Virus record (IMG/VR): IMGVR_UViG_3300030102_003440
Location: 1-39,889 of that record
Source of the DNA: a virus
Direction: 5' to 3' (one strand)
DNA: 39,889 nt
Shown here one piece after another: positions 1 to 39,889 of this stretch. The position numbers and the translations under genes were made by a program. The notes beneath the pieces were generated by a model that was not told where the DNA came from, made no database searches, and saw only the letters and a list, made by a program, of their open reading frames with translations. Positions within the stretch are counted from its first letter, which is position 1. Each line of letters begins with the position of its first letter.

Positions 1-98
1 GGTAATAATTGTTTAATTCTTGTAATACCATCAGATAACGAAGTGATATTTTCTTTCAATCTATAATCAGAACTTGTATTATATGCTGTGGCAGAAGA
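1..98. repeat. Terminal direct repeat, left copy
   Basis: Bases 1-98 are identical to 39791-39888; base 99 (g) differs from 39889 (a). The repeat lies inside the tail fibre gene and keeps its frame when the ends are merged. It therefore reads as the overlap left by assembling a circular or circularly permuted molecule, not as a second gene copy. Unique genome length would be about 39,790 bp. Confidence 0.9.
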
Positions 99-3000
99 GG
101 TAACACTAATACTACCTTTAGTTGATGATGCTATAGCAAAAGTAGCTACTGTTCCATCATTGCCAGAGGTTTTATTTAAAAATAGATGAGTATTACTATC
201 ATCTCTAATGATATGCAGTAATTCACCAGCTTCATAAAATTTTCCTCCTGTAGCTGCATTACTTGTACTGCTTGTTCCTATGAGAACGTCACCAGACGAG
301 TTTATTCTGAGGCGTTCGGTATCATTTGTTCCGAAGAACATATCAGTATTTTCTTTATTGAAAAATTCAATTTGTTCACTAGCATTTAATCCAAACTCAA
401 ATCCATCACCAGTTCCAGTTCCAGTTGTAGAATTTGTTAATTTTATTATTGCTTTTCCAGAATCTGAAGTATGAATACGGAATTGCTCTGCGTTAGATGT
501 AGAAGTTGCTCCAAGAAGAAGTGAACCAGTAACCGAAACTCCATTAGAAATTGTGTTGAATTTCTTAGAGCCATCGAAATATAGCTCTACTTGTGCATTG
601 TGATAGCCAATAAGATGAGATTCACCAGTTTGTGCTCTTAACATTAATTTGTTATTTTCACTTGCTTGGATTATGAAATCTCCTGTGTTGTTTATAATTT
701 CAGATCTTGTCCCATTGTGAAGAATTTCTAAATCTCCACCATCTCCAAGTTTTAATTTACCATTATCTTCTAAGTAAATATTTCCAGCAGCAGCAGAACC
801 CTCTGTACCGTCCATTTGAATATAACCAGTAACAGTAATCCCCCCACTTTGTGTATTTAGCTTCTTCGAGTTGTCGTAATATAGCTCTACTGCTCCGTTT
901 AATGAACCTTTTATATAAGTTTCTGTATTAAAATAATTTGTAACTTTAAAGATATTTGCAGCTTGTATTCTTGTTTCACCACTTAAGTTTTTAATAATAC
1001 TGTCTGTACCATCATGAAGAATTTCTAGATCATCGCTAGTTCCGAGTTTAACTTTAGCGTTATCTAAAAATTCTAATGAAGATTCTGATGCGTCAAATGT
1101 AGCTACTAGCGTTCCATCGACCTGACAGAATTTAAAATCACCTTTTACTCTACAATCTGAATCATTAGCAGATTGAATAACTATTCCATCAGCAGATGTC
1201 TCTAGCTTTTTTGAGTTATCGAAGTAGAGTTCAACAGCTCCATTATCTATAAATTTAGCTTGTGTTTCAGCACCATCTCCAGATCTTATATGAGTATTAT
1301 TTCCGTCTAAAAATAAACTGCCATTAAGAGCAGCTACTTTTACATATCCAGTTAAACCTTCAATTTTATTGTTTCCATCATGATAAATTTGTAGATCCTG
1401 AGAAGTTCCAAGCTGTAGCTTACCTGTATCGTTTGGAATATTTACGTTGCCAGACGTATCTATAACCATGCGTTCTGTCGTACCATTAGATGTATCAGAT
1501 GCAAAAACTAACCCGCCATTTGCTGATATAGATGCCGAGGAATTACCCTCATGGTGCATATTTATTCTTGTTGCATTTTGAGAAGTACCACGAGTCTGAA
1601 ATTTTGCACTTTGGGTACTTGGTGATGTTCCCCCTACTGACACATTGCCAGAGGAATCTATTCTTAATCTCTCAGTTCCACCAGTACTAAAACCAATAGT
1701 ATTAGTTGTAACTCTAAACATTCCATTATCATTATCATTTAAAAAGTTGTAAGAAGGAGTTGACGCACTTCCATGTGCAGCTTTAAATACTCCATCAGCT
1801 TCTATTCTAGAATCAGAACCAATATTTATTTTTCCAGTTACTTTAATACCATCGGTTAAAGTCTCTAGCTTCTTTGAATTATCAAAGTAGAGTTCTACCG
1901 CTCCATTCTGAAACGCTCTTATAATTTGTTCAGTGTCGGCTGCATTATTGACTGCCAAATCGTTAGTAAGTATAGCTAAAGCACCAGTACCAGCCTCTTT
2001 AATAAACGAATTTGACCCATCATGATAAATTTGTAGATCTTGCGAAGTACCTAGTTGTAGCTTACCTGTGTCATTCGGGATGTTCAGGTTGCCAGACGAG
2101 TCTATAACAGCTACCTGTGTATTATTTGTACCAAATATAATATCTGCATTAGAAGCGTTATATACAAGTAAATCACCATTGGTATCTCCCGATACACCTA
2201 GAAAACTTGTGCCGTGATCGTTATGACATTTTATTTGTGATCCTCTGCCACTCCCAGTTGCATGAAAATCAGCATTAATATTACTACTACTTTGTTCAAC
2301 AACAATACTTCCTGTTACGGTAGCTCCCGTAGAAGTTGTCTCTAGCTTCTTTGAGTTATCAAAGTAAAGATCAGTAGATCCATCCTTAATCCCCTCAACG
2401 TGTCTATGAGCCTGTGCATCTAAAAGTGCAATTGTATTTGTATTAAGAGAAAAAAGATAACCACAAATGCCTGTGCCATTATCTAATCTAAGTTGTACTG
2501 TGTCATCATCGTCACTTACAACAGCCCCAAATGTATTCGTTAAAAACTTCTTTGAATTATCGAAGTAGAGTTCTACTGCTCCGTTAGCTACCGTTGTTAT
2601 ATAATCTTCACTACCAGAAGCATTTTGTAAATGAATATCATCTCCTTTAATTTTAAAAGTACCAGTCGTATTAGAAAAATGTGTATTTCCTCCATCATGA
2701 AATAGTTGTACATCTTGCGAAGCACCGAGTTGTAATTTACCCGTATCGTTTGGAATATTTAGGTTGCCAGAGGAATCTATGGTTACCTTTTCTGAGCCTG
2801 CAACCTTAAACAAGTGTTTACCTGTAGAAGTTTGGGCATCATAAGCCACACCATCATCATTATTTACAGTATTTTCAGTAGAAATTCTTAATCCACGACT
2901 TGCTTGTCCAGAAAATACAGCGTGTGTTCCATTTAAACCACCTGTTACAGACAATCTTGCAGAGTTAAAAGAACTTGTAGTTCCGATATTTACGTTCCCA

Positions 3001-5840
3001 GACGAATCTATAACTAATTTTGCATTATTACCACCACTAGATCCTGTGCTTATATGAAAGCTGTTTTCACTTAATTCGTCACTATCCCCTCTACCTATAC
3101 TCCATTTATTAGTACCTTCTGATTGAAATCTTATAACACCTCTTCTATCGGCATTAGCATTAATATCTAGGTAAACATTACTTGTGCTTGGGTTTGCATC
3201 AAACAAAGCTACTGATTCAAAGCTTGATACGTGTAATTTACTTGATGGATTTGTTTCATTAATACCACAGTTCCCAGACGAATCTATTACTAAGGCATTA
3301 GTATTGCCATTCCTAAAATTAAAATGACCAGCACTGCCATCAGAACCAAAAGATCTAATTATTGCTCCATTAGATGTATTCTGACCATAAAAATCTAATA
3401 TTCCATCTGAACTATTATCAGTTGACCTTATTCTTAAAGAAGAACCAATAATCTCCGCTCCGTAAGAAGTTGTCTCTAGCTTCTTACTTGTTGCACTTCC
3501 ATTATCAAAAAATAATTCACAAGCTGTTCCAGTTGCTTTAAATATATTTCTGTTAGAAGCATTTTCGATACGAATATCATCCCCAACAATTTTTATTGCA
3601 CCTGTTCCTAAATCTTCTAGGTAAGAATGATTCCCATCGTGATAAATTTGTAGATCTTGACCTGTTCCAAAAGCTGCTTTTTGATCATCACCAAAATGTA
3701 AATTTGTACCAGTATTATTAAAAGCTAATTTTCCTGTAATTACTGTTCCCGTTGAAGTTGTTTCTATCTTCTTTGAATTATCAAAGAATAGTTCTACCGC
3801 CCCGTTTTCTGCCATAAGTATTTGATCTTCGCCAGCAGAAGATTGCATCCTCGTATTGCTACTTCTAATGTATAAATTCCCTGTGCCAGATTCCTCTATG
3901 TAACTATGGCTTCCATTATGATATAGCTGAAAATCATCATCTGTTCCAAGTCTTATCCTTCCAACAGAACCAGATGTGCTATCTACCATATCAATATTAG
4001 CAGTAACATTTATATCTCCAGTAACATCAATACCACCGTTTGCATCTACGTTATGGTCAAATACTATGCTGCCAGCAGAATCATTATCACTAAAACGTAA
4101 GTTAGCACCGTTACCATAGATATCCCATTTACCTGTACCACTGCCAGCATAAAGTCTTATATAATCTCCTGAGCTTGAACTAGTGCTTATAAATTTTTTA
4201 TCACTTCCTGTTAAGGTTAAATCACTAGTTCCAGTAATATCTCCTGTTACATCAAGACCAGCACCAACATCCATATGTTGAGCAATAGTGACAGTACCGC
4301 TTGAATTAATAGATATTCTGTTAGCACCATTAGTTACGTCTTTAATATTAAAATCACCATTTCCATTTTTTATCTGATAATCACTATCGTTATCTGTATC
4401 TGTGAGATTGATTATTGGAGTTGAACTAGATATTGTTAAAAATCCAGTCAACGTGCCACCAGCAAGGGGTAGCTTAGTTGCTATTGAGTTGGTAACAGTT
4501 GTTGAAAAGTTAGCATCCGAACCAAGTGCATCACTTAGCTCTTTTAATGTATTTAAAGTACTAGGTGCTGAGTCAACAAGGTTTGATATTGCTGTATCTG
4601 TGTAAGCTGTTGTCGCTACCTTTGTAGAATTATCACCCGCTGATTGGGTCGTAGCTGTTACTCCATCAGATAAAGCAGAGGGAGCTATAGTTTGACTTGC
4701 TATTAATGCAACAATTTCACTCGCTGTCTGGTCTGCTGTCGCACCTGTCTCAATACCGTCTAATTTAGTTTTTAGCGTATTCGTAAAATTATTCTGTGTT
4801 AAACCGCCATCACCCACAGTCAACTTACCAGTCAGATTTGCATATGAAATATCTATATCAGCACTACCATCAAATGACGTACCGCCAATACTTCTGGCAG
4901 TCGTCAAGGTCGCAGCACTTCCTGTTGTATTCTGGTTTAACGTAGGAACTCTTGCTGCATTAATCGTTCCACTAGATATATTAGACGCATTGATAGTCGT
5001 AATATTACTTCCGTCTATAGCAGGTAAGACAGTGGGAAAACGTGCATCAGGTATAGTCCCACTTGTTAATTTACTCGCATCTAAAGAATCAATAATACTA
5101 GCAGTGACAAAACCTGTATCATTGGTGATACCACTGACAGATAAACTAATATTTGCACTGCCATCAAATGAAACTCCAGCAATAGTTCTTGCAGTAGTAA
5201 GCTTTGCAGCCGATCCAGTAGTGTTCTGATTCAGTATTGGTACTCTTGCAGAATTTATCTGACCTGTAGAGATATTAGCTGCATTGATATTTGTAATACT
5301 TGCACCATCACCGCTAAAACTAGTACCAGTAACAACAGCACCACTAATATTTCCTGTAGAGATTATAGATTGACTACCAAAATCAGGAGTGATCTTTGAT
5401 CCTGAAATAGCAGCACTGGCACTTACATCCGCATTAACAATAGTGAAATCAGGTATATTTTCAGTCGCTATTGTTATATCACTAGGTAAAGCTCCACTTC
5501 CAAGCTTAGTTAATGGAACGGAATCATCTAATAATTTAGAACCACTTATATCAGCAGCAGAGGCAACCATCGCATCTGTTATCTGCACTTCTCCCAACGT
5601 ACCAGCAGCAGAACCACCCAAAACTCTGTTGGCTGTAGTTAAATCCTGTATCTTGTCGTATGTGACAACATCTGAATTTATTACAATAGTATCGCCATTA
5701 TTGCTGACGGTAATATCGCCCTTGTCTCCATCAGGGATAGCAGGACCTTGTGGACCAGTTGTAGAGACTTCAATAACATTTGTGGTCGCATCAATAACTT
5801 CAACAGTATTTTTTGTTGTGCTTATATTTACTGAAGTCAT
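1..5840 (-). CDS. Giant tail fibre protein, N-terminal and central part (continues at 39565-39790 across the circular join)
   Basis: The frame opens at an ATG at 5840 and has no stop down to base 1. Joined through the terminal repeat to 39565-39790 it gives 6066 nt, about 2021 residues. The N-terminus (MTSVNISTTK) is followed by a short collagen-like stretch (GPQGPA, GDKGD). Next come two copies of a NQNTTGSAA-type fibre repeat (about 4850-4945 and 5150-5235). A long shaft then uses three recurring motifs: VELYFDNSKKL (about 8 copies), LGTSQDLQIYHDG (about 7) and RLxIDSSGNVxIG (about 7). The peptidase S74 cleavage region (SSDYRLKENI) is encoded at about 45-75. The start overlaps the stop of the preceding gene (ATGA). 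The role is distal tail fibre and host adsorption, with the S74 domain acting as trimerising chaperone. Family assignment is strong; the receptor is unknown. Confidence 0.9.
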   Translation of the reverse strand, partial: MTSVNISTTKNTVEVIDATTNVIEVSTTGPQGPAIPDGDKGDITVSNNGDTIVINSDVVTYDKIQDLTTANRVLGGSAAGTLGEVQITDAMVASAADISGSKLLDDSVPLTKLGSGALPSDITIATENIPDFTIVNADVSASAAISGSKITPDFGSQSIISTGNISGAVVTGTSFSGDGASITNINAANISTGQINSARVPILNQNTTGSAAKLTTARTIAGVSFDGSANISLSVSGITNDTGFVTASIIDSLDASKLTSGTIPDARFPTVLPAIDGSNITTINASNISSGTINAARVPTLNQNTTGSAATLTTARSIGGTSFDGSADIDISYANLTGKLTVGDGGLTQNNFTNTLKTKLDGIETGATADQTASEIVALIASQTIAPSALSDGVTATTQSAGDNSTKVATTAYTDTAISNLVDSAPSTLNTLKELSDALGSDANFSTTVTNSIATKLPLAGGTLTGFLTISSSTPIINLTDTDNDSDYQIKNGNGDFNIKDVTNGANRISINSSGTVTIAQHMDVGAGLDVTGDITGTSDLTLTGSDKKFISTSSSSGDYIRLYAGSGTGKWDIYGNGANLRFSDNDSAGSIVFDHNVDANGGIDVTGDINVTANIDMVDSTSGSVGRIRLGTDDDFQLYHNGSHSYIEESGTGNLYIRSSNTRMQSSAGEDQILMAENGAVELFFDNSKKIETTSTGTVITGKLAFNNTGTNLHFGDDQKAAFGTGQDLQIYHDGNHSYLEDLGTGAIKIVGDDIRIENASNRNIFKATGTACELFFDNGSATSKKLETTSYGAEIIGSSLRIRSTDNSSDGILDFYGQNTSNGAIIRSFGSDGSAGHFNFRNGNTNALVIDSSGNCGINETNPSSKLHVSSFESVALFDANPSTSNVYLDINANADRRGVIRFQSEGTNKWSIGRGDSDELSENSFHISTGSSGGNNAKLVIDSSGNVNIGTTSSFNSARLSVTGGLNGTHAVFSGQASRGLRISTENTVNNDDGVAYDAQTSTGKHLFKVAGSEKVTIDSSGNLNIPNDTGKLQLGASQDVQLFHDGGNTHFSNTTGTFKIKGDDIHLQNASGSEDYITTVANGAVELYFDNSKKFLTNTFGAVVSDDDDTVQLRLDNGTGICGYLFSLNTNTIALLDAQAHRHVEGIKDGSTDLYFDNSKKLETTSTGATVTGSIVVEQSSSNINADFHATGSGRGSQIKCHNDHGTSFLGVSGDTNGDLLVYNASNADIIFGTNNTQVAVIDSSGNLNIPNDTGKLQLGTSQDLQIYHDGSNSFIKEAGTGALAILTNDLAVNNAADTEQIIRAFQNGAVELYFDNSKKLETLTDGIKVTGKINIGSDSRIEADGVFKAAHGSASTPSYNFLNDNDNGMFRVTTNTIGFSTGGTERLRIDSSGNVSVGGTSPSTQSAKFQTRGTSQNATRINMHHEGNSSASISANGGLVFASDTSNGTTERMVIDTSGNVNIPNDTGKLQLGTSQDLQIYHDGNNKIEGLTGYVKVAALNGSLFLDGNNTHIRSGDGAETQAKFIDNGAVELYFDNSKKLETSADGIVIQSANDSDCRVKGDFKFCQVDGTLVATFDASESSLEFLDNAKVKLGTSDDLEILHDGTDSIIKNLSGETRIQAANIFKVTNYFNTETYIKGSLNGAVELYYDNSKKLNTQSGGITVTGYIQMDGTEGSAAAGNIYLEDNGKLKLGDGGDLEILHNGTRSEIINNTGDFIIQASENNKLMLRAQTGESHLIGYHNAQVELYFDGSKKFNTISNGVSVTGSLLLGATSTSNAEQFRIHTSDSGKAIIKLTNSTTGTGTGDGFEFGLNASEQIEFFNKENTDMFFGTNDTERLRINSSGDVLIGTSSTSNAATGGKFYEAGELLHIIRDDSNTHLFLNKTSGNDGTVATFAIASSTKGSISVTSSATAYNTSSDYRLKENITSLSDGITRIKQLL

Positions 5841-6181
5841 GAAATTACCGTATAGCCTTCACTTACAAATATTGTACCTTCTAGTAGATAAAATTCATCA
5901 TTGTTTGGTTGTTTGTATTTTATGTCATACTCTAACTCGTTCAATGAAAAACCTTCAGTTTGTGCTGGTGTCAGCTTAAATAATAATTTACCTTGTGATC
6001 TATTTACATAAGTAACTGAAAAATTTCCAAAATTTTGCGTCCTTTCTTTATTAAATACGGATCCAGCAAAAGTATAACCTGTAATATTAACTGGTACACC
6101 ATCTGTCTTAAAAGTTATTTCTAGGGGAACTGTTGACCTCCTATTAACTTCAAAATCAAAAACTGCTGGAGCGTTAGGCAT
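5837..6181 (-). CDS. Small baseplate/fibre-adaptor protein (BppU N-terminal-like)
   Basis: A 114-residue, beta-rich protein with the pattern seen at the N-terminus of baseplate upper protein BppU-type modules: an opening strand (VPLEITFKTDG), then a P-x-N-I-T-G-Y-T-F segment, and a closing YDIKY strand near residue 88. It sits between the tip/fibre genes and the giant fibre, and its TGA stop overlaps the fibre ATG, so the two are probably translationally coupled. The likely job is docking the fibre to the tail tip. The fold assignment comes from pattern only. Confidence 0.6.
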   Translation of the reverse strand: MPNAPAVFDFEVNRRSTVPLEITFKTDGVPVNITGYTFAGSVFNKERTQNFGNFSVTYVNRSQGKLLFKLTPAQTEGFSLNELEYDIKYKQPNNDEFYLLEGTIFVSEGYTVIS

Positions 6182-6183
6182 TT

Positions 6184-6197
6184 ATATTTATAAATAT
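6184..6197. promoter_or_regulatory. 14-bp perfect palindrome just upstream of a start codon
   Basis: ATATTTATAAATAT is self-complementary and ends three bases before the ATG at 6181. It contains TATAAATA on both strands. As a -10 element it would place the transcript start at about the ATG itself (a leaderless message); as an operator it would block that start. In such AT-rich DNA it may be chance. Confidence 0.25.
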
Positions 6198-6241
6198 GAA
6201 CCAAGTATATCAGTTAAAAATAAAAAAAATAAAATTATATT

Positions 6242-7045
6242 TTATTGAACTTCTTTAAGATTAAATTTATATTTTTTGCCACTTACTCGGTTTATCAAAA
6301 ATAAATCATTTGCGCCTTCTTGTATTGACCAACTTCCTTGAGTTCCATCTACTTCATTCGGTGTTGATTCTAAATTTGACATATTTATATCTTGCGTACT
6401 CACAGATCCAGTCACCATAATTCCAGTCGAAATCGTCTTTAATTTTTCTGAATTATCAAAATATAAATGCTGTCCCCCATTCAAATAAGCTTCATAAGCC
6501 TTTTCTGCTGTGCCTGTGCTTGGTGCTGTAAGAAGCTCTACAGCTGCGTTAGCTGCAGCATTAGATGTTTTGCCACTTATTAGGACTGGTGAGTCTGTTT
6601 GCGATGCTAATAAATTTAAACCTAAAGTATGAGTCATAACAAAATCTTCATCTGTGCCTAACGATATTCTTGTTTCATCTTTTGCAATCAAAGCACCTTT
6701 ATTACTGTTTGCGCTTGAATCATAAATGATTTGAAAACTAGAACTACCATTATCACCCTGAAAAATTACATCAGCCTCAAAAGTGCTAGGGTCATCAACA
6801 AAAAGCCCTCCATCAAGATTTGCAATATTAAAATAGTTTGTTACAGCGTTGTTACCTGTAGAAGCATCTTTGAAAGTTAATTTGTTAGTGGCCGTATTTG
6901 CGAACCATTGATGGTCGTTAGCTGCTGGGGGTGTACCGCCTGAGTTGTTTGTCGCGATAGCTTGCAGAGTTGTATTGATTGCTGCTCTTACTAAAGCCCC
7001 AGAAACATCATCAATAACATAATTGTTTGTATTATCTTGAGCCAT
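6242..7045 (-). CDS. Fibre-like tail protein, 267 aa
   Basis: An acidic, Asn/Thr-rich protein between the J-like tip protein and the BppU-like protein. Around residues 190-215 it carries HLYFDNSEKLKTISTGI, the same motif repeated in the giant fibre shaft (VELYFDNSKKL). A segment near residue 128 (LGTDEDFVMTH) matches the other fibre repeat (LGTSQDLQIYHDG). It therefore looks like a short paralogue or detached segment of the fibre. An AAGGA sequence precedes the ATG at some distance. No enzymatic motif is visible. It is probably a virion component of the fibre network. Confidence 0.6.
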   Translation of the reverse strand: MAQDNTNNYVIDDVSGALVRAAINTTLQAIATNNSGGTPPAANDHQWFANTATNKLTFKDASTGNNAVTNYFNIANLDGGLFVDDPSTFEADVIFQGDNGSSSFQIIYDSSANSNKGALIAKDETRISLGTDEDFVMTHTLGLNLLASQTDSPVLISGKTSNAAANAAVELLTAPSTGTAEKAYEAYLNGGQHLYFDNSEKLKTISTGIMVTGSVSTQDINMSNLESTPNEVDGTQGSWSIQEGANDLFLINRVSGKKYKFNLKEVQ

Positions 7046-7080
7046 AGTTGTTTTTTTATTTTCCTTATATTACTTGTTAT

Positions 7081-10000
7081 TTAGTATGTACGTCCAAAAC
7101 CCAAAGCAATATATTTGAAGTTTCTCACAACTAAACTGTCGTTACCGCTTGAATCTCTGTTTTTTATATTCACTGTAAAATTTGTACTTGTAACATTTGT
7201 TATCTCTACGAAGTCTCCACCCTGTGCATTTTCCACTGAGACACTGACTGCGGGCTTTGCGCTGTTTGCTGCTACATCTAATCCATTAACACCAGTAAAA
7301 AATGGCTCTTCAAAAGTAACAGTAGTGCTAGTCGTACTGCTTGAAGTAAATCTCCCATTAGTTGAAGTTGTATTTTCTATACTTGATTCTGTTCTCCTGT
7401 CTAGACCAGCTAAAAACCCAAGCTCTTCAATAATTATTGATTGAGCAGGATCGGAAATATCAAAAATACATTTGAATTTAAAACCTCTTGCAGTAAAGTC
7501 TCCGTTGATAAATTCATCGAATGGAGTAAATTTATTACTTAAATTAGCATTACCACTCTGAAAAATTATATTACCGATTTCTGGTTGTGGTGTGACTACT
7601 ACAAATTTATCAGGATCATCAAATTTACCAGTGCTTGACCTAAAACCTAAACTGTGAACTAAAAAATCATGGTCAATATTTTTATTTTGGGCAAAACCAC
7701 TCGTGAAAGTAATAAAAACATTATCCCCAACTTTTAAACCATGATTAGTTTTATTAATTTCTGTAAGGCCAGTTGACATGCCATAAGTTACAGGAGTTGA
7801 CGCATTTGGATCCTGATCAGTTGTTGCGACTAATACTTTCGCGTTTGTGTTGACGGCTTGGTCGTCAGTTCCGTCAAATTCAAACCATTTATCAATAGCT
7901 AAAGTTCTAGTACTAAATACAGTACTTGGATAATATGAACTAGTTTTTAAAATGCTTTTTAATCGTACTGGCTGTATTGAGCCAACATCTAAAGCAGAAG
8001 AAAAAACATAAAATCCACTGGTGACAGCTAAATCTGAAACTAATCCATTTTTTGTCGTATTAAAAGCGCAATTTTTTTTCACACCGCCAAACTTAGGATT
8101 GGTATTGTGTTCTTTATCTTCTAGCAATTTAAGAGCATGACGCGCAGGACGATTAACTATGACAGATGTCTCTCCAATACTTTGCCTGCCTCCATCATCT
8201 TCAGTTTTTAAAATATATTCACCTTGCCACGGATGTGGCACTATTGCCTCTGTTGAGTTTCCAGCGACTGCTTGTAAAAAATTTGATTGTGAGAACAATC
8301 CTTTGCCTTGAAAGTTAAAAGAATAATTGATCAAAATTCGTCCACCATGCACCACGTCAGGATCTGTAGGCTTATCAAAACGAAGTCTTATATTTCTCTC
8401 GTCAATTGGTTCAAATGTTAAATTCTGTATTGGTGCGGGGTTTGCAGTTTTTCCAGAAGTTGCAAAAAACACTTTTGTAAAATCTGAACTTATGCTTCCT
8501 AAAGAGTTATATGATTTGATAACAAATTGATATACACCAAGTCTCGCAAGTTCATCGTAAAACTCAAAAGTAGGTGCTGACACTCTTACACTTACTGGAT
8601 TGTCTACTATTTCTAATTTAGGATCACTAAACTGATACTCCAGTAAATATTCACTTACTCCTATTACTGGCTCCCAAGCTACTGTTAATCTGGATACTGC
8701 TCGATCTCGTAACGAAACTATCTCCTCTGTGACAGTAGCATTTTTTGGAGATGAAACTTGACCGATAAGAGTAGTTATTGTTCTTGGCTCAGGGGGTGTG
8801 TCTAGTCGTTCTATCTCTCCGTACTTAAGGGGATCATGAATTATAGCTGAAATACTATATTCAAAATCATTATTTTCTTCAATCCCAACTACGCGATAGA
8901 GCTGTATTGGTACGGCTGCGCTGGTTATTGAATAAACTGTGCCGATATTTGGGGAAATACCTTGTGGATTGATTTTGGCATCTAGTGTAATTTTTCTGCC
9001 AGATATTGATACTATATTTCGTGTCAGTGTTATTTGTTTGTTTTCTGAGTCAGAAGAAACAGCTGCAGCAGAAGGCATTACAACATGTATTGTTTTGAGT
9101 CCCTGTGCCAATGCTGGTATATCACCGTCTGAAATTATTTCATCAATATCTGAGTTGCCTGCAGAACTACTAAGACCAGCAATGCGCCCTCCCATCCTAA
9201 TTCCTTGTTTCAAACTATCAGCAATACCAATCACCATAGATGGTCTCACAACAACACCAGCTTCTAAAGATGTTGAAAAAGTAACTACTTCTACTTCTTT
9301 TAAGTTTGTATATAAGAACCATCTACCTAATCTATTTGCCTGACCTCTAGAAGTACAAGCAAAACTTTTAAGGGTTTTTCGTATTCTGCCAAATTTATCA
9401 ATATATCCAGATAACGCTGGTATTTTATTTGTATCAACAAACTCAAAATCTAGTGTCTGTGTGTCATTATCAAAATAAGAAACTTCTACCTCTGTAAATT
9501 TGGTCTTATCTCCTATTTGGTTATATGTAAAACCATCTCTTCCTACATTAGAATTATTAAATACATATTCTGGTGTTGATGTATTTGTAGTTGTATTCGT
9601 TGGTCTGTCTTGATTTATAACAAGCGACCCAGCACTATAAAATGCGGTGGCTCTCATAACGCTACACAAATCATTAATCAAAGTGTATGCATCTTGCCTT
9701 GTATTTAAAATTACATTGCAACTAAATCTTGGTTCATCTATACCTGTTATAGGATCTGTAATTATTTCACTTGCATATTTAGATGCTTGGAAAAAAGAAA
9801 ACACATCTAATGAATCTTCAGGTATAACACCCTCTGGACCACCAAAAGCTTTATCCGTCGTTAATAAATCATAAAGAATCCACGCTGGATCTGCGCTCCA
9901 TTCTTTGTCAGCTTTAAAAGTACCATTAAAAGTACCACTGTAAGTAATAGCTCCATTATCTAAATCTACAGTTCCGTTATGAGGAATCTTAATTTTTGTA

Positions 10001-10839
10001 CCCTTAACCCGATACATTCTTTTAGGGAAGGCTAATGGGAAAGTTTGTGCATTAAATCTTAACGCTACATAAGCAAAACCTTTGTAAGCTTGTGGTTCTG
10101 TAATTATTGTTGTTAACGATAAAAAAATAGTTTTATTTGCCAACTTATTATCAGTGCTATCCTCTGTATTTCTTGTAACTGTGACTGTTAAAGGAAATTG
10201 AAGATTATTACTTTCTAAAACAATTTCATAATCTTTTACATAAGGATTTTGTGATTTACCTTTTATAGAATCTTCTTTGACTGGATTATGCTCAGTTCCA
10301 TTATTTTCTGTTATTTTTATTGATATTTTTACTTCCGTACCGCGTATATCGCCTTCTTTGGTAAATTGCAGCAAAGATGGAATCTGTATAGATACTCTTA
10401 TAAGTTTTATTAATTCATTATTATTTGCATCTTGAACACCTGTTATTGATCTTGAAACAGATGTATTTTTTGTTACTTCAACTCCTACAGGTATTGTATT
10501 CTCTACTCGGTCAGGACCAAATGTATCAAAAGAGCTAAGGGGATCTTGGTTATCGGTTCCATTCCTAAAGAAAACTTCTACATCTTCAAAATTAGGATCT
10601 CCATTCGCATTTACCAAGGGTGTATTATCTAAAAAAATATCTCTTCCAATATTTAAAGAATCTGTCGTAGTTGGGTTTGTATTTGACGTGCTCCTTAAGC
10701 CTTCAATTTCGCCATATCCTAACAAATCTATAACTGTTGCAAATTGTTTACTTCTTAAGCCTCCTTTTATTAAATCAGGGTCTATTGCTCTGCTATCAGG
10801 TTTTCCTCCAAATAATTCATCATCAATTAATCTAGGCAT
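7081..10839 (-). CDS. Tail tip attachment protein, lambda J-like
   Basis: At 1252 residues this is close to the usual gpJ length. The N-terminus (GLRSKQFATVIDLLGYGEIEGL) is typical of gpJ-type central tip proteins. It is followed by the WSADPAWILYDLLT segment near residue 330 and a baseplate-hub-like beta core to about 680. Fibronectin-III-like strands lie at about 690-880 (SRLTVAWEPV near 717). Residues about 1018-1090 hold an inserted module with TNHGLKVGD that also occurs in the neighbouring I-, L- and M-like proteins. The C-terminus is beta-rich. Expected roles are closing the tail tube, carrying fibres and contacting the host. Gene order (M, L, K, I, J) supports the call. Confidence 0.9.
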   Translation of the reverse strand: MPRLIDDELFGGKPDSRAIDPDLIKGGLRSKQFATVIDLLGYGEIEGLRSTSNTNPTTTDSLNIGRDIFLDNTPLVNANGDPNFEDVEVFFRNGTDNQDPLSSFDTFGPDRVENTIPVGVEVTKNTSVSRSITGVQDANNNELIKLIRVSIQIPSLLQFTKEGDIRGTEVKISIKITENNGTEHNPVKEDSIKGKSQNPYVKDYEIVLESNNLQFPLTVTVTRNTEDSTDNKLANKTIFLSLTTIITEPQAYKGFAYVALRFNAQTFPLAFPKRMYRVKGTKIKIPHNGTVDLDNGAITYSGTFNGTFKADKEWSADPAWILYDLLTTDKAFGGPEGVIPEDSLDVFSFFQASKYASEIITDPITGIDEPRFSCNVILNTRQDAYTLINDLCSVMRATAFYSAGSLVINQDRPTNTTTNTSTPEYVFNNSNVGRDGFTYNQIGDKTKFTEVEVSYFDNDTQTLDFEFVDTNKIPALSGYIDKFGRIRKTLKSFACTSRGQANRLGRWFLYTNLKEVEVVTFSTSLEAGVVVRPSMVIGIADSLKQGIRMGGRIAGLSSSAGNSDIDEIISDGDIPALAQGLKTIHVVMPSAAAVSSDSENKQITLTRNIVSISGRKITLDAKINPQGISPNIGTVYSITSAAVPIQLYRVVGIEENNDFEYSISAIIHDPLKYGEIERLDTPPEPRTITTLIGQVSSPKNATVTEEIVSLRDRAVSRLTVAWEPVIGVSEYLLEYQFSDPKLEIVDNPVSVRVSAPTFEFYDELARLGVYQFVIKSYNSLGSISSDFTKVFFATSGKTANPAPIQNLTFEPIDERNIRLRFDKPTDPDVVHGGRILINYSFNFQGKGLFSQSNFLQAVAGNSTEAIVPHPWQGEYILKTEDDGGRQSIGETSVIVNRPARHALKLLEDKEHNTNPKFGGVKKNCAFNTTKNGLVSDLAVTSGFYVFSSALDVGSIQPVRLKSILKTSSYYPSTVFSTRTLAIDKWFEFDGTDDQAVNTNAKVLVATTDQDPNASTPVTYGMSTGLTEINKTNHGLKVGDNVFITFTSGFAQNKNIDHDFLVHSLGFRSSTGKFDDPDKFVVVTPQPEIGNIIFQSGNANLSNKFTPFDEFINGDFTARGFKFKCIFDISDPAQSIIIEELGFLAGLDRRTESSIENTTSTNGRFTSSSTTSTTVTFEEPFFTGVNGLDVAANSAKPAVSVSVENAQGGDFVEITNVTSTNFTVNIKNRDSSGNDSLVVRNFKYIALGFGRTY

Positions 10840-10858
10840 AATAATAAAATTTTATCCG

Positions 10859-11743
10859 TCAGAAATTACCTTTAGAGATGACGAATCTATCTGGGTTTCT
10901 ATCTACTATTCTAACAGTATTATCTGATGAATTTCCAAAAGTACCTAAAGGTGGACCCCACATTCCTAAAGGTACTTCAAAAGTATCCGCAGTAACATTT
11001 TTTACAAAAAAAGCAAATCCTTCTCCACCTGTATCTAGAGTACCCCTGCCAGCTATAGGTCCTGTAAGCCAATCAAGCGCAATAGTTTCACCATTTTTCA
11101 AACCATGGTTTGAGATAAATATTTTAGCAATTTCTGCGCTTGGTTTTGAATAAGTACCTTCATCAGTTATAAGTGCTACTAACTGAACAGTATCAACCCC
11201 TGCACTAATTAAAACTGATCCGCTAAATACATGTCCATATAAAATCGGCACTGGTACACCACTAGTGCTGACATTTTGTATGCCGTTAAACGCATAAGAA
11301 CCTCTTATATTTGGATCTGTATCACCGACAGAGCTTTGATTACTTGCTGGTCGATTATTACTTAATAAATCTGTTGCAAGAGTTATACCAGCCACCGTAG
11401 CAAGAAGACTAATACCTCCTGTAAAGAAAGCAGTTACAAATGGTATTGCGTTATCAACAATAAAATCAAAAACATCTCCTAAAAAATCAAACAAACCTGA
11501 ACCAGCAGCGACAGGCACTATTTGTATATCCCCTTGACCTAGAAATGATATTTCATCTTGAGTTACAACACGTCCTCCCATTTTTACCTTATATAGTTGT
11601 TGATTCATGTGTTGATCAAACTCCTCAAAGTTTGCTCTTAAAAAATCAAAGGCTTGTTTAGGCGAATTAACAGCAGCTTCAAAATTATTTTCTCCTAATA
11701 ATTTTCTCAACTTACCATAAACTTTTATTTTTCTTAATTCCAT
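10859..11743 (-). CDS. Tail assembly protein, lambda I-like, with inserted beta module
   Basis: Starting at the ATG at 11743 (GGGAGAG about 6 nt upstream, directly after the K-like stop) gives 294 residues. A longer upstream frame would overlap the K-like gene and is less likely. Residues 1-85 match gpI: RKIKVYGKLRKLLG, then the ubiquitin-like core and the IQIVPVAAGSG loop. A hydrophobic segment follows (about 90-130, FVTAFFTGGISLLATVAGIT). A C-terminal beta part at about 205-268 contains SNHGLKNGE. Lambda gpI is clearly shorter, so the C-terminal third is an addition. It acts in tip assembly with the K- and J-like proteins. Confidence 0.8.
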   Translation of the reverse strand: MELRKIKVYGKLRKLLGENNFEAAVNSPKQAFDFLRANFEEFDQHMNQQLYKVKMGGRVVTQDEISFLGQGDIQIVPVAAGSGLFDFLGDVFDFIVDNAIPFVTAFFTGGISLLATVAGITLATDLLSNNRPASNQSSVGDTDPNIRGSYAFNGIQNVSTSGVPVPILYGHVFSGSVLISAGVDTVQLVALITDEGTYSKPSAEIAKIFISNHGLKNGETIALDWLTGPIAGRGTLDTGGEGFAFFVKNVTADTFEVPLGMWGPPLGTFGNSSDNTVRIVDRNPDRFVISKGNF

Positions 11744-11744
11744 C

Positions 11745-12101
11745 TCATGCTCTCCCTGCTTGTAAATTTTTCCAATTTTTTGGTTCAACTGTAATCCAAC
11801 TATCCTGAACAATACTATAAATAAAATATGGAAAACCAATATGCTCACATGATGCTATGTCTGCCCTTGATGGTTCTGCTGTTATTTCTGGATGACTATG
11901 CACTACACCAACTATCTCATCTGCTAAATCTTCACACTCTATCCAATCGTCAGGGTCCAGAATAAAAAAATCTTTTTTTTCTTTAGCTAAATTTTTACAA
12001 GGCCAAAATTTTTCTTCACCTTCAATAACAGCTACCAGACCGCAAGCCTCATAGGGTGCCTCTTGTTTTGCATAAATTTTGAAAGATTCTTTCCAAGTCA
12101 T
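11745..12101 (-). CDS. Tail tip JAMM/MPN peptidase, lambda K-like without NlpC/P60
   Basis: The chosen start is the ATG at 12101 (MTWKESF), one base past the L-like stop, giving 118 residues; an upstream GTG at 12128 is possible. The full JAMM zinc signature is visible: E18 in YEACGL, H68-S-H70-P, S78 and D81. Lambda gpK joins such a domain to a C-terminal NlpC/P60 domain. Here the protein ends about 25 residues after the JAMM motif, so the NlpC/P60 half is missing. The role is tail tip assembly and possibly local peptidoglycan or tail-protein cleavage. Confidence 0.85.
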   Translation of the reverse strand: MTWKESFKIYAKQEAPYEACGLVAVIEGEEKFWPCKNLAKEKKDFFILDPDDWIECEDLADEIVGVVHSHPEITAEPSRADIASCEHIGFPYFIYSIVQDSWITVEPKNWKNLQAGRA

Positions 12102-12102
12102 A

Positions 12103-12957
12103 TTAAAAATTAACAAAAGTTCCAACACCTATAAAGTCTGCGCGAGATACGAGTTTTTTTGGTGCGCCAACACCACTTAAATCAAAACTGCTTATTAATT
12201 CAAACTGTACAACATCTCTATTCTCTAGGCTTTTTTTGTCGATAAAATATACCTCTCTTGGCATCTCTGTAAGTGGGTCAGGTGTGCCAAATGGATTTAC
12301 ATTTGAAGGAAAATTTTCTGCATCAAGAAATTTTGCTAAAGTTCTAATTCTAGTTACTTTTGCAGTTTGCATATCAATAAAAGGTGTAATTAAATTTGTA
12401 TCTGCAAGTATTGAACTAATACTACCTAGAAGATTAGAGAATGTAATCGTAGGTCTAGGCAGTGTCCCTTTACCAGAATATTTGAAACCACTCGCTTCAC
12501 ACGGCATCCTAGTATATTTATTATTTTGCCAGATTATGTTTGATTTATCCTTGATATTTATACCGCTGTGAAATAAAAAAATTGTTGGTTGTCTCTGTGA
12601 GTTTGTTATTTTCGCGTTGACGACTCCTTTTACTTTACCCGCAGTAGCTAGAGTGTTCAATGCTTTGACAGTGAAATTACTTGATGTAACTGTATCTACG
12701 GTATATATACCGCTAATTGCCACAGGAGCTGTAGGAGCTTCTGCCGCTACAGAAAATTCTAGATTAATCAGATCCCCCACAGAAAGTTCAAGAAATGCAG
12801 TCGCTAAAGCTACAGTAATTGTTTCTGCTGATTGTTGGTAAGTTGTATCAAATGATTTTTTTGTGTAATGGATATCAGGCTTTAACTCAATAGAAAAAAG
12901 TTCTATAATTGATTTATTAGTTAGTTTTTGTAAGTCAGATATAGGATTTGTAGTCAT
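12103..12957 (-). CDS. Minor tail protein, lambda L-like, with inserted beta module
   Basis: The 284-residue protein has the L signature split in two. SIIELFSIELKPDIHY lies near residues 16-31. FHSGINIKDKSNIIWQ followed by ASGFKYSGKGTLPRPT lies at about 129-170. Between them (about 41-125) sits an inserted beta module (LSVGDLINLEF, GIYTVDTV, NFTV). The C-terminus stops at about the point where lambda gpL begins its Cys-containing iron-sulphur part. Only one Cys (C153) is present, so no cluster is expected. It overlaps the M-like gene by 4 nt. The role is the ring at the tail tip. Confidence 0.8.
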   Translation of the reverse strand: MTTNPISDLQKLTNKSIIELFSIELKPDIHYTKKSFDTTYQQSAETITVALATAFLELSVGDLINLEFSVAAEAPTAPVAISGIYTVDTVTSSNFTVKALNTLATAGKVKGVVNAKITNSQRQPTIFLFHSGINIKDKSNIIWQNNKYTRMPCEASGFKYSGKGTLPRPTITFSNLLGSISSILADTNLITPFIDMQTAKVTRIRTLAKFLDAENFPSNVNPFGTPDPLTEMPREVYFIDKKSLENRDVVQFELISSFDLSGVGAPKKLVSRADFIGVGTFVNF

Positions 12958-13547
12958 GGTTCAAAAACTTCTCTAAAACTACAGTTAATTACAGCTCTGT
13001 TCCTAAATGGAATAGATTTCGACCACTGTTCACACACAAATTTCCCAGCTCCAGATAAATCAAATGTTATAGAAGTTTGGCTTGTGACATGTGCGTTTGC
13101 AGCAGAATTTATAGTAAATGTGTTTTGATTCGCAGCAGCACTTACGACATAATCACCGTTAGCTAGACCTCCACTGTTTGCAGTAACAGAAATTGTATCG
13201 CCAATCGCTACTCCATGGTTTGCACAAGATACGGTAACAATTTTTCCTGTAGCACCAGCTCCATTTGATTGAATAAATGTTCCTCCTTTGTTGCTGAATC
13301 CCTCAGCTGGTGGTGTAAATGTAAAGCTAGCCTGATCTGCTACACGGCTCCTTAGAAAGGCTTCTATTACGTCTGCTTCGACCTCTGTGACATTAAAACT
13401 TAAATCGTATATTTTGGGATCTTGATTTTGTGGCAAGCCGAACAAGGCGCGGAACTCGTATCCATCACCCAGTTTCGTAACTCTTACATTAGGAGTACTG
13501 TTTTTTCTTGTGCCGTATGTTGGCTGTATTGAAGGAAATGTTGCCAT
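12954..13547 (-). CDS. Minor tail protein, lambda M-like, with inserted beta module
   Basis: A 197-residue protein; lambda gpM is about 109. The N-terminal part (RVTKLGDGYEFR, then FTFTPP at 75-80) and C-terminal part (KFVCEQWSKS, INCSFREVF) match gpM/distal-tail-type proteins. About 80 extra residues are inserted between them (86-158), containing CANHGVAIGD, GDYVVSAA and NTFTI. The start codon immediately follows the tape measure stop. The likely role is the distal tail ring. The insertion is the odd feature and is shared with three neighbouring proteins. Confidence 0.8.
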   Translation of the reverse strand: MATFPSIQPTYGTRKNSTPNVRVTKLGDGYEFRALFGLPQNQDPKIYDLSFNVTEVEADVIEAFLRSRVADQASFTFTPPAEGFSNKGGTFIQSNGAGATGKIVTVSCANHGVAIGDTISVTANSGGLANGDYVVSAAANQNTFTINSAANAHVTSQTSITFDLSGAGKFVCEQWSKSIPFRNRAVINCSFREVFEP

Positions 13548-15850
13548 TATCTATTTAAAAGACCTCCACTTCGTGATTCTTCTATTAATGTTCTTTGTAC
13601 TATAACTCCAATAAGTTGTCCAAGTGCGTCTGCGCTAGATCCGTCACCTTGTACTGAGGTCCCGCCAGCATCTACGTTTACCACAATATTATTAGTCGTT
13701 CCTGCTCCACCAATTTTGTTATTTGGTGTAATAAATCCACCTCTATTACCTAATGTTAAAATTTCTGGTCCTTTTTCGCCCACGATAAAAGATTTATTAG
13801 CTGCTACTGGACCTCCTGACGCTCTGAAACCGCCAAAAACTTTACCCAAAAAGCTACCAATCGGACCTCCAATACCAGCTACAGCCTTTTCAATAGCTAC
13901 TTCAATCAACTTTCGTTTTAACTTGTTCAGTGTGCTTATTGCTGCATCTGCAAGTGTTTTTGTACCATCTACCGCGTCTGTAAGATTTTGAACAATACCT
14001 TTTTCAATATCCTCACCTATTTTCGCAAATTTATCTTTTAATTTATCTGCTTCCTCCTTAGCTTTTTTTTCTGCGTCTGTAATCTCATCAACAGAAGTTT
14101 TTATTTTTCCATTAGTTTCTACAATTTTATTTTTTGCATCAACTTGTTTATTATTTTCTTCAGTTATTTGCTTTTCAACTCCACTAAATTCAATAATCCC
14201 ATTTTTTAATTCATCGACTTTTTCTTTTAAACCTTTAAAAGCATTTTGCAATTTTGGTATTTTTACATCTAAATCAAGTTTTGGTATTTCAAGCCCCCCT
14301 AATAATTTTTTTATAGGTTCTGGAATATTTTCAATTAGCTGGTTTATTTTGTCTCTAATAAAAGTAACGACACCATCTACTAAACCAGTGATTGTATCCC
14401 TTACACCAGTTGCAGTTTTAGCAATTGCAACAACTATTTTACCTATTACACCACCAACAACCTGAGCAAAAAAGACAGCTTGTTCTGAACTCTCTGAAAC
14501 CGCTTCTTTTATTCGTATCCACCCTTGCTCTAAATTAAATAAAGTTTTTGTTGCATCAATTCCTATTGCATCAGTTATTACTGTTCCTATCTGACCAATC
14601 AAAGCAAAAAGCTGTCTAGTAGGTGTAAAAAGAGCCTTAATAGCAACTCCTAAAGCTTCAACAGTGACAGCAGTTACTTTTAAAACTTCTCTTATAACTA
14701 TTCCAAATTCAGAACCTTCTGTCGTTATATTAGTAAATGCAGAGCTTAATCTTGTCAGTTGACCCTGAATTGTATTAGTTGCTGTAAAAGCGTCTTGGGC
14801 AGCCCTACCTTGTGCATTAGCTTGGTTTTCAAGAGCCTCATTAAACTTGACTAATTCATCATTTAATAAAGGCTGTATTGCGGTAAGAGCCTCCACACTT
14901 CCAAATAATTTAGATAAGTTGTCTGCACTCGCTCCACCATTTGCAACAATATCTTCTAAAACTCCGCTGAATCCTTTTGACTTTAATGCAGCAGCACTGA
15001 AATCAATACCAAGTTTTTCTGCTACTTTAGACGCTTCACCAGTGGGCTTTTGTATTGAAGCAATAACTTGTCTGAGTCCAGCAAAGGTAGATTCAACAGG
15101 AACACCAGTTGCAGTAACAGCAGAAATCGCAGCATTTAATTCATCTATACTCACACCAGCACCAGCGGCTATCGGTGCAATACGACCTATCTGCTGTGCA
15201 TATTGATCTACAACAATTTTACCATCAGCCTGTGTCTGTGCGAATCCGTCAACTATTTTTCCAGCTTTATCAGCCTCTAAGCCATAAGCATTTAAAACAG
15301 ATGTTGTTGCATCAGTAACAGTTTGCAAATCAGAAAATCCACCAGTAGCACCTAACTGGGCTGCTTTTAAAATATTTGTAATTTCAGCAGTTTCAGCAAA
15401 ACCAGCAGATGCTAAATCATAAGATGCCTCTAATAATGAAAGCTGTGATACTTGACCACTAAGCTCATTTGATAAGCTTGCAAGTTGTGGTCTAAGAGCT
15501 TCAACATTTACTCCAAGAGTCCTTACCCTTGCTATGGCAAAGTCTTGAGCCGATAAGTTCTGAAATGTTTTTGTAAGTGCAGCAACTAGAGTAAGTCCCG
15601 CAGTAAGTGGCCCTAAAGCTGTAGCTAATGCAGCTCCAGCACTTCTAAAACTTAATGCTGCCCCTTTTGCTGCTGCGCCACTACCAAAAAAGTTTTTGGA
15701 AACTATTGGTAAAGTTTTATTAGCATCTTTTAACTTGCTATTTGTTCCGTTTACAGTCTGATTAAATTTTTGCGCCTGAGTATTTACATTCTTTAATGCT
15801 GTAATTGCTTGGGTGGCTCCAACTCTTAATTCTACGTTTGAAACTGCCAC
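13547..15850 (-). CDS. Tail tape measure protein (TP901 type)
   Basis: A 767-residue protein starting with GTG at 15850, with AAGGAG about 13 nt upstream. Residues about 80-340 form the TP901-type core (LEASYDLASAGF, DATTSVLNAYGLEADKAG, TFAGLRQVIASIQKP). Hydrophobic stretches follow at about 385-500, then a Lys/Glu coiled-coil segment at about 540-620. The C-terminal signature SFIVGEKGPEILTLGNRGG is near 695. It sets tail length; at about 0.15 nm per residue this predicts a tail of roughly 115 nm. It follows the G/T chaperone cassette, as in other siphoviruses. Confidence 0.93.
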   Translation of the reverse strand: MAVSNVELRVGATQAITALKNVNTQAQKFNQTVNGTNSKLKDANKTLPIVSKNFFGSGAAAKGAALSFRSAGAALATALGPLTAGLTLVAALTKTFQNLSAQDFAIARVRTLGVNVEALRPQLASLSNELSGQVSQLSLLEASYDLASAGFAETAEITNILKAAQLGATGGFSDLQTVTDATTSVLNAYGLEADKAGKIVDGFAQTQADGKIVVDQYAQQIGRIAPIAAGAGVSIDELNAAISAVTATGVPVESTFAGLRQVIASIQKPTGEASKVAEKLGIDFSAAALKSKGFSGVLEDIVANGGASADNLSKLFGSVEALTAIQPLLNDELVKFNEALENQANAQGRAAQDAFTATNTIQGQLTRLSSAFTNITTEGSEFGIVIREVLKVTAVTVEALGVAIKALFTPTRQLFALIGQIGTVITDAIGIDATKTLFNLEQGWIRIKEAVSESSEQAVFFAQVVGGVIGKIVVAIAKTATGVRDTITGLVDGVVTFIRDKINQLIENIPEPIKKLLGGLEIPKLDLDVKIPKLQNAFKGLKEKVDELKNGIIEFSGVEKQITEENNKQVDAKNKIVETNGKIKTSVDEITDAEKKAKEEADKLKDKFAKIGEDIEKGIVQNLTDAVDGTKTLADAAISTLNKLKRKLIEVAIEKAVAGIGGPIGSFLGKVFGGFRASGGPVAANKSFIVGEKGPEILTLGNRGGFITPNNKIGGAGTTNNIVVNVDAGGTSVQGDGSSADALGQLIGVIVQRTLIEESRSGGLLNR

Positions 15851-15868
15851 GACTAAACAACAACTCCT

Positions 15869-16069
15869 TTAACTATACTTTGATTTTCTTCTAATAGCAT
15901 CTGCCTGTTTCTTTTCTCTATCATATTTTAACTCATAATATCCAGCAAAAAAAATCATCTCTTCTTCAGTTAATTGTTGTCTTAACTCACTTACTGTCTT
16001 ACTTAATTCTGTTGCTAGGAAAAACTCAAAGTTTAGCCAGTTGTCCCCCTTTAAGATTCCTTTGCGTTT
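15869..16069 (-). CDS. Tail assembly chaperone T-like domain, frame lacking a start codon
   Basis: This frame is open from just after a TGA at 16070-16072 to the TAA at 15869-15871. It encodes a helical C-terminal chaperone domain: GDNWLNFEFFLATELSKTV, then LRQQLTEEEMIFFAGYYELK. It has no ATG, GTG or TTG near its beginning. It is in the -1 frame relative to the G-like gene that ends at 16051, so expression as a G-T fusion by frameshifting is expected. The overlap available for slippage is only about 16069-16051. No X-XXY-YYZ heptamer lies there; the best candidate is A-AAG in GCAAAGG. An AGGGGG tract lies just downstream. Confidence 0.7.
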   Translation of the reverse strand, partial: KRKGILKGDNWLNFEFFLATELSKTVSELRQQLTEEEMIFFAGYYELKYDREKKQADAIRRKSKYS

Positions 16070-16404
16070 TCAATTGTTGCATCTTTATTTAAACCGAACA
16101 AGAAAAGCTCTATTTCATTAAGAACATTTTCTGGTAAATCGTTTTGTAAATTTACCACCTCTGCTGGGTCAAAAGCTTTCGTCCCATCTTCATTTTCTGC
16201 TAATTGACAAAGCATGTGGGTAGAAACAAGCAATGGATCATCACTGCCCGCCCTTTGTGTTGCTCTAGCTCTATCTGCCCTTGTTATGGCCTTGAAGTAT
16301 AAGCTGACAACAACATTTCCATCATTGTCTTTTACGTCAAATTTTCTTCTTTTACTAAGATCAAAAGAGTTCTTAAGAATGTCTAGAGTTCTTTGTCCTG
16401 CCAT
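16051..16404 (-). CDS. Tail assembly chaperone, lambda G-like
   Basis: A 117-residue protein between tail tube and tape measure, the fixed position of gpG. Its character fits: a short N-terminal beta part (FDVKDNDGNVVVSLYFKAI), an Arg-rich helix (TRADRARATQRAG), and a helical acidic C-terminus (LPENVLNEIELFLFGLN). It binds the tape measure during tail assembly. A fraction is expected to continue by -1 frameshift into the T-like frame. Another possible slippery heptamer, TTTAAAT in the correct phase near 16089, would lead to an immediate stop, so it cannot make the fusion. Confidence 0.75.
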   Translation of the reverse strand: MAGQRTLDILKNSFDLSKRRKFDVKDNDGNVVVSLYFKAITRADRARATQRAGSDDPLLVSTHMLCQLAENEDGTKAFDPAEVVNLQNDLPENVLNEIELFLFGLNKDATIENAKES

Positions 16405-16429
16405 AGGTTATATAAGATATATTTTTACT

Positions 16430-16846
16430 TTAGAGGCTTGATACTATATTTCCAGATGTAATAAAGGTTATATTTACTTCTTGGAGTGATCCTAATTCTG
16501 CTCCAAATTCACCACCTGTAATAATTCCATCAAATTCTAACTTTTTAGCTGCATCTTTATCAGGATAAAGTTCAAATTTTGCATTAGCATTATCATCTGA
16601 AGTTAAAACATCCTCAATAAAAGATAAGTAAGCAGTGTTTCCCGCATTGTCATAAATCAAAGTAGCCGTACCTTCACCAGAAATCAAACCACCAACAAAA
16701 CTTTTTGAAGCATTACCTTGAACTGTAGTTTCAATAGTGTCCTTAGCAATTGATAATGACCATGATTTAGTACCAGTTATTAACGCAAGAGTACCGCCAT
16801 CTTTGTCAAATTGCACTTTTCCGCCATCACCTTTAAGAGCAGCCAT
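16430..16846 (-). CDS. Major tail tube protein
   Basis: A 138-residue beta-rich protein just upstream of the G/T chaperones and tape measure. It has the tail tube pattern: GTKSWSLSIAKDTIETTVQG near residues 25-44, a central insertion loop (FVGGLISGEGTATLIYDNAG), and FDGIITGGEFGAELGSLQEV in the last third. It would stack as hexameric rings to form the non-contractile tube. The size is at the small end for the family. Confidence 0.85.
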   Translation of the reverse strand: MAALKGDGGKVQFDKDGGTLALITGTKSWSLSIAKDTIETTVQGNASKSFVGGLISGEGTATLIYDNAGNTAYLSFIEDVLTSDDNANAKFELYPDKDAAKKLEFDGIITGGEFGAELGSLQEVNITFITSGNIVSSL

Positions 16847-16872
16847 ATCAAAAATAAATATCTACGTTTATA

Positions 16873-17016
16873 TTAACCTTTTTTGGTAGTTTTTACATCT
16901 TTTTTAATTTTTTGCTGTTCACGCATATATGCTCTGCATCTAGGATCCCACTTAACTGGATCTCTAGAACCTTTTACAGCTTCGATTGCATCTAGCATTT
17001 CTTCTGTAAATTCCAT
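16873..17016 (-). CDS. Small protein between tail terminator and tail tube genes (47 aa)
   Basis: The ATG at 17016 lies 4 nt past the tail terminator stop and the frame ends at 16873. The product begins MEFTEEMLDAIEAVKG, has a W-D-P-R-C-R motif near residues 23-28 and a Lys-rich tail (KIKKDVKTTKKG). I do not recognise it. Tight spacing and the sensible acidic-then-basic composition argue that it is translated. Confidence 0.65.
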   Translation of the reverse strand: MEFTEEMLDAIEAVKGSRDPVKWDPRCRAYMREQQKIKKDVKTTKKG

Positions 17017-17020
17017 TTAA

Positions 17021-17443
17021 TTAAATCGTTTCATATATTTCAAATGATACTCTCATTTGAGTTTGAAACTTCCCTTCAATTCCTGATTGAAATATTTCTG
17101 GCCCTATAGGAGGATCAAAGCGAACACTTTTAACTGTAATTCTGTTGAATAAATTTCTTATTCTATTTGCAATTACAAAATTTGATCCTGCTCCTATGCC
17201 CTGATTTGTAAAGATATCAAGTGTTATAAGACCTACAATTAAATTTGTTGCGCTTCCTGTGGTTTGCTGAGTTAAATATTGATTTGTTCCAAAGTTAGTA
17301 ACACATTGAATATATTCGTCATTTATTGAATCATCAAATGGCACGTTATTAAAAACTAGAGGGATGACAGGCCCATTACGAAATTCATCAACAAGACGTT
17401 TTTCAATAGTTCCTCTAACTGTATTTAGATTGATAGCAGTCAT
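17021..17443 (-). CDS. Tail terminator protein
   Basis: A 140-residue protein in the position and style of siphovirus tail terminators (lambda U / DUF4128-type). It starts with a helix (LNTVRGTIEKRLVDEF), continues with PVIPLVFNNVPFD, and ends with a beta-hairpin region (FQTQMRVSFEIYETI). It would cap the tube at the head-proximal end and stop tube polymerisation. It is separated by one base from the tail completion gene. Confidence 0.7.
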   Translation of the reverse strand: MTAINLNTVRGTIEKRLVDEFRNGPVIPLVFNNVPFDDSINDEYIQCVTNFGTNQYLTQQTTGSATNLIVGLITLDIFTNQGIGAGSNFVIANRIRNLFNRITVKSVRFDPPIGPEIFQSGIEGKFQTQMRVSFEIYETI

Positions 17444-17444
17444 T

Positions 17445-17822
17445 TTACAATTTTCTTTTTATTTTCTCATACTCATCTAAAGCCCATTGCTGTAATTCTT
17501 TTCCTATTAATTCAGGAAATCCAGCGACAGTATCTTGCCTCGTTCTATATTGGTTGTTCCATGATGGTGGTAAGTTAGTTCCATAACAGACAGGCTCTGC
17601 ATAAGGTAAATTATTGCTAATTAATCCTTTTGTTGGTTTGATATCTGTTTGCCATGCTCTTCTTAAATCGCTTCCTCCTTTTGGTTCGCCTTTATAAACA
17701 ACTCTTACTGGTGTAGCCTTTTTAACTCTTGCGGTCCATTCAGCCGTAGTAGCTGCGACAAGAAATGTAACAGCATCTTCCATAACATCAGGAATCTCAG
17801 TAATTTTTATCTGTCTAGTCAT
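17445..17822 (-). CDS. Tail completion protein, HK97 gp10-like
   Basis: A 125-residue protein with the HK97 gp10-type layout: an N-terminal helix (VTFLVAATTAEWTARVKKATPV), a central GSDLRRAWQTDI segment, NNLPYAEPVCYGT near residue 70, and a C-terminal helix (GKELQQWALDEYEKIKRKL). It sits between head-closure and tail-terminator candidates. The predicted role is joining tail to head. Confidence 0.75.
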   Translation of the reverse strand: MTRQIKITEIPDVMEDAVTFLVAATTAEWTARVKKATPVRVVYKGEPKGGSDLRRAWQTDIKPTKGLISNNLPYAEPVCYGTNLPPSWNNQYRTRQDTVAGFPELIGKELQQWALDEYEKIKRKL

Positions 17823-17824
17823 AA

Positions 17825-18178
17825 TTACTTAAGAAAAAGATTAAAAGCTATGTTTGTATTATCTTGCTCAGTGGTATTAATTTGAATAATCTTATATTCA
17901 ATATTATTAATAACTACCCTATCAAAAGTTGTAGGAGTAAAATCTATATCACCAGCAGATATCCTTACTCTTTTATCTTGTGCAGATATTAAATCACTTA
18001 CTTCTGATTTTGAAACATTACTAACAATCCCTTTTAAAGCAATATCTGTCTTTACTTCACTAACACTTCCGTTAACAGAATTATATATGCCTGTAGTTAC
18101 TCTTCGGTAAATGATAGCCCCACCCGCTGCTTTCATTGCAGCAGAAATACCTCTTATGGCTCCTTTTGCTATGCTCAT
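17825..18178 (-). CDS. Head closure (head-tail joining) protein candidate
   Basis: A 117-residue protein. After a short Ala-rich helix (AIRGISAAMKAAGGAII) it is mostly beta: YRRVTTGIYNSVNGSVSE, then IALKGIVSNVSKSE, then DFDRVVINNIEYKIIQ-like strands. This resembles SPP1 gp16-type closure proteins, and the gene lies between the adaptor and the gp10-like protein. The family assignment rests mainly on gene order. Confidence 0.6.
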   Translation of the reverse strand: MSIAKGAIRGISAAMKAAGGAIIYRRVTTGIYNSVNGSVSEVKTDIALKGIVSNVSKSEVSDLISAQDKRVRISAGDIDFTPTTFDRVVINNIEYKIIQINTTEQDNTNIAFNLFLK

Positions 18179-18399
18179 AATCTATAAGCAATAACAGTTC
18201 CGCTAGTCAAAGTAATACTAGTAATAATCCCGCATATTTCACCTGTTGCATCAAGATTTAAAGCCGTCAAATCTCCATCTATATTTTCAGCGACAAGTGT
18301 TGCTATTACAGTATCATTTAATGCTACAACTTTTCCGAATCTACCTGAAACAGTGCTTGTGTCATTGATGATAGTAGCTGCTGGATATTCATATGCCAT
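18175..18399 (-). CDS. Small head-region protein (74 aa), probably virion
   Basis: A short beta-rich protein (TSTVSGRFGKVVALNDTVIA, then GIITSITLTSGTVIAYRL) encoded between the adaptor and the closure protein; its stop overlaps the next start by 4 nt. It resembles small structural or decoration proteins, but I cannot name a family. No signal peptide or membrane segment is visible. Confidence 0.6.
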   Translation of the reverse strand: MAYEYPAATIINDTSTVSGRFGKVVALNDTVIATLVAENIDGDLTALNLDATGEICGIITSITLTSGTVIAYRL

Positions 18400-18400
18400 T

Positions 18401-18961
18401 TTAAGACCTCTTAATTGGTAAATTTGCTGACCCCCCTATTCTAATACCATTTAGATATTGATCCACAATCGGAGGGATACGATCAACACCAGTTCTGCCA
18501 TAAAAGTTAGGAGTTATATTTATATCACCAAGACTTAACGATTGAAAATCTTCTAAACCACTTAATCCTAAACCGTCTTTGTTGTTATTTAAATAAACTG
18601 CAAGATGAATCTGAGCATGCTTTACTCTTTCTGGAATCTCAGTATCTGTATAATAATCATCAATAATTCTATAGGGAAAACTTATTGAATATAAATGATT
18701 GTGCTGATCAGGTACACGAACCCCGCTTCTGGGCCACTGCAAAGCTTGTGTTTTATTTACCCTAGACCCTTGAAAGTTTTCACGATCAATTCTCTGAGTG
18801 CTTGTAAATAAAGCTCTGTTTCTTTGGTCCGTAGTACTTGTCCCCCACGCTACAACATCATCAGATTCAGTTAGCCCATCAATAAAGGCTTGTGCTTGGT
18901 CTAATGTGACATAGCTGTTAGCTGAAGCACTCCCTACTGTAGCTACTATGGAAATTGCCAT
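18401..18961 (-). CDS. Head-tail adaptor (connector), DnaT-like phage family
   Basis: The 186-residue protein opens with ANSYVTLDQAQAFIDG (about 14-29). It has AWGTSTTDQRNRALFTSTQR near 40-58 and the hallmark ALQWPRSGV (about 72-81). A helix with PERVKHAQIHLAVYL follows near 108-124. This is the pattern of the phage family often labelled putative DnaT-like, which acts as the adaptor ring below the portal. The position downstream of the capsid genes fits. It overlaps a 47-residue gene by one base (TAATG). Confidence 0.75.
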   Translation of the reverse strand: MAISIVATVGSASANSYVTLDQAQAFIDGLTESDDVVAWGTSTTDQRNRALFTSTQRIDRENFQGSRVNKTQALQWPRSGVRVPDQHNHLYSISFPYRIIDDYYTDTEIPERVKHAQIHLAVYLNNNKDGLGLSGLEDFQSLSLGDINITPNFYGRTGVDRIPPIVDQYLNGIRIGGSANLPIKRS

Positions 18962-19104
18962 TACTTTAATTTTTTAGCTTGCTGTTTCATTGCTGAATGA
19001 ACAGATTTTTTATTTTTTGACGGTGTTTTTTTTACATTAGAAATAGAGGCCACTTTTTTAGCAGCCTCACGTTCTCTAAATCGCCTAAAAGTTGCGATGC
19101 TCAT
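18961..19104 (-). CDS. Tiny basic protein (47 aa)
   Basis: The ATG at 19104 immediately follows the decoration-like gene's stop. The product begins MSIATFRRFREREAAKK and ends with a Lys/Ser-rich tail (KKTPSKNKKSVHS, then MKQQAKKLK). It resembles in composition the polycationic small genes at 21323-22442. The stop overlaps the adaptor's ATG by one base, which favours real translation. Function unknown. Confidence 0.65.
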   Translation of the reverse strand: MSIATFRRFREREAAKKVASISNVKKTPSKNKKSVHSAMKQQAKKLK

Positions 19105-19482
19105 TTATTTTCTAAATGCACTTACAGCAGTAGAACTTGTTACTCTCACTAAGAAAGTACCAGAACTAGCAGCTGCAACATCAGCATCACCAACAATAGT
19201 GACTCCAGAACCAGCAGTCAAAGTAAACTTATGAGTTGAGGTTGCCTTGTTGACAATCGTTAATTCAAAAGTTTGACCCACCCCACCTTGAGTACCTAAA
19301 GCAGATATTAAAGCTGCTGCGGTAGGTGTTGTTATTGCTCTGTTTCCTGTTGGAGTTCCATCAACAATGCCTTCAATCATTTCAGCAGTTGTTAATGTGT
19401 GCGCTCCATTTTCAGTCTTTATAACTTTAGTTTTAGTTAATTGACCGAAAGCTGGATTTTGTAACTCAAAAAGAGTAGCCAT
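19105..19482 (-). CDS. Capsid decoration-like virion protein
   Basis: A 125-residue Ala/Thr-rich beta protein directly downstream of the major capsid gene. It has TGNRAITTPTAAALISAL in the first half and a beta-sandwich-like half (FELTIVNKATSTHKFTLTA, then GTFLVRVTSSTAV). This position and composition suit a head decoration or stabilising protein. I recall similar proteins next to capsid genes of marine phages, but this is pattern-based. Confidence 0.55.
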   Translation of the reverse strand: MATLFELQNPAFGQLTKTKVIKTENGAHTLTTAEMIEGIVDGTPTGNRAITTPTAAALISALGTQGGVGQTFELTIVNKATSTHKFTLTAGSGVTIVGDADVAAASSGTFLVRVTSSTAVSAFRK

Positions 19483-19517
19483 AATTTAAAAATCCTAGTT
19501 ATAGCAAGGGTTTTCGG

Positions 19518-20555
19518 TTAATCGTTGTTTGAGACAACGGTAGCGCGTACAATCCCTATATTTTTTGTTTCGTAAACTTTCGACCAAGAGCCTACTGTTT
19601 CAAGAACTGATCTTGTTGGATTAACTGTAGTTACGTTATATTTAAGCCCTACAGGGTGATAAATATAATGCAAATCAATTGCCATTGCTTCTTCTAAAGC
19701 AAGAATATCTCTATCAGTTTGTGTCCTTATTGGAGCCTGTTCGCCAGTTACGACAGATCCTTGAGAGAACATAAACACGCTGTACTCAGTGGAAGCTCCA
19801 GTCCCTGCAGTTGGAATATCATCTGAAACTATTACATTGAGTCCCATGAATTGACCAAAATTCGGATTTTCAAAGGCCCCTTGAATTGTTCCACCTGAAG
19901 CAGTAGCACCACCGCCATTAATATCAGTAGCAGCAACAAAATCAACTGCATTTCTTTCTACCAAATCGTAGTAGCACTTACTGTGCATTGCGATTGATGT
20001 AAGCTTAGAACCTTGATCACCTAATAAAGACTGAGCCTTTGCAACGTGTCTAGGAGCTAATGCAGTAGGTGTATCACCATTTTCACTATCAATAGTTAAT
20101 TCAAACAATGCTGAATTACTATCGTTGTTATTTAATGAACCAAAAGCACCAGTTAAACAAGCATACAAATCTTTTTGTTTTTGATTATTGATGTATGCTG
20201 CAGTCTTTTGAGCAATAGCAGCCATTGGATCAGTACTGTTACCAACTGCTAATGCAGCTAAATCACGCGAGCTGAAAGCTCTACCTCTATGAAGAACAGC
20301 TGCTATTTGATTATCAGCTGAAATTTTTGAAGGTGTTAATGAAGTTGAATCTGTAAGAACTTCAAAATCACCAGATAAATTTGCCTTATAAAAAGGTATG
20401 CGAACAAAATCGCCCCCCCTATCAGCAGAAAGATTTAATTCAGCCAAAGGTTGCACAACACCACTTTGCAGAAAAGAATCTGTTTGAGTAGTGGCCTCTA
20501 CTAAGTAGGGCGAGAAAACTTCTGGAACAATTAAATCACTACGGACTGTAGCCAT
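19518..20555 (-). CDS. Major capsid protein
   Basis: A 345-residue protein of the HK97-fold capsid class resembling the P2-type/gp13-like coat family. The N-terminus is MATVRSDLIVPEVFSPYLVE. Near residues 60-100 it reads FYKANLSGDFEVLTDSTS and LHRGRAFSSRDLAALA. The central MHSKCYYDLVERNAVDFV segment is followed by FENPNFGQFMGLNVIVSDD and a C-terminal GLKYNVTTVNPT region, all typical of this family. It is preceded by a scaffold-like gene and followed by a decoration-like gene. No protease gene is seen nearby. Confidence 0.92.
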   Translation of the reverse strand: MATVRSDLIVPEVFSPYLVEATTQTDSFLQSGVVQPLAELNLSADRGGDFVRIPFYKANLSGDFEVLTDSTSLTPSKISADNQIAAVLHRGRAFSSRDLAALAVGNSTDPMAAIAQKTAAYINNQKQKDLYACLTGAFGSLNNNDSNSALFELTIDSENGDTPTALAPRHVAKAQSLLGDQGSKLTSIAMHSKCYYDLVERNAVDFVAATDINGGGATASGGTIQGAFENPNFGQFMGLNVIVSDDIPTAGTGASTEYSVFMFSQGSVVTGEQAPIRTQTDRDILALEEAMAIDLHYIYHPVGLKYNVTTVNPTRSVLETVGSWSKVYETKNIGIVRATVVSNND

Positions 20556-20621
20556 TTATTTAAAAAATTATTTTTTTCTTTCGGGCGCACACCCTACTAC
20601 CGCACAGTAGATGTTTCTATA

Positions 20622-21296
20622 TTAACCCTTAACTGCATTTTTGAGCATATTAAATTTTTCTACATTATATTTTGCCAGTCTGCCTTGCTCAGTAAGGTTA
20701 AAACTTTCTTGAGCAAAAGGATTCTTTTCACCAGCCTTAAGATATTCTGTTTGCACTCTTGAAGTAGTAGCTCCACTGCCTTGAGGTCTTGGGTATTTTT
20801 GCGCCCATGTAGGAATATTAGACAATGCCCACTCCTTAACAGGAGTTCTGTTATATCCATCTACAACTACAACTGTTCCATCAGCCTCTCTTTCTAATTG
20901 TTCTCTATTTATTTGACTAAGAGCATATTTAGGATCATGCACCACATCAGCCAAAGCTGTAACAGCTGGAGCCTCAATTTCTAATTGTCTTTTCTCTGCC
21001 ATTAATTTTTCAATTTGTTGCTTTTGCATTGCTTCTGCCTCTCGAAATTGCTGCGCTTGTTTTGCAATAGCTTCTTCGTATCTTCCTTTAGCTTCAAGCT
21101 CTTCTTGTTCTTTCTGTTGTTTAAATGCAATTAAAGCGTTGACATCTACATCATCAGGAATTGCTTTTGCTTTATCCATTGCCTTTCCATATTGCTCCAT
21201 CAATGCTTTGTTATTAGCCTCCAACTTTCTAACGCTTTCTTTTAAAGCTTCGACTTCTTGAGGTGAGGGATTTGGTTTAATTGGTTCTTCTGCCAT
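20622..21296 (-). CDS. Capsid scaffolding protein
   Basis: A 224-residue, highly charged, largely helical protein directly upstream of the major capsid gene. Residues about 12-115 form a coiled coil rich in Glu, Lys and Gln (ESVRKLEANNKALMEQYGK, EAMQKQQIEKLMAEKRQ). A C-terminal part near 145-200 contains PVKEWALSNIPTWAQKYP. Composition and position are those of internal scaffolds that direct procapsid assembly and leave before packaging. Confidence 0.8.
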   Translation of the reverse strand: MAEEPIKPNPSPQEVEALKESVRKLEANNKALMEQYGKAMDKAKAIPDDVDVNALIAFKQQKEQEELEAKGRYEEAIAKQAQQFREAEAMQKQQIEKLMAEKRQLEIEAPAVTALADVVHDPKYALSQINREQLEREADGTVVVVDGYNRTPVKEWALSNIPTWAQKYPRPQGSGATTSRVQTEYLKAGEKNPFAQESFNLTEQGRLAKYNVEKFNMLKNAVKG

Positions 21297-21322
21297 AATT
21301 TAATTAACAATTATTCACAATG

Positions 21323-21604
21323 TTAGCTCCATTTCTCAACATTAGCCCAATATGCTGCTGACATTTTGCCCTTTTTAATATTTTTAGCGTGTCTAGCCTT
21401 AAAACTTTTGCGTTTTGCCTTATCTGCTTCAGATTCTCCCTTTCTTGGTGGTTTATTCTTCGCTCCTTGCATGCCAAAGCGAATTAGTTTGACCTTATCG
21501 CCTACTTTTGCCAAGACAACATGTGATTTTGTCGGATGTGAAGGAGTTCTTTTAGGTTTATTAAAACCAGATAATCCAAATCTTTTAAGTCTGGGATCAC
21601 TCAT
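21323..21604 (-). CDS. Small basic phage protein with KPKRTPSHPTKSHVVLAK motif (93 aa)
   Basis: The sequence opens DPRLKRFGLSGFNKPKRTP, continues with KSHVVLAKVGDKVKLIRFGMQGA, and ends with a Lys/Arg-rich KRKSFKARHAKNIKKGKMSA helix and a Trp motif (YWANVEKW). I recall this family from marine phages, always uncharacterised. A strand-rich first half plus a basic helical second half suggests nucleic-acid binding, but this is inference. The start overlaps the preceding small gene's stop (ATGA). It is the last gene of the small basic cassette before the scaffold. Confidence 0.75.
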   Translation of the reverse strand: MSDPRLKRFGLSGFNKPKRTPSHPTKSHVVLAKVGDKVKLIRFGMQGAKNKPPRKGESEADKAKRKSFKARHAKNIKKGKMSAAYWANVEKWS

Positions 21605-21756
21605 TTTCCTTTCTTTCTCATAGCTAATCTATGCGCCTCTGTAAATGACATTCCTTCTCTCATCTTACGTTTCATATACTCCATATGGGCCTTTGTATGA
21701 CCATGCGTTTGCTGATGTTTTTTAAGAGTGTTCTTTTGTCTAATTGTTAGTTTCAT
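21601..21756 (-). CDS. Tiny Lys/His-rich helical protein (51 aa)
   Basis: Start ATG at 21756 and stop TGA at 21601-21603, both in 4-nt ATGA overlaps with the neighbouring genes. The product begins MKLTIRQKNTLKKHQQTHGH, continues KAHMEYMKRKMREGMSFTEA and ends HRLAMRKKGK. This looks like a recurrent small phage family with a helix-loop-helix pattern and a final basic tail. Function unknown; the double overlap strongly supports translation. Confidence 0.75.
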   Translation of the reverse strand: MKLTIRQKNTLKKHQQTHGHTKAHMEYMKRKMREGMSFTEAHRLAMRKKGK

Positions 21757-22037
21757 TTTTTCTTTTTCCTCTTGCTCAATAAATCAGAGTCAGCTTTTCT
21801 AGCTCCACCATCACCAGTTATGAAACTATTGACTCTGCCCATAGCCCATGCACCCATAGCGACATTTCTTGATCCACCAGACAAGTATGCCCCCTGACCT
21901 CTTCTATAAACAGCCTTCAGCTGAGTTAAAGTGAATTTTGATTTTTTGGCTTTGGCTTTAAGTGTTTTCACAGTAGTGGCACTTAAAGGACTAGCGGGCG
22001 GAGCTTTTTTTGCGCTTTTTCTTTTTCTTGGAGCCAT
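21753..22037 (-). CDS. Small basic protein, DUF5824-like (94 aa)
   Basis: A Lys/Arg-rich N-terminus (MAPRKRKSAKKAPPASPLS) precedes a conserved core: TLTQLKAVYRRGQGAYLSGG, then AWAMGRVNSFITG and a D-S-D-L-L motif, ending KRKKKK. I recall this core as the DUF5824-type family in large and marine phages; the number is from memory and should be treated as tentative. The start lies 47 nt inside the preceding gene and the stop overlaps the next start (ATGA). Confidence 0.75.
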   Translation of the reverse strand: MAPRKRKSAKKAPPASPLSATTVKTLKAKAKKSKFTLTQLKAVYRRGQGAYLSGGSRNVAMGAWAMGRVNSFITGDGGARKADSDLLSKRKKKK

Positions 22038-22218
22038 CTTGATTAGTTCGTGATTTTGATACAGCCTTAATATCTATAAACTCTCCTCTCTTATATGCTG
22101 CGGATGTTCGTTTTATCTCCGCTGCTTTTGCACTTTTATTTTTAGCACCACTAAGATATTTCTTAGCAACACCAGTTGTTTTATCCTTTGCTACTTTTCT
22201 AAACTTTCTTTTTTTCAC
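21991..22218 (-). CDS. Small polycationic protein with KKYLSGAKN motif (75 aa)
   Basis: Starts with GTG at 22218, which overlaps the previous tiny gene's TGA (GTGA). The sequence MKKRKFRKVAKDKTTGVAKK is followed by YLSGAKNKSAKAAEIKRTSA and AYKRGEF, then a Lys-run C-terminus (SKKKKKRKKSSAR). The KYLSG...AAEIKRT...AYKRG pattern is one I associate with uncharacterised phage proteins. Very high Lys/Arg content suggests binding to nucleic acid or another polyanion (inference). Confidence 0.7.
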   Translation of the reverse strand: MKKRKFRKVAKDKTTGVAKKYLSGAKNKSAKAAEIKRTSAAYKRGEFIDIKAVSKSRTNQDGSKKKKKRKKSSAR

Positions 22219-22274
22219 TTCTTTTTAACTTTTTTTAGTTTTACTTTTTTTGTTTTTTTGGGAGTTCCGTACAT
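22215..22274 (-). CDS. Micro-protein MYGTPKK-type (19 aa)
   Basis: ATG at 22274 with GAGG 8 nt upstream, one of the clearer ribosome-binding sites in the cassette. The product is MYGTPKKTKKVKLKKVKKK, with ten lysines in nineteen residues. Its TGA overlaps the GTG start of the next gene. It may be a real micro-protein or mainly a translational coupler for the downstream gene. Confidence 0.5.
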   Translation of the reverse strand: MYGTPKKTKKVKLKKVKKK

Positions 22275-22310
22275 AATTTGACCCTCGTGAGATATGTAAC
22301 TGATCCCATA

Positions 22311-22442
22311 TTACTTCCTTTTGCGTTTTTTAGCACTTGATAATGCTATTGCTTGTGCTTGTTTTAAAGTTTTACCTTCTTTCATTAACAGCTTAATATT
22401 TGCGCTAATGGCTTTTTGTGACTTTCCTTTTTTTAGTGGCAT
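22311..22442 (-). CDS. Small Lys-rich protein MPLKKGKSQKAIS type (43 aa)
   Basis: The ATG at 22442 overlaps the previous gene's TAA and the stop is at 22311. The product reads MPLKKGKSQKAISANIKLLM, then KEGKTLKQAQAIALSSAKKR and a basic end. It belongs to a recurrent pattern of small phage proteins (PLKKGKSQK...I..NI..L...G....QA.AIAL..A) of unknown function. Fourteen of 43 residues are Lys or Arg, with a probable amphipathic helix. Confidence 0.75.
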   Translation of the reverse strand: MPLKKGKSQKAISANIKLLMKEGKTLKQAQAIALSSAKKRKRK

Positions 22443-22633
22443 TAGGATAAATGCTTTTCTATTAACTCAAAATCTTTTTCAGTATTAGCAGCAACCATTA
22501 AAGCTTCGATAGCTCTTCCAATATCTACTTTTTCCATGCCTTTAGCTTTATTATATTCCAGCTTGATAAGTCTAGGAACATCTTTGTTCTTAGGGAACTG
22601 GCTTATAAGTTTAATGACTGTATCGTAACTCAT
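22442..22633 (-). CDS. Small helical protein after the MuF gene (63 aa)
   Basis: The best start is the ATG at 22633 (MSYDTVIKLISQFPKNKDVP), two bases past the MuF stop; the longer frame would overlap the MuF gene. The rest (RLIKLEYNKAKGMEKVDIGR, then AIEALMVAANTEKDFELIEK) is predicted to be helical, without the extreme basicity of the following genes. I do not recognise it. The stop overlaps the next ATG (TAATG), so it is coupled to the small basic cassette. Confidence 0.7.
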   Translation of the reverse strand: MSYDTVIKLISQFPKNKDVPRLIKLEYNKAKGMEKVDIGRAIEALMVAANTEKDFELIEKHLS

Positions 22634-22635
22634 GG

Positions 22636-24975
22636 TTAAATTGGAGCATCTAAAGCAGCAGCCAGAGTCTCCTCCACCCACTTGTAAGCATTAGGTGATG
22701 CTTTCTTTAATTCTACAGGATCAAATACATATTGCACAAAAGTCTCTGCAAACTGTTCCATAAAGTTGCTTCCACCATACCTACTTGGAATCCATTGAGT
22801 GCCAGTCATAGCAGTTCTACCAGCAGCAAAATGCACTTGATGACCCATTTCATGCACCCAAGTTGTAAGCCAAGATTCCTCTGTATGTAATTTTAATCTT
22901 CTATCTAAAGGATTTTTTGCATTACTGAGCCTTAATTTATATAGTTTAGAATCAACGTTTCCTTGTGGTGTGCCTTTTGCAGATTCTAGTATGCTTTGTT
23001 TGACGGATTCTCTAACTTTTGTAAGATTTTTAATTTTTTTATGTGTTGGTCGTAGCCTTACATTAATATGATTCGCACCTTGCATAGTAAAGCCGCCAAC
23101 ATCACTCTTAGATTTGCCTAAAGTAAAGTATCTTTCAAACAAGTTAGCTCCATAGCCTGTCATATTATCTAAACCATCTTTTAATTCATCTATCTTTCCA
23201 AGCATTGAGGCAGTTCTTTGTTTGTTTTTAAACATTGATCCACCAGTCAAGGGATCTATACCAAAACCATCTTTGACATTAGTAAGACCTCTATCTTGTG
23301 CCATTTGCAAACTCTTTCTAAGCTGTTGATTTTCTTTCAAGAATTTTAGATTTTCTGCAACTTTTCTAAAGTTTCCTCTTGTTTCACCACCAGAGGTAAA
23401 TGAACAGAAAACCTCTCTTTGCTCTGTAAACCTTCTTAGTTTCCTAGCGTTCTCCCCTGCAAGACCTTCCATCTGATCCATCAAATCAAATGTTGCATTG
23501 ACATCTTTAGGTTGTATTTTTGCTTTTGGTGATATACCTGATAACTGAGCAATAGTTGGTTTTGTTGGATCTCTGTCTTTAAGAATCTTAAGTTCTGCCT
23601 TTGCTTTTCTTTCAGCAGCCCTCGCAGCCTTTAGTGTTTCCTCAAGCTTATCTTGATTAGTGATAGTAATTGTTGGCTTAGTAACTGGCTTGGGTTTTGG
23701 TATCTTGATTGTTATATCACTAGGCTTGCCATATAGCCTTTGCAAGTCCGTAAGACTTCTCTCGCTGCCATCTTCCCTTACAAGTTTTCTAATCGCCTTC
23801 TGTCCTGATCCTTCTTTCTTTGCCAACCTTTTAAAATAATTTACCTTGCCTTCATTGCCTAAAGTTTTAATCTGTAGCTTTTTATCTTGCTTCAATAACC
23901 AATCACCATAAGATGTTCCCTGTGGTACTCTGCCAGTTCCTTCTCCTGTGGGTCTAGTGACAACTTTGCCTTTTGGTGGCGGTGTTAGATCTTCAAATCC
24001 TTTTCTTTTACTTAATCCCTCATAGTCAACAACAGGAACAGTAGTAGATCGACAATTAAAATGCTGTGGTGGTGTCGGGCCTTTGTTATATGCAAACTTT
24101 TGTCCATCAAGCCTTCTACAAATTGGGCTGGTTCTACTGTCCAAAGTTGCAACATATTCGTATTTGGGAGCTACCTTACTATTTGCTGCATAAACAGCCT
24201 GTGATGCCTGATTTTGTACTTGATTAACAGATGTTCTGACTATTGTTTGCACCTGATAATTTGCAAGTTTCGTAAGTTCTCCCCCTGCGGCTGCAATCTG
24301 TCTTACACTTCCTTTCTGCCCAAATTCAAGTCTGCCAACCATACGTCTTGCTATCTCTGCTGTTGATTCTCCACTAAATACCCCTTGCCTGATATGTCTT
24401 GCTAAAGCATCTTTCTGCCTTTCTGCTATCCCTCTAAATGCTTTCTCTACTGTTTGCCCATTAGGTAAAGTCTGCATTGCTCCTTGTCTTGCGGTAAGTT
24501 CAAACTTACCAGAACCAAATCTTTTGAAATCATCTTCTGTAAATTCTTTACTGGTAAAAATATTGACTTGAGTTGGATCTGTTTTTACAAAAGACTCTGC
24601 ATATTTCCTACTTACAGCAACAGAATTTATTGGAACATTACCAGATTTTACAACTTTTTTTAATTCGTTTTCTATAAATCCAGCTTGTACTTTTGCTAAA
24701 CCCTCAATCTCTTTAATCATTCTTTTTGAAGTTTCTCTTTCCCACATATCTAAACTTATCTTTGACTGTTGAATTATTGCCCTTAATCTTTTTCTTGTCT
24801 GTGGTGCAACAACAACCCCTGCCCCAGCTTGTGCTTGTCTAATATTTATTTCTTTAAGCTTTCTTGCAGCAAGTAAAATAACGTCATTATAAGTTTTTAC
24901 AAAATCCTTTGCTACAGCATTACTATATCTGTTTAAATCAATAGTTTCTCTGAAAAATGCTTCTGGGATACTCAT
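22636..24975 (-). CDS. MuF-type head morphogenesis protein fused to a zincin metallopeptidase domain
   Basis: The 779-residue protein has a MuF minor head domain at about 190-320: ALARHIRQGVFSGESTAEIA, VQTIVRTSVNQVQNQA, then YEYVATLDSRTSPICRRLDG and HFNCRSTTVP. A linker with Lys/Pro-rich and coiled segments follows (about 340-520). The C-terminal domain carries H708-E-M-G-H712 and a downstream FMEQFAETF (E740/E744), the layout of a gluzincin-type zinc protease. MuF fusions to toxin or enzyme domains are known in temperate phages, with the effector injected at infection. Here a protease acting in the new host, or in head maturation, is inferred. It directly follows the portal. Confidence 0.88.
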   Translation of the reverse strand: MSIPEAFFRETIDLNRYSNAVAKDFVKTYNDVILLAARKLKEINIRQAQAGAGVVVAPQTRKRLRAIIQQSKISLDMWERETSKRMIKEIEGLAKVQAGFIENELKKVVKSGNVPINSVAVSRKYAESFVKTDPTQVNIFTSKEFTEDDFKRFGSGKFELTARQGAMQTLPNGQTVEKAFRGIAERQKDALARHIRQGVFSGESTAEIARRMVGRLEFGQKGSVRQIAAAGGELTKLANYQVQTIVRTSVNQVQNQASQAVYAANSKVAPKYEYVATLDSRTSPICRRLDGQKFAYNKGPTPPQHFNCRSTTVPVVDYEGLSKRKGFEDLTPPPKGKVVTRPTGEGTGRVPQGTSYGDWLLKQDKKLQIKTLGNEGKVNYFKRLAKKEGSGQKAIRKLVREDGSERSLTDLQRLYGKPSDITIKIPKPKPVTKPTITITNQDKLEETLKAARAAERKAKAELKILKDRDPTKPTIAQLSGISPKAKIQPKDVNATFDLMDQMEGLAGENARKLRRFTEQREVFCSFTSGGETRGNFRKVAENLKFLKENQQLRKSLQMAQDRGLTNVKDGFGIDPLTGGSMFKNKQRTASMLGKIDELKDGLDNMTGYGANLFERYFTLGKSKSDVGGFTMQGANHINVRLRPTHKKIKNLTKVRESVKQSILESAKGTPQGNVDSKLYKLRLSNAKNPLDRRLKLHTEESWLTTWVHEMGHQVHFAAGRTAMTGTQWIPSRYGGSNFMEQFAETFVQYVFDPVELKKASPNAYKWVEETLAAALDAPI

Positions 24976-24978
24976 TTA

Positions 24979-26421
24979 TCATACGTCCTCTTCTTCGTCA
25001 TCTTCGTCATCTTCTATATCTGCTGGTTCTTCATTTGGTAACTCTGGAATATTTACTTCCTTAAGACCACCATTCTGAAGGTTTTCTAATTCTTCCTCTA
25101 CTGAAAAATCATCCCCAAGAATTTCCCCTTCATTTAAACGTGTCAACAAAGTCTCATGTGTAATACTTCCAGAATTAAACAACTGTAAGTAAGCAGTTAT
25201 CTCTTGTGGATCTAACCTAGCAGAAACAAAATCTCTATTTACAGCGCAAGTACCAGCCTTGGGTTCATTTAGATATTCACTATGAAACTGCAAACAGTTA
25301 TCTATTAAATCTTGCATCTGTTGAGCTAATACCATAAGAGTGCTGTCATTCTGTGATCTATCTATTCTTTTTGCTTCTGCACTTTCTCCAACAAGTTTTT
25401 GACCAAGTACAGCAGCTAATGACAAAGTATTAATTTGCTCTTTTAAATCATCTAGCCTCCTGAAAATAGCTTCGTAACTGTCTGATGATGGTGCAACATA
25501 TTCCATTCTTGATTCTGGAGGTAAAGATAAAGCTTCATTAGGGCCTGTAGTTATCTCATCAGCATTTGGATAACCATAAACTACTAAATTAGGTACTGCA
25601 CTTATGTGCAAAATATTATCCAGATCAGAGTTCATTTGATAGTGTTTAAGATTTAACTCTGCTATGTCATACAAAGGACTTCGACTCTCAAAAAATCCAG
25701 TCCTGTTGGAATAAGCAACTGAAAAAGGTATTCTATCTTTTAAGCTAGTTTCTCCCTCTTCATATAATTTAAATTCACTTTTTTTTTCATCTCTTCTATG
25801 CAGTTCATATCTTCCACGCTCTAAAACTCTTATTTGCGTAATAGTTTTTTCTCCATATTTACCATCAGGCTCTACAACATTTTCCAACAATCGCACTTGT
25901 GTGAGTTCTCTAGTGCCATCTATAATTTCTGTCCTCCATCCCAATATATCGCTTGGTTTGTATGTTACCCAATAAGGTCTAGCTTTTTCGGCATCTCTGG
26001 GAGCATCAACTAAAACTCCTACATGACCAAATGCTATGGCTATTCTTGCCGTATTGTATAACCACACATTTAAATCATTTCCCTCCAAGTCAACATCGAA
26101 GAGCTGAGTTGTTACTAAATCAGATACATCATCAAGTCTTACTGATTTTCTAGTTAGCATACCAGCCAACATTTTTTCAATTCTTTGAAAATACGGTACA
26201 ACAGCACTCCTATTTAATCTTGAGTCATAACTTTCTGTACTTTCTCTTGGTTCTGGAAATAAATATTTTCTATGTTCTTGCTTTATTTTGTAAGAGCCTT
26301 CTAATAAATCTTCTATTAAGGGCCAAAATATTGCCATGCGCTGATAGGCTGCATTTGGTGAGTCTACAGTTCTAGCTTTTATAGTTAATTGTTGGTCGTA
26401 AATATTTAGGGAACTGTACAC
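24979..26421 (-). CDS. Portal protein (DUF4055-type)
   Basis: A 480-residue protein between large terminase and MuF genes. It starts with GTG (26421). It has RLNRSAVVPYFQRIEKMLAG near 67-87, FGHVGVLVDAPRDAEKARPY near 132-151, and LNLKHYQMNSDLDNILHISA near 252-271, a pattern I associate with DUF4055 portals. The last about 25 residues are almost entirely Asp/Glu. It forms the dodecameric ring for DNA entry and exit and docks the terminase. Confidence 0.88.
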   Translation of the reverse strand: MYSSLNIYDQQLTIKARTVDSPNAAYQRMAIFWPLIEDLLEGSYKIKQEHRKYLFPEPRESTESYDSRLNRSAVVPYFQRIEKMLAGMLTRKSVRLDDVSDLVTTQLFDVDLEGNDLNVWLYNTARIAIAFGHVGVLVDAPRDAEKARPYWVTYKPSDILGWRTEIIDGTRELTQVRLLENVVEPDGKYGEKTITQIRVLERGRYELHRRDEKKSEFKLYEEGETSLKDRIPFSVAYSNRTGFFESRSPLYDIAELNLKHYQMNSDLDNILHISAVPNLVVYGYPNADEITTGPNEALSLPPESRMEYVAPSSDSYEAIFRRLDDLKEQINTLSLAAVLGQKLVGESAEAKRIDRSQNDSTLMVLAQQMQDLIDNCLQFHSEYLNEPKAGTCAVNRDFVSARLDPQEITAYLQLFNSGSITHETLLTRLNEGEILGDDFSVEEELENLQNGGLKEVNIPELPNEEPADIEDDEDDEEEDV

Positions 26422-26448
26422 GTTTTTGGCCTCAATACTAGCATGATC

Positions 26449-27789
26449 TTAATATATTCTAATTCCTGAAGCTTTGCCTGACCTAGCAAACAATGGATTA
26501 AACTCTCTCCAAATCAAATAACCTAAACTGTCGGCCATATGATCGTATCCTGAATCCTTGCAAGGTTCTCCCTTTTCGTTGTATGACTGAAGTTCCAAGG
26601 ATTCTATTAACTTTCTGCAACTGGCATGAATTTGTAGACGTACCTGTCCTTTCCCATTACATAACAGAGCCTGTACGGAAGCGACCCTATCTCTGACTGG
26701 CGGGTTGCTGCGGGGGCTTTGATTGCTAAAACCATATCCCTGTAAAATTTGTATATCTGTTTGACTGGCATTTGTGCTTCTGTTACCTCCGCTTGCGTCT
26801 GGGTAGACATAAATCTTATTCATAGGATATCTGGCCTGTATAGTCTGGGCAATAGAATCTGTATCGTGACTCCCGCTAATCTCATCAAATATTAACAATT
26901 TTTCATCTTGAATAATACCTATTACACAATTCATGTTGCCAATATTAAAATCTATTCCCACGCGAAGAGGTTCTGATCCGATATTAGGCATAACATTAAT
27001 AATATTTTTTTCTCTAGAAAATCTAGAATAGACAATTCCTGTAGTTAGATTTACAAATTCTCCATTAAGATAAGCTGCCAGCATTGATGGGTCATAATTG
27101 GCTTGCATGCGCTCAATGAAGTCATCAGGCAAAAATTTATTATCCTTTGTCCTCATCTTTATAAGCTGCCTATCAGTCCTTTCTTTTGCTTCATCTGTAC
27201 CAAAGGTGTTGTATAACCATCTGAATCCCTCTGGTGTACTAGCTGCACAAAACTGTCTAACATTACCAGCTCTTAATCGTCCTAATATTTTTGGGAAAGC
27301 TTTATCACAAATAGCTGGTGAAACAGTATCTATTTCATCTACCAAAACGTGAGATAAATTTAGACCTATGATTCTGGTATAGTTCTCAAATGACCTACAA
27401 AGGAGCTTTGAGTCTCCTTCTTGGAAATGCAAAGTATAGTCTGGAAGTGGTGATGCTCTGAATGTGTAAGGAATTTCATAGTGTTCAAGGAACTGCTCAA
27501 AATCTGTTTGCCATATATCACGAATTAAAACATTAGTCGGTTCAAGAATTGCACCAATAAATCCTATGTTCTGTGCAGCTAACTTTAGAGCCATAGCACA
27601 AAGAGATCTAGTCTTTCCTGCACCATAACCAGCAGATAATCCTACAATTTCTTTTTTATTGTCAAAAAACAACTGTTGCTGAGGGTGCAAGTCATTTCTA
27701 ATCCTTGTTATTAACTCTTGTGTATCTATTTCAGTGTAATGGCTACCTATATGATCTAATACAGAGCCTTCTCTGGAAAGTATGCTCAA
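26449..27789 (-). CDS. terL: Terminase large subunit
   Basis: A 446-residue packaging motor. The ATPase domain has Walker A SAGYGAGKT (52-60), Walker B VLVDEID (148-154) with catalytic Glu, and coupling motif ASTPEG (183-188). The RNase-H-like nuclease has GIDFN (D280), YPDASG (D331) and a C-terminal DHMADSLGYL. It belongs to the phage terminase class with the PBSX/Terminase-6 style. Its start overlaps the small subunit stop by 4 nt. Confidence 0.95.
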   Translation of the reverse strand: MSILSREGSVLDHIGSHYTEIDTQELITRIRNDLHPQQQLFFDNKKEIVGLSAGYGAGKTRSLCAMALKLAAQNIGFIGAILEPTNVLIRDIWQTDFEQFLEHYEIPYTFRASPLPDYTLHFQEGDSKLLCRSFENYTRIIGLNLSHVLVDEIDTVSPAICDKAFPKILGRLRAGNVRQFCAASTPEGFRWLYNTFGTDEAKERTDRQLIKMRTKDNKFLPDDFIERMQANYDPSMLAAYLNGEFVNLTTGIVYSRFSREKNIINVMPNIGSEPLRVGIDFNIGNMNCVIGIIQDEKLLIFDEISGSHDTDSIAQTIQARYPMNKIYVYPDASGGNRSTNASQTDIQILQGYGFSNQSPRSNPPVRDRVASVQALLCNGKGQVRLQIHASCRKLIESLELQSYNEKGEPCKDSGYDHMADSLGYLIWREFNPLFARSGKASGIRIY

Positions 27790-28109
27790 GACATCACCTG
27801 ACCGACCTTAGCCATTGAGTTTATACAGCCTAAAGCAACTGTTAACTGCCCTGATTTTCTAGCCTCTTTTGCCAGTGATGCGTATTGAGCTAAAACTTCA
27901 GCCGTAAATTGTCGTCTGTCAATATCAAAGTCTTGCTTTAAAATTGCTGTTGCTTCCTGAATATATCTATCTATAGTCCTTTGAGCCACACCCCACTCAG
28001 TTGATGCAAATTGACTTATCTCTGATCTAACAGTGCCGACAGACAAAAGGTTAGCCACTTTGTTGACTCTAAACTCATGCTCATTCTTGCTAGTTCTGCC
28101 GTTAGCCAC
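27786..28109 (-). CDS. terS: Terminase small subunit
   Basis: A 107-residue helical protein directly upstream of the large subunit with ATGA overlap. The N-terminal helix-turn-helix (NLLSVGTVRSEISQFASTEW then VAQRTIDRYIQEA, about 20-52) would recognise the packaging site. The C-terminal helix (FTAEVLAQYASLAKEARKSG) suits oligomerisation. No cos or pac site could be pinpointed by eye. Confidence 0.85.
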   Translation of the reverse strand: MANGRTSKNEHEFRVNKVANLLSVGTVRSEISQFASTEWGVAQRTIDRYIQEATAILKQDFDIDRRQFTAEVLAQYASLAKEARKSGQLTVALGCINSMAKVGQVMS

Positions 28110-28133
28110 TATAGAATTATGGTTTTAATTATT

Positions 28134-28253
28134 TTAAATGTAGCTTGAATTGCTGGTTTTTGTCGATTTTTCTTGTTTTTCCCAGTGTTTAATAAGTGCT
28201 TTTAATTCAAGAATCCTTGCTTGCGCTGCTTGAATTTTTTCCTTTACGTCCAT
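28134..28253 (-). CDS. Small coiled-coil protein (39 aa)
   Basis: ATG at 28253, overlapping the preceding gene's end by 10 nt. The product MDVKEKIQAAQARILELKAL continues with IKHWEKQEKSTKTSNSSYI. It is a short amphipathic helix with a Ser/Thr tail. There is no recognised family. Moderate support comes from the overlap and composition. Confidence 0.5.
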   Translation of the reverse strand: MDVKEKIQAAQARILELKALIKHWEKQEKSTKTSNSSYI

Positions 28254-28567
28254 TCCCAGCTTTTTGGATGACCACTGTGTAATTGAATTGTGTAATCTTT
28301 AAGGTCTTTTAACTGTTTGCCAATCATTGTATCTTTATTCCATTTTCCATTTTCAAAAGGTATTAACTGAACACTGACTTCACTAAATTCATATCCAGTC
28401 CACTCCCACTCATTTTCAGGGTTTTCATACATGGGACTAAATTCAATAGAAAAATTATAAATACGGTATTGAACTTCTTTTTCTACTCCATCCACTTTTA
28501 CGTATTTATATACATAAGCACCTTTCAAGGCATCAAGTGGTAAAGATGATTCCGCGTCAAGTTTCAT
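28244..28567 (-). CDS. Unknown protein rich in Trp and Tyr (107 aa)
   Basis: It opens MKLDAESSLPLDALKGAYVY, has a beta-rich middle (VQYRIYNFSIEFSPMYE) with a NEWEWTGYEF motif, and ends HPKSWEWT. It overlaps the upstream Cys-rich gene by 4 nt (ATGA). I do not recognise a family. The context is between replication-type genes and the terminase, so it could be an early regulatory or accessory protein (inference). Confidence 0.65.
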   Translation of the reverse strand: MKLDAESSLPLDALKGAYVYKYVKVDGVEKEVQYRIYNFSIEFSPMYENPENEWEWTGYEFSEVSVQLIPFENGKWNKDTMIGKQLKDLKDYTIQLHSGHPKSWEWT

Positions 28568-29040
28568 AATGATTTCATAGTAAAGTTTGCAAGTTTGTCT
28601 TTGACTTCCTGTATTTCAGGTGAACAATTGATAAGGTTTTTGTTTGGTTCTTTGTTGTTTTGGCGCATTACTTTATTCATAAATTTGGCAGTTTTAGACC
28701 AGCCTTCTTTTCTCATATTGTGTATTTCACGAACAACATTGATATCAATATCCACACCAACAAAATTTCTAATTACTCCATTTTCGTTTCTATAACCTTT
28801 ACAGACTAATTGATTATCTTCATCATAAGTAGCGTTAGCTGCAGAGCAATAACAAATGAGAGCTAAATCATGCCCACCGCAGTGCTTTCCTGAATCATCT
28901 TTATCATAATCAGGAAAATGTTGATTGATTAGCCCATCAGAATTGTGAATAATTCCTGAATCATTGCAGGCATAACACTCATATTGTGGTGCTTTAAAAG
29001 TAATTTCCCTGTCAATAGGTCGTCTTTTATAGTTTTTCAT
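28564..29040 (-). CDS. Cys-rich, probably zinc-binding protein next to the replication initiator (158 aa)
   Basis: Residues 22-25 (CYAC) and 54-65 (C-G-G-H, then C-Y-C) form a likely zinc site: YECYACNDSGIIHNSDG and HCGGHDLALICYC. The C-terminal half is basic and helical (IHNMRKEGWSKTAKFMNKVM). It lies immediately after the wHTH initiator-like gene, where lambdoid phages place a helicase-loading partner, but no ATPase motif is present. A replication accessory role is possible. Confidence 0.65.
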   Translation of the reverse strand: MKNYKRRPIDREITFKAPQYECYACNDSGIIHNSDGLINQHFPDYDKDDSGKHCGGHDLALICYCSAANATYDEDNQLVCKGYRNENGVIRNFVGVDIDINVVREIHNMRKEGWSKTAKFMNKVMRQNNKEPNKNLINCSPEIQEVKDKLANFTMKSL

Positions 29041-29047
29041 TTGGTGT

Positions 29048-29815
29048 TTAAAAAGGGGTGTTTTTGGGTTTTCTAAATGTAGGTGCTTTTCTTGTAGCTG
29101 TCAATAAATATTGTTCAAATTGACCATTCTTAATCCAACGGTGGGCATCAGGAAATAAAGGGGTGAACTTATCAGCCTTAAGTGACTTTCTTCTGGCCCT
29201 TATATCGGCTTCAAGGCAGCTCTTAAGTTTATCCCTTGTCTTTGTATCTAATTTCATAAATTCGTTATATGCAAGCTTTTTCGACAAAGATATAGTTCTC
29301 ATGTCTTTTGGTATTTCTAAATATATTTTCCAAAAAGGTTCAAAGCTTTTATTTTTATAGTTATTTGTTTTAGTTATATTGTTTTTCTTAGGGTGTATTT
29401 CTGACACCCCCCCAGTATTTCTCTGACACTGCCTTAGTGTCTCTGTGACACCACCCCCATTTCTCTCTGACACTACCCCAGTTCCTGTGAGATACCCTGC
29501 TTGAAATGATGGGTCTGGAATAGGCAATGCTTTGCACTGACTCCAAATATTAACTCTATAGCAATTAGTCTTTTGATTATGTTCATCTATCCTGTATTGC
29601 TTTTGCAATAGCTCTAATTTAACTAATTCGTTAACAGTCCTAATTACTGTTGATCTAGACATATTTGCATCCTTGGCAATTGTGGCATAGCTAGGCCAAA
29701 TATTTGGATAATAACTTTGAAGGACCCAAAGGACCATAAGTTGATAAGGTGTTATTTTTCCTTTTAAGGATGACGGAAGTGCTATAAAGGGTGTATTTTC
29801 TGGAATAAAACTCAT
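29048..29815 (-). CDS. Winged-helix replication initiator-like protein
   Basis: The start chosen is the ATG at 29815 (MSFIPENTPFIALPSSLKGK), giving 255 residues; an upstream extension would run into the opposite RusA gene. Residues about 20-75 form a winged helix: TPYQLMVLWVLQSYYPN, then ATIAKDANMSRSTVIRTVNE and LVKLELLQKQYR. A Gly/Thr-rich linker follows (about 110-150). A helical C-terminal domain contains FEPFWKIYLEIPKD and FPDAHRWIKNGQFEQYL, as in phage O-like or DnaD-like initiators. Its start codon is 3 nt from that of the divergent gene. Confidence 0.75.
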   Translation of the reverse strand: MSFIPENTPFIALPSSLKGKITPYQLMVLWVLQSYYPNIWPSYATIAKDANMSRSTVIRTVNELVKLELLQKQYRIDEHNQKTNCYRVNIWSQCKALPIPDPSFQAGYLTGTGVVSERNGGGVTETLRQCQRNTGGVSEIHPKKNNITKTNNYKNKSFEPFWKIYLEIPKDMRTISLSKKLAYNEFMKLDTKTRDKLKSCLEADIRARRKSLKADKFTPLFPDAHRWIKNGQFEQYLLTATRKAPTFRKPKNTPF

Positions 29816-29818
29816 TTT

Positions 29819-30298
29819 ATGGAATATATAATAACGATCAAAGATATTGAAGCTGCACCACAGGGCAGTAAAAAATTTGTTGGCAAAAACAAGAAGGGGC
29901 AACCAATGATGATTGACACCTGTAAACGCTTAAATTCATGGCGGGATCAGGTCGGTGTTATGGCGAAATTGTGTTGTGTTGACGGGATTATTGAAGAACC
30001 AGTTTCAATAGAAGTTACGTTTTACTTTAAACGTCCGAAGCTTCACTATGACAAAGAAAATATATTAAAGCAAGATGCTCCGACTTATGTTACAAACAGA
30101 TTAAAAGGTGATATTGATAAACTGTTACGAGGGTTACTTGATGGGCTTACTGGATCAGCATTTGCTGACGACAGTCAAGTCGTAAAAGTATTTGCAGTGA
30201 AGAAATATTGCGATATAAATTCTAAAATAGGAGCAACAATAAAAATAAAAACTATTAATGAAGAAGAGAATCTCATTTGTGGCTTGTCCAGAATGTAA
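29819..30298 (+). CDS. rusA: RusA-like Holliday junction resolvase
   Basis: A 159-residue protein with the RusA pattern: an N-terminal strand and APQGSKKF (13-20), KRPKLHYDKEN-type middle, then the catalytic block KGDIDKLLRGLLDGL (96-110) with acidic residues D98, D100, D108 and D117-D118 in FADDSQVV. It would resolve branched recombination intermediates before packaging. It is divergent from the initiator gene and overlaps a zinc-ribbon gene by 41 nt. Confidence 0.9.
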   Translation: MEYIITIKDIEAAPQGSKKFVGKNKKGQPMMIDTCKRLNSWRDQVGVMAKLCCVDGIIEEPVSIEVTFYFKRPKLHYDKENILKQDAPTYVTNRLKGDIDKLLRGLLDGLTGSAFADDSQVVKVFAVKKYCDINSKIGATIKIKTINEEENLICGLSRM

Positions 30299-30458
30299 AA
30301 TATTTACCTTTCAAAAAATTATAAGCACTGTTGTTGATGATGCTCACAGAATACTTAGAAGAAGAAGTTGTCTTGATTGCGGTCATAGATGGTACACAAT
30401 TCAGCAACCAGAAATAAGTGTAGAGAATATGACAACATCTAAATTCTTAAATGAGTAG
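30258..30458 (+). CDS. Zinc-ribbon protein, NrdR/Ogr-like
   Basis: A 66-residue protein with paired cysteines C10-x2-C13 and C38-x2-C41 (CLDCGHRWYTIQ) separated by a basic segment (AHRILRRRS). This matches short zinc ribbons related to NrdR or phage Ogr-type transcription factors. It starts inside the RusA gene (41-nt overlap), so the two are probably coupled. A regulator or nucleic-acid-binding role is inferred. The TAG stop forms the left edge of the folded element at 30456-30579. Confidence 0.7.
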   Translation: MKKRISFVACPECKIFTFQKIISTVVDDAHRILRRRSCLDCGHRWYTIQQPEISVENMTTSKFLNE

Positions 30459-30579
30459 TCGGGTGTTGATTCGGCCTTTTCTAACACCGCCCTGCTTTTC
30501 CTATGTGTTGCTATAGGTTTTGTATGGCTTTCAAGTTAGTAAACACACCACGGAAACTAACTTTCAGGTGGCCCGACTA
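30456..30579. ncRNA. Folded 124-bp element between convergent genes
   Basis: The outermost stem pairs TAGTCGGG (30456-30463) with CCCGACTA (30572-30579), 8 bp perfect. Inside are GGTGTT/AACACC (30462-30467 with 30483-30488), CCTAT/ATAGG (30500-30504 with 30513-30517), AAGTTAGT/ACTAACTT (30533-30540 with 30556-30563, 8 bp perfect) and CCTG/CAGG (30491-30494 with 30565-30568). The two ends are exactly the TAG stop codons of the flanking convergent genes. No poly-T tract follows. Possible roles: bidirectional terminator or 3'-end protector, small RNA, or a protein-bound DNA structure. No known RNA family was recognised. Confidence 0.6.
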
Positions 30580-30741
30580 AATTTTGTTGAGTGCATTTTC
30601 TAAACCAAAACAGATTCTAGCTATAGTGCCAGAATCTAAGTGTTCTGGAAAAGGGCCAAGGGTTTTAGTAGATGGGTTTTTTCTAAGAAACTGTTTAAGT
30701 TTCAAACAATCCTCAGCCCTAAGTCGCACAGAAATGTCCAT
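30577..30741 (-). CDS. Small protein, possibly ribbon-helix-helix (54 aa)
   Basis: ATG at 30741, TAG at 30577-30579. The N-terminus MDISVRLRAEDCLKLKQFLR has the strand-then-helix look of ribbon-helix-helix repressors. The second half is KNPSTKTLGPFPEHLDSGTI then ARICFGLENALNKI. It is the last gene of the leftward early unit. The fold is a suggestion from pattern only; it could regulate transcription. Confidence 0.6.
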   Translation of the reverse strand: MDISVRLRAEDCLKLKQFLRKNPSTKTLGPFPEHLDSGTIARICFGLENALNKI

Positions 30742-30756
30742 AAGACACTTATAACA

Positions 30757-31128
30757 TCACTGTAACGGATCATCAAATGGGTGGTAGTCATCGTCACTTT
30801 CTTGTTGACTCTCAAAATGTAAAAGCTCAATAGCAGTAGTTATAAATTTTTTTCTAAATGTCTTTTGAAAATCTTTGTTCTCAACAAGCATCCCTAACAT
30901 AACTCTTGAAACAATTCTTACTTTAGGATCTTTTGAATACATATTTTTAAAAGTAGTTTTAAAAAGTTCAATGTCACCTTGAATAATTGCTTCCATTTCA
31001 TGATTAAATTCCAACTTAACTGCAAGCTCAGTTAAATATCTTGCTTCTTTGATGTCGTCTTTATCTGAACAAATAAGAGCTTCCGTAATTAAAGATTGAG
31101 CAAGTTTTAATCTTTGATCTTTGTTCAT
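30757..31128 (-). CDS. Unknown helical protein (123 aa)
   Basis: Predicted all-helical: MNKDQRLKLAQSLITEALIC, EARYLTELAVKLEFNHEMEA, IVSRVMLGMLVENKDFQKTF, then an acidic tail (QQESDDDYHPFDD). The paired-helix, TPR-like spacing of the first half suggests a protein-interaction role. It starts in a 4-nt overlap with the preceding gene. No family recognised. Confidence 0.7.
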   Translation of the reverse strand: MNKDQRLKLAQSLITEALICSDKDDIKEARYLTELAVKLEFNHEMEAIIQGDIELFKTTFKNMYSKDPKVRIVSRVMLGMLVENKDFQKTFRKKFITTAIELLHFESQQESDDDYHPFDDPLQ

Positions 31129-31427
31129 TTCTTTTCCTCTATTGGTTCAGTTAAACTGTCTGGCCCATAAATTTTCTCATGACTTTCAACAATAGGCTTA
31201 ACTATAAAAACTGCTGTCCAGATATATTCTTCGTCATACTCTTTCAAAATATCAAGTAATTTATACCTGATGTTGAATTGTGAATTATTGTTCTCTGCTA
31301 ATTTTTTATAAGTAGTTAAGAAATGATATTTGTCGTTAGTCTCTAAACGATTCCAGACCTCATAATCTTTGATTATGGCATTAAGACTTGAAAACAATAC
31401 GTCTTTTTCTTCATCTTTAAAATTCAT
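31125..31427 (-). CDS. Unknown acidic helical protein (100 aa)
   Basis: Helical, with MNFKDEEKDVLFSSLNAIIK, WNRLETNDKYHFLTTYKKLA and EEYIWTAVFIVKPIVESHEK. It overlaps the next gene by 4 nt. Upstream is the terminator hairpin at 31446-31476, so this gene either receives read-through or has its own start. No family recognised. Confidence 0.7.
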   Translation of the reverse strand: MNFKDEEKDVLFSSLNAIIKDYEVWNRLETNDKYHFLTTYKKLAENNNSQFNIRYKLLDILKEYDEEYIWTAVFIVKPIVESHEKIYGPDSLTEPIEEKK

Positions 31428-31445
31428 TTGTTTAAGGGGTGATAG

Positions 31446-31476
31446 GTGAATAAAGACCCCACCAGTTAAGGTGGGG
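31446..31476 (-). terminator. Intrinsic terminator after the 336-aa leftward gene
   Basis: Perfect 7-bp stem CCCCACC/GGTGGGG (31457-31463 with 31470-31476) with a 6-nt loop, followed on the minus strand by TCTTTATT. It lies 12 bases past the stop at 31488, so it would end or attenuate transcription between the first gene of the unit and the three that follow. Confidence 0.75.
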
Positions 31477-31487
31477 CTGATAGGTTG

Positions 31488-32498
31488 TTAGCTGTTCCAG
31501 ACTCTTGCTTTGAAGTCGTCCCTTGTGTTGCAAGTCAAGCTGAACATTTCTCTGACTGCTGGCTCATTGTTTAGAAACTTCTGTACTTTCTCTTTGTAGA
31601 CCTTGAACTCCTTAAGATCATCTGTGACCCATCTTTTATAGTTCTCAAGATCAAACTTAGCGTCATACCACCCATATCTTTTGTTAAAGTCTTGTTCAGC
31701 TTTCTTGATACCAGATTCAGTAAGCATCTTCTCATGCTTTTTAATACCTTTGTCAGCCCATCTGTCGATTTGATCTGGAAGAACTTTAAATCTGTCCCAC
31801 TTGACTTCATTCTTAGCTCTTAATTCAGCTTGCTTGGCATCTGCCTTAGCTTGCTTTTCTTGCTCAGTAAGTCTTTGAAGAACTGTCTTGCCCTCTTGTC
31901 TAGCTCCTCTTCTATCACTTCTGAACTGTACATATTGTGTGAGGTAGCCGTTAGCTGAGTTAGCTCCGTAGCGGTAGTTCCAAATCATTTTAGTGTAGAT
32001 TTTGAACTCTTCACCTTTGTCAGTAGTACCAATTACAAAGCCCTCGATAAAATAACCATTACCAAGTGCAAGATTGATGTCAGTAATCTTGTCAGTTACT
32101 GCAAGGTGGCCATTAATTCTGCTCTCTAAAAGGCCAACACTGTGCCTTGTTTGAGCTTTTGCATTTTCTTTGCAAGCTTCATAATTTACTGTGCAGTTCT
32201 TTGGTCTGTAGTAATCAGTATATGGTGTATCCCACTCATGCTCTGGTTCAGTCTGGAAGAACTCGATGTTAAGTAAACCACCAACGTGCTTGTGCCAGTT
32301 GATCTTTTTCTCAACTTCTTTTCTCTCACCTCTGACCCATTTAGTGACCATATAGAACTCATACTTTTCACCTCTTTGCTCTCTAGCTGCCCAGTCGCCA
32401 TTCCATTCTGCTGCTGTTAGCTCAACAGCAGATGTAAGTTTTTCATAAATTTCTTGCTCTAAGTGATTTACAAGTGTTGTTGGTAGTTTAAAAGTCAT
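31488..32498 (-). CDS. Unknown protein, first gene of the leftward early unit (336 aa)
   Basis: Residues 1-190 are mixed alpha/beta and rich in Trp and Tyr (YEFYMVTKWVRGERKEVEKK, EHEWDTPYTDYYRPKNC, IYTKMIWNYRYGANSANGYL). Residues about 195-335 are helical with a Lys/Glu/Ala coiled coil (RLTEQEKQAKADAKQAELRA) and end FSLTCNTRDDFKARVWNS. No motif is recognised. Strong promoter, operator palindrome and terminator around it suggest a highly expressed, separately controlled early product. Confidence 0.75.
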   Translation of the reverse strand: MTFKLPTTLVNHLEQEIYEKLTSAVELTAAEWNGDWAAREQRGEKYEFYMVTKWVRGERKEVEKKINWHKHVGGLLNIEFFQTEPEHEWDTPYTDYYRPKNCTVNYEACKENAKAQTRHSVGLLESRINGHLAVTDKITDINLALGNGYFIEGFVIGTTDKGEEFKIYTKMIWNYRYGANSANGYLTQYVQFRSDRRGARQEGKTVLQRLTEQEKQAKADAKQAELRAKNEVKWDRFKVLPDQIDRWADKGIKKHEKMLTESGIKKAEQDFNKRYGWYDAKFDLENYKRWVTDDLKEFKVYKEKVQKFLNNEPAVREMFSLTCNTRDDFKARVWNS

Positions 32499-32524
32499 TT
32501 GTTTTAGAAAAGTTTTGAATCATG

Positions 32525-32540
32525 GGTCAATCATTTGACC
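32525..32540. promoter_or_regulatory. Palindromic operator or 5' hairpin, GGTCA-N6-TGACC
   Basis: GGTCAA TCAT TTGACC is a perfect 6-bp inverted repeat with a 4-nt centre. It lies just downstream of the predicted leftward transcription start (about 32542), so it could be a repressor site or a 5'-end hairpin protecting the mRNA. A related palindrome, GGGTCA ATTA TGACCC, occurs at 33323-33338. Confidence 0.55.
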
Positions 32541-32548
32541 TCATATAT

Positions 32549-32577
32549 ATATAATAACATAGTTTTCCACAATGCAA
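32549..32577 (-). promoter_or_regulatory. Leftward sigma70-type promoter
   Basis: On the minus strand TTGCAT (32577-32572), 17 nt, then TTATAT (32554-32549). Predicted start about 32542, 44 nt before the ATG at 32498. It drives the leftward early unit and is coupled to the operator-like palindrome immediately downstream. Confidence 0.6.
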
Positions 32578-32636
32578 CCTATATAACTCATATTTATATA
32601 ATTATGTTATGAAATTGTAATAAGTTATTTAAGTTA

Positions 32637-32665
32637 TTGACAGAGAAGAACGTATAGATTATATT
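32637..32665 (+). promoter_or_regulatory. Rightward sigma70-type promoter
   Basis: TTGACA (32637-32642), 17 nt, then TATATT (32660-32665): a consensus -35 with ideal spacing. The predicted start near 32672 makes the ATG at 32707 the first usable start, which is why the TTG at 32668 was rejected. It drives the rightward recombination unit. Confidence 0.75.
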
Positions 32666-32706
32666 AATTGCATGGCCGAAAGCCTACTTTTCTCAGATTA
32701 TTTCAA

Positions 32707-32943
32707 ATGAACTTCACAAGACCAAGAGCAAAAAAAGTAATCCAAGGCATTTTTACTGCAATGGATTGCGGTAAATGGTTTACAAAACAAGACATCATAC
32801 TCAGATTCATCAATGGCGGCTATGGTGGAGAGTTGGCTACAAGATACGCGGATGCGTTAATTGCAGCAAATACAGACATCAACCATTTCAGCAGATGGGA
32901 AGTCAGAGGAACTAAATGGTTAGTTTTCAGAACTTATCAATAA
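32707..32943 (+). CDS. Unknown small basic protein, first gene of the rightward unit (78 aa)
   Basis: Starts at the ATG at 32707 (MNFTRPRAKKVIQGIFTAMD), downstream of the strong promoter; an in-frame TTG at 32668 would fall before the predicted transcript start. The rest (WFTKQDIILRFINGGYGGEL, then FSRWEVRGTKWLVFRTYQ) has a winged-helix-like alternation of helices and a final beta pair. A DNA-binding regulator is possible but not shown. Confidence 0.65.
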   Translation: MNFTRPRAKKVIQGIFTAMDCGKWFTKQDIILRFINGGYGGELATRYADALIAANTDINHFSRWEVRGTKWLVFRTYQ

Positions 32944-32948
32944 GCCTT

Positions 32949-33290
32949 ATGACTACTACACAACTTCCTCCAGATACAGTCCTTGCTACTCCTGTAGGTG
33001 GCAAGGTTACGGACCCAGAACTTGAGGCCAAGCTTAAAGATCAAAAAGCAAGGCATAAGAGACATAGATTTCAAGTTCTTTCTACTCAAAGATTATTGGA
33101 ACTTAAAAAGCGCATGAAACAAATGAAAAATATGGGCAACCGCAGTAACTACATTTATACAGAGAATGAAGCCAAAGCGATTATCAAGTATTTAGAAAAG
33201 CAAGTTGATGAACTTGCAGATGTTTTTCTTGATCCATGCAAGGAATTTAATGCTAAACCTATCAAATTTGACACAACGGAGTATGACTAA
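32949..33290 (+). CDS. Unknown basic protein (113 aa)
   Basis: The ATG at 32949 (MTTTQLPPDTVLATPVGGKV) follows the upstream stop by 5 nt. The middle is a strongly basic helix (LKDQKARHKRHRFQVLSTQR, LLELKKRMKQMKNMGNRSNY), then KAIIKYLEKQVDELADVFLD. No family recognised. Its stop overlaps the next start (TAATG). Confidence 0.65.
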   Translation: MTTTQLPPDTVLATPVGGKVTDPELEAKLKDQKARHKRHRFQVLSTQRLLELKKRMKQMKNMGNRSNYIYTENEAKAIIKYLEKQVDELADVFLDPCKEFNAKPIKFDTTEYD

Positions 33291-33427
33291 TGTTAAATCA
33301 ACTTTTCCTATTTCTCAGTGCGGGGTCAATTATGACCCTTGCACTTACCCAAACATTTGACTCCATGACATATCACGACTGTCATGTGAATAACATCCAA
33401 TTAGCTTGTAAATCTCTAAATAAATGA
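33290..33427 (+). CDS. Small membrane or exported peptide with two cysteines (45 aa)
   Basis: A hydrophobic N-terminus (MLNQLFLFLSAGSIMTLALT) is followed by a polar tail with two cysteines (SMTYHDCHVNNIQLACKS). Both ends overlap neighbouring genes (TAATG and ATGA), which supports translation. Probably anchored in or exported across the inner membrane; the cysteines could pair. The palindrome at 33323-33338 lies inside it. Confidence 0.6.
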   Translation: MLNQLFLFLSAGSIMTLALTQTFDSMTYHDCHVNNIQLACKSLNK

Positions 33428-33825
33428 AACAAGAACACTTAAACCGCCTTGACTTCACAAATGAAGCTTTAAACAATTGGCTTAATGATTGTCCTTTTCC
33501 TATTACAAATTTCAGACAGATGACTTTTGAAACAAAAGGGCAAAAGCAAGTTGAAATACTTGTAGATATACCAATTGAAAAAACAGCAGCAAATTTAGCT
33601 CACTATAGTTTATCGCTTGATGATAGAACTGCTGATCTAGAAATGCAGTATTTAAAAGCTGATAAACGTCATAAAGAACTAATAGCAGAAAGTATAAAGC
33701 TAGAACAAGAAGGAAAAGTTTTAGAACAAAGAAAAATAGATCAAGAATCTTATCAAGCTTGGAAAAAAGTTCAAAATATTGGACGGCAACTAAATGAATT
33801 ATCTGGCATCAAACAAAAGCATTAA
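33424..33825 (+). CDS. Unknown coiled-coil protein (133 aa)
   Basis: The N-terminal half is globular (FTNEALNNWLNDCPFPITNF, then QVEILVDIPIEKTAANLAHY). Residues about 65-125 form a charged coiled coil (ADKRHKELIAESIKLEQEGK). Overlaps the previous gene by 4 nt. A DNA-metabolism accessory role is inferred only from position ahead of the exonuclease. Confidence 0.65.
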   Translation: MKQEHLNRLDFTNEALNNWLNDCPFPITNFRQMTFETKGQKQVEILVDIPIEKTAANLAHYSLSLDDRTADLEMQYLKADKRHKELIAESIKLEQEGKVLEQRKIDQESYQAWKKVQNIGRQLNELSGIKQKH

Positions 33826-34129
33826 AAAAAATACCCCAGAAGTCACCCCTGACCTCTGGGATATCAATATTTCCTTTTTTCCTAATGCCCCAACACCAAG
33901 AGGCACTTACATTCTAACAATGAACAACGAAATTCAATTAAAAATTTTATTAACAGCTTTAGATCATGGAAGCCATTTTGAAAAAAAACTGGCTCAAGCT
34001 GGCATAGCTGCTGATGGTTTTAACAGAATAAAAATTCTGAAATATTTTCCTGAGTTGATAGAAAAATTTGGCCCTGACAGTGCTATTGGAGGCTTTATAT
34101 CAAAACAAAACAGGTATTTAAATGACTGA
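33794..34129 (+). CDS. Unknown protein before the exonuclease (111 aa, or 69 aa from 33920)
   Basis: From the ATG at 33794 it overlaps the upstream gene by 32 nt. A second in-frame ATG at 33920 (MNNEIQLKILLTALDHGSHF) begins the better-looking conserved-type part (FEKKLAQAGIAADGFNRIKI, then LKYFPELIEKFGPDSAIGGF). A 10-bp hairpin at 33835-33860 lies between the two starts, so the shorter form is possible. Overlaps the exonuclease start by 8 nt. Confidence 0.6.
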   Translation: MNYLASNKSIKKNTPEVTPDLWDINISFFPNAPTPRGTYILTMNNEIQLKILLTALDHGSHFEKKLAQAGIAADGFNRIKILKYFPELIEKFGPDSAIGGFISKQNRYLND

Positions 34130-34928
34130 TTTTATTCAAGGCCATGATGTTCCAGAAAACATCTATAGAGCAGCAAAAGACTGGGCTGCTAGTGATTTAA
34201 AGTATGGCATCACAAATGGGCTGGAGGCTTTATATCAAAAAAAATTCGGTAAAGACAATCCACCTAAAACAACTACCCCAGCCATGAGAATAGGCTCTAT
34301 GGTTCATTGCTTTTGTTTAGAACCTAAACTCTTTCCAGAAAGATATGCCTTATTAGACGATAAACGATCCAAAGAAGGTAAAAAATTAGCTTCGCAACTT
34401 GCGCAAAGTGGCAGAGAAACTTTTACAACACCAGAAATGGATACATTTATGGGCATATATAATTCACTTAGTAGAAATGAATTTGCAAAAAAATATGTCA
34501 TAGATGACACATCTGGAAAGGCTGAACAGTCTTACTGGTGGACTCATAGTGAAACAGGTTTACCATGTAAAGCTCGTTGCGATTATGTAGTAGGTGATAT
34601 GGTTATTGACCTTAAAACAACTGGCGAGGGTGGAGCAAACCCCGACAAATTTACAAGGACAATAGTTGCATTTAATTATCATCTGCAGGCTGCTCATTAC
34701 CTACAAGCAACTGGAGCAGAACGCTTCATATTTATTGTTGTAGAAAAAGTTCACCCTTACTCTGTTGGAGTTTATGAGCTATCTCCTAATTTCATCAAAA
34801 AAGGTTATGAACTACAAAAAGAAATGCTTCAAAAAATACTTGAAGCAACCAAAACAAAATTCTGGCAAGGATACACAAATGCTTGTCCTGAAGGAATACA
34901 AACATTAGCATCCCCTAAATGGCTCTAA
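34122..34928 (+). CDS. RecE/exonuclease VIII-like PD-(D/E)XK nuclease
   Basis: A 268-residue protein with the RecE-type catalytic set: MRIGSMVH (H62), KAEQSYWW (E135), KARCDYVVGDM (D154) and VIDLKTT (D163, K165). It would digest the 5' strand of dsDNA ends to feed the annealing protein encoded next. Its length is typical for the compact phage form. The 16-nt gap and shared operon support a two-component recombinase. Confidence 0.88.
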   Translation: MTDFIQGHDVPENIYRAAKDWAASDLKYGITNGLEALYQKKFGKDNPPKTTTPAMRIGSMVHCFCLEPKLFPERYALLDDKRSKEGKKLASQLAQSGRETFTTPEMDTFMGIYNSLSRNEFAKKYVIDDTSGKAEQSYWWTHSETGLPCKARCDYVVGDMVIDLKTTGEGGANPDKFTRTIVAFNYHLQAAHYLQATGAERFIFIVVEKVHPYSVGVYELSPNFIKKGYELQKEMLQKILEATKTKFWQGYTNACPEGIQTLASPKWL

Positions 34929-34944
34929 ATCGAGGTAACTTAAA

Positions 34945-35592
34945 ATGACAATTTCAACAATGGAAAGACCAATTCTGGACAACATAGTCACAACAGAAGA
35001 TGTTTATGAGAAAGCTGGTCGAAAATACTGCAAATGGTCAAGAATCGCATATTATTTGAATATTCATGCAAAAGGCTGGAATTTTCATTTAAAGCTCAAC
35101 TCAGAATCGCCTACAAGCCCTTCCTTTTTGGATTCGGTATGGAAAGCACCTGACGGATCTGGCTATTTAATGTGCTATTTCACAGACCCTGAAGGTGGTG
35201 AAACTGGGCTTTTCCCCTTTGCCATAATGGACATTCGCAATAATCCAGTTAAGGTTGAAAAAATTTCTGCAAGGGATGTTTCAGATTCACACCGTAGAGC
35301 TTTGGCTGCTTGTTCTGCTTTTACTTTTTCTCTGGGTTATGAGCTTTGGGCTTTCAATGAAGTTGCAAGAGCTGAAGAAACAGAAAAGCCATACAAGGCA
35401 AAAGCAGCGCAACCTCATCAAAATGTTTTTATTGCAGCTAAAACAGCTATTGAAAAAACAACATCACTTGAGCAACTTAAGCAACATGAATCAAACTTAG
35501 AGGTGCGTTATACTCAAAGAAAAATCTCTCAAGACGAATACATTGTCTTATGTGATTTAGTAAACACTAAAAAAGCTGAATTAACACCATGA
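34945..35592 (+). CDS. Single-strand annealing protein, Rad52/Sak-like candidate
   Basis: A 215-residue protein directly after the exonuclease. Residues about 25-50 (AGRKYCKWSRIAYYLNIHAK), the FAIMDIRNNPVKVE strands, and the helix DVSDSHRRALAACSAFTFSL (about 110-130) followed by GYELWAF fit the Rad52-superfamily annealing proteins of phages. The C-terminal helices (SLEQLKQHESNLEVRYTQRK) resemble interaction tails. A more distant RecT/Erf relation cannot be excluded by eye. Confidence 0.7.
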   Translation: MTISTMERPILDNIVTTEDVYEKAGRKYCKWSRIAYYLNIHAKGWNFHLKLNSESPTSPSFLDSVWKAPDGSGYLMCYFTDPEGGETGLFPFAIMDIRNNPVKVEKISARDVSDSHRRALAACSAFTFSLGYELWAFNEVARAEETEKPYKAKAAQPHQNVFIAAKTAIEKTTSLEQLKQHESNLEVRYTQRKISQDEYIVLCDLVNTKKAELTP

Positions 35593-35807
35593 CCATCACA
35601 GAAACTCAATTTCTAACAACGGACCAATTAGCAGAGAGATATGGCCTTAGTCCCAGCACAATCAAGAGCTGGAGGCATAGAAATTATGGTCCTGAATATT
35701 ACGAATTACCCTTTGTAGCTTTTGGTACTCCTAAAATAAGATATCAACTACACAAAGTCCTCGCATGGGAAGAGGCAAACCAAATCACCCCTATCAAACC
35801 TTTTTAA
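35589..35807 (+). CDS. Excisionase/MerR-like HTH protein (72 aa)
   Basis: A helix-turn-helix at residues about 8-30 (FLTTDQLAERYGLSPSTIKS, WRHRNYGPEYY) followed by a wing (GTPKIRYQLHKVLAWEEAN). This is the layout of small MerR-type DNA-bending proteins such as phage excisionases. No integrase is present, so a transcriptional or architectural role is as likely as excision. Overlaps the annealing protein gene by 4 nt. Confidence 0.8.
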   Translation: MTITETQFLTTDQLAERYGLSPSTIKSWRHRNYGPEYYELPFVAFGTPKIRYQLHKVLAWEEANQITPIKPF

Positions 35808-35809
35808 TA

Positions 35810-36154
35810 ATGAGTAACACCCCTGCTTTTTTTGCAAAGCTAAGAATTGTTGGCAACAATAGCCAGAATGAAAACGCACCAGACCAAAATGTAATTATTG
35901 ACTTCACTTGTGAAGAGGGTAGAAAAGCTGCAAAATGGATTCTGCAAGCTGTCGATAATGCTGAAATAGATGGTACGACAGTTCGTGTTTATAGAAGTAG
36001 AAAAGACTATGATGAAATTGCTGGGTTTTCGCTCTGGGGAGGTCTATGGGGCAACTCTGGCAAAATACAGCCTATGCCTCACAAAGAAGCCTCAGAAAGA
36101 ACTGTAAACGTACAAGCGAACCAACCTGAGCTGCCAGACGACCTACCCTTTTAA
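35810..36154 (+). CDS. Candidate single-stranded DNA-binding protein (114 aa)
   Basis: Start at ATG 35810 (MSNTPAFFAKLRIVGNNSQN), two bases past the HTH gene stop. The C-terminus ends PELPDDLPF, the acidic tip with terminal Phe typical of SSB proteins. The N-terminal 90 residues (VIIDFTCEEGRKAAKWILQA, TVRVYRSRKDYDEIAGFSLW) are not an obvious bacterial SSB OB fold. It lies in the recombination operon next to the annealing protein. An SSB-like role is inferred mainly from the tail and context. Confidence 0.6.
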   Translation: MSNTPAFFAKLRIVGNNSQNENAPDQNVIIDFTCEEGRKAAKWILQAVDNAEIDGTTVRVYRSRKDYDEIAGFSLWGGLWGNSGKIQPMPHKEASERTVNVQANQPELPDDLPF

Positions 36155-36161
36155 ATGTTTA

Positions 36162-36332
36162 ATGAATCCAATAAAATTCCCAATAAATCCATATATCGGT
36201 CAAATTTATTATTCACCAAATAATAAAAAAGTTTTCCAATTTTCAGAAATTACAAAGACCGATAAAATTACAGGTATTATTGAGGAACGTGGAGTATGGT
36301 TTGACATTACAGATGAAGACCTAACTCTTTAG
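36162..36332 (+). CDS. Unknown small protein (56 aa)
   Basis: ATG at 36162, 7 nt past the SSB-like stop. The product MNPIKFPINPYIGQIYYSPN continues NKKVFQFSEITKTDKITGII and ends EERGVWFDITDEDLTL. A small beta-barrel-like pattern and an acidic C-terminal end are visible. It is the last coding gene of the rightward unit. No family recognised. Confidence 0.6.
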   Translation: MNPIKFPINPYIGQIYYSPNNKKVFQFSEITKTDKITGIIEERGVWFDITDEDLTL

Positions 36333-36350
36333 AGGCATGACACTTTGATA

Positions 36351-36502
36351 AATTCCTTACAAAGGTTATAGCTGCTCTTTTGGAATTATGTGGCCCGATT
36401 GCCCTTCAAGCCATTTTTCGACATGATTCTAAAAAAGACATGAGTTCCCACCGAGGAATACTAAGCGGGCATAAGGTCAACACTCCTAAATAGGCTTAGT
36501 AT
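36351..36502. ncRNA. Structured 3' region of the rightward unit
   Basis: About 190 bases without a gene (36333-36526) contain several complementary segments: AATTCC/GGAATT (36351-36356 with 36382-36387), GCCCG/CGGGC (36393-36397 with 36466-36470) and a perfect 9-bp ATACTAAGC/GCTTAGTAT (36458-36466 with 36494-36502). A short TTCC/GGAA hairpin near 36445-36458 is also present. The GCCCG pairing abuts the 9-bp stem and suggests a pseudoknot or multibranch fold. It lies upstream of the terminator at 36555, so it would be transcribed as a 3' UTR or processed small RNA. Confidence 0.5.
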
Positions 36503-36526
36503 CAAGCATAACAGTCAGTAAGTCCT

Positions 36527-36811
36527 CTACTTCTTATCAAACAAAACATAAATTAAGCGATCTAAAAAGGTCGCTTTTTTTGTTTTTTTTATTGACTCAA
36601 ATTTAAATAACTGTTCTTGTTGATCAATAATTATTTCTAAAGCTAAACTAATGAAATGACCTTGTTTGCAACCAGTAGTAAGTAATTCTATTGCATATTC
36701 TTTCAACTCTTTTACATCATCTTGTTTTTTAATTTTTAATATTTGTCTTTCTAATTCAAATTCTTCTTCTAAAGATAATTTACCTTTGAGCATATCTATT
36801 ATTTCTTTCAT
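36527..36811 (-). CDS. Unknown small helical protein (94 aa)
   Basis: It opens MKEIIDMLKGKLSLEEEFEL and continues ERQILKIKKQDDVKELKEYA, then IELLTTGCKQGHFISLALEI. All-helical and charged. The LSLEEEFELERQ stretch faintly recalls cyanobacterial NblA-type proteins, but the length and rest do not match, so I leave it unnamed. Its 3' end contains, on the opposite strand, the terminator of the rightward unit. Confidence 0.65.
   Translation of the reverse strand: MKEIIDMLKGKLSLEEEFELERQILKIKKQDDVKELKEYAIELLTTGCKQGHFISLALEIIIDQQEQLFKFESIKKTKKATFLDRLIYVLFDKK
36555..36590 (+). terminator. Intrinsic terminator of the rightward unit
   Basis: Stem AAGCGA/TCGCTT (36555-36560 with 36571-36576), 10-nt loop, then a long T tract to 36590 broken by one G. 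It lies about 220 bp past the last rightward gene and inside the coding region of the opposing gene 36527-36811. Confidence 0.8.
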
Positions 36812-36845
36812 TTATTTTTTTTGATCTTTCCAAAGATATAAAAAT

Positions 36846-36861
36846 TTGCTAAGTTTAGCAA
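36846..36861. promoter_or_regulatory. Palindromic operator candidate
   Basis: TTGCTAA GT TTAGCAA is a perfect 7-bp inverted repeat with a 2-nt centre. It lies in the 95-bp gap between the divergent genes starting at 36811 and 36907, where promoters for both are expected. It is a good size for a dimeric repressor. Confidence 0.6.
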
Positions 36862-36876
36862 GTCTCACACAAAATT

Positions 36877-36906
36877 AACCCTATTTAAATAATAGGGTTT
36901 TCTTTT
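36877..36906 (+). promoter_or_regulatory. Hairpin with T tract directly before a start codon (attenuator candidate)
   Basis: AACCCTAT/ATAGGGTT (36877-36884 with 36892-36899) forms a perfect 8-bp stem with a 7-nt loop, followed by TTCTTTT and then the ATG at 36907. It has terminator form, yet sits immediately in front of a gene. The right arm also contains AGGG, the only SD-like sequence, so folding could block initiation as well as transcription. Confidence 0.6.
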
Positions 36907-37161
36907 ATGGAACCACAAGAAGAAAAAGAAGGTACAGACTGGGCTGAAATTTTTGGGCATGGTGTACGTTTTATGATTTTGGTCTGGTCATTAGCAATGA
37001 TGACATTAGGTTATATGGATAAGATTCGGAATGATGGAGCGTTTTTAGCAGGACTTACCAGTGGGGTCCTTGGCAGCTATGGCATTTCTGTTAACAAAAA
37101 GAAACCAAATAATGCTGCTAAAATAGTAGATAATAAAGATAATAATGTAGGTATTAAATGA
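36907..37161 (+). CDS. Small membrane protein, holin-like candidate (84 aa)
   Basis: A charged N-terminus (MEPQEEKEGTDWAEIFGHG) is followed by two hydrophobic segments (VRFMILVWSLAMMTLGYMD near 20-38; AFLAGLTSGVLGSYGISV near 45-62) and a Lys-rich then polar tail. I recall similar short two-segment proteins in cyanophages. The hairpin topology and size fit a holin, but no endolysin is recognised nearby, so the role is inferred. Its stop overlaps the next start by 4 nt. Confidence 0.6.
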   Translation: MEPQEEKEGTDWAEIFGHGVRFMILVWSLAMMTLGYMDKIRNDGAFLAGLTSGVLGSYGISVNKKKPNNAAKIVDNKDNNVGIK

Positions 37162-37523
37162 AAAAATTTATTCCTTTTTTGTTTTTTGTTACTAGTCCAG
37201 TTTTTGCAAATCCTATACCGACTTGGAGTACTGGAAGTAGCAACCGCACTGAAAATACTACTCAGACAATAACCCGCTCAATAGTGACTGAGAAATTCGG
37301 ATCTGCCCTAAATAGTTGGGAAGCTTCTAATATAGAAGTTACAAGCGCATCAAGTGGTGGCATCACACATAGTGACGCTATTTTTACACCTAAAACTGTT
37401 ACTGATGATTGGTCTTTGCAAATTACAACAAGGGCAGCGGGAGCGAAAATAGAAGAAATCACACAAAATGATTCGATTACTACTACTAGCGTCATTACTA
37501 GCTTGTCAGTCTTTAGTCAGTAA
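37158..37523 (+). CDS. Exported protein with signal peptide (121 aa)
   Basis: The signal peptide MKKFIPFLFFVTSPVFA is followed by a Ser/Thr-rich beta protein (TENTTQTITRSIVTEKFGSA, WSLQITTRAAGAKIEEITQN). It resembles a small exported protein I associate with cyanophage genomes, usually next to a second secreted gene as here. Periplasmic or outer-membrane destination is expected. It overlaps the next gene by 56 nt in another frame. Confidence 0.65.
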   Translation: MKKFIPFLFFVTSPVFANPIPTWSTGSSNRTENTTQTITRSIVTEKFGSALNSWEASNIEVTSASSGGITHSDAIFTPKTVTDDWSLQITTRAAGAKIEEITQNDSITTTSVITSLSVFSQ

Positions 37524-38028
37524 TTCAGCTAGAGCTGAAGGTGATACTAATGTTCAAGCGCAACCTAATGCTGTAGGTAACTCATCAATAATTAATCAAA
37601 ATATGAATGTTAATCAAGGAGCGACAAGTAAGAATCAATATGGTAATCTTGTTTGCTCTCAACCTTCAATGAGTTTTACACCTTTTTATACAGGTAATGA
37701 TGCACAAGGGGAAGAGACATATAGCATAAATGAAGGATGGGGTTTTCAAATGTCGTTTATGGTTCCCTTGGGAGTTAATAACCAAACATGTTCTGATTTA
37801 GCAAAAGTAAAACTAAACCTAGCCAAAGAACAATTAAGCAAGCAAGTGCATGATAAGCAGTTAGTGAGAGTTTTGAAGTGTTCACAGCTCCATGCAAGTG
37901 GTTATATGATAAATCCTAAATCAAAATTTGCTGGTCTTTGCAGTGATGTAATAAATATAAGGTCTTTTGTAAAAGCTAACCCTCAGATTTTTTCTTCAAA
38001 GAAGCAACCTCCTTCTTCAAAACCTTAG
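37468..38028 (+). CDS. Exported cyanophage-type protein (186 aa)
   Basis: An N-terminal signal (MIRLLLLASLLACQSLVSNS) offers two processing options: a lipobox-like LLAC at 10-13 or an Ala-Arg-Ala site near 21-23. The body has SSIINQNMNVNQGATSKNQY, PSMSFTPFYTGNDAQGEETY and a helical KVKLNLAKEQLSKQVHDKQL region with VLKCS. The NVNQG...PFY.GND pattern matches a family I recall in cyanomyoviruses. Its 3' end overlaps the opposing gene by 53 bp. Function unknown. Confidence 0.7.
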   Translation: MIRLLLLASLLACQSLVSNSARAEGDTNVQAQPNAVGNSSIINQNMNVNQGATSKNQYGNLVCSQPSMSFTPFYTGNDAQGEETYSINEGWGFQMSFMVPLGVNNQTCSDLAKVKLNLAKEQLSKQVHDKQLVRVLKCSQLHASGYMINPKSKFAGLCSDVINIRSFVKANPQIFSSKKQPPSSKP

Positions 38029-38458
38029 TAAATATCTTTTTAAATATTTTCTTGATCTGACCTACTACAGCTTGCAAAGCAACCCCGCCCGCCACGCTCA
38101 CAACGCTTGCAGTTCCAGCAGCTATAACACTTGACGCTATTACCTCTGGTGCTGGTATTGGAAATTCTCCTACTAAAGGTATATTAAAAGTAGCTACAGT
38201 TTCTAATGAAGTATCTTCTAGGTTTTTCGGGAGGTTTGTTGGTATCTGCTCTTGCTGTATATCTTGCACTTCCTCGGCTTCTTCCTTTTCTTCTTCAGAA
38301 TTATTTTCCTGATCTGCCAAACCCGACTGAACTTGTTCCAGACTTGGAAGGAGAAGAGGATCTAAATATGGAACGTCTGCTAGGGGCGGATAAAAGATTG
38401 TTGTGGGTGGAATGAGTATGTTATTTGTATCTGGTAAATCTATTTCTGGGTATTCCAT
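37976..38458 (-). CDS. Cyanophage-type protein with Pro-rich N-terminus and membrane-like helix (160 aa)
   Basis: The N-terminus is Pro-rich (MEYPEIDLPDTNNILIPPTT), then Glu-rich (ENNSEEEKEEAEEVQDIQQE). The C-terminal third has PLVGEFPIPAPEVIASSVIA, a hydrophobic Ala/Val segment (GTASVVSVAGGVALQAVVGQ) and a Lys-rich end. This order matches a family I recall from cyanophages. Membrane association is likely. The start codon shares a CATG with the divergent gene at 38457. Confidence 0.7.
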   Translation of the reverse strand: MEYPEIDLPDTNNILIPPTTIFYPPLADVPYLDPLLLPSLEQVQSGLADQENNSEEEKEEAEEVQDIQQEQIPTNLPKNLEDTSLETVATFNIPLVGEFPIPAPEVIASSVIAAGTASVVSVAGGVALQAVVGQIKKIFKKIFTKVLKKEVASLKKKSEG

Positions 38459-38582
38459 GAAGAATATGGTTAGAGGTGCAGTCGCTATGCCTATTTATAT
38501 GTTAATAGTCACAGCAGTGTGTGTAAGCACACCTCTATTTACTTTAGATTATTTAATCAGGAAATCAAAAAGCAAATTTTAA
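38457..38582 (+). CDS. Small membrane protein (41 aa)
   Basis: MKNMVRGAVAMPIYMLIVTA continues with VCVSTPLFTLDYLIRKSKSK. One transmembrane segment (about 8-30) is followed by a basic cytoplasmic-type tail, which predicts an N-out or simple anchor topology. I recall similar short proteins in this cyanophage cluster. Its ATG is embedded in the palindrome CATG shared with the opposite gene, and its stop overlaps the end of the next minus-strand gene by 18 bp. Confidence 0.6.
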   Translation: MKNMVRGAVAMPIYMLIVTAVCVSTPLFTLDYLIRKSKSKF

Positions 38583-38927
38583 CCCTAACTTGGTGCCGAA
38601 AACATTTTCATCAGCAAAAACACCACTAAGCTCACCATAGATAGATGTTTTGTCTGTTGCATTTACAGAACCACCGATCTTTGCTGAAACATCTGTAGAT
38701 TGCTCACCACCATCAGGATTGCTTAAAAGCGGACCACCTTGAATATACCAAGAAGCACCAGAATCATTACTACCTTCGTATCCTATATGAAGGTCTGTTG
38801 AACTTCCTTGAAAATCTGAATCTTTTTTGAAAGATGCGTTATTTTCCACGTTGACGTAGAACCCTGCAAATACAGGAACGCTTGAGACTGCTGATACAGC
38901 AGCTACAGCTAAAAGTTTTTTAAGCAT
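38565..38927 (-). CDS. Outer-membrane beta-barrel-like protein with signal peptide (120 aa)
   Basis: The signal peptide MLKKLLAVAAVSAVSSVPVFA is followed by alternating strands (GFYVNVENNASFKK, STDLHIGYEGSNDSGASWYI, SAKIGGSVNATDKTSIYGEL) and a C-terminal FGTKLGLKFAF ending in Phe, as outer-membrane barrel proteins do. At about 99 mature residues it could form a small barrel. I recall related proteins in cyanophages. A role in altering the infected cell surface or a virion location are both open. Confidence 0.7.
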   Translation of the reverse strand: MLKKLLAVAAVSAVSSVPVFAGFYVNVENNASFKKDSDFQGSSTDLHIGYEGSNDSGASWYIQGGPLLSNPDGGEQSTDVSAKIGGSVNATDKTSIYGELSGVFADENVFGTKLGLKFAF

Positions 38928-38978
38928 TTAATTAAATAAATTAAAGCTGTATGCTACATCATTTATTTTCTTTTTCAA

Positions 38979-38987
38979 TATTTATAG
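38979..38987 (-). promoter_or_regulatory. CTATAAATA motif (T4-type late promoter-like)
   Basis: On the minus strand CTATAAATA ends about 51 nt before the ATG at 38927. The sequence TATAAATA is the late promoter core of T4-like phages, including cyanomyoviruses. No T4-type late sigma gene is seen here, so it may serve as an ordinary -10 or be chance in AT-rich DNA. Confidence 0.35.
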
Positions 38988-38998
38988 GTCAGTTTTTA

Positions 38999-39337
38999 TT
39001 ATGACCAAGGAGTACCCATTGCCTCTACAGGTGTTTTAATTACAGCTACCTTAGCATCAATACCAGCTTCGATTCTTGTCACCTCATCAGCACCAAGAGC
39101 AGCCTTAATCCAACCAATCATGGTATCTGCTGTAGGTGTCTTTGCAGAAGTGTCAAAATTAATGAAATCAGAAGGTAAGGATTCTGGCTTTGTAAAGGTG
39201 ACACTGCCTGTATGTCTTGTACCATCTATCTCAACACCATCTTCCTGTGTTTTTATACGATAGATAATCTCTTTAATAAAACCATCTGCAACATCACGAT
39301 TACAGGTGTTTACTTCCCATGTTTTTGTAATTGCCAT
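38999..39337 (-). CDS. Small cyanophage-type virion protein (112 aa)
   Basis: It opens MAITKTWEVNTCNRDVADGF, with IKEIIYRIKTQEDGVEIDGT and RHTGSVTFTKPESLPSDFIN, and ends with the TMIGWIKAALGADEVTRIEA helix. I recall this pattern from short proteins of cyanomyoviruses encoded near tail fibres. It lies downstream of the giant fibre and a small coiled-coil gene on the same strand. Probably structural or fibre-associated. Confidence 0.65.
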   Translation of the reverse strand: MAITKTWEVNTCNRDVADGFIKEIIYRIKTQEDGVEIDGTRHTGSVTFTKPESLPSDFINFDTSAKTPTADTMIGWIKAALGADEVTRIEAGIDAKVAVIKTPVEAMGTPWS

Positions 39338-39363
39338 AATAAAAAAGTAATTATGTTTTTATT

Positions 39364-39537
39364 TTACGCTGTTTCACCAACATCAACACCGTCTATAGAT
39401 TCAAACTTCTTTAAAAGTTGTTGGTTCGCAAATATTTTTAAGTTAATATTATTGATTTCCTGTTGTAACTGCTGACTTTTCTGTGTGTCAGATTCGATCT
39501 CAGTTTTAGTCTGTTCGTAAAGTTCCTGTGGAGTCAT
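39364..39537 (-). CDS. Small coiled-coil protein after the fibre gene (57 aa)
   Basis: ATG at 39537, 28 nt past the fibre stop. The product is MTPQELYEQTKTEIESDTQK, SQQLQQEINNINLKIFANQQ, then LLKKFESIDGVDVGETA. A Gln/Glu-rich single coiled coil is followed by an acidic tail. Spacing and strand place it in the fibre/virion cluster; an accessory for fibre folding is possible. Confidence 0.65.
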   Translation of the reverse strand: MTPQELYEQTKTEIESDTQKSQQLQQEINNINLKIFANQQLLKKFESIDGVDVGETA

Positions 39538-39564
39538 AAGAAATGTATATGTAAACGTATTATA

Positions 39565-39889
39565 CTAAGCAGCTTCAAGTGCTTCAACCTTACCTATAAG
39601 TTCCTGTACAGCAGCTACTAAAAGAGGTACAAGTTTAGATTGATCTATTTGTTGTGGATCAATATTGCCATCTTTATCAACCGCATCTTTTTCTCCTGTA
39701 ATTGCTTCTGGAACAATAGAACTTACTTCATGTGCTAAAAATCCATCACATAATTTATTTGTTTCATCAGCAATAAAATTAAACCTCTTAGGTAATAATT
39801 GTTTAATTCTTGTAATACCATCAGATAACGAAGTGATATTTTCTTTCAATCTATAATCAGAACTTGTATTATATGCTGTGGCAGAAGAA
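39565..39889 (-). CDS. Giant tail fibre protein, C-terminal part with peptidase S74 chaperone domain
   Basis: The frame is open to the window end and continues at position 1 after the 98-bp repeat is merged. It encodes the intramolecular chaperone of endosialidase (S74) domain: SDYRLKENITSLSDGITRIK at the start, then LPKRFNFIADETNK, DGFLAHEVSSIVPEAITGEK and QIDQSKLVPLLVAAVQELIG, ending ALEAA before TAG at 39565. The family trimerises the fibre and cleaves itself off at the Ser of the SDYRLK motif. A TTG at 39849 is internal and not a start. Confidence 0.92.
   Translation of the reverse strand, partial: SSATAYNTSSDYRLKENITSLSDGITRIKQLLPKRFNFIADETNKLCDGFLAHEVSSIVPEAITGEKDAVDKDGNIDPQQIDQSKLVPLLVAAVQELIGKVEALEAA
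39791..39888. repeat. Terminal direct repeat, right copy
   Basis: Identical to bases 1-98. It encodes the same S74 region in the same frame. See the left copy for interpretation. Confidence 0.9.

Follow-up and report, generated by a model that had tools for sequence, protein, structure and literature searches.

A putative endosialidase-kind beta-barrel adhesion module in four tail-tip proteins of a Prochlorococcus siphophage-group virus

Four tail-tip proteins encoded in a 39,889-nucleotide virus record (IMG/VR IMGVR_UViG_3300030102_003440; this whole stretch is referred to as the window) each hold a similar extra segment, which raises the questions of whether these segments are copies of one module, how they came to lie in neighbouring genes and what they do. 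By the sequence identity of its coat protein (81%) and terminase (73%), the record belongs to the Prochlorococcus siphophage MED4-184 group, and the host of the phage is probably Prochlorococcus. The lambda-type tip gene order M-L-K-I-J was present on the minus strand, with PF05939 (M), PF05100 (L), PF14464 (K) and PF24801 (J; FNIII-A_GpJ, 80.2 bits, cut-off 27) all exceeding their Pfam cut-offs in the window. Coordinates are collected in Table 1; an alternative ATG start of the I-like protein at 11743 would give 294 residues and lower its residue numbers by 35.

Table 1. Tail-tip proteins, module copies and the divergent block in the window.
Feature	Position	Strand	Support
M-like distal tail protein, 197 aa (lambda gpM 109)	12954..13547	-	PF05939 Phage_min_tail, 50.8 bits, cut-off 39
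L-like hub protein, 284 aa	12103..12957	-	PF05100 Phage_tail_L, 100 bits, cut-off 25
I-like tip protein, 329 aa (GTG 11848)	10859..11848	-	phrog_32 tail assembly protein, 1.5e-26, residues 36-222
J-like central fibre / host specificity protein, 1252 aa	7081..10839	-	phrog_31 central tail fiber J, 1.8e-157
Putative beta-barrel module inserted in M, residues 82-167	13047..13304	-	combined profile, 5.5e-17 (window copy in profile)
Putative beta-barrel module inserted in L, residues 27-119, HG lost	12601..12879	-	combined profile, 2.8e-18 (window copy in profile)
Putative beta-barrel module, I C-terminus, residues 226-296 (GTG start)	10961..11173	-	combined profile, 2.5e-12 (window copy in profile)
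Putative beta-barrel module, distal J, residues 1007-1097	7549..7821	-	J-specific profile, 1.4e-19 (window copy in profile)
Low-identity block vs near-twin phage L006: I module, I end, J start	10825..11250		25-base and 150-base identity profiles

One module copy of about 75-90 residues was found in each of the four proteins, and a combined module profile, which includes the window copies, returned four copies over the whole record, every one in the tail tip. The original prediction had placed the segments at M 86-158, L 41-125, I 205-268 and J 1018-1090, in agreement within about 15 residues when the shorter I start is used. The combined profile covered the first part of the J module alone (residues 1009-1069, 1.5e-12), and an I-specific profile placed the I module at residues 223-320, the window copy being part of both profiles. 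HG-containing motifs were located at residue 109 of M (ANHGVAIGD), 246 of I (SNHGLKNGE) and 1031 of J (TNHGLKVGD). The L copy reads LSVGDLI at residue 58 without HG, as had been noticed at the outset; HG was kept in 43 of 45 L modules, and its loss was confined to the window phage and the near-twin L006. The I copy, previously described as an insert, proved instead to be a C-terminal extension.

Profiles built from single positions were searched against 3,691 ORFs. The M-position profile retrieved the window copies in L (i-E-value 5.4e-5), J (1.2e-4) and I (3.1e-4), and the J-position profile those in M (2.3e-11), L (7.8e-6) and I (0.069). The L-position profile retrieved the copies in M (1.7e-4) and I (0.083) and did not find the window J copy among these ORFs, while the I-position profile retrieved M (1.1e-3), J (0.028) and L (1.4); by these values, single window matches involving I are weak if taken alone. 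Module counts from these one-position searches use the best match per protein irrespective of placement. Families of the four positions, from which the window and its twins were left out, were compared with hhalign: the six pairs gave E from 1.4e-24 to 2.8e-11 and probabilities of 97.3-99.6 over 64-71 columns, against probabilities under 1 in 16/16 control pairs (L core, M core, the flank before the J module and the J stretch preceding that flank). The cross-position and hhalign values are independent of the copy under test, unlike the own-position and combined-profile window values, for which the profiles contain the window copies. Chance resemblance was rejected on the one-position profiles against all ORFs and on hhalign against the four control regions. 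As proposed, the four segments are, by profile comparison, homologous copies of one module.

AlphaFold models covered M and L, each of which was compared with PDB chains rather than with the other. The M model aligned with lambda gpM (8iyk_E) at Z 13.4 over 109 residues (rmsd 2.9) and the L model with lambda gpL (8iyk_L) at Z 17.2 over 149 residues; in both, a small barrel lies within an intact gpM or gpL core, aligned over all 109 or 149 residues, in support of the original prediction that the insert splits a lambda-like core. In these predicted models, the M insert matched phi92 endosialidase 255-340 at Z 8.9 (82 residues, rmsd 2.4) and K1F endosialidase 423-508 at Z 8.2, and the L insert matched the phi92 (Z 8.2, 74 residues, rmsd 2.0, 24% identity) and K1F (Z 7.7, 70 residues, rmsd 1.7, 29% identity) enzymes. 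Both inserts are thereby predicted to adopt an endosialidase-type barrel, rather than unrelated folds. A Foldseek search of the M model against BFVD mainly matched unnamed or whole tail proteins. The small barrel is a common fold, and the insert Z scores are not far from those that widespread arrangements reach: against the M barrel, the barrels of riboflavin synthase, FNR-like proteins and siderophore reductase scored as high as that of K1F.

The original prediction had likened the segments to E1-FCCH modules. The fold part of this label stood in both models: the M insert matched Uba1 179-257 at Z 8.3 (73 residues, rmsd 2.2), and the L insert matched Uba6 at Z 6.8 and Uba1 179-259 at Z 6.7. 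However, since riboflavin synthase, FNR-like and UPF1 barrels reached similar scores, the fold match is weak as a sign of kinship. At E<0.1, E1_FCCH (PF16190) matched two of the 41 modules, with 0.046 as the best value; the J module of relative L009 reached 13.9 bits against a gathering score of 29.5, and E1_FCCH was rejected as the source family. The endosialidase barrel family PF12195 (End_beta_barrel) matched 25/41 at the same threshold, and the profile of the 41 modules found the phi92 (3e-7) and K1F (3.5e-4) endosialidases before an unrelated next match at 0.047. By sequence, the module is thus nearer to the endosialidase beta-barrel than to E1_FCCH. The gathering score of PF12195 (35 bits) was passed by the M module of relative L012 (36.6 bits) and a P-SSP2 coat module (36.4 bits); most single copies fall below it, including the window M module (17.2 bits), while the window L and I modules gave no match at E 0.1 and a search of MED4-184 with this family gave none at E 0.001. 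The residues named for sialic acid in K1F, Ser460 and Ser468 (PMC12632334, preprint), are not conserved: in the profile alignment, the Ser460 column holds Asp in 177/204 modules (the window copies of M and J have Thr there, that of I has Asp), and the Ser468 column has Asp as the consensus. An NCBIfam search yielded no family common to most modules. PHROGs assigned the 41 modules to a baseplate wedge family (22), a tail spike family (10) and a virion structural family (8), which agrees with a virion module and names no function.

Relatives gain, lose and swap the module, which is not, as an ordinary family part would be, present throughout. Among the matches listed, it was absent from 36/135 distinct M proteins (the other 99 showed a 79-97-residue gap, with none intermediate), from 100/145 distinct L proteins, from most I proteins and from a minority of J proteins. 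Across M, L, I and J, every copy number from zero to four occurs among relatives; because the loci were chosen by similarity to the window proteins, with two of the draws comprising the best 80 matches, such proportions are not population frequencies. The loci were de-replicated within single contigs, and L006 and L162, separate contigs of near-equal identity profile, both count. Among the matches listed, the L module occurred only with the M module and the I module only with the L module, a nesting that stems partly from common descent and hence is not independent evidence for the order of gain. When 140 loci were placed on a quick tree of the core, the fewest changes required were one for L (present in 45/136 scored loci), five each for M and I, and eight for J. 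MED4-184 carries the module in M and J and lacks it in L and I, the P-HS2 record equals that of MED4-184 in length and in its matches for M, I and J, and the module profile search found no module in S-H1. Other cyanophages bear the same module in coat, baseplate wedge, tail tube B and fibre proteins, and the myophages P-HM1 and MED4-213 gave eight matches apiece. The searches behind this included a survey of 19 phage records in which several phages are represented twice (GenBank and RefSeq).

The near-twin L006 carries a strongly diverged allele of the I module. Identity fell to 0.59 and 0.49 in two 150-base windows of the block in Table 1, against mostly 0.90-0.98 in the rest of 7100-13700 (0.81-0.86 adjoining the block; 0.83 and 0.87 in two other windows). 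The module is under purifying selection: its dN/dS was below 1, although the ratio of this value to that of the remaining protein ranged from 1.7 to 2.8. Values of 0.15-0.30 in M, L and J (39, 12 and 8 pairs) indicate that the sequence is conserved there; in I the value was 0.63.

The reading that we favour is that of a swappable adhesion brick which probably binds glycans. That the endosialidase-kind barrel (HG-x3-GD), inserted or fused in four tip proteins, serves as an accessory adhesion module with putative host-glycan contacts is a reading to which we give an even chance. The barrels would be displayed in several copies around the tip, by lambda analogy perhaps six on M and three each on L, J and I, and might make weak, reversible contacts with host-surface glycans that would raise adsorption before J engages the final receptor. 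This reading draws on the four homologous copies with their presence or absence at M, L, I and J, the occurrence in coat, wedge, tube and fibre proteins, the I-module difference between near-twins, the elevated yet constrained dN/dS, and the endosialidase matches of profile and models. It also draws on published systems: inserts of the skunavirus Dit, the M-equivalent, promote adsorption (PMC10688798), and the Dit, tail and neck of 936 phages bear glycan-binding modules (PMC6669499). The preprint cited above describes the K1F barrel as a hotspot of host discrimination and as one of three sites that bind polysialic acid (PMC12632334). Several observations point the other way: Ser460/Ser468 are not kept, the window L copy lacks HG, the barrel fold is common, most copies fall below the PF12195 cut-off and none was matched in MED4-184. 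Moreover, lambda gpI is a plug in the tube lumen (PMC10721106), so that the copy carried by I might not be turned towards the host.

Alternatively, the barrels could be a ligand-free structural brace that packs on neighbours and stiffens the M and L/J rings or locks the I plug. Their seats in ring and plug proteins, the luminal site of gpI, the replacement of the K1F sugar-site serine mostly by acidic residues and the conservation of copies within a position would all suit this role, which we nonetheless consider rather doubtful: relatives manage with none to four copies, the I module differs strongly within an otherwise near-identical tip, and the coat and fibre proteins that bear the module share no ring to brace. 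Less likely still is a tolerated passenger, i.e. a small, fast-folding domain spread by illegitimate recombination among virion genes and retained because it is nearly harmless. The loss of HG in the window L copy, a dN/dS above the rest of each protein (highest in I) and the variety of bearers are compatible with it, but the conserved sequence in M, L and J argues against it, as do the L copies, which need one change on the core tree across their 45 loci.

The original prediction also suggested that the module had spread by duplication within the tip. Its presence in four neighbouring genes and the nested occurrence would fit a recent event that made the four copies sisters, and same-genome scores were slightly above other-genome scores for M (153 vs 137) and J (144 vs 137). 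They were lower, however, for L (139 vs 147) and I (62 vs 72), and same-position scores were far higher throughout (L 289, J 215, M 260, I 157), so that each copy is like its counterparts at that position in other phages and not like its tip neighbours. At the DNA level, the highest local score within a genome was 64 (172 pairs), which did not surpass the 66 reached between genomes (109 pairs). Same-genome copies being about as distant as other-position copies elsewhere, duplication within the tip has left a slight trace at most; as a recent event, it is disfavoured and quite improbable, and recent duplication or gene conversion was rejected, although an old duplication could have taken place. 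Convergence of unrelated small beta segments on a similar pattern, for which a short motif and weak matches of Fab chains to the module profile might speak, is already contradicted by the hhalign values and by the match of the M and L inserts to the same structural domain, and is scarcely credible.

Extending the adhesion reading, Prochlorococcus phages of three tail types may share one pool of swappable bricks. Siphophages would place these in four tip proteins, podophages in the major coat protein and in one of the tail tube, and myophages in the baseplate wedge and giant fibre proteins, which would give a graded, whole-virion adhesion in which alleles, those at the I position among them, tune host range. 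This wider proposal is tentative, and we lean against it.

To our knowledge, little is known of cyanosiphophage adsorption, on which the module provides a testable handle, as named cultured relatives differ in it. The findings suggest that optional tail-tip decorations are not restricted to Ig-like or classical carbohydrate-binding domains, and that the distal ring, hub, plug and fibre of a single machine can all take up one domain. If glycan binding holds, marine phages would be linked to the capsule-binding barrel of coliphage tailspikes. Among the matches listed in a search of open-licence papers (titles and abstract starts), none treated the barrel module in tail tips; the name End_beta_barrel occurs once, in an entry on phage receptor-binding protein prediction (PMC9230537).

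Of the known systems, the endosialidase barrel of K1F and phi92 is nearest by sequence, with the same barrel in the M and L models, the sequence-profile match and the HG-x3-GD motif. There, it is part of a capsule-degrading tailspike, whereas in the tail tip it serves as a decoration and the propeller is missing, with window copies below the Pfam cut-off or unmatched and Asp mostly in place of the sugar-site serine. The E1 FCCH domain of Uba1 and Uba6 is a similar small barrel whose sequence rarely matches the modules. The Ig-like and FNIII domains of phage tails, such as FNIII-A/1/2 of lambda gpJ, are also optional small beta domains in tail proteins and are thought to make weak sugar contacts (PMC10721106); when the modules were compared by hhalign with the part of J presumed to contain FNIII domains, the probability was under 1. 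The evolved Dit proteins and carbohydrate-binding decorations of the lactococcal 936 phages and skunaviruses, which infect Gram-positive hosts, are likened here by arrangement rather than by fold or sequence comparison: an optional domain likewise lies in the distal tail protein and in other siphophage virion proteins, at several positions of one phage (PMC6669499, PMC10688798), whereas in the present tail tip one homologous module extends across four proteins.

Each of the M, L, I and J tail-tip proteins of the window carries a segment conforming roughly to the family consensus TY.QSG.TITIT..HG...GD...DF.SG...DG.Y.V.....N.FTV. A profile of 41 modules, the window copies among them, gave four matches in the window record at E up to 0.001 (Table). 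Profiles built from one position were also run against modules at the other positions with a threshold of i-E <1e-3. The J profile recovered 91/91 M, 45/45 L and 7/11 I modules; the M profile, 45/45 L, 9/11 I and 61/61 J; the L profile, 89/91 M, 8/11 I and 57/61 J; and the I profile, 85/91 M, 41/45 L and 37/61 J. The window's own I and L copies scored more weakly (I by the J profile, 0.069; L by the I profile, 1.4), and its J copy gave no match with the L profile. Alignment of the position families with hhalign, from which the window and its near-twins were left out, yielded E values of 1.8e-23 (M–L), 1.3e-23 (M–J), 1.4e-24 (L–J), 1.1e-13 (M–I), 2e-13 (L–I) and 2.8e-11 (I–J), with probabilities <1 percent in 16/16 control comparisons.

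Table. Module copies, the low-identity block and module matches in other phages.
Feature	Position or phage	Strand	Basis
M copy	13050-13298	-	41-module profile
L copy	12613-12867	-	41-module profile
I copy	10970-11170	-	41-module profile
J copy	7648-7809	-	41-module profile
Sharp identity drop at I module	10825-11250		Comparison with L006 and L162
Coat protein	P-SSP2, P-SSP3		J-module match
Tail fibre	P-HM1, P-HM2, MED4-213		J-module match
Tail tube protein B	NATL1A-7		J-module match
J	MED4-117; corresponding place in MED4-184, P-HS2		J-module match

M and L were modelled with AlphaFold2 from alignments of 59 and 43 proteins, respectively, with mean pLDDT values of 83.8 and 78.1 and ten-residue means across the inserts of 71 to 90 (M) and 71 to 95 (L). 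In the M model, lambda gpM is matched over its full 109 residues (Z 13.4, rmsd 2.9); the L model aligns with lambda gpL over 149 residues (Z 17.2). Outside tail proteins, both inserts had their top match in phi92 endosialidase residues 255–341 (Z 8.9 with the M insert and 8.2 with the L insert). Second for the L insert was the barrel of K1F endosialidase (423–509; Z 7.7, rmsd 1.7, 29% identity across 70 residues), which matched the M insert with Z 8.2, level with reductase, siderophore-protein and riboflavin synthase barrels (Z 8.2–8.4), a T1 tail tube stretch (Z 8.3) and the E1 FCCH domain of Uba1 (Z 8.3; 6.7 for the L insert). The predicted fold alone is thus not specific.

On sequence comparison, by contrast, the endosialidase barrel is told apart from the other fold matches. 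With the module profile, phi92 endosialidase scored 3e-7 and K1F 3.5e-4, ahead of unrelated Fab chains from 0.047, and the 41-module profile, which contains no endosialidase, matched the K1F barrel at 6.1e-8. The Pfam endosialidase barrel PF12195 matched 25/41 modules, and E1_FCCH, to which the original prediction likened the segments, 2/41 (E<0.1). The PF12195 cut-off was passed by at least two modules, that of the M protein of relative L012 and that of the podophage P-SSP2 coat protein; the window M, L and I copies fell short of it. The PF12195 family search matched P-SSP2 and returned no match in MED4-184 or S-H1.

A search of 50,697 phage records with a J module retrieved 19 (E<0.01), several phages being present twice; 17 were from Prochlorococcus phages or cyanophages and the remaining two from Manatee Spring (proteins in Table). 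The P-SSP2 record names Synechococcus as host. Its module, used as query, added baseplate wedge gp7 of P-HM1 and the wedge of MED4-213. The 41-module profile matched eight times in P-HM1, eight times in MED4-213, three times in MED4-184 (one partial) and not at all in S-H1. The partial match occupies positions 1–147, where the MED4-184 record (NC_020847.1) begins, and may represent the opposite end of a permuted genome.

The minus-strand tail module of the window, a virus record of 39,889 bases, comprises tape measure, M, L, K, I and J along with further small genes, with K consisting of a JAB domain only. At the start of the I ORF (11743–11848), an upstream GTG lies inside the end of K and the ATG at 11743, which gives 294 aa, is the likelier start. 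The window coat protein and terminase are 81% and 73% identical to those of Prochlorococcus phages MED4-184, MED4-117 and P-HS2, which points to Prochlorococcus as the probable host; Synechococcus phages KBS-S-2A and S-H1 follow at 63–66%.

Lambda gpL has an iron-sulphur domain at its C-terminus that PMC10721106 terms universal in gpL homologues. This domain is missing from window L (12103–12957), which is complete and not cut by a contig end, and from related L proteins. Fewer than four cysteines follow the core in 131/138 distinct L proteins, some of which may be cut by contig ends, and at least four in 7/138 (S-H1 and loci L145, L132, L135, L151, L137 and L148). The L protein of Marine virus AG-345-A17 (L002:3015-4007) has a different insert of ~110 residues late in its sequence, with an H..C..H..M pattern that may resemble a cupredoxin.

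Relatives entered the sample on the strength of their similarity to the window, so their proportions do not reflect natural frequencies. In M proteins with both core halves present, the gap between them was 5–8 residues in 36/135 distinct proteins (Marine virus AG-345-A17 and Synechococcus phage S-H1 among them) and 79–97 in 99/135 (including MED4-184), with none intermediate. The L core began at residue 28–61 in 97/145 distinct proteins and at 97–127 in 48/145, 45 of which had the module. The other three (L112:474-1229, L148:2356-3696 and L149:5096-5875) carried an unrelated ..GSSEPNWP..-type domain in place of the N-terminal module, which makes L a protein that can accommodate several optional domains; L148 had two module copies near the L C-terminus. 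Most of 129 distinct I proteins ended within 10 residues of the core, and twelve, including that of the window, extended 89–107 residues past it with module-like sequence; L089 was truncated at its contig end, and L007 had a longer tail of 132 residues. The J gap measured 9–48 residues without a module, 81–102 with one, and 161–165 in L011, L013 and L039, where the insert perhaps comprises two tandem modules; the second copy was detected in L011 alone, weakly (0.048). Nine loci had further J copies nearer the N-terminus.

Combinations were counted over 157 loci after same-contig duplicates were dropped. Among 139 loci read for M and L, 47 had both modules, 59 M only, 33 neither and none L only. 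For L and I (120 loci), the counts were 12 both, 31 L only, 77 neither and none I only; for M and J (79 loci), 58 both, 16 neither, two M only and three J only; and for I and J (86 loci), 12 both, 54 J only, 19 neither and one I only. Eight loci, the window among them, had all four. On a quick M+L core tree of 140 loci, the fewest changes required were one for L, five each for M and I, and eight for J.

Each module resembled its positional counterparts in other phages rather than the neighbouring modules of its own tip, which indicates that the four positions are old. The dN/dS ratios of module versus rest were 0.15 and 0.09 for M (39 pairs), 0.28 and 0.10 for L (12 pairs), 0.30 and 0.14 for J (8 pairs), and 0.63 and 0.29 for I (5 pairs); selection on the modules is thus purifying, if laxer than on the rest of the protein. 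Between the window and its near-twin L006, tip DNA was mostly 90–98% identical in 150-base windows, dropping to 0.59 and 0.49 over 11,150–10,851, a stretch that spans the I module and the end of I. Values beside this block were 0.81–0.86, and two windows in other places had 0.83 and 0.87. The contig of L162, another near-twin, gave nearly the same profile. Very fast local divergence is an alternative explanation; so sharp a local drop between near-twins suggests allelic replacement by recombination.

The lambda tip, as described in PMC10721106, comprises a ring of six M, trimers of L and J, and I as a trimeric plug in the lumen; by analogy, one tip of the window phage would carry up to 15 barrels. 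Several points count against a glycan-binding role for them. With K1F numbering (460, 468) checked on the K1F gene, the Ser460 column is Asp in 177/204 modules and the Ser468 column Asp in the profile consensus, because of which polysialic acid cannot be inferred as ligand from homology. Further, HG is missing from the window L copy, and the I copy may lie inside the tube. An accessory glycan-binding role is nevertheless the most likely one, at an even chance, based on analogy with three systems: the K1F barrel, which provides one of the three sites for polysialic acid and is a host-discrimination hotspot (PMC12632334); the Dit inserts of skunaviruses, which promote adsorption to exopolysaccharide-bearing hosts (PMC10688798); and decorations of this kind on the Dit, tail and neck of 936 phages (PMC6669499). 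Literature searches did not find a lambda-like cyanophage with a barrel of the endosialidase type in four proteins of its tip; optional beta domains decorating siphophage virions are already known.

Follow-up and report, generated by a model that had tools for sequence, protein, structure and literature searches.

Phage T4 has ~300 copies of each of its basic internal proteins, which bind DNA when salt is low and are recovered together with the scaffold protein gp22 (PMC9026906). They vary between relatives, and part of their action takes place after ejection (PMC9026906). MuF proteins with fused effector domains and polyvalent proteins are multi-domain proteins that are packaged in the head (Iyer et al. 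2017, PMC5512222). The annotation of a giant algal virus includes DUF5754 and DUF5872 proteins (PMC12085832).

Here we describe a cassette of seven small ORFs (g1-g7) in the head operon of a marine phage that, judged by its relatives, is a siphocyanophage. The window refers to the whole stretch of DNA that was analysed, a 39.9-kb virus record (39,889 nucleotides). Six of the seven cassette proteins are small and basic, as are the T4 internal proteins IPI, IPII and IPIII and the core proteins gp67 and gp68, which assemble with the scaffold core. However, no sequence relation to the T4 proteins was found, the T4-type L/I-x-E cleavage/targeting motif is absent from g2-g7 and from a further basic protein of the operon (p47), and no dedicated prohead protease was present among the head operon genes checked in the window. 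The cassette families are also conserved far more widely and strongly than the T4 internal proteins. Any likeness between the two would be one of function. The cassette shares with MuF and polyvalent proteins a g7 match inside phrog_220, a family that also holds the MuF region, whereas the domains in the window stand alone, are very small and basic, and carry no recognised enzymatic motif.

Results

Gene content of the head operon

The major capsid protein of the window (19518-20555; SPP1 gp13-like, PF20036, phrog_247; net charge -14) is 81% identical to that of the Prochlorococcus phages MED4-117 and MED4-184/P-HS2. The head operon lies on the minus strand, as do all features described below, and encodes terminase, portal, MuF, the cassette, scaffold, the SPP1-type capsid protein, a decoration-like protein, p47 and an adaptor. 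Upstream of the cassette lies the MuF/SPP1 gp7-like minor head protein (22636-24975; 779 aa, net +49) and downstream the scaffold (20622-21296; phrog_206). The decoration-like head protein (19105-19482) matches phrog_673 weakly. The MuF protein is unusually long at 779 aa and has a zincin-like HEMGHQVHF motif (HExxH region) at its C-terminus; in MED4-117, the region matching it is split into two separate genes.

Between MuF and scaffold, all seven small ORFs that a preliminary description had placed there are present, with 63, 43, 19, 75, 94, 51 and 93 codons. The first, g1 (22442-22633), encodes 63 aa with a net charge of +1, belongs to phrog_36872, follows directly after MuF and is patchy among relatives. 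It is followed by g2 (22311-22442; 43 aa, net +13) and by g3 (22215-22274; net +10), a micro-protein of the 'M-YG-(P)-Lys-rich' type with ten lysines in its nineteen residues, as had been reported. The remaining genes are g4 (21991-22218; 75 aa, GTG start, net +24), g5 (21753-22037; 94 aa, net +22), g6 (21601-21756; 51 aa, net +12, with a conserved His/Met pattern) and g7 (21323-21604; 93 aa, net +20). Six of the seven are thus strongly basic (net +10 to +24), in agreement with the preliminary description, and g1 alone is neutral. The additional basic 47-residue gene noted previously, p47 (18961-19104; net +13), was likewise found between the decoration-like gene and the head-tail adaptor Ad1. 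It is known only from this phage group, where its position is kept, and profile searches with p47 gave no family match.

The genes had been described as packed with ATGA, GTGA or TAATG overlaps. This holds for g1/g2 (TAATG), g3/g4 (GTGA), g5/g6 and g6/g7 (both ATGA), but g2 and g3 are separated by a 36-nt gap and g4 and g5 overlap by 47 nt, more than had been claimed. The gaps to the flanking genes are 2 nt at MuF/g1 and 26 nt at g7/scaffold.

Selection and recurrence of the small ORFs

Pairwise dN/dS was determined within the related phage group, and medians are given here. The values were 0.06 for g6, 0.09 for g2, 0.10 for g7, 0.135 for g4, 0.24 for g5, 0.27 for g1 and 0.33 for p47, with the values for g4 and g5 both affected at the end where these genes overlap. 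The capsid and scaffold genes of the same group gave 0.084 and 0.086. Because g3 is too short for dN/dS, its recurrence was used instead: a homologue of 17-28 aa (M..YG..(KP)K-rich) is present in 56 of 56 loci in which g2 and g4 flank it, a count that is not fully independent since a few of these loci share one contig. The cassette ORFs are therefore genuine genes on which purifying selection acts, given dN/dS of 0.06-0.24 for g2 and g4-g7 and the invariable recurrence of g3. In the MED4-117 record, g2 and g3 have no annotated gene.

At many g3 loci, a second tiny gene (21-57 aa) comes next, and a GGAGG-like ribosome site lies inside the end of the g3 homologue. At two loci (L129 and L130), this second gene reaches 57 aa and contains a SAP/HeH-like helical segment; its PHROG matches are weak and include a prohead protease inhibitor family (E 4e-4).

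Protein families and predicted structures

Full-length PHROG matches were obtained for g2 (phrog_2423, E 1.6e-16), g4 (phrog_38321, E 8e-28), g5 (phrog_28338, E 1.8e-26), g6 (phrog_31838, E 1.1e-30) and g7 (phrog_7595, E 4.4e-40). The earlier proposal that several of the genes belong to recurrent, uncharacterised phage families is therefore borne out for most of them, but the label 'marine' is too narrow, as g2 also occurs in phages of Acinetobacter, Pseudomonas, Caulobacter and Enterobacter. The cassette families are known here only as PHROGs or DUFs without assigned function. Full-text searches met the DUF names only in two genome descriptions, and no account of the cassette families as one set or in connection with prohead proteases was found in the open-access literature searched.

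With 31 bits (E 3.1e-7), g5 exceeds the curated 25-bit cutoff of DUF5824 (PF19141). Against the Pfam profile DUF6321, g7 scored 16.9, below the cutoff of 28.5, and no DUF5754 match was listed in Pfam for the g7 of the window. Among g7 homologues, the best E-values were 0.0016 (DUF6321) and 0.0024 (DUF5754), and 31 of 93 homologues touched DUF5754 below the cutoff, which indicates a remote relation. As compared to the giant-virus DUF5824, DUF5754 and DUF5872 proteins, then, g5 passes the DUF5824 cutoff and g7 is related to DUF5754 only remotely. Pfam and NCBIfam profiles of HU, IHF, H-NS and Dps gave no match to the cassette, and no sequence relation of the cassette proteins to any characterised or solved protein was found.

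Three further assignments were rejected. A match of g5 to P2 gpU/pyocin ripcord reached 14.5 bits (E 0.029) against a cutoff of 27.5 bits and E 0.23 in the PDB, and the g5 model is helical. A TALE-like PDB match of g2 (E 0.31) is attributable to chance from repeat composition. Matches of g7 to ribosomal L24 and to baseplate proteins had E-values of 0.24 or worse.

For g7, a high-confidence model (pLDDT 93.7, pTM 0.83) shows a beta hairpin followed by three helices. The helical g5 model is of lower confidence (pLDDT 75.5, pTM 0.61). Searches of the PDB with Foldseek and VIA-align gave no usable match for g7 (none with Z >=2) or for g5 (best Z 2.8), which in neither case is proof of a new fold. 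No solved structure in the PDB resembles g5 or g7 well enough to hint at a mechanism. Among viral predicted structures, the g7 model matched an XkdF protein of an uncultured phage, a 'ChaB' protein and Vibrio phage ICP1 ORF125; a match to a Tunisvirus protein was weak (E 0.012).

Fusions to prohead proteases and MuF-class proteins

Two cassette families occur elsewhere as domains of head maturation proteases. In Acinetobacter obolenskviruses, the g2 domain forms the N-terminus of the head maturation protease: in phage AP22, residues 1-40 of ORF28 match phrog_2423, the g2 family (E 2e-15), and the rest of the protein matches the head maturation protease family phrog_2229 (E 2e-139); an annotated capsid gene lies two genes downstream. 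In ICP1, ORF125 is an XkdF-type protease (PF14550, E 6.6e-10) whose residues 184-261 correspond to the g7 domain (phrog_7595, E 5.8e-11; hhalign 93%, E 2.6e-7). ORF125 lies within the head operon, upstream of ORF124 and of the decoration and capsid genes. A further match of the window's g7 (E 3.2e-6) falls inside phrog_220, the 'minor head protein and DNA pilot' family, whose later part is matched by the window's MuF.

By these profile matches, g2 and g7 are stand-alone forms of domains borne by prohead proteases elsewhere, g2 of the N-terminal domain of the obolenskvirus enzyme and g7 of the C-terminal domain of ICP1 ORF125. The window genes differ from ORF28 and ORF125 in that the shared domains are separate, small and strongly basic, with the accessory domain alone and no protease domain (XkdF/S78_2, phrog_2229) in the same chain. 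Prohead proteases act inside the prohead in other phages. The fusions of both outer basic families are the strongest clue to the prohead.

Apparent fusions of g7 into long ORFs at two loci (L045 and L068) were discarded, since an upstream open frame is read through there to a clear ATG. In pelagiphage HTVC008M, the g5 domain (DUF5824, E 1e-18) forms the C-terminus of a 596-aa cytidylyltransferase-like protein (L302, 2450-4240).

Gene order and neighbourhoods

Among relatives of the Prochlorococcus siphophages MED4-117 and P-HS2, the order portal-MuF-(g1)-g2-g3-g4-g5-g6-g7-scaffold-capsid-p47 is maintained apart from some losses and insertions. A conserved adjacency, which the preliminary description had proposed to look for, is thus present. 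Outside the group, the orders g7-g4-g5, g7-g6-g4-g5, portal-g5-g7-MuF, g6-g7 and g7-g6 were observed. When loci outside the group were fetched by g7 alone, a second cassette family was nearby in 25 of the 69 viral loci and 11 of the 52 genome loci, in all instances on the same strand and mostly within 3 kb. A tally of the families of 146 genes near g7 in unrelated phages gave chiefly P22-type stabilisation/head-closure proteins (12), portals, large terminases and MuF. DUF5872, head-tail adaptors and head maturation protease were also counted, and none of the 25 commonest families was a tail family. In Enterobacter phage phiEap-2, g2 lies between MuF and scaffold. Most cassette families therefore recur, rearranged, beside head and packaging genes of unrelated phages. 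Together with the fusions to prohead proteases and MuF-class proteins, these neighbourhoods make the link to the head stronger than could be known from the sequence alone. In line with the suggestion that the genes be treated as one set, the six basic genes form a conserved set, but g1, being neutral and patchy, should not be counted. Some homologues lie away from head operons: a g7 in jumbo phage NCTB, a g2 in a tRNA region of phiCbK and the g5 domain of the HTVC008M protein described above.

Sets of small basic genes occupy head/packaging positions in T7-like cyanophage P-SCSP2, pelagiphage Hodr and HTVC031P (L303 3716-4694, L304 3148-4539 and L310 4355-4749), with families that include DUF5872, DUF6321, EF-hand-like and RGLYANIHAKRKR-type proteins. 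P-SCSP2 has g6 among five basic genes that lie between scaffold and capsid, and HTVC031P has two basic genes (+17 and +25) in the same interval. The sets of these T7-like cyanophages/pelagiphages resemble the cassette in position class and strong positive charge; P-SCSP2 has the g6 family in common with it, and the DUF6321 of the P-SCSP2 and HTVC031P sets is remotely related to g7. However, these two sets consist mostly of other families (DUF5872, EF-hand-like, phrog_27331 and RGLYANIHAKRKR-type). In T4-like cyanophage ACG-2014f, a DUF6321-like domain lies at the end of gp129 (839 aa; L308 2009-4528), whose gene is flanked by those of the small and large terminases.

Relatives show an insertion hot spot at the g6-g7 junction. 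Nucleic-acid-modification genes of three unrelated kinds were found at 15 loci (L014, L015, L018, L102, L105, L110, L186, L187, L188, L191, L193, L206, L211, L217 and L219): an N6/N4 DNA methylase (PF01555, E 5.9e-55), a Mom-family DNA modification protein (PF25680, E 2.1e-35) and a TRM-like methyltransferase (PF02005, E 4.4e-7). In Synechococcus phages KBS-S-2A (L002 6706-6930) and S-H1 (L003 6660-6884), one small basic protein replaces g3-g6 between the conserved g2 and g7. In KBS-S-2A this protein belongs to Hva1_TUDOR (PF11160, E 1.4e-9); on visual comparison, its S-H1 counterpart closely resembles it.

Such exchanges are what would be seen if the MuF-scaffold position were a slot that tolerates small cargo genes of mutually unrelated function. 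Gene loss, gain and replacement all occur there: the presence of g1 is patchy, a Hva1_TUDOR gene or its close homologue takes the place of g3-g6, and the modification genes enter at the g6-g7 junction. However, selection on g2, g4, g6 and g7 matches or approaches in strength that on the capsid protein, the order is kept, and the same families regroup on one strand in unrelated phages. We therefore regard a mere insertion slot as the most doubtful of the readings weighed here.

Charge of the cassette proteins

The six basic cassette genes have net charges of +0.22 to +0.53 per residue, as compared to a median of -0.008 and a maximum of +0.10 for the 46 other called genes in the window (Mann-Whitney p = 1.3e-5, with the neutral g1 and p47 counted in). 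Random codons at the base composition of the cassette gave a mean of +0.12 per residue and a 99th percentile of +0.26, and A-richness accounts for part of the charge. That the lysine content is a mere by-product of A-richness is only partly true, as the basic charge is kept in GC-rich phages: in phages with at least 50% GC, the median charge per residue of homologues was +0.14 for g7 (n=47) and +0.18 for g2 (n=19), still positive though somewhat lower. Every g7 match in 166 loci without the scaffold of this group had a charge of at least +0.11. Summed over one copy of each basic protein, the charge is +114; by arithmetic rather than measurement, it would take ~70 copies of each to neutralise 10% of the DNA phosphates.

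The extreme positive charge would also suit late, non-virion nucleic-acid binders that act on the host nucleoid, RNA or ribosomes, with placement in the head operon serving for timing only. The weak similarity of the g7 profile to ribosomal L24 (E 0.24), the location of some homologues outside head operons and the weakly DNA-regulator/SAP-like gene in the cassettes of some relatives (L129/L130) are in line with this. However, fusion of the g2 and g7 families to head maturation proteases and to a MuF-class protein would be unexpected for such binders, as would head/packaging adjacency across unrelated phages. We found no evidence for the 'nucleoid-targeting factors' considered in the preliminary description; the fusions and the adjacency speak against host-directed factors, which we consider improbable.

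When fused to proteases, the g2 and g7 domains carry almost no net charge (+1 each), which speaks against an action through bulk charge alone, and DNA contact is no general property of these folds. The g2 and g7 folds probably function in or around the prohead without need of such charge; that of the stand-alone proteins is probably a second property, separate from the function of the fold.

The near-neutral fused forms, together with the action of prohead proteases before packaging, are also consistent with cofactors of assembly alone, which would bind scaffold, portal, MuF or terminase and leave before maturation, with no role in the virion and no condensing of DNA. The cassette adjoins the scaffold gene, and the neighbours of g7 include terminase, portal and head-closure genes. 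The scaffolds of HTVC031P and P-SCSP2 are strongly acidic (-20 and -36) and could attract basic partners, but the window scaffold is only slightly acidic (-3). In addition, the set holds several distinct basic folds, more than a single cofactor would need. Assembly-only cofactors are a close competitor of the core-protein reading set out below, though the less likely of the two.

Discussion

Because the g2 and g7 domains are carried by prohead proteases and most of the cassette families adjoin head genes, the most likely location of the cassette proteins is inside the forming head. We give about an even chance to the reading that the cassette encodes small basic head-interior ('core') proteins that work there. 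The proteins would be made late from genes between MuF and scaffold, with translation probably coupled from one to another, and would enter the forming prohead together with scaffold, portal and MuF via the contacts that their folded domains make. Being positively charged, they would touch DNA during packaging, and some may travel into the next cell. Presence in the prohead or virion, contact with DNA and any role after ejection are what we infer for g2-g7. Searches of the literature on virion proteomes of g7 or g6 carriers (cobaviruses, P-SCSP1u, MPP-C phages and pelagiphages) yielded nothing on these proteins, and they found no virion proteomics or DNA-binding data for any cassette member.

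A broader reading is offered tentatively and is more doubtful than that of core proteins in this phage. The cassette may draw on an exchangeable 'prohead core kit', in which small basic domains are pooled and assorted in the head modules of sipho-, podo- and myophages and perhaps of giant viruses. The domains would stand alone or be fused to prohead proteases or MuF, and would organise the genome in the capsid or carry cargo. Its members might be g2, g3, g4, g5, g6, g7, DUF6321, DUF5872 and others. If it exists, such a kit would be to phages what chromatin proteins are to cells.

In the head operons of phages, small basic genes mostly stay labelled as hypothetical proteins or go without annotation. 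Several recurrent, uncharacterised families of aquatic phages are now tied to the prohead through domain fusions, and the core-protein reading is a concrete hypothesis that can be tested in an available laboratory pair, Prochlorococcus MED4 and P-HS2. Basic internal head proteins, which have been studied mainly in T4, could prove to be common.
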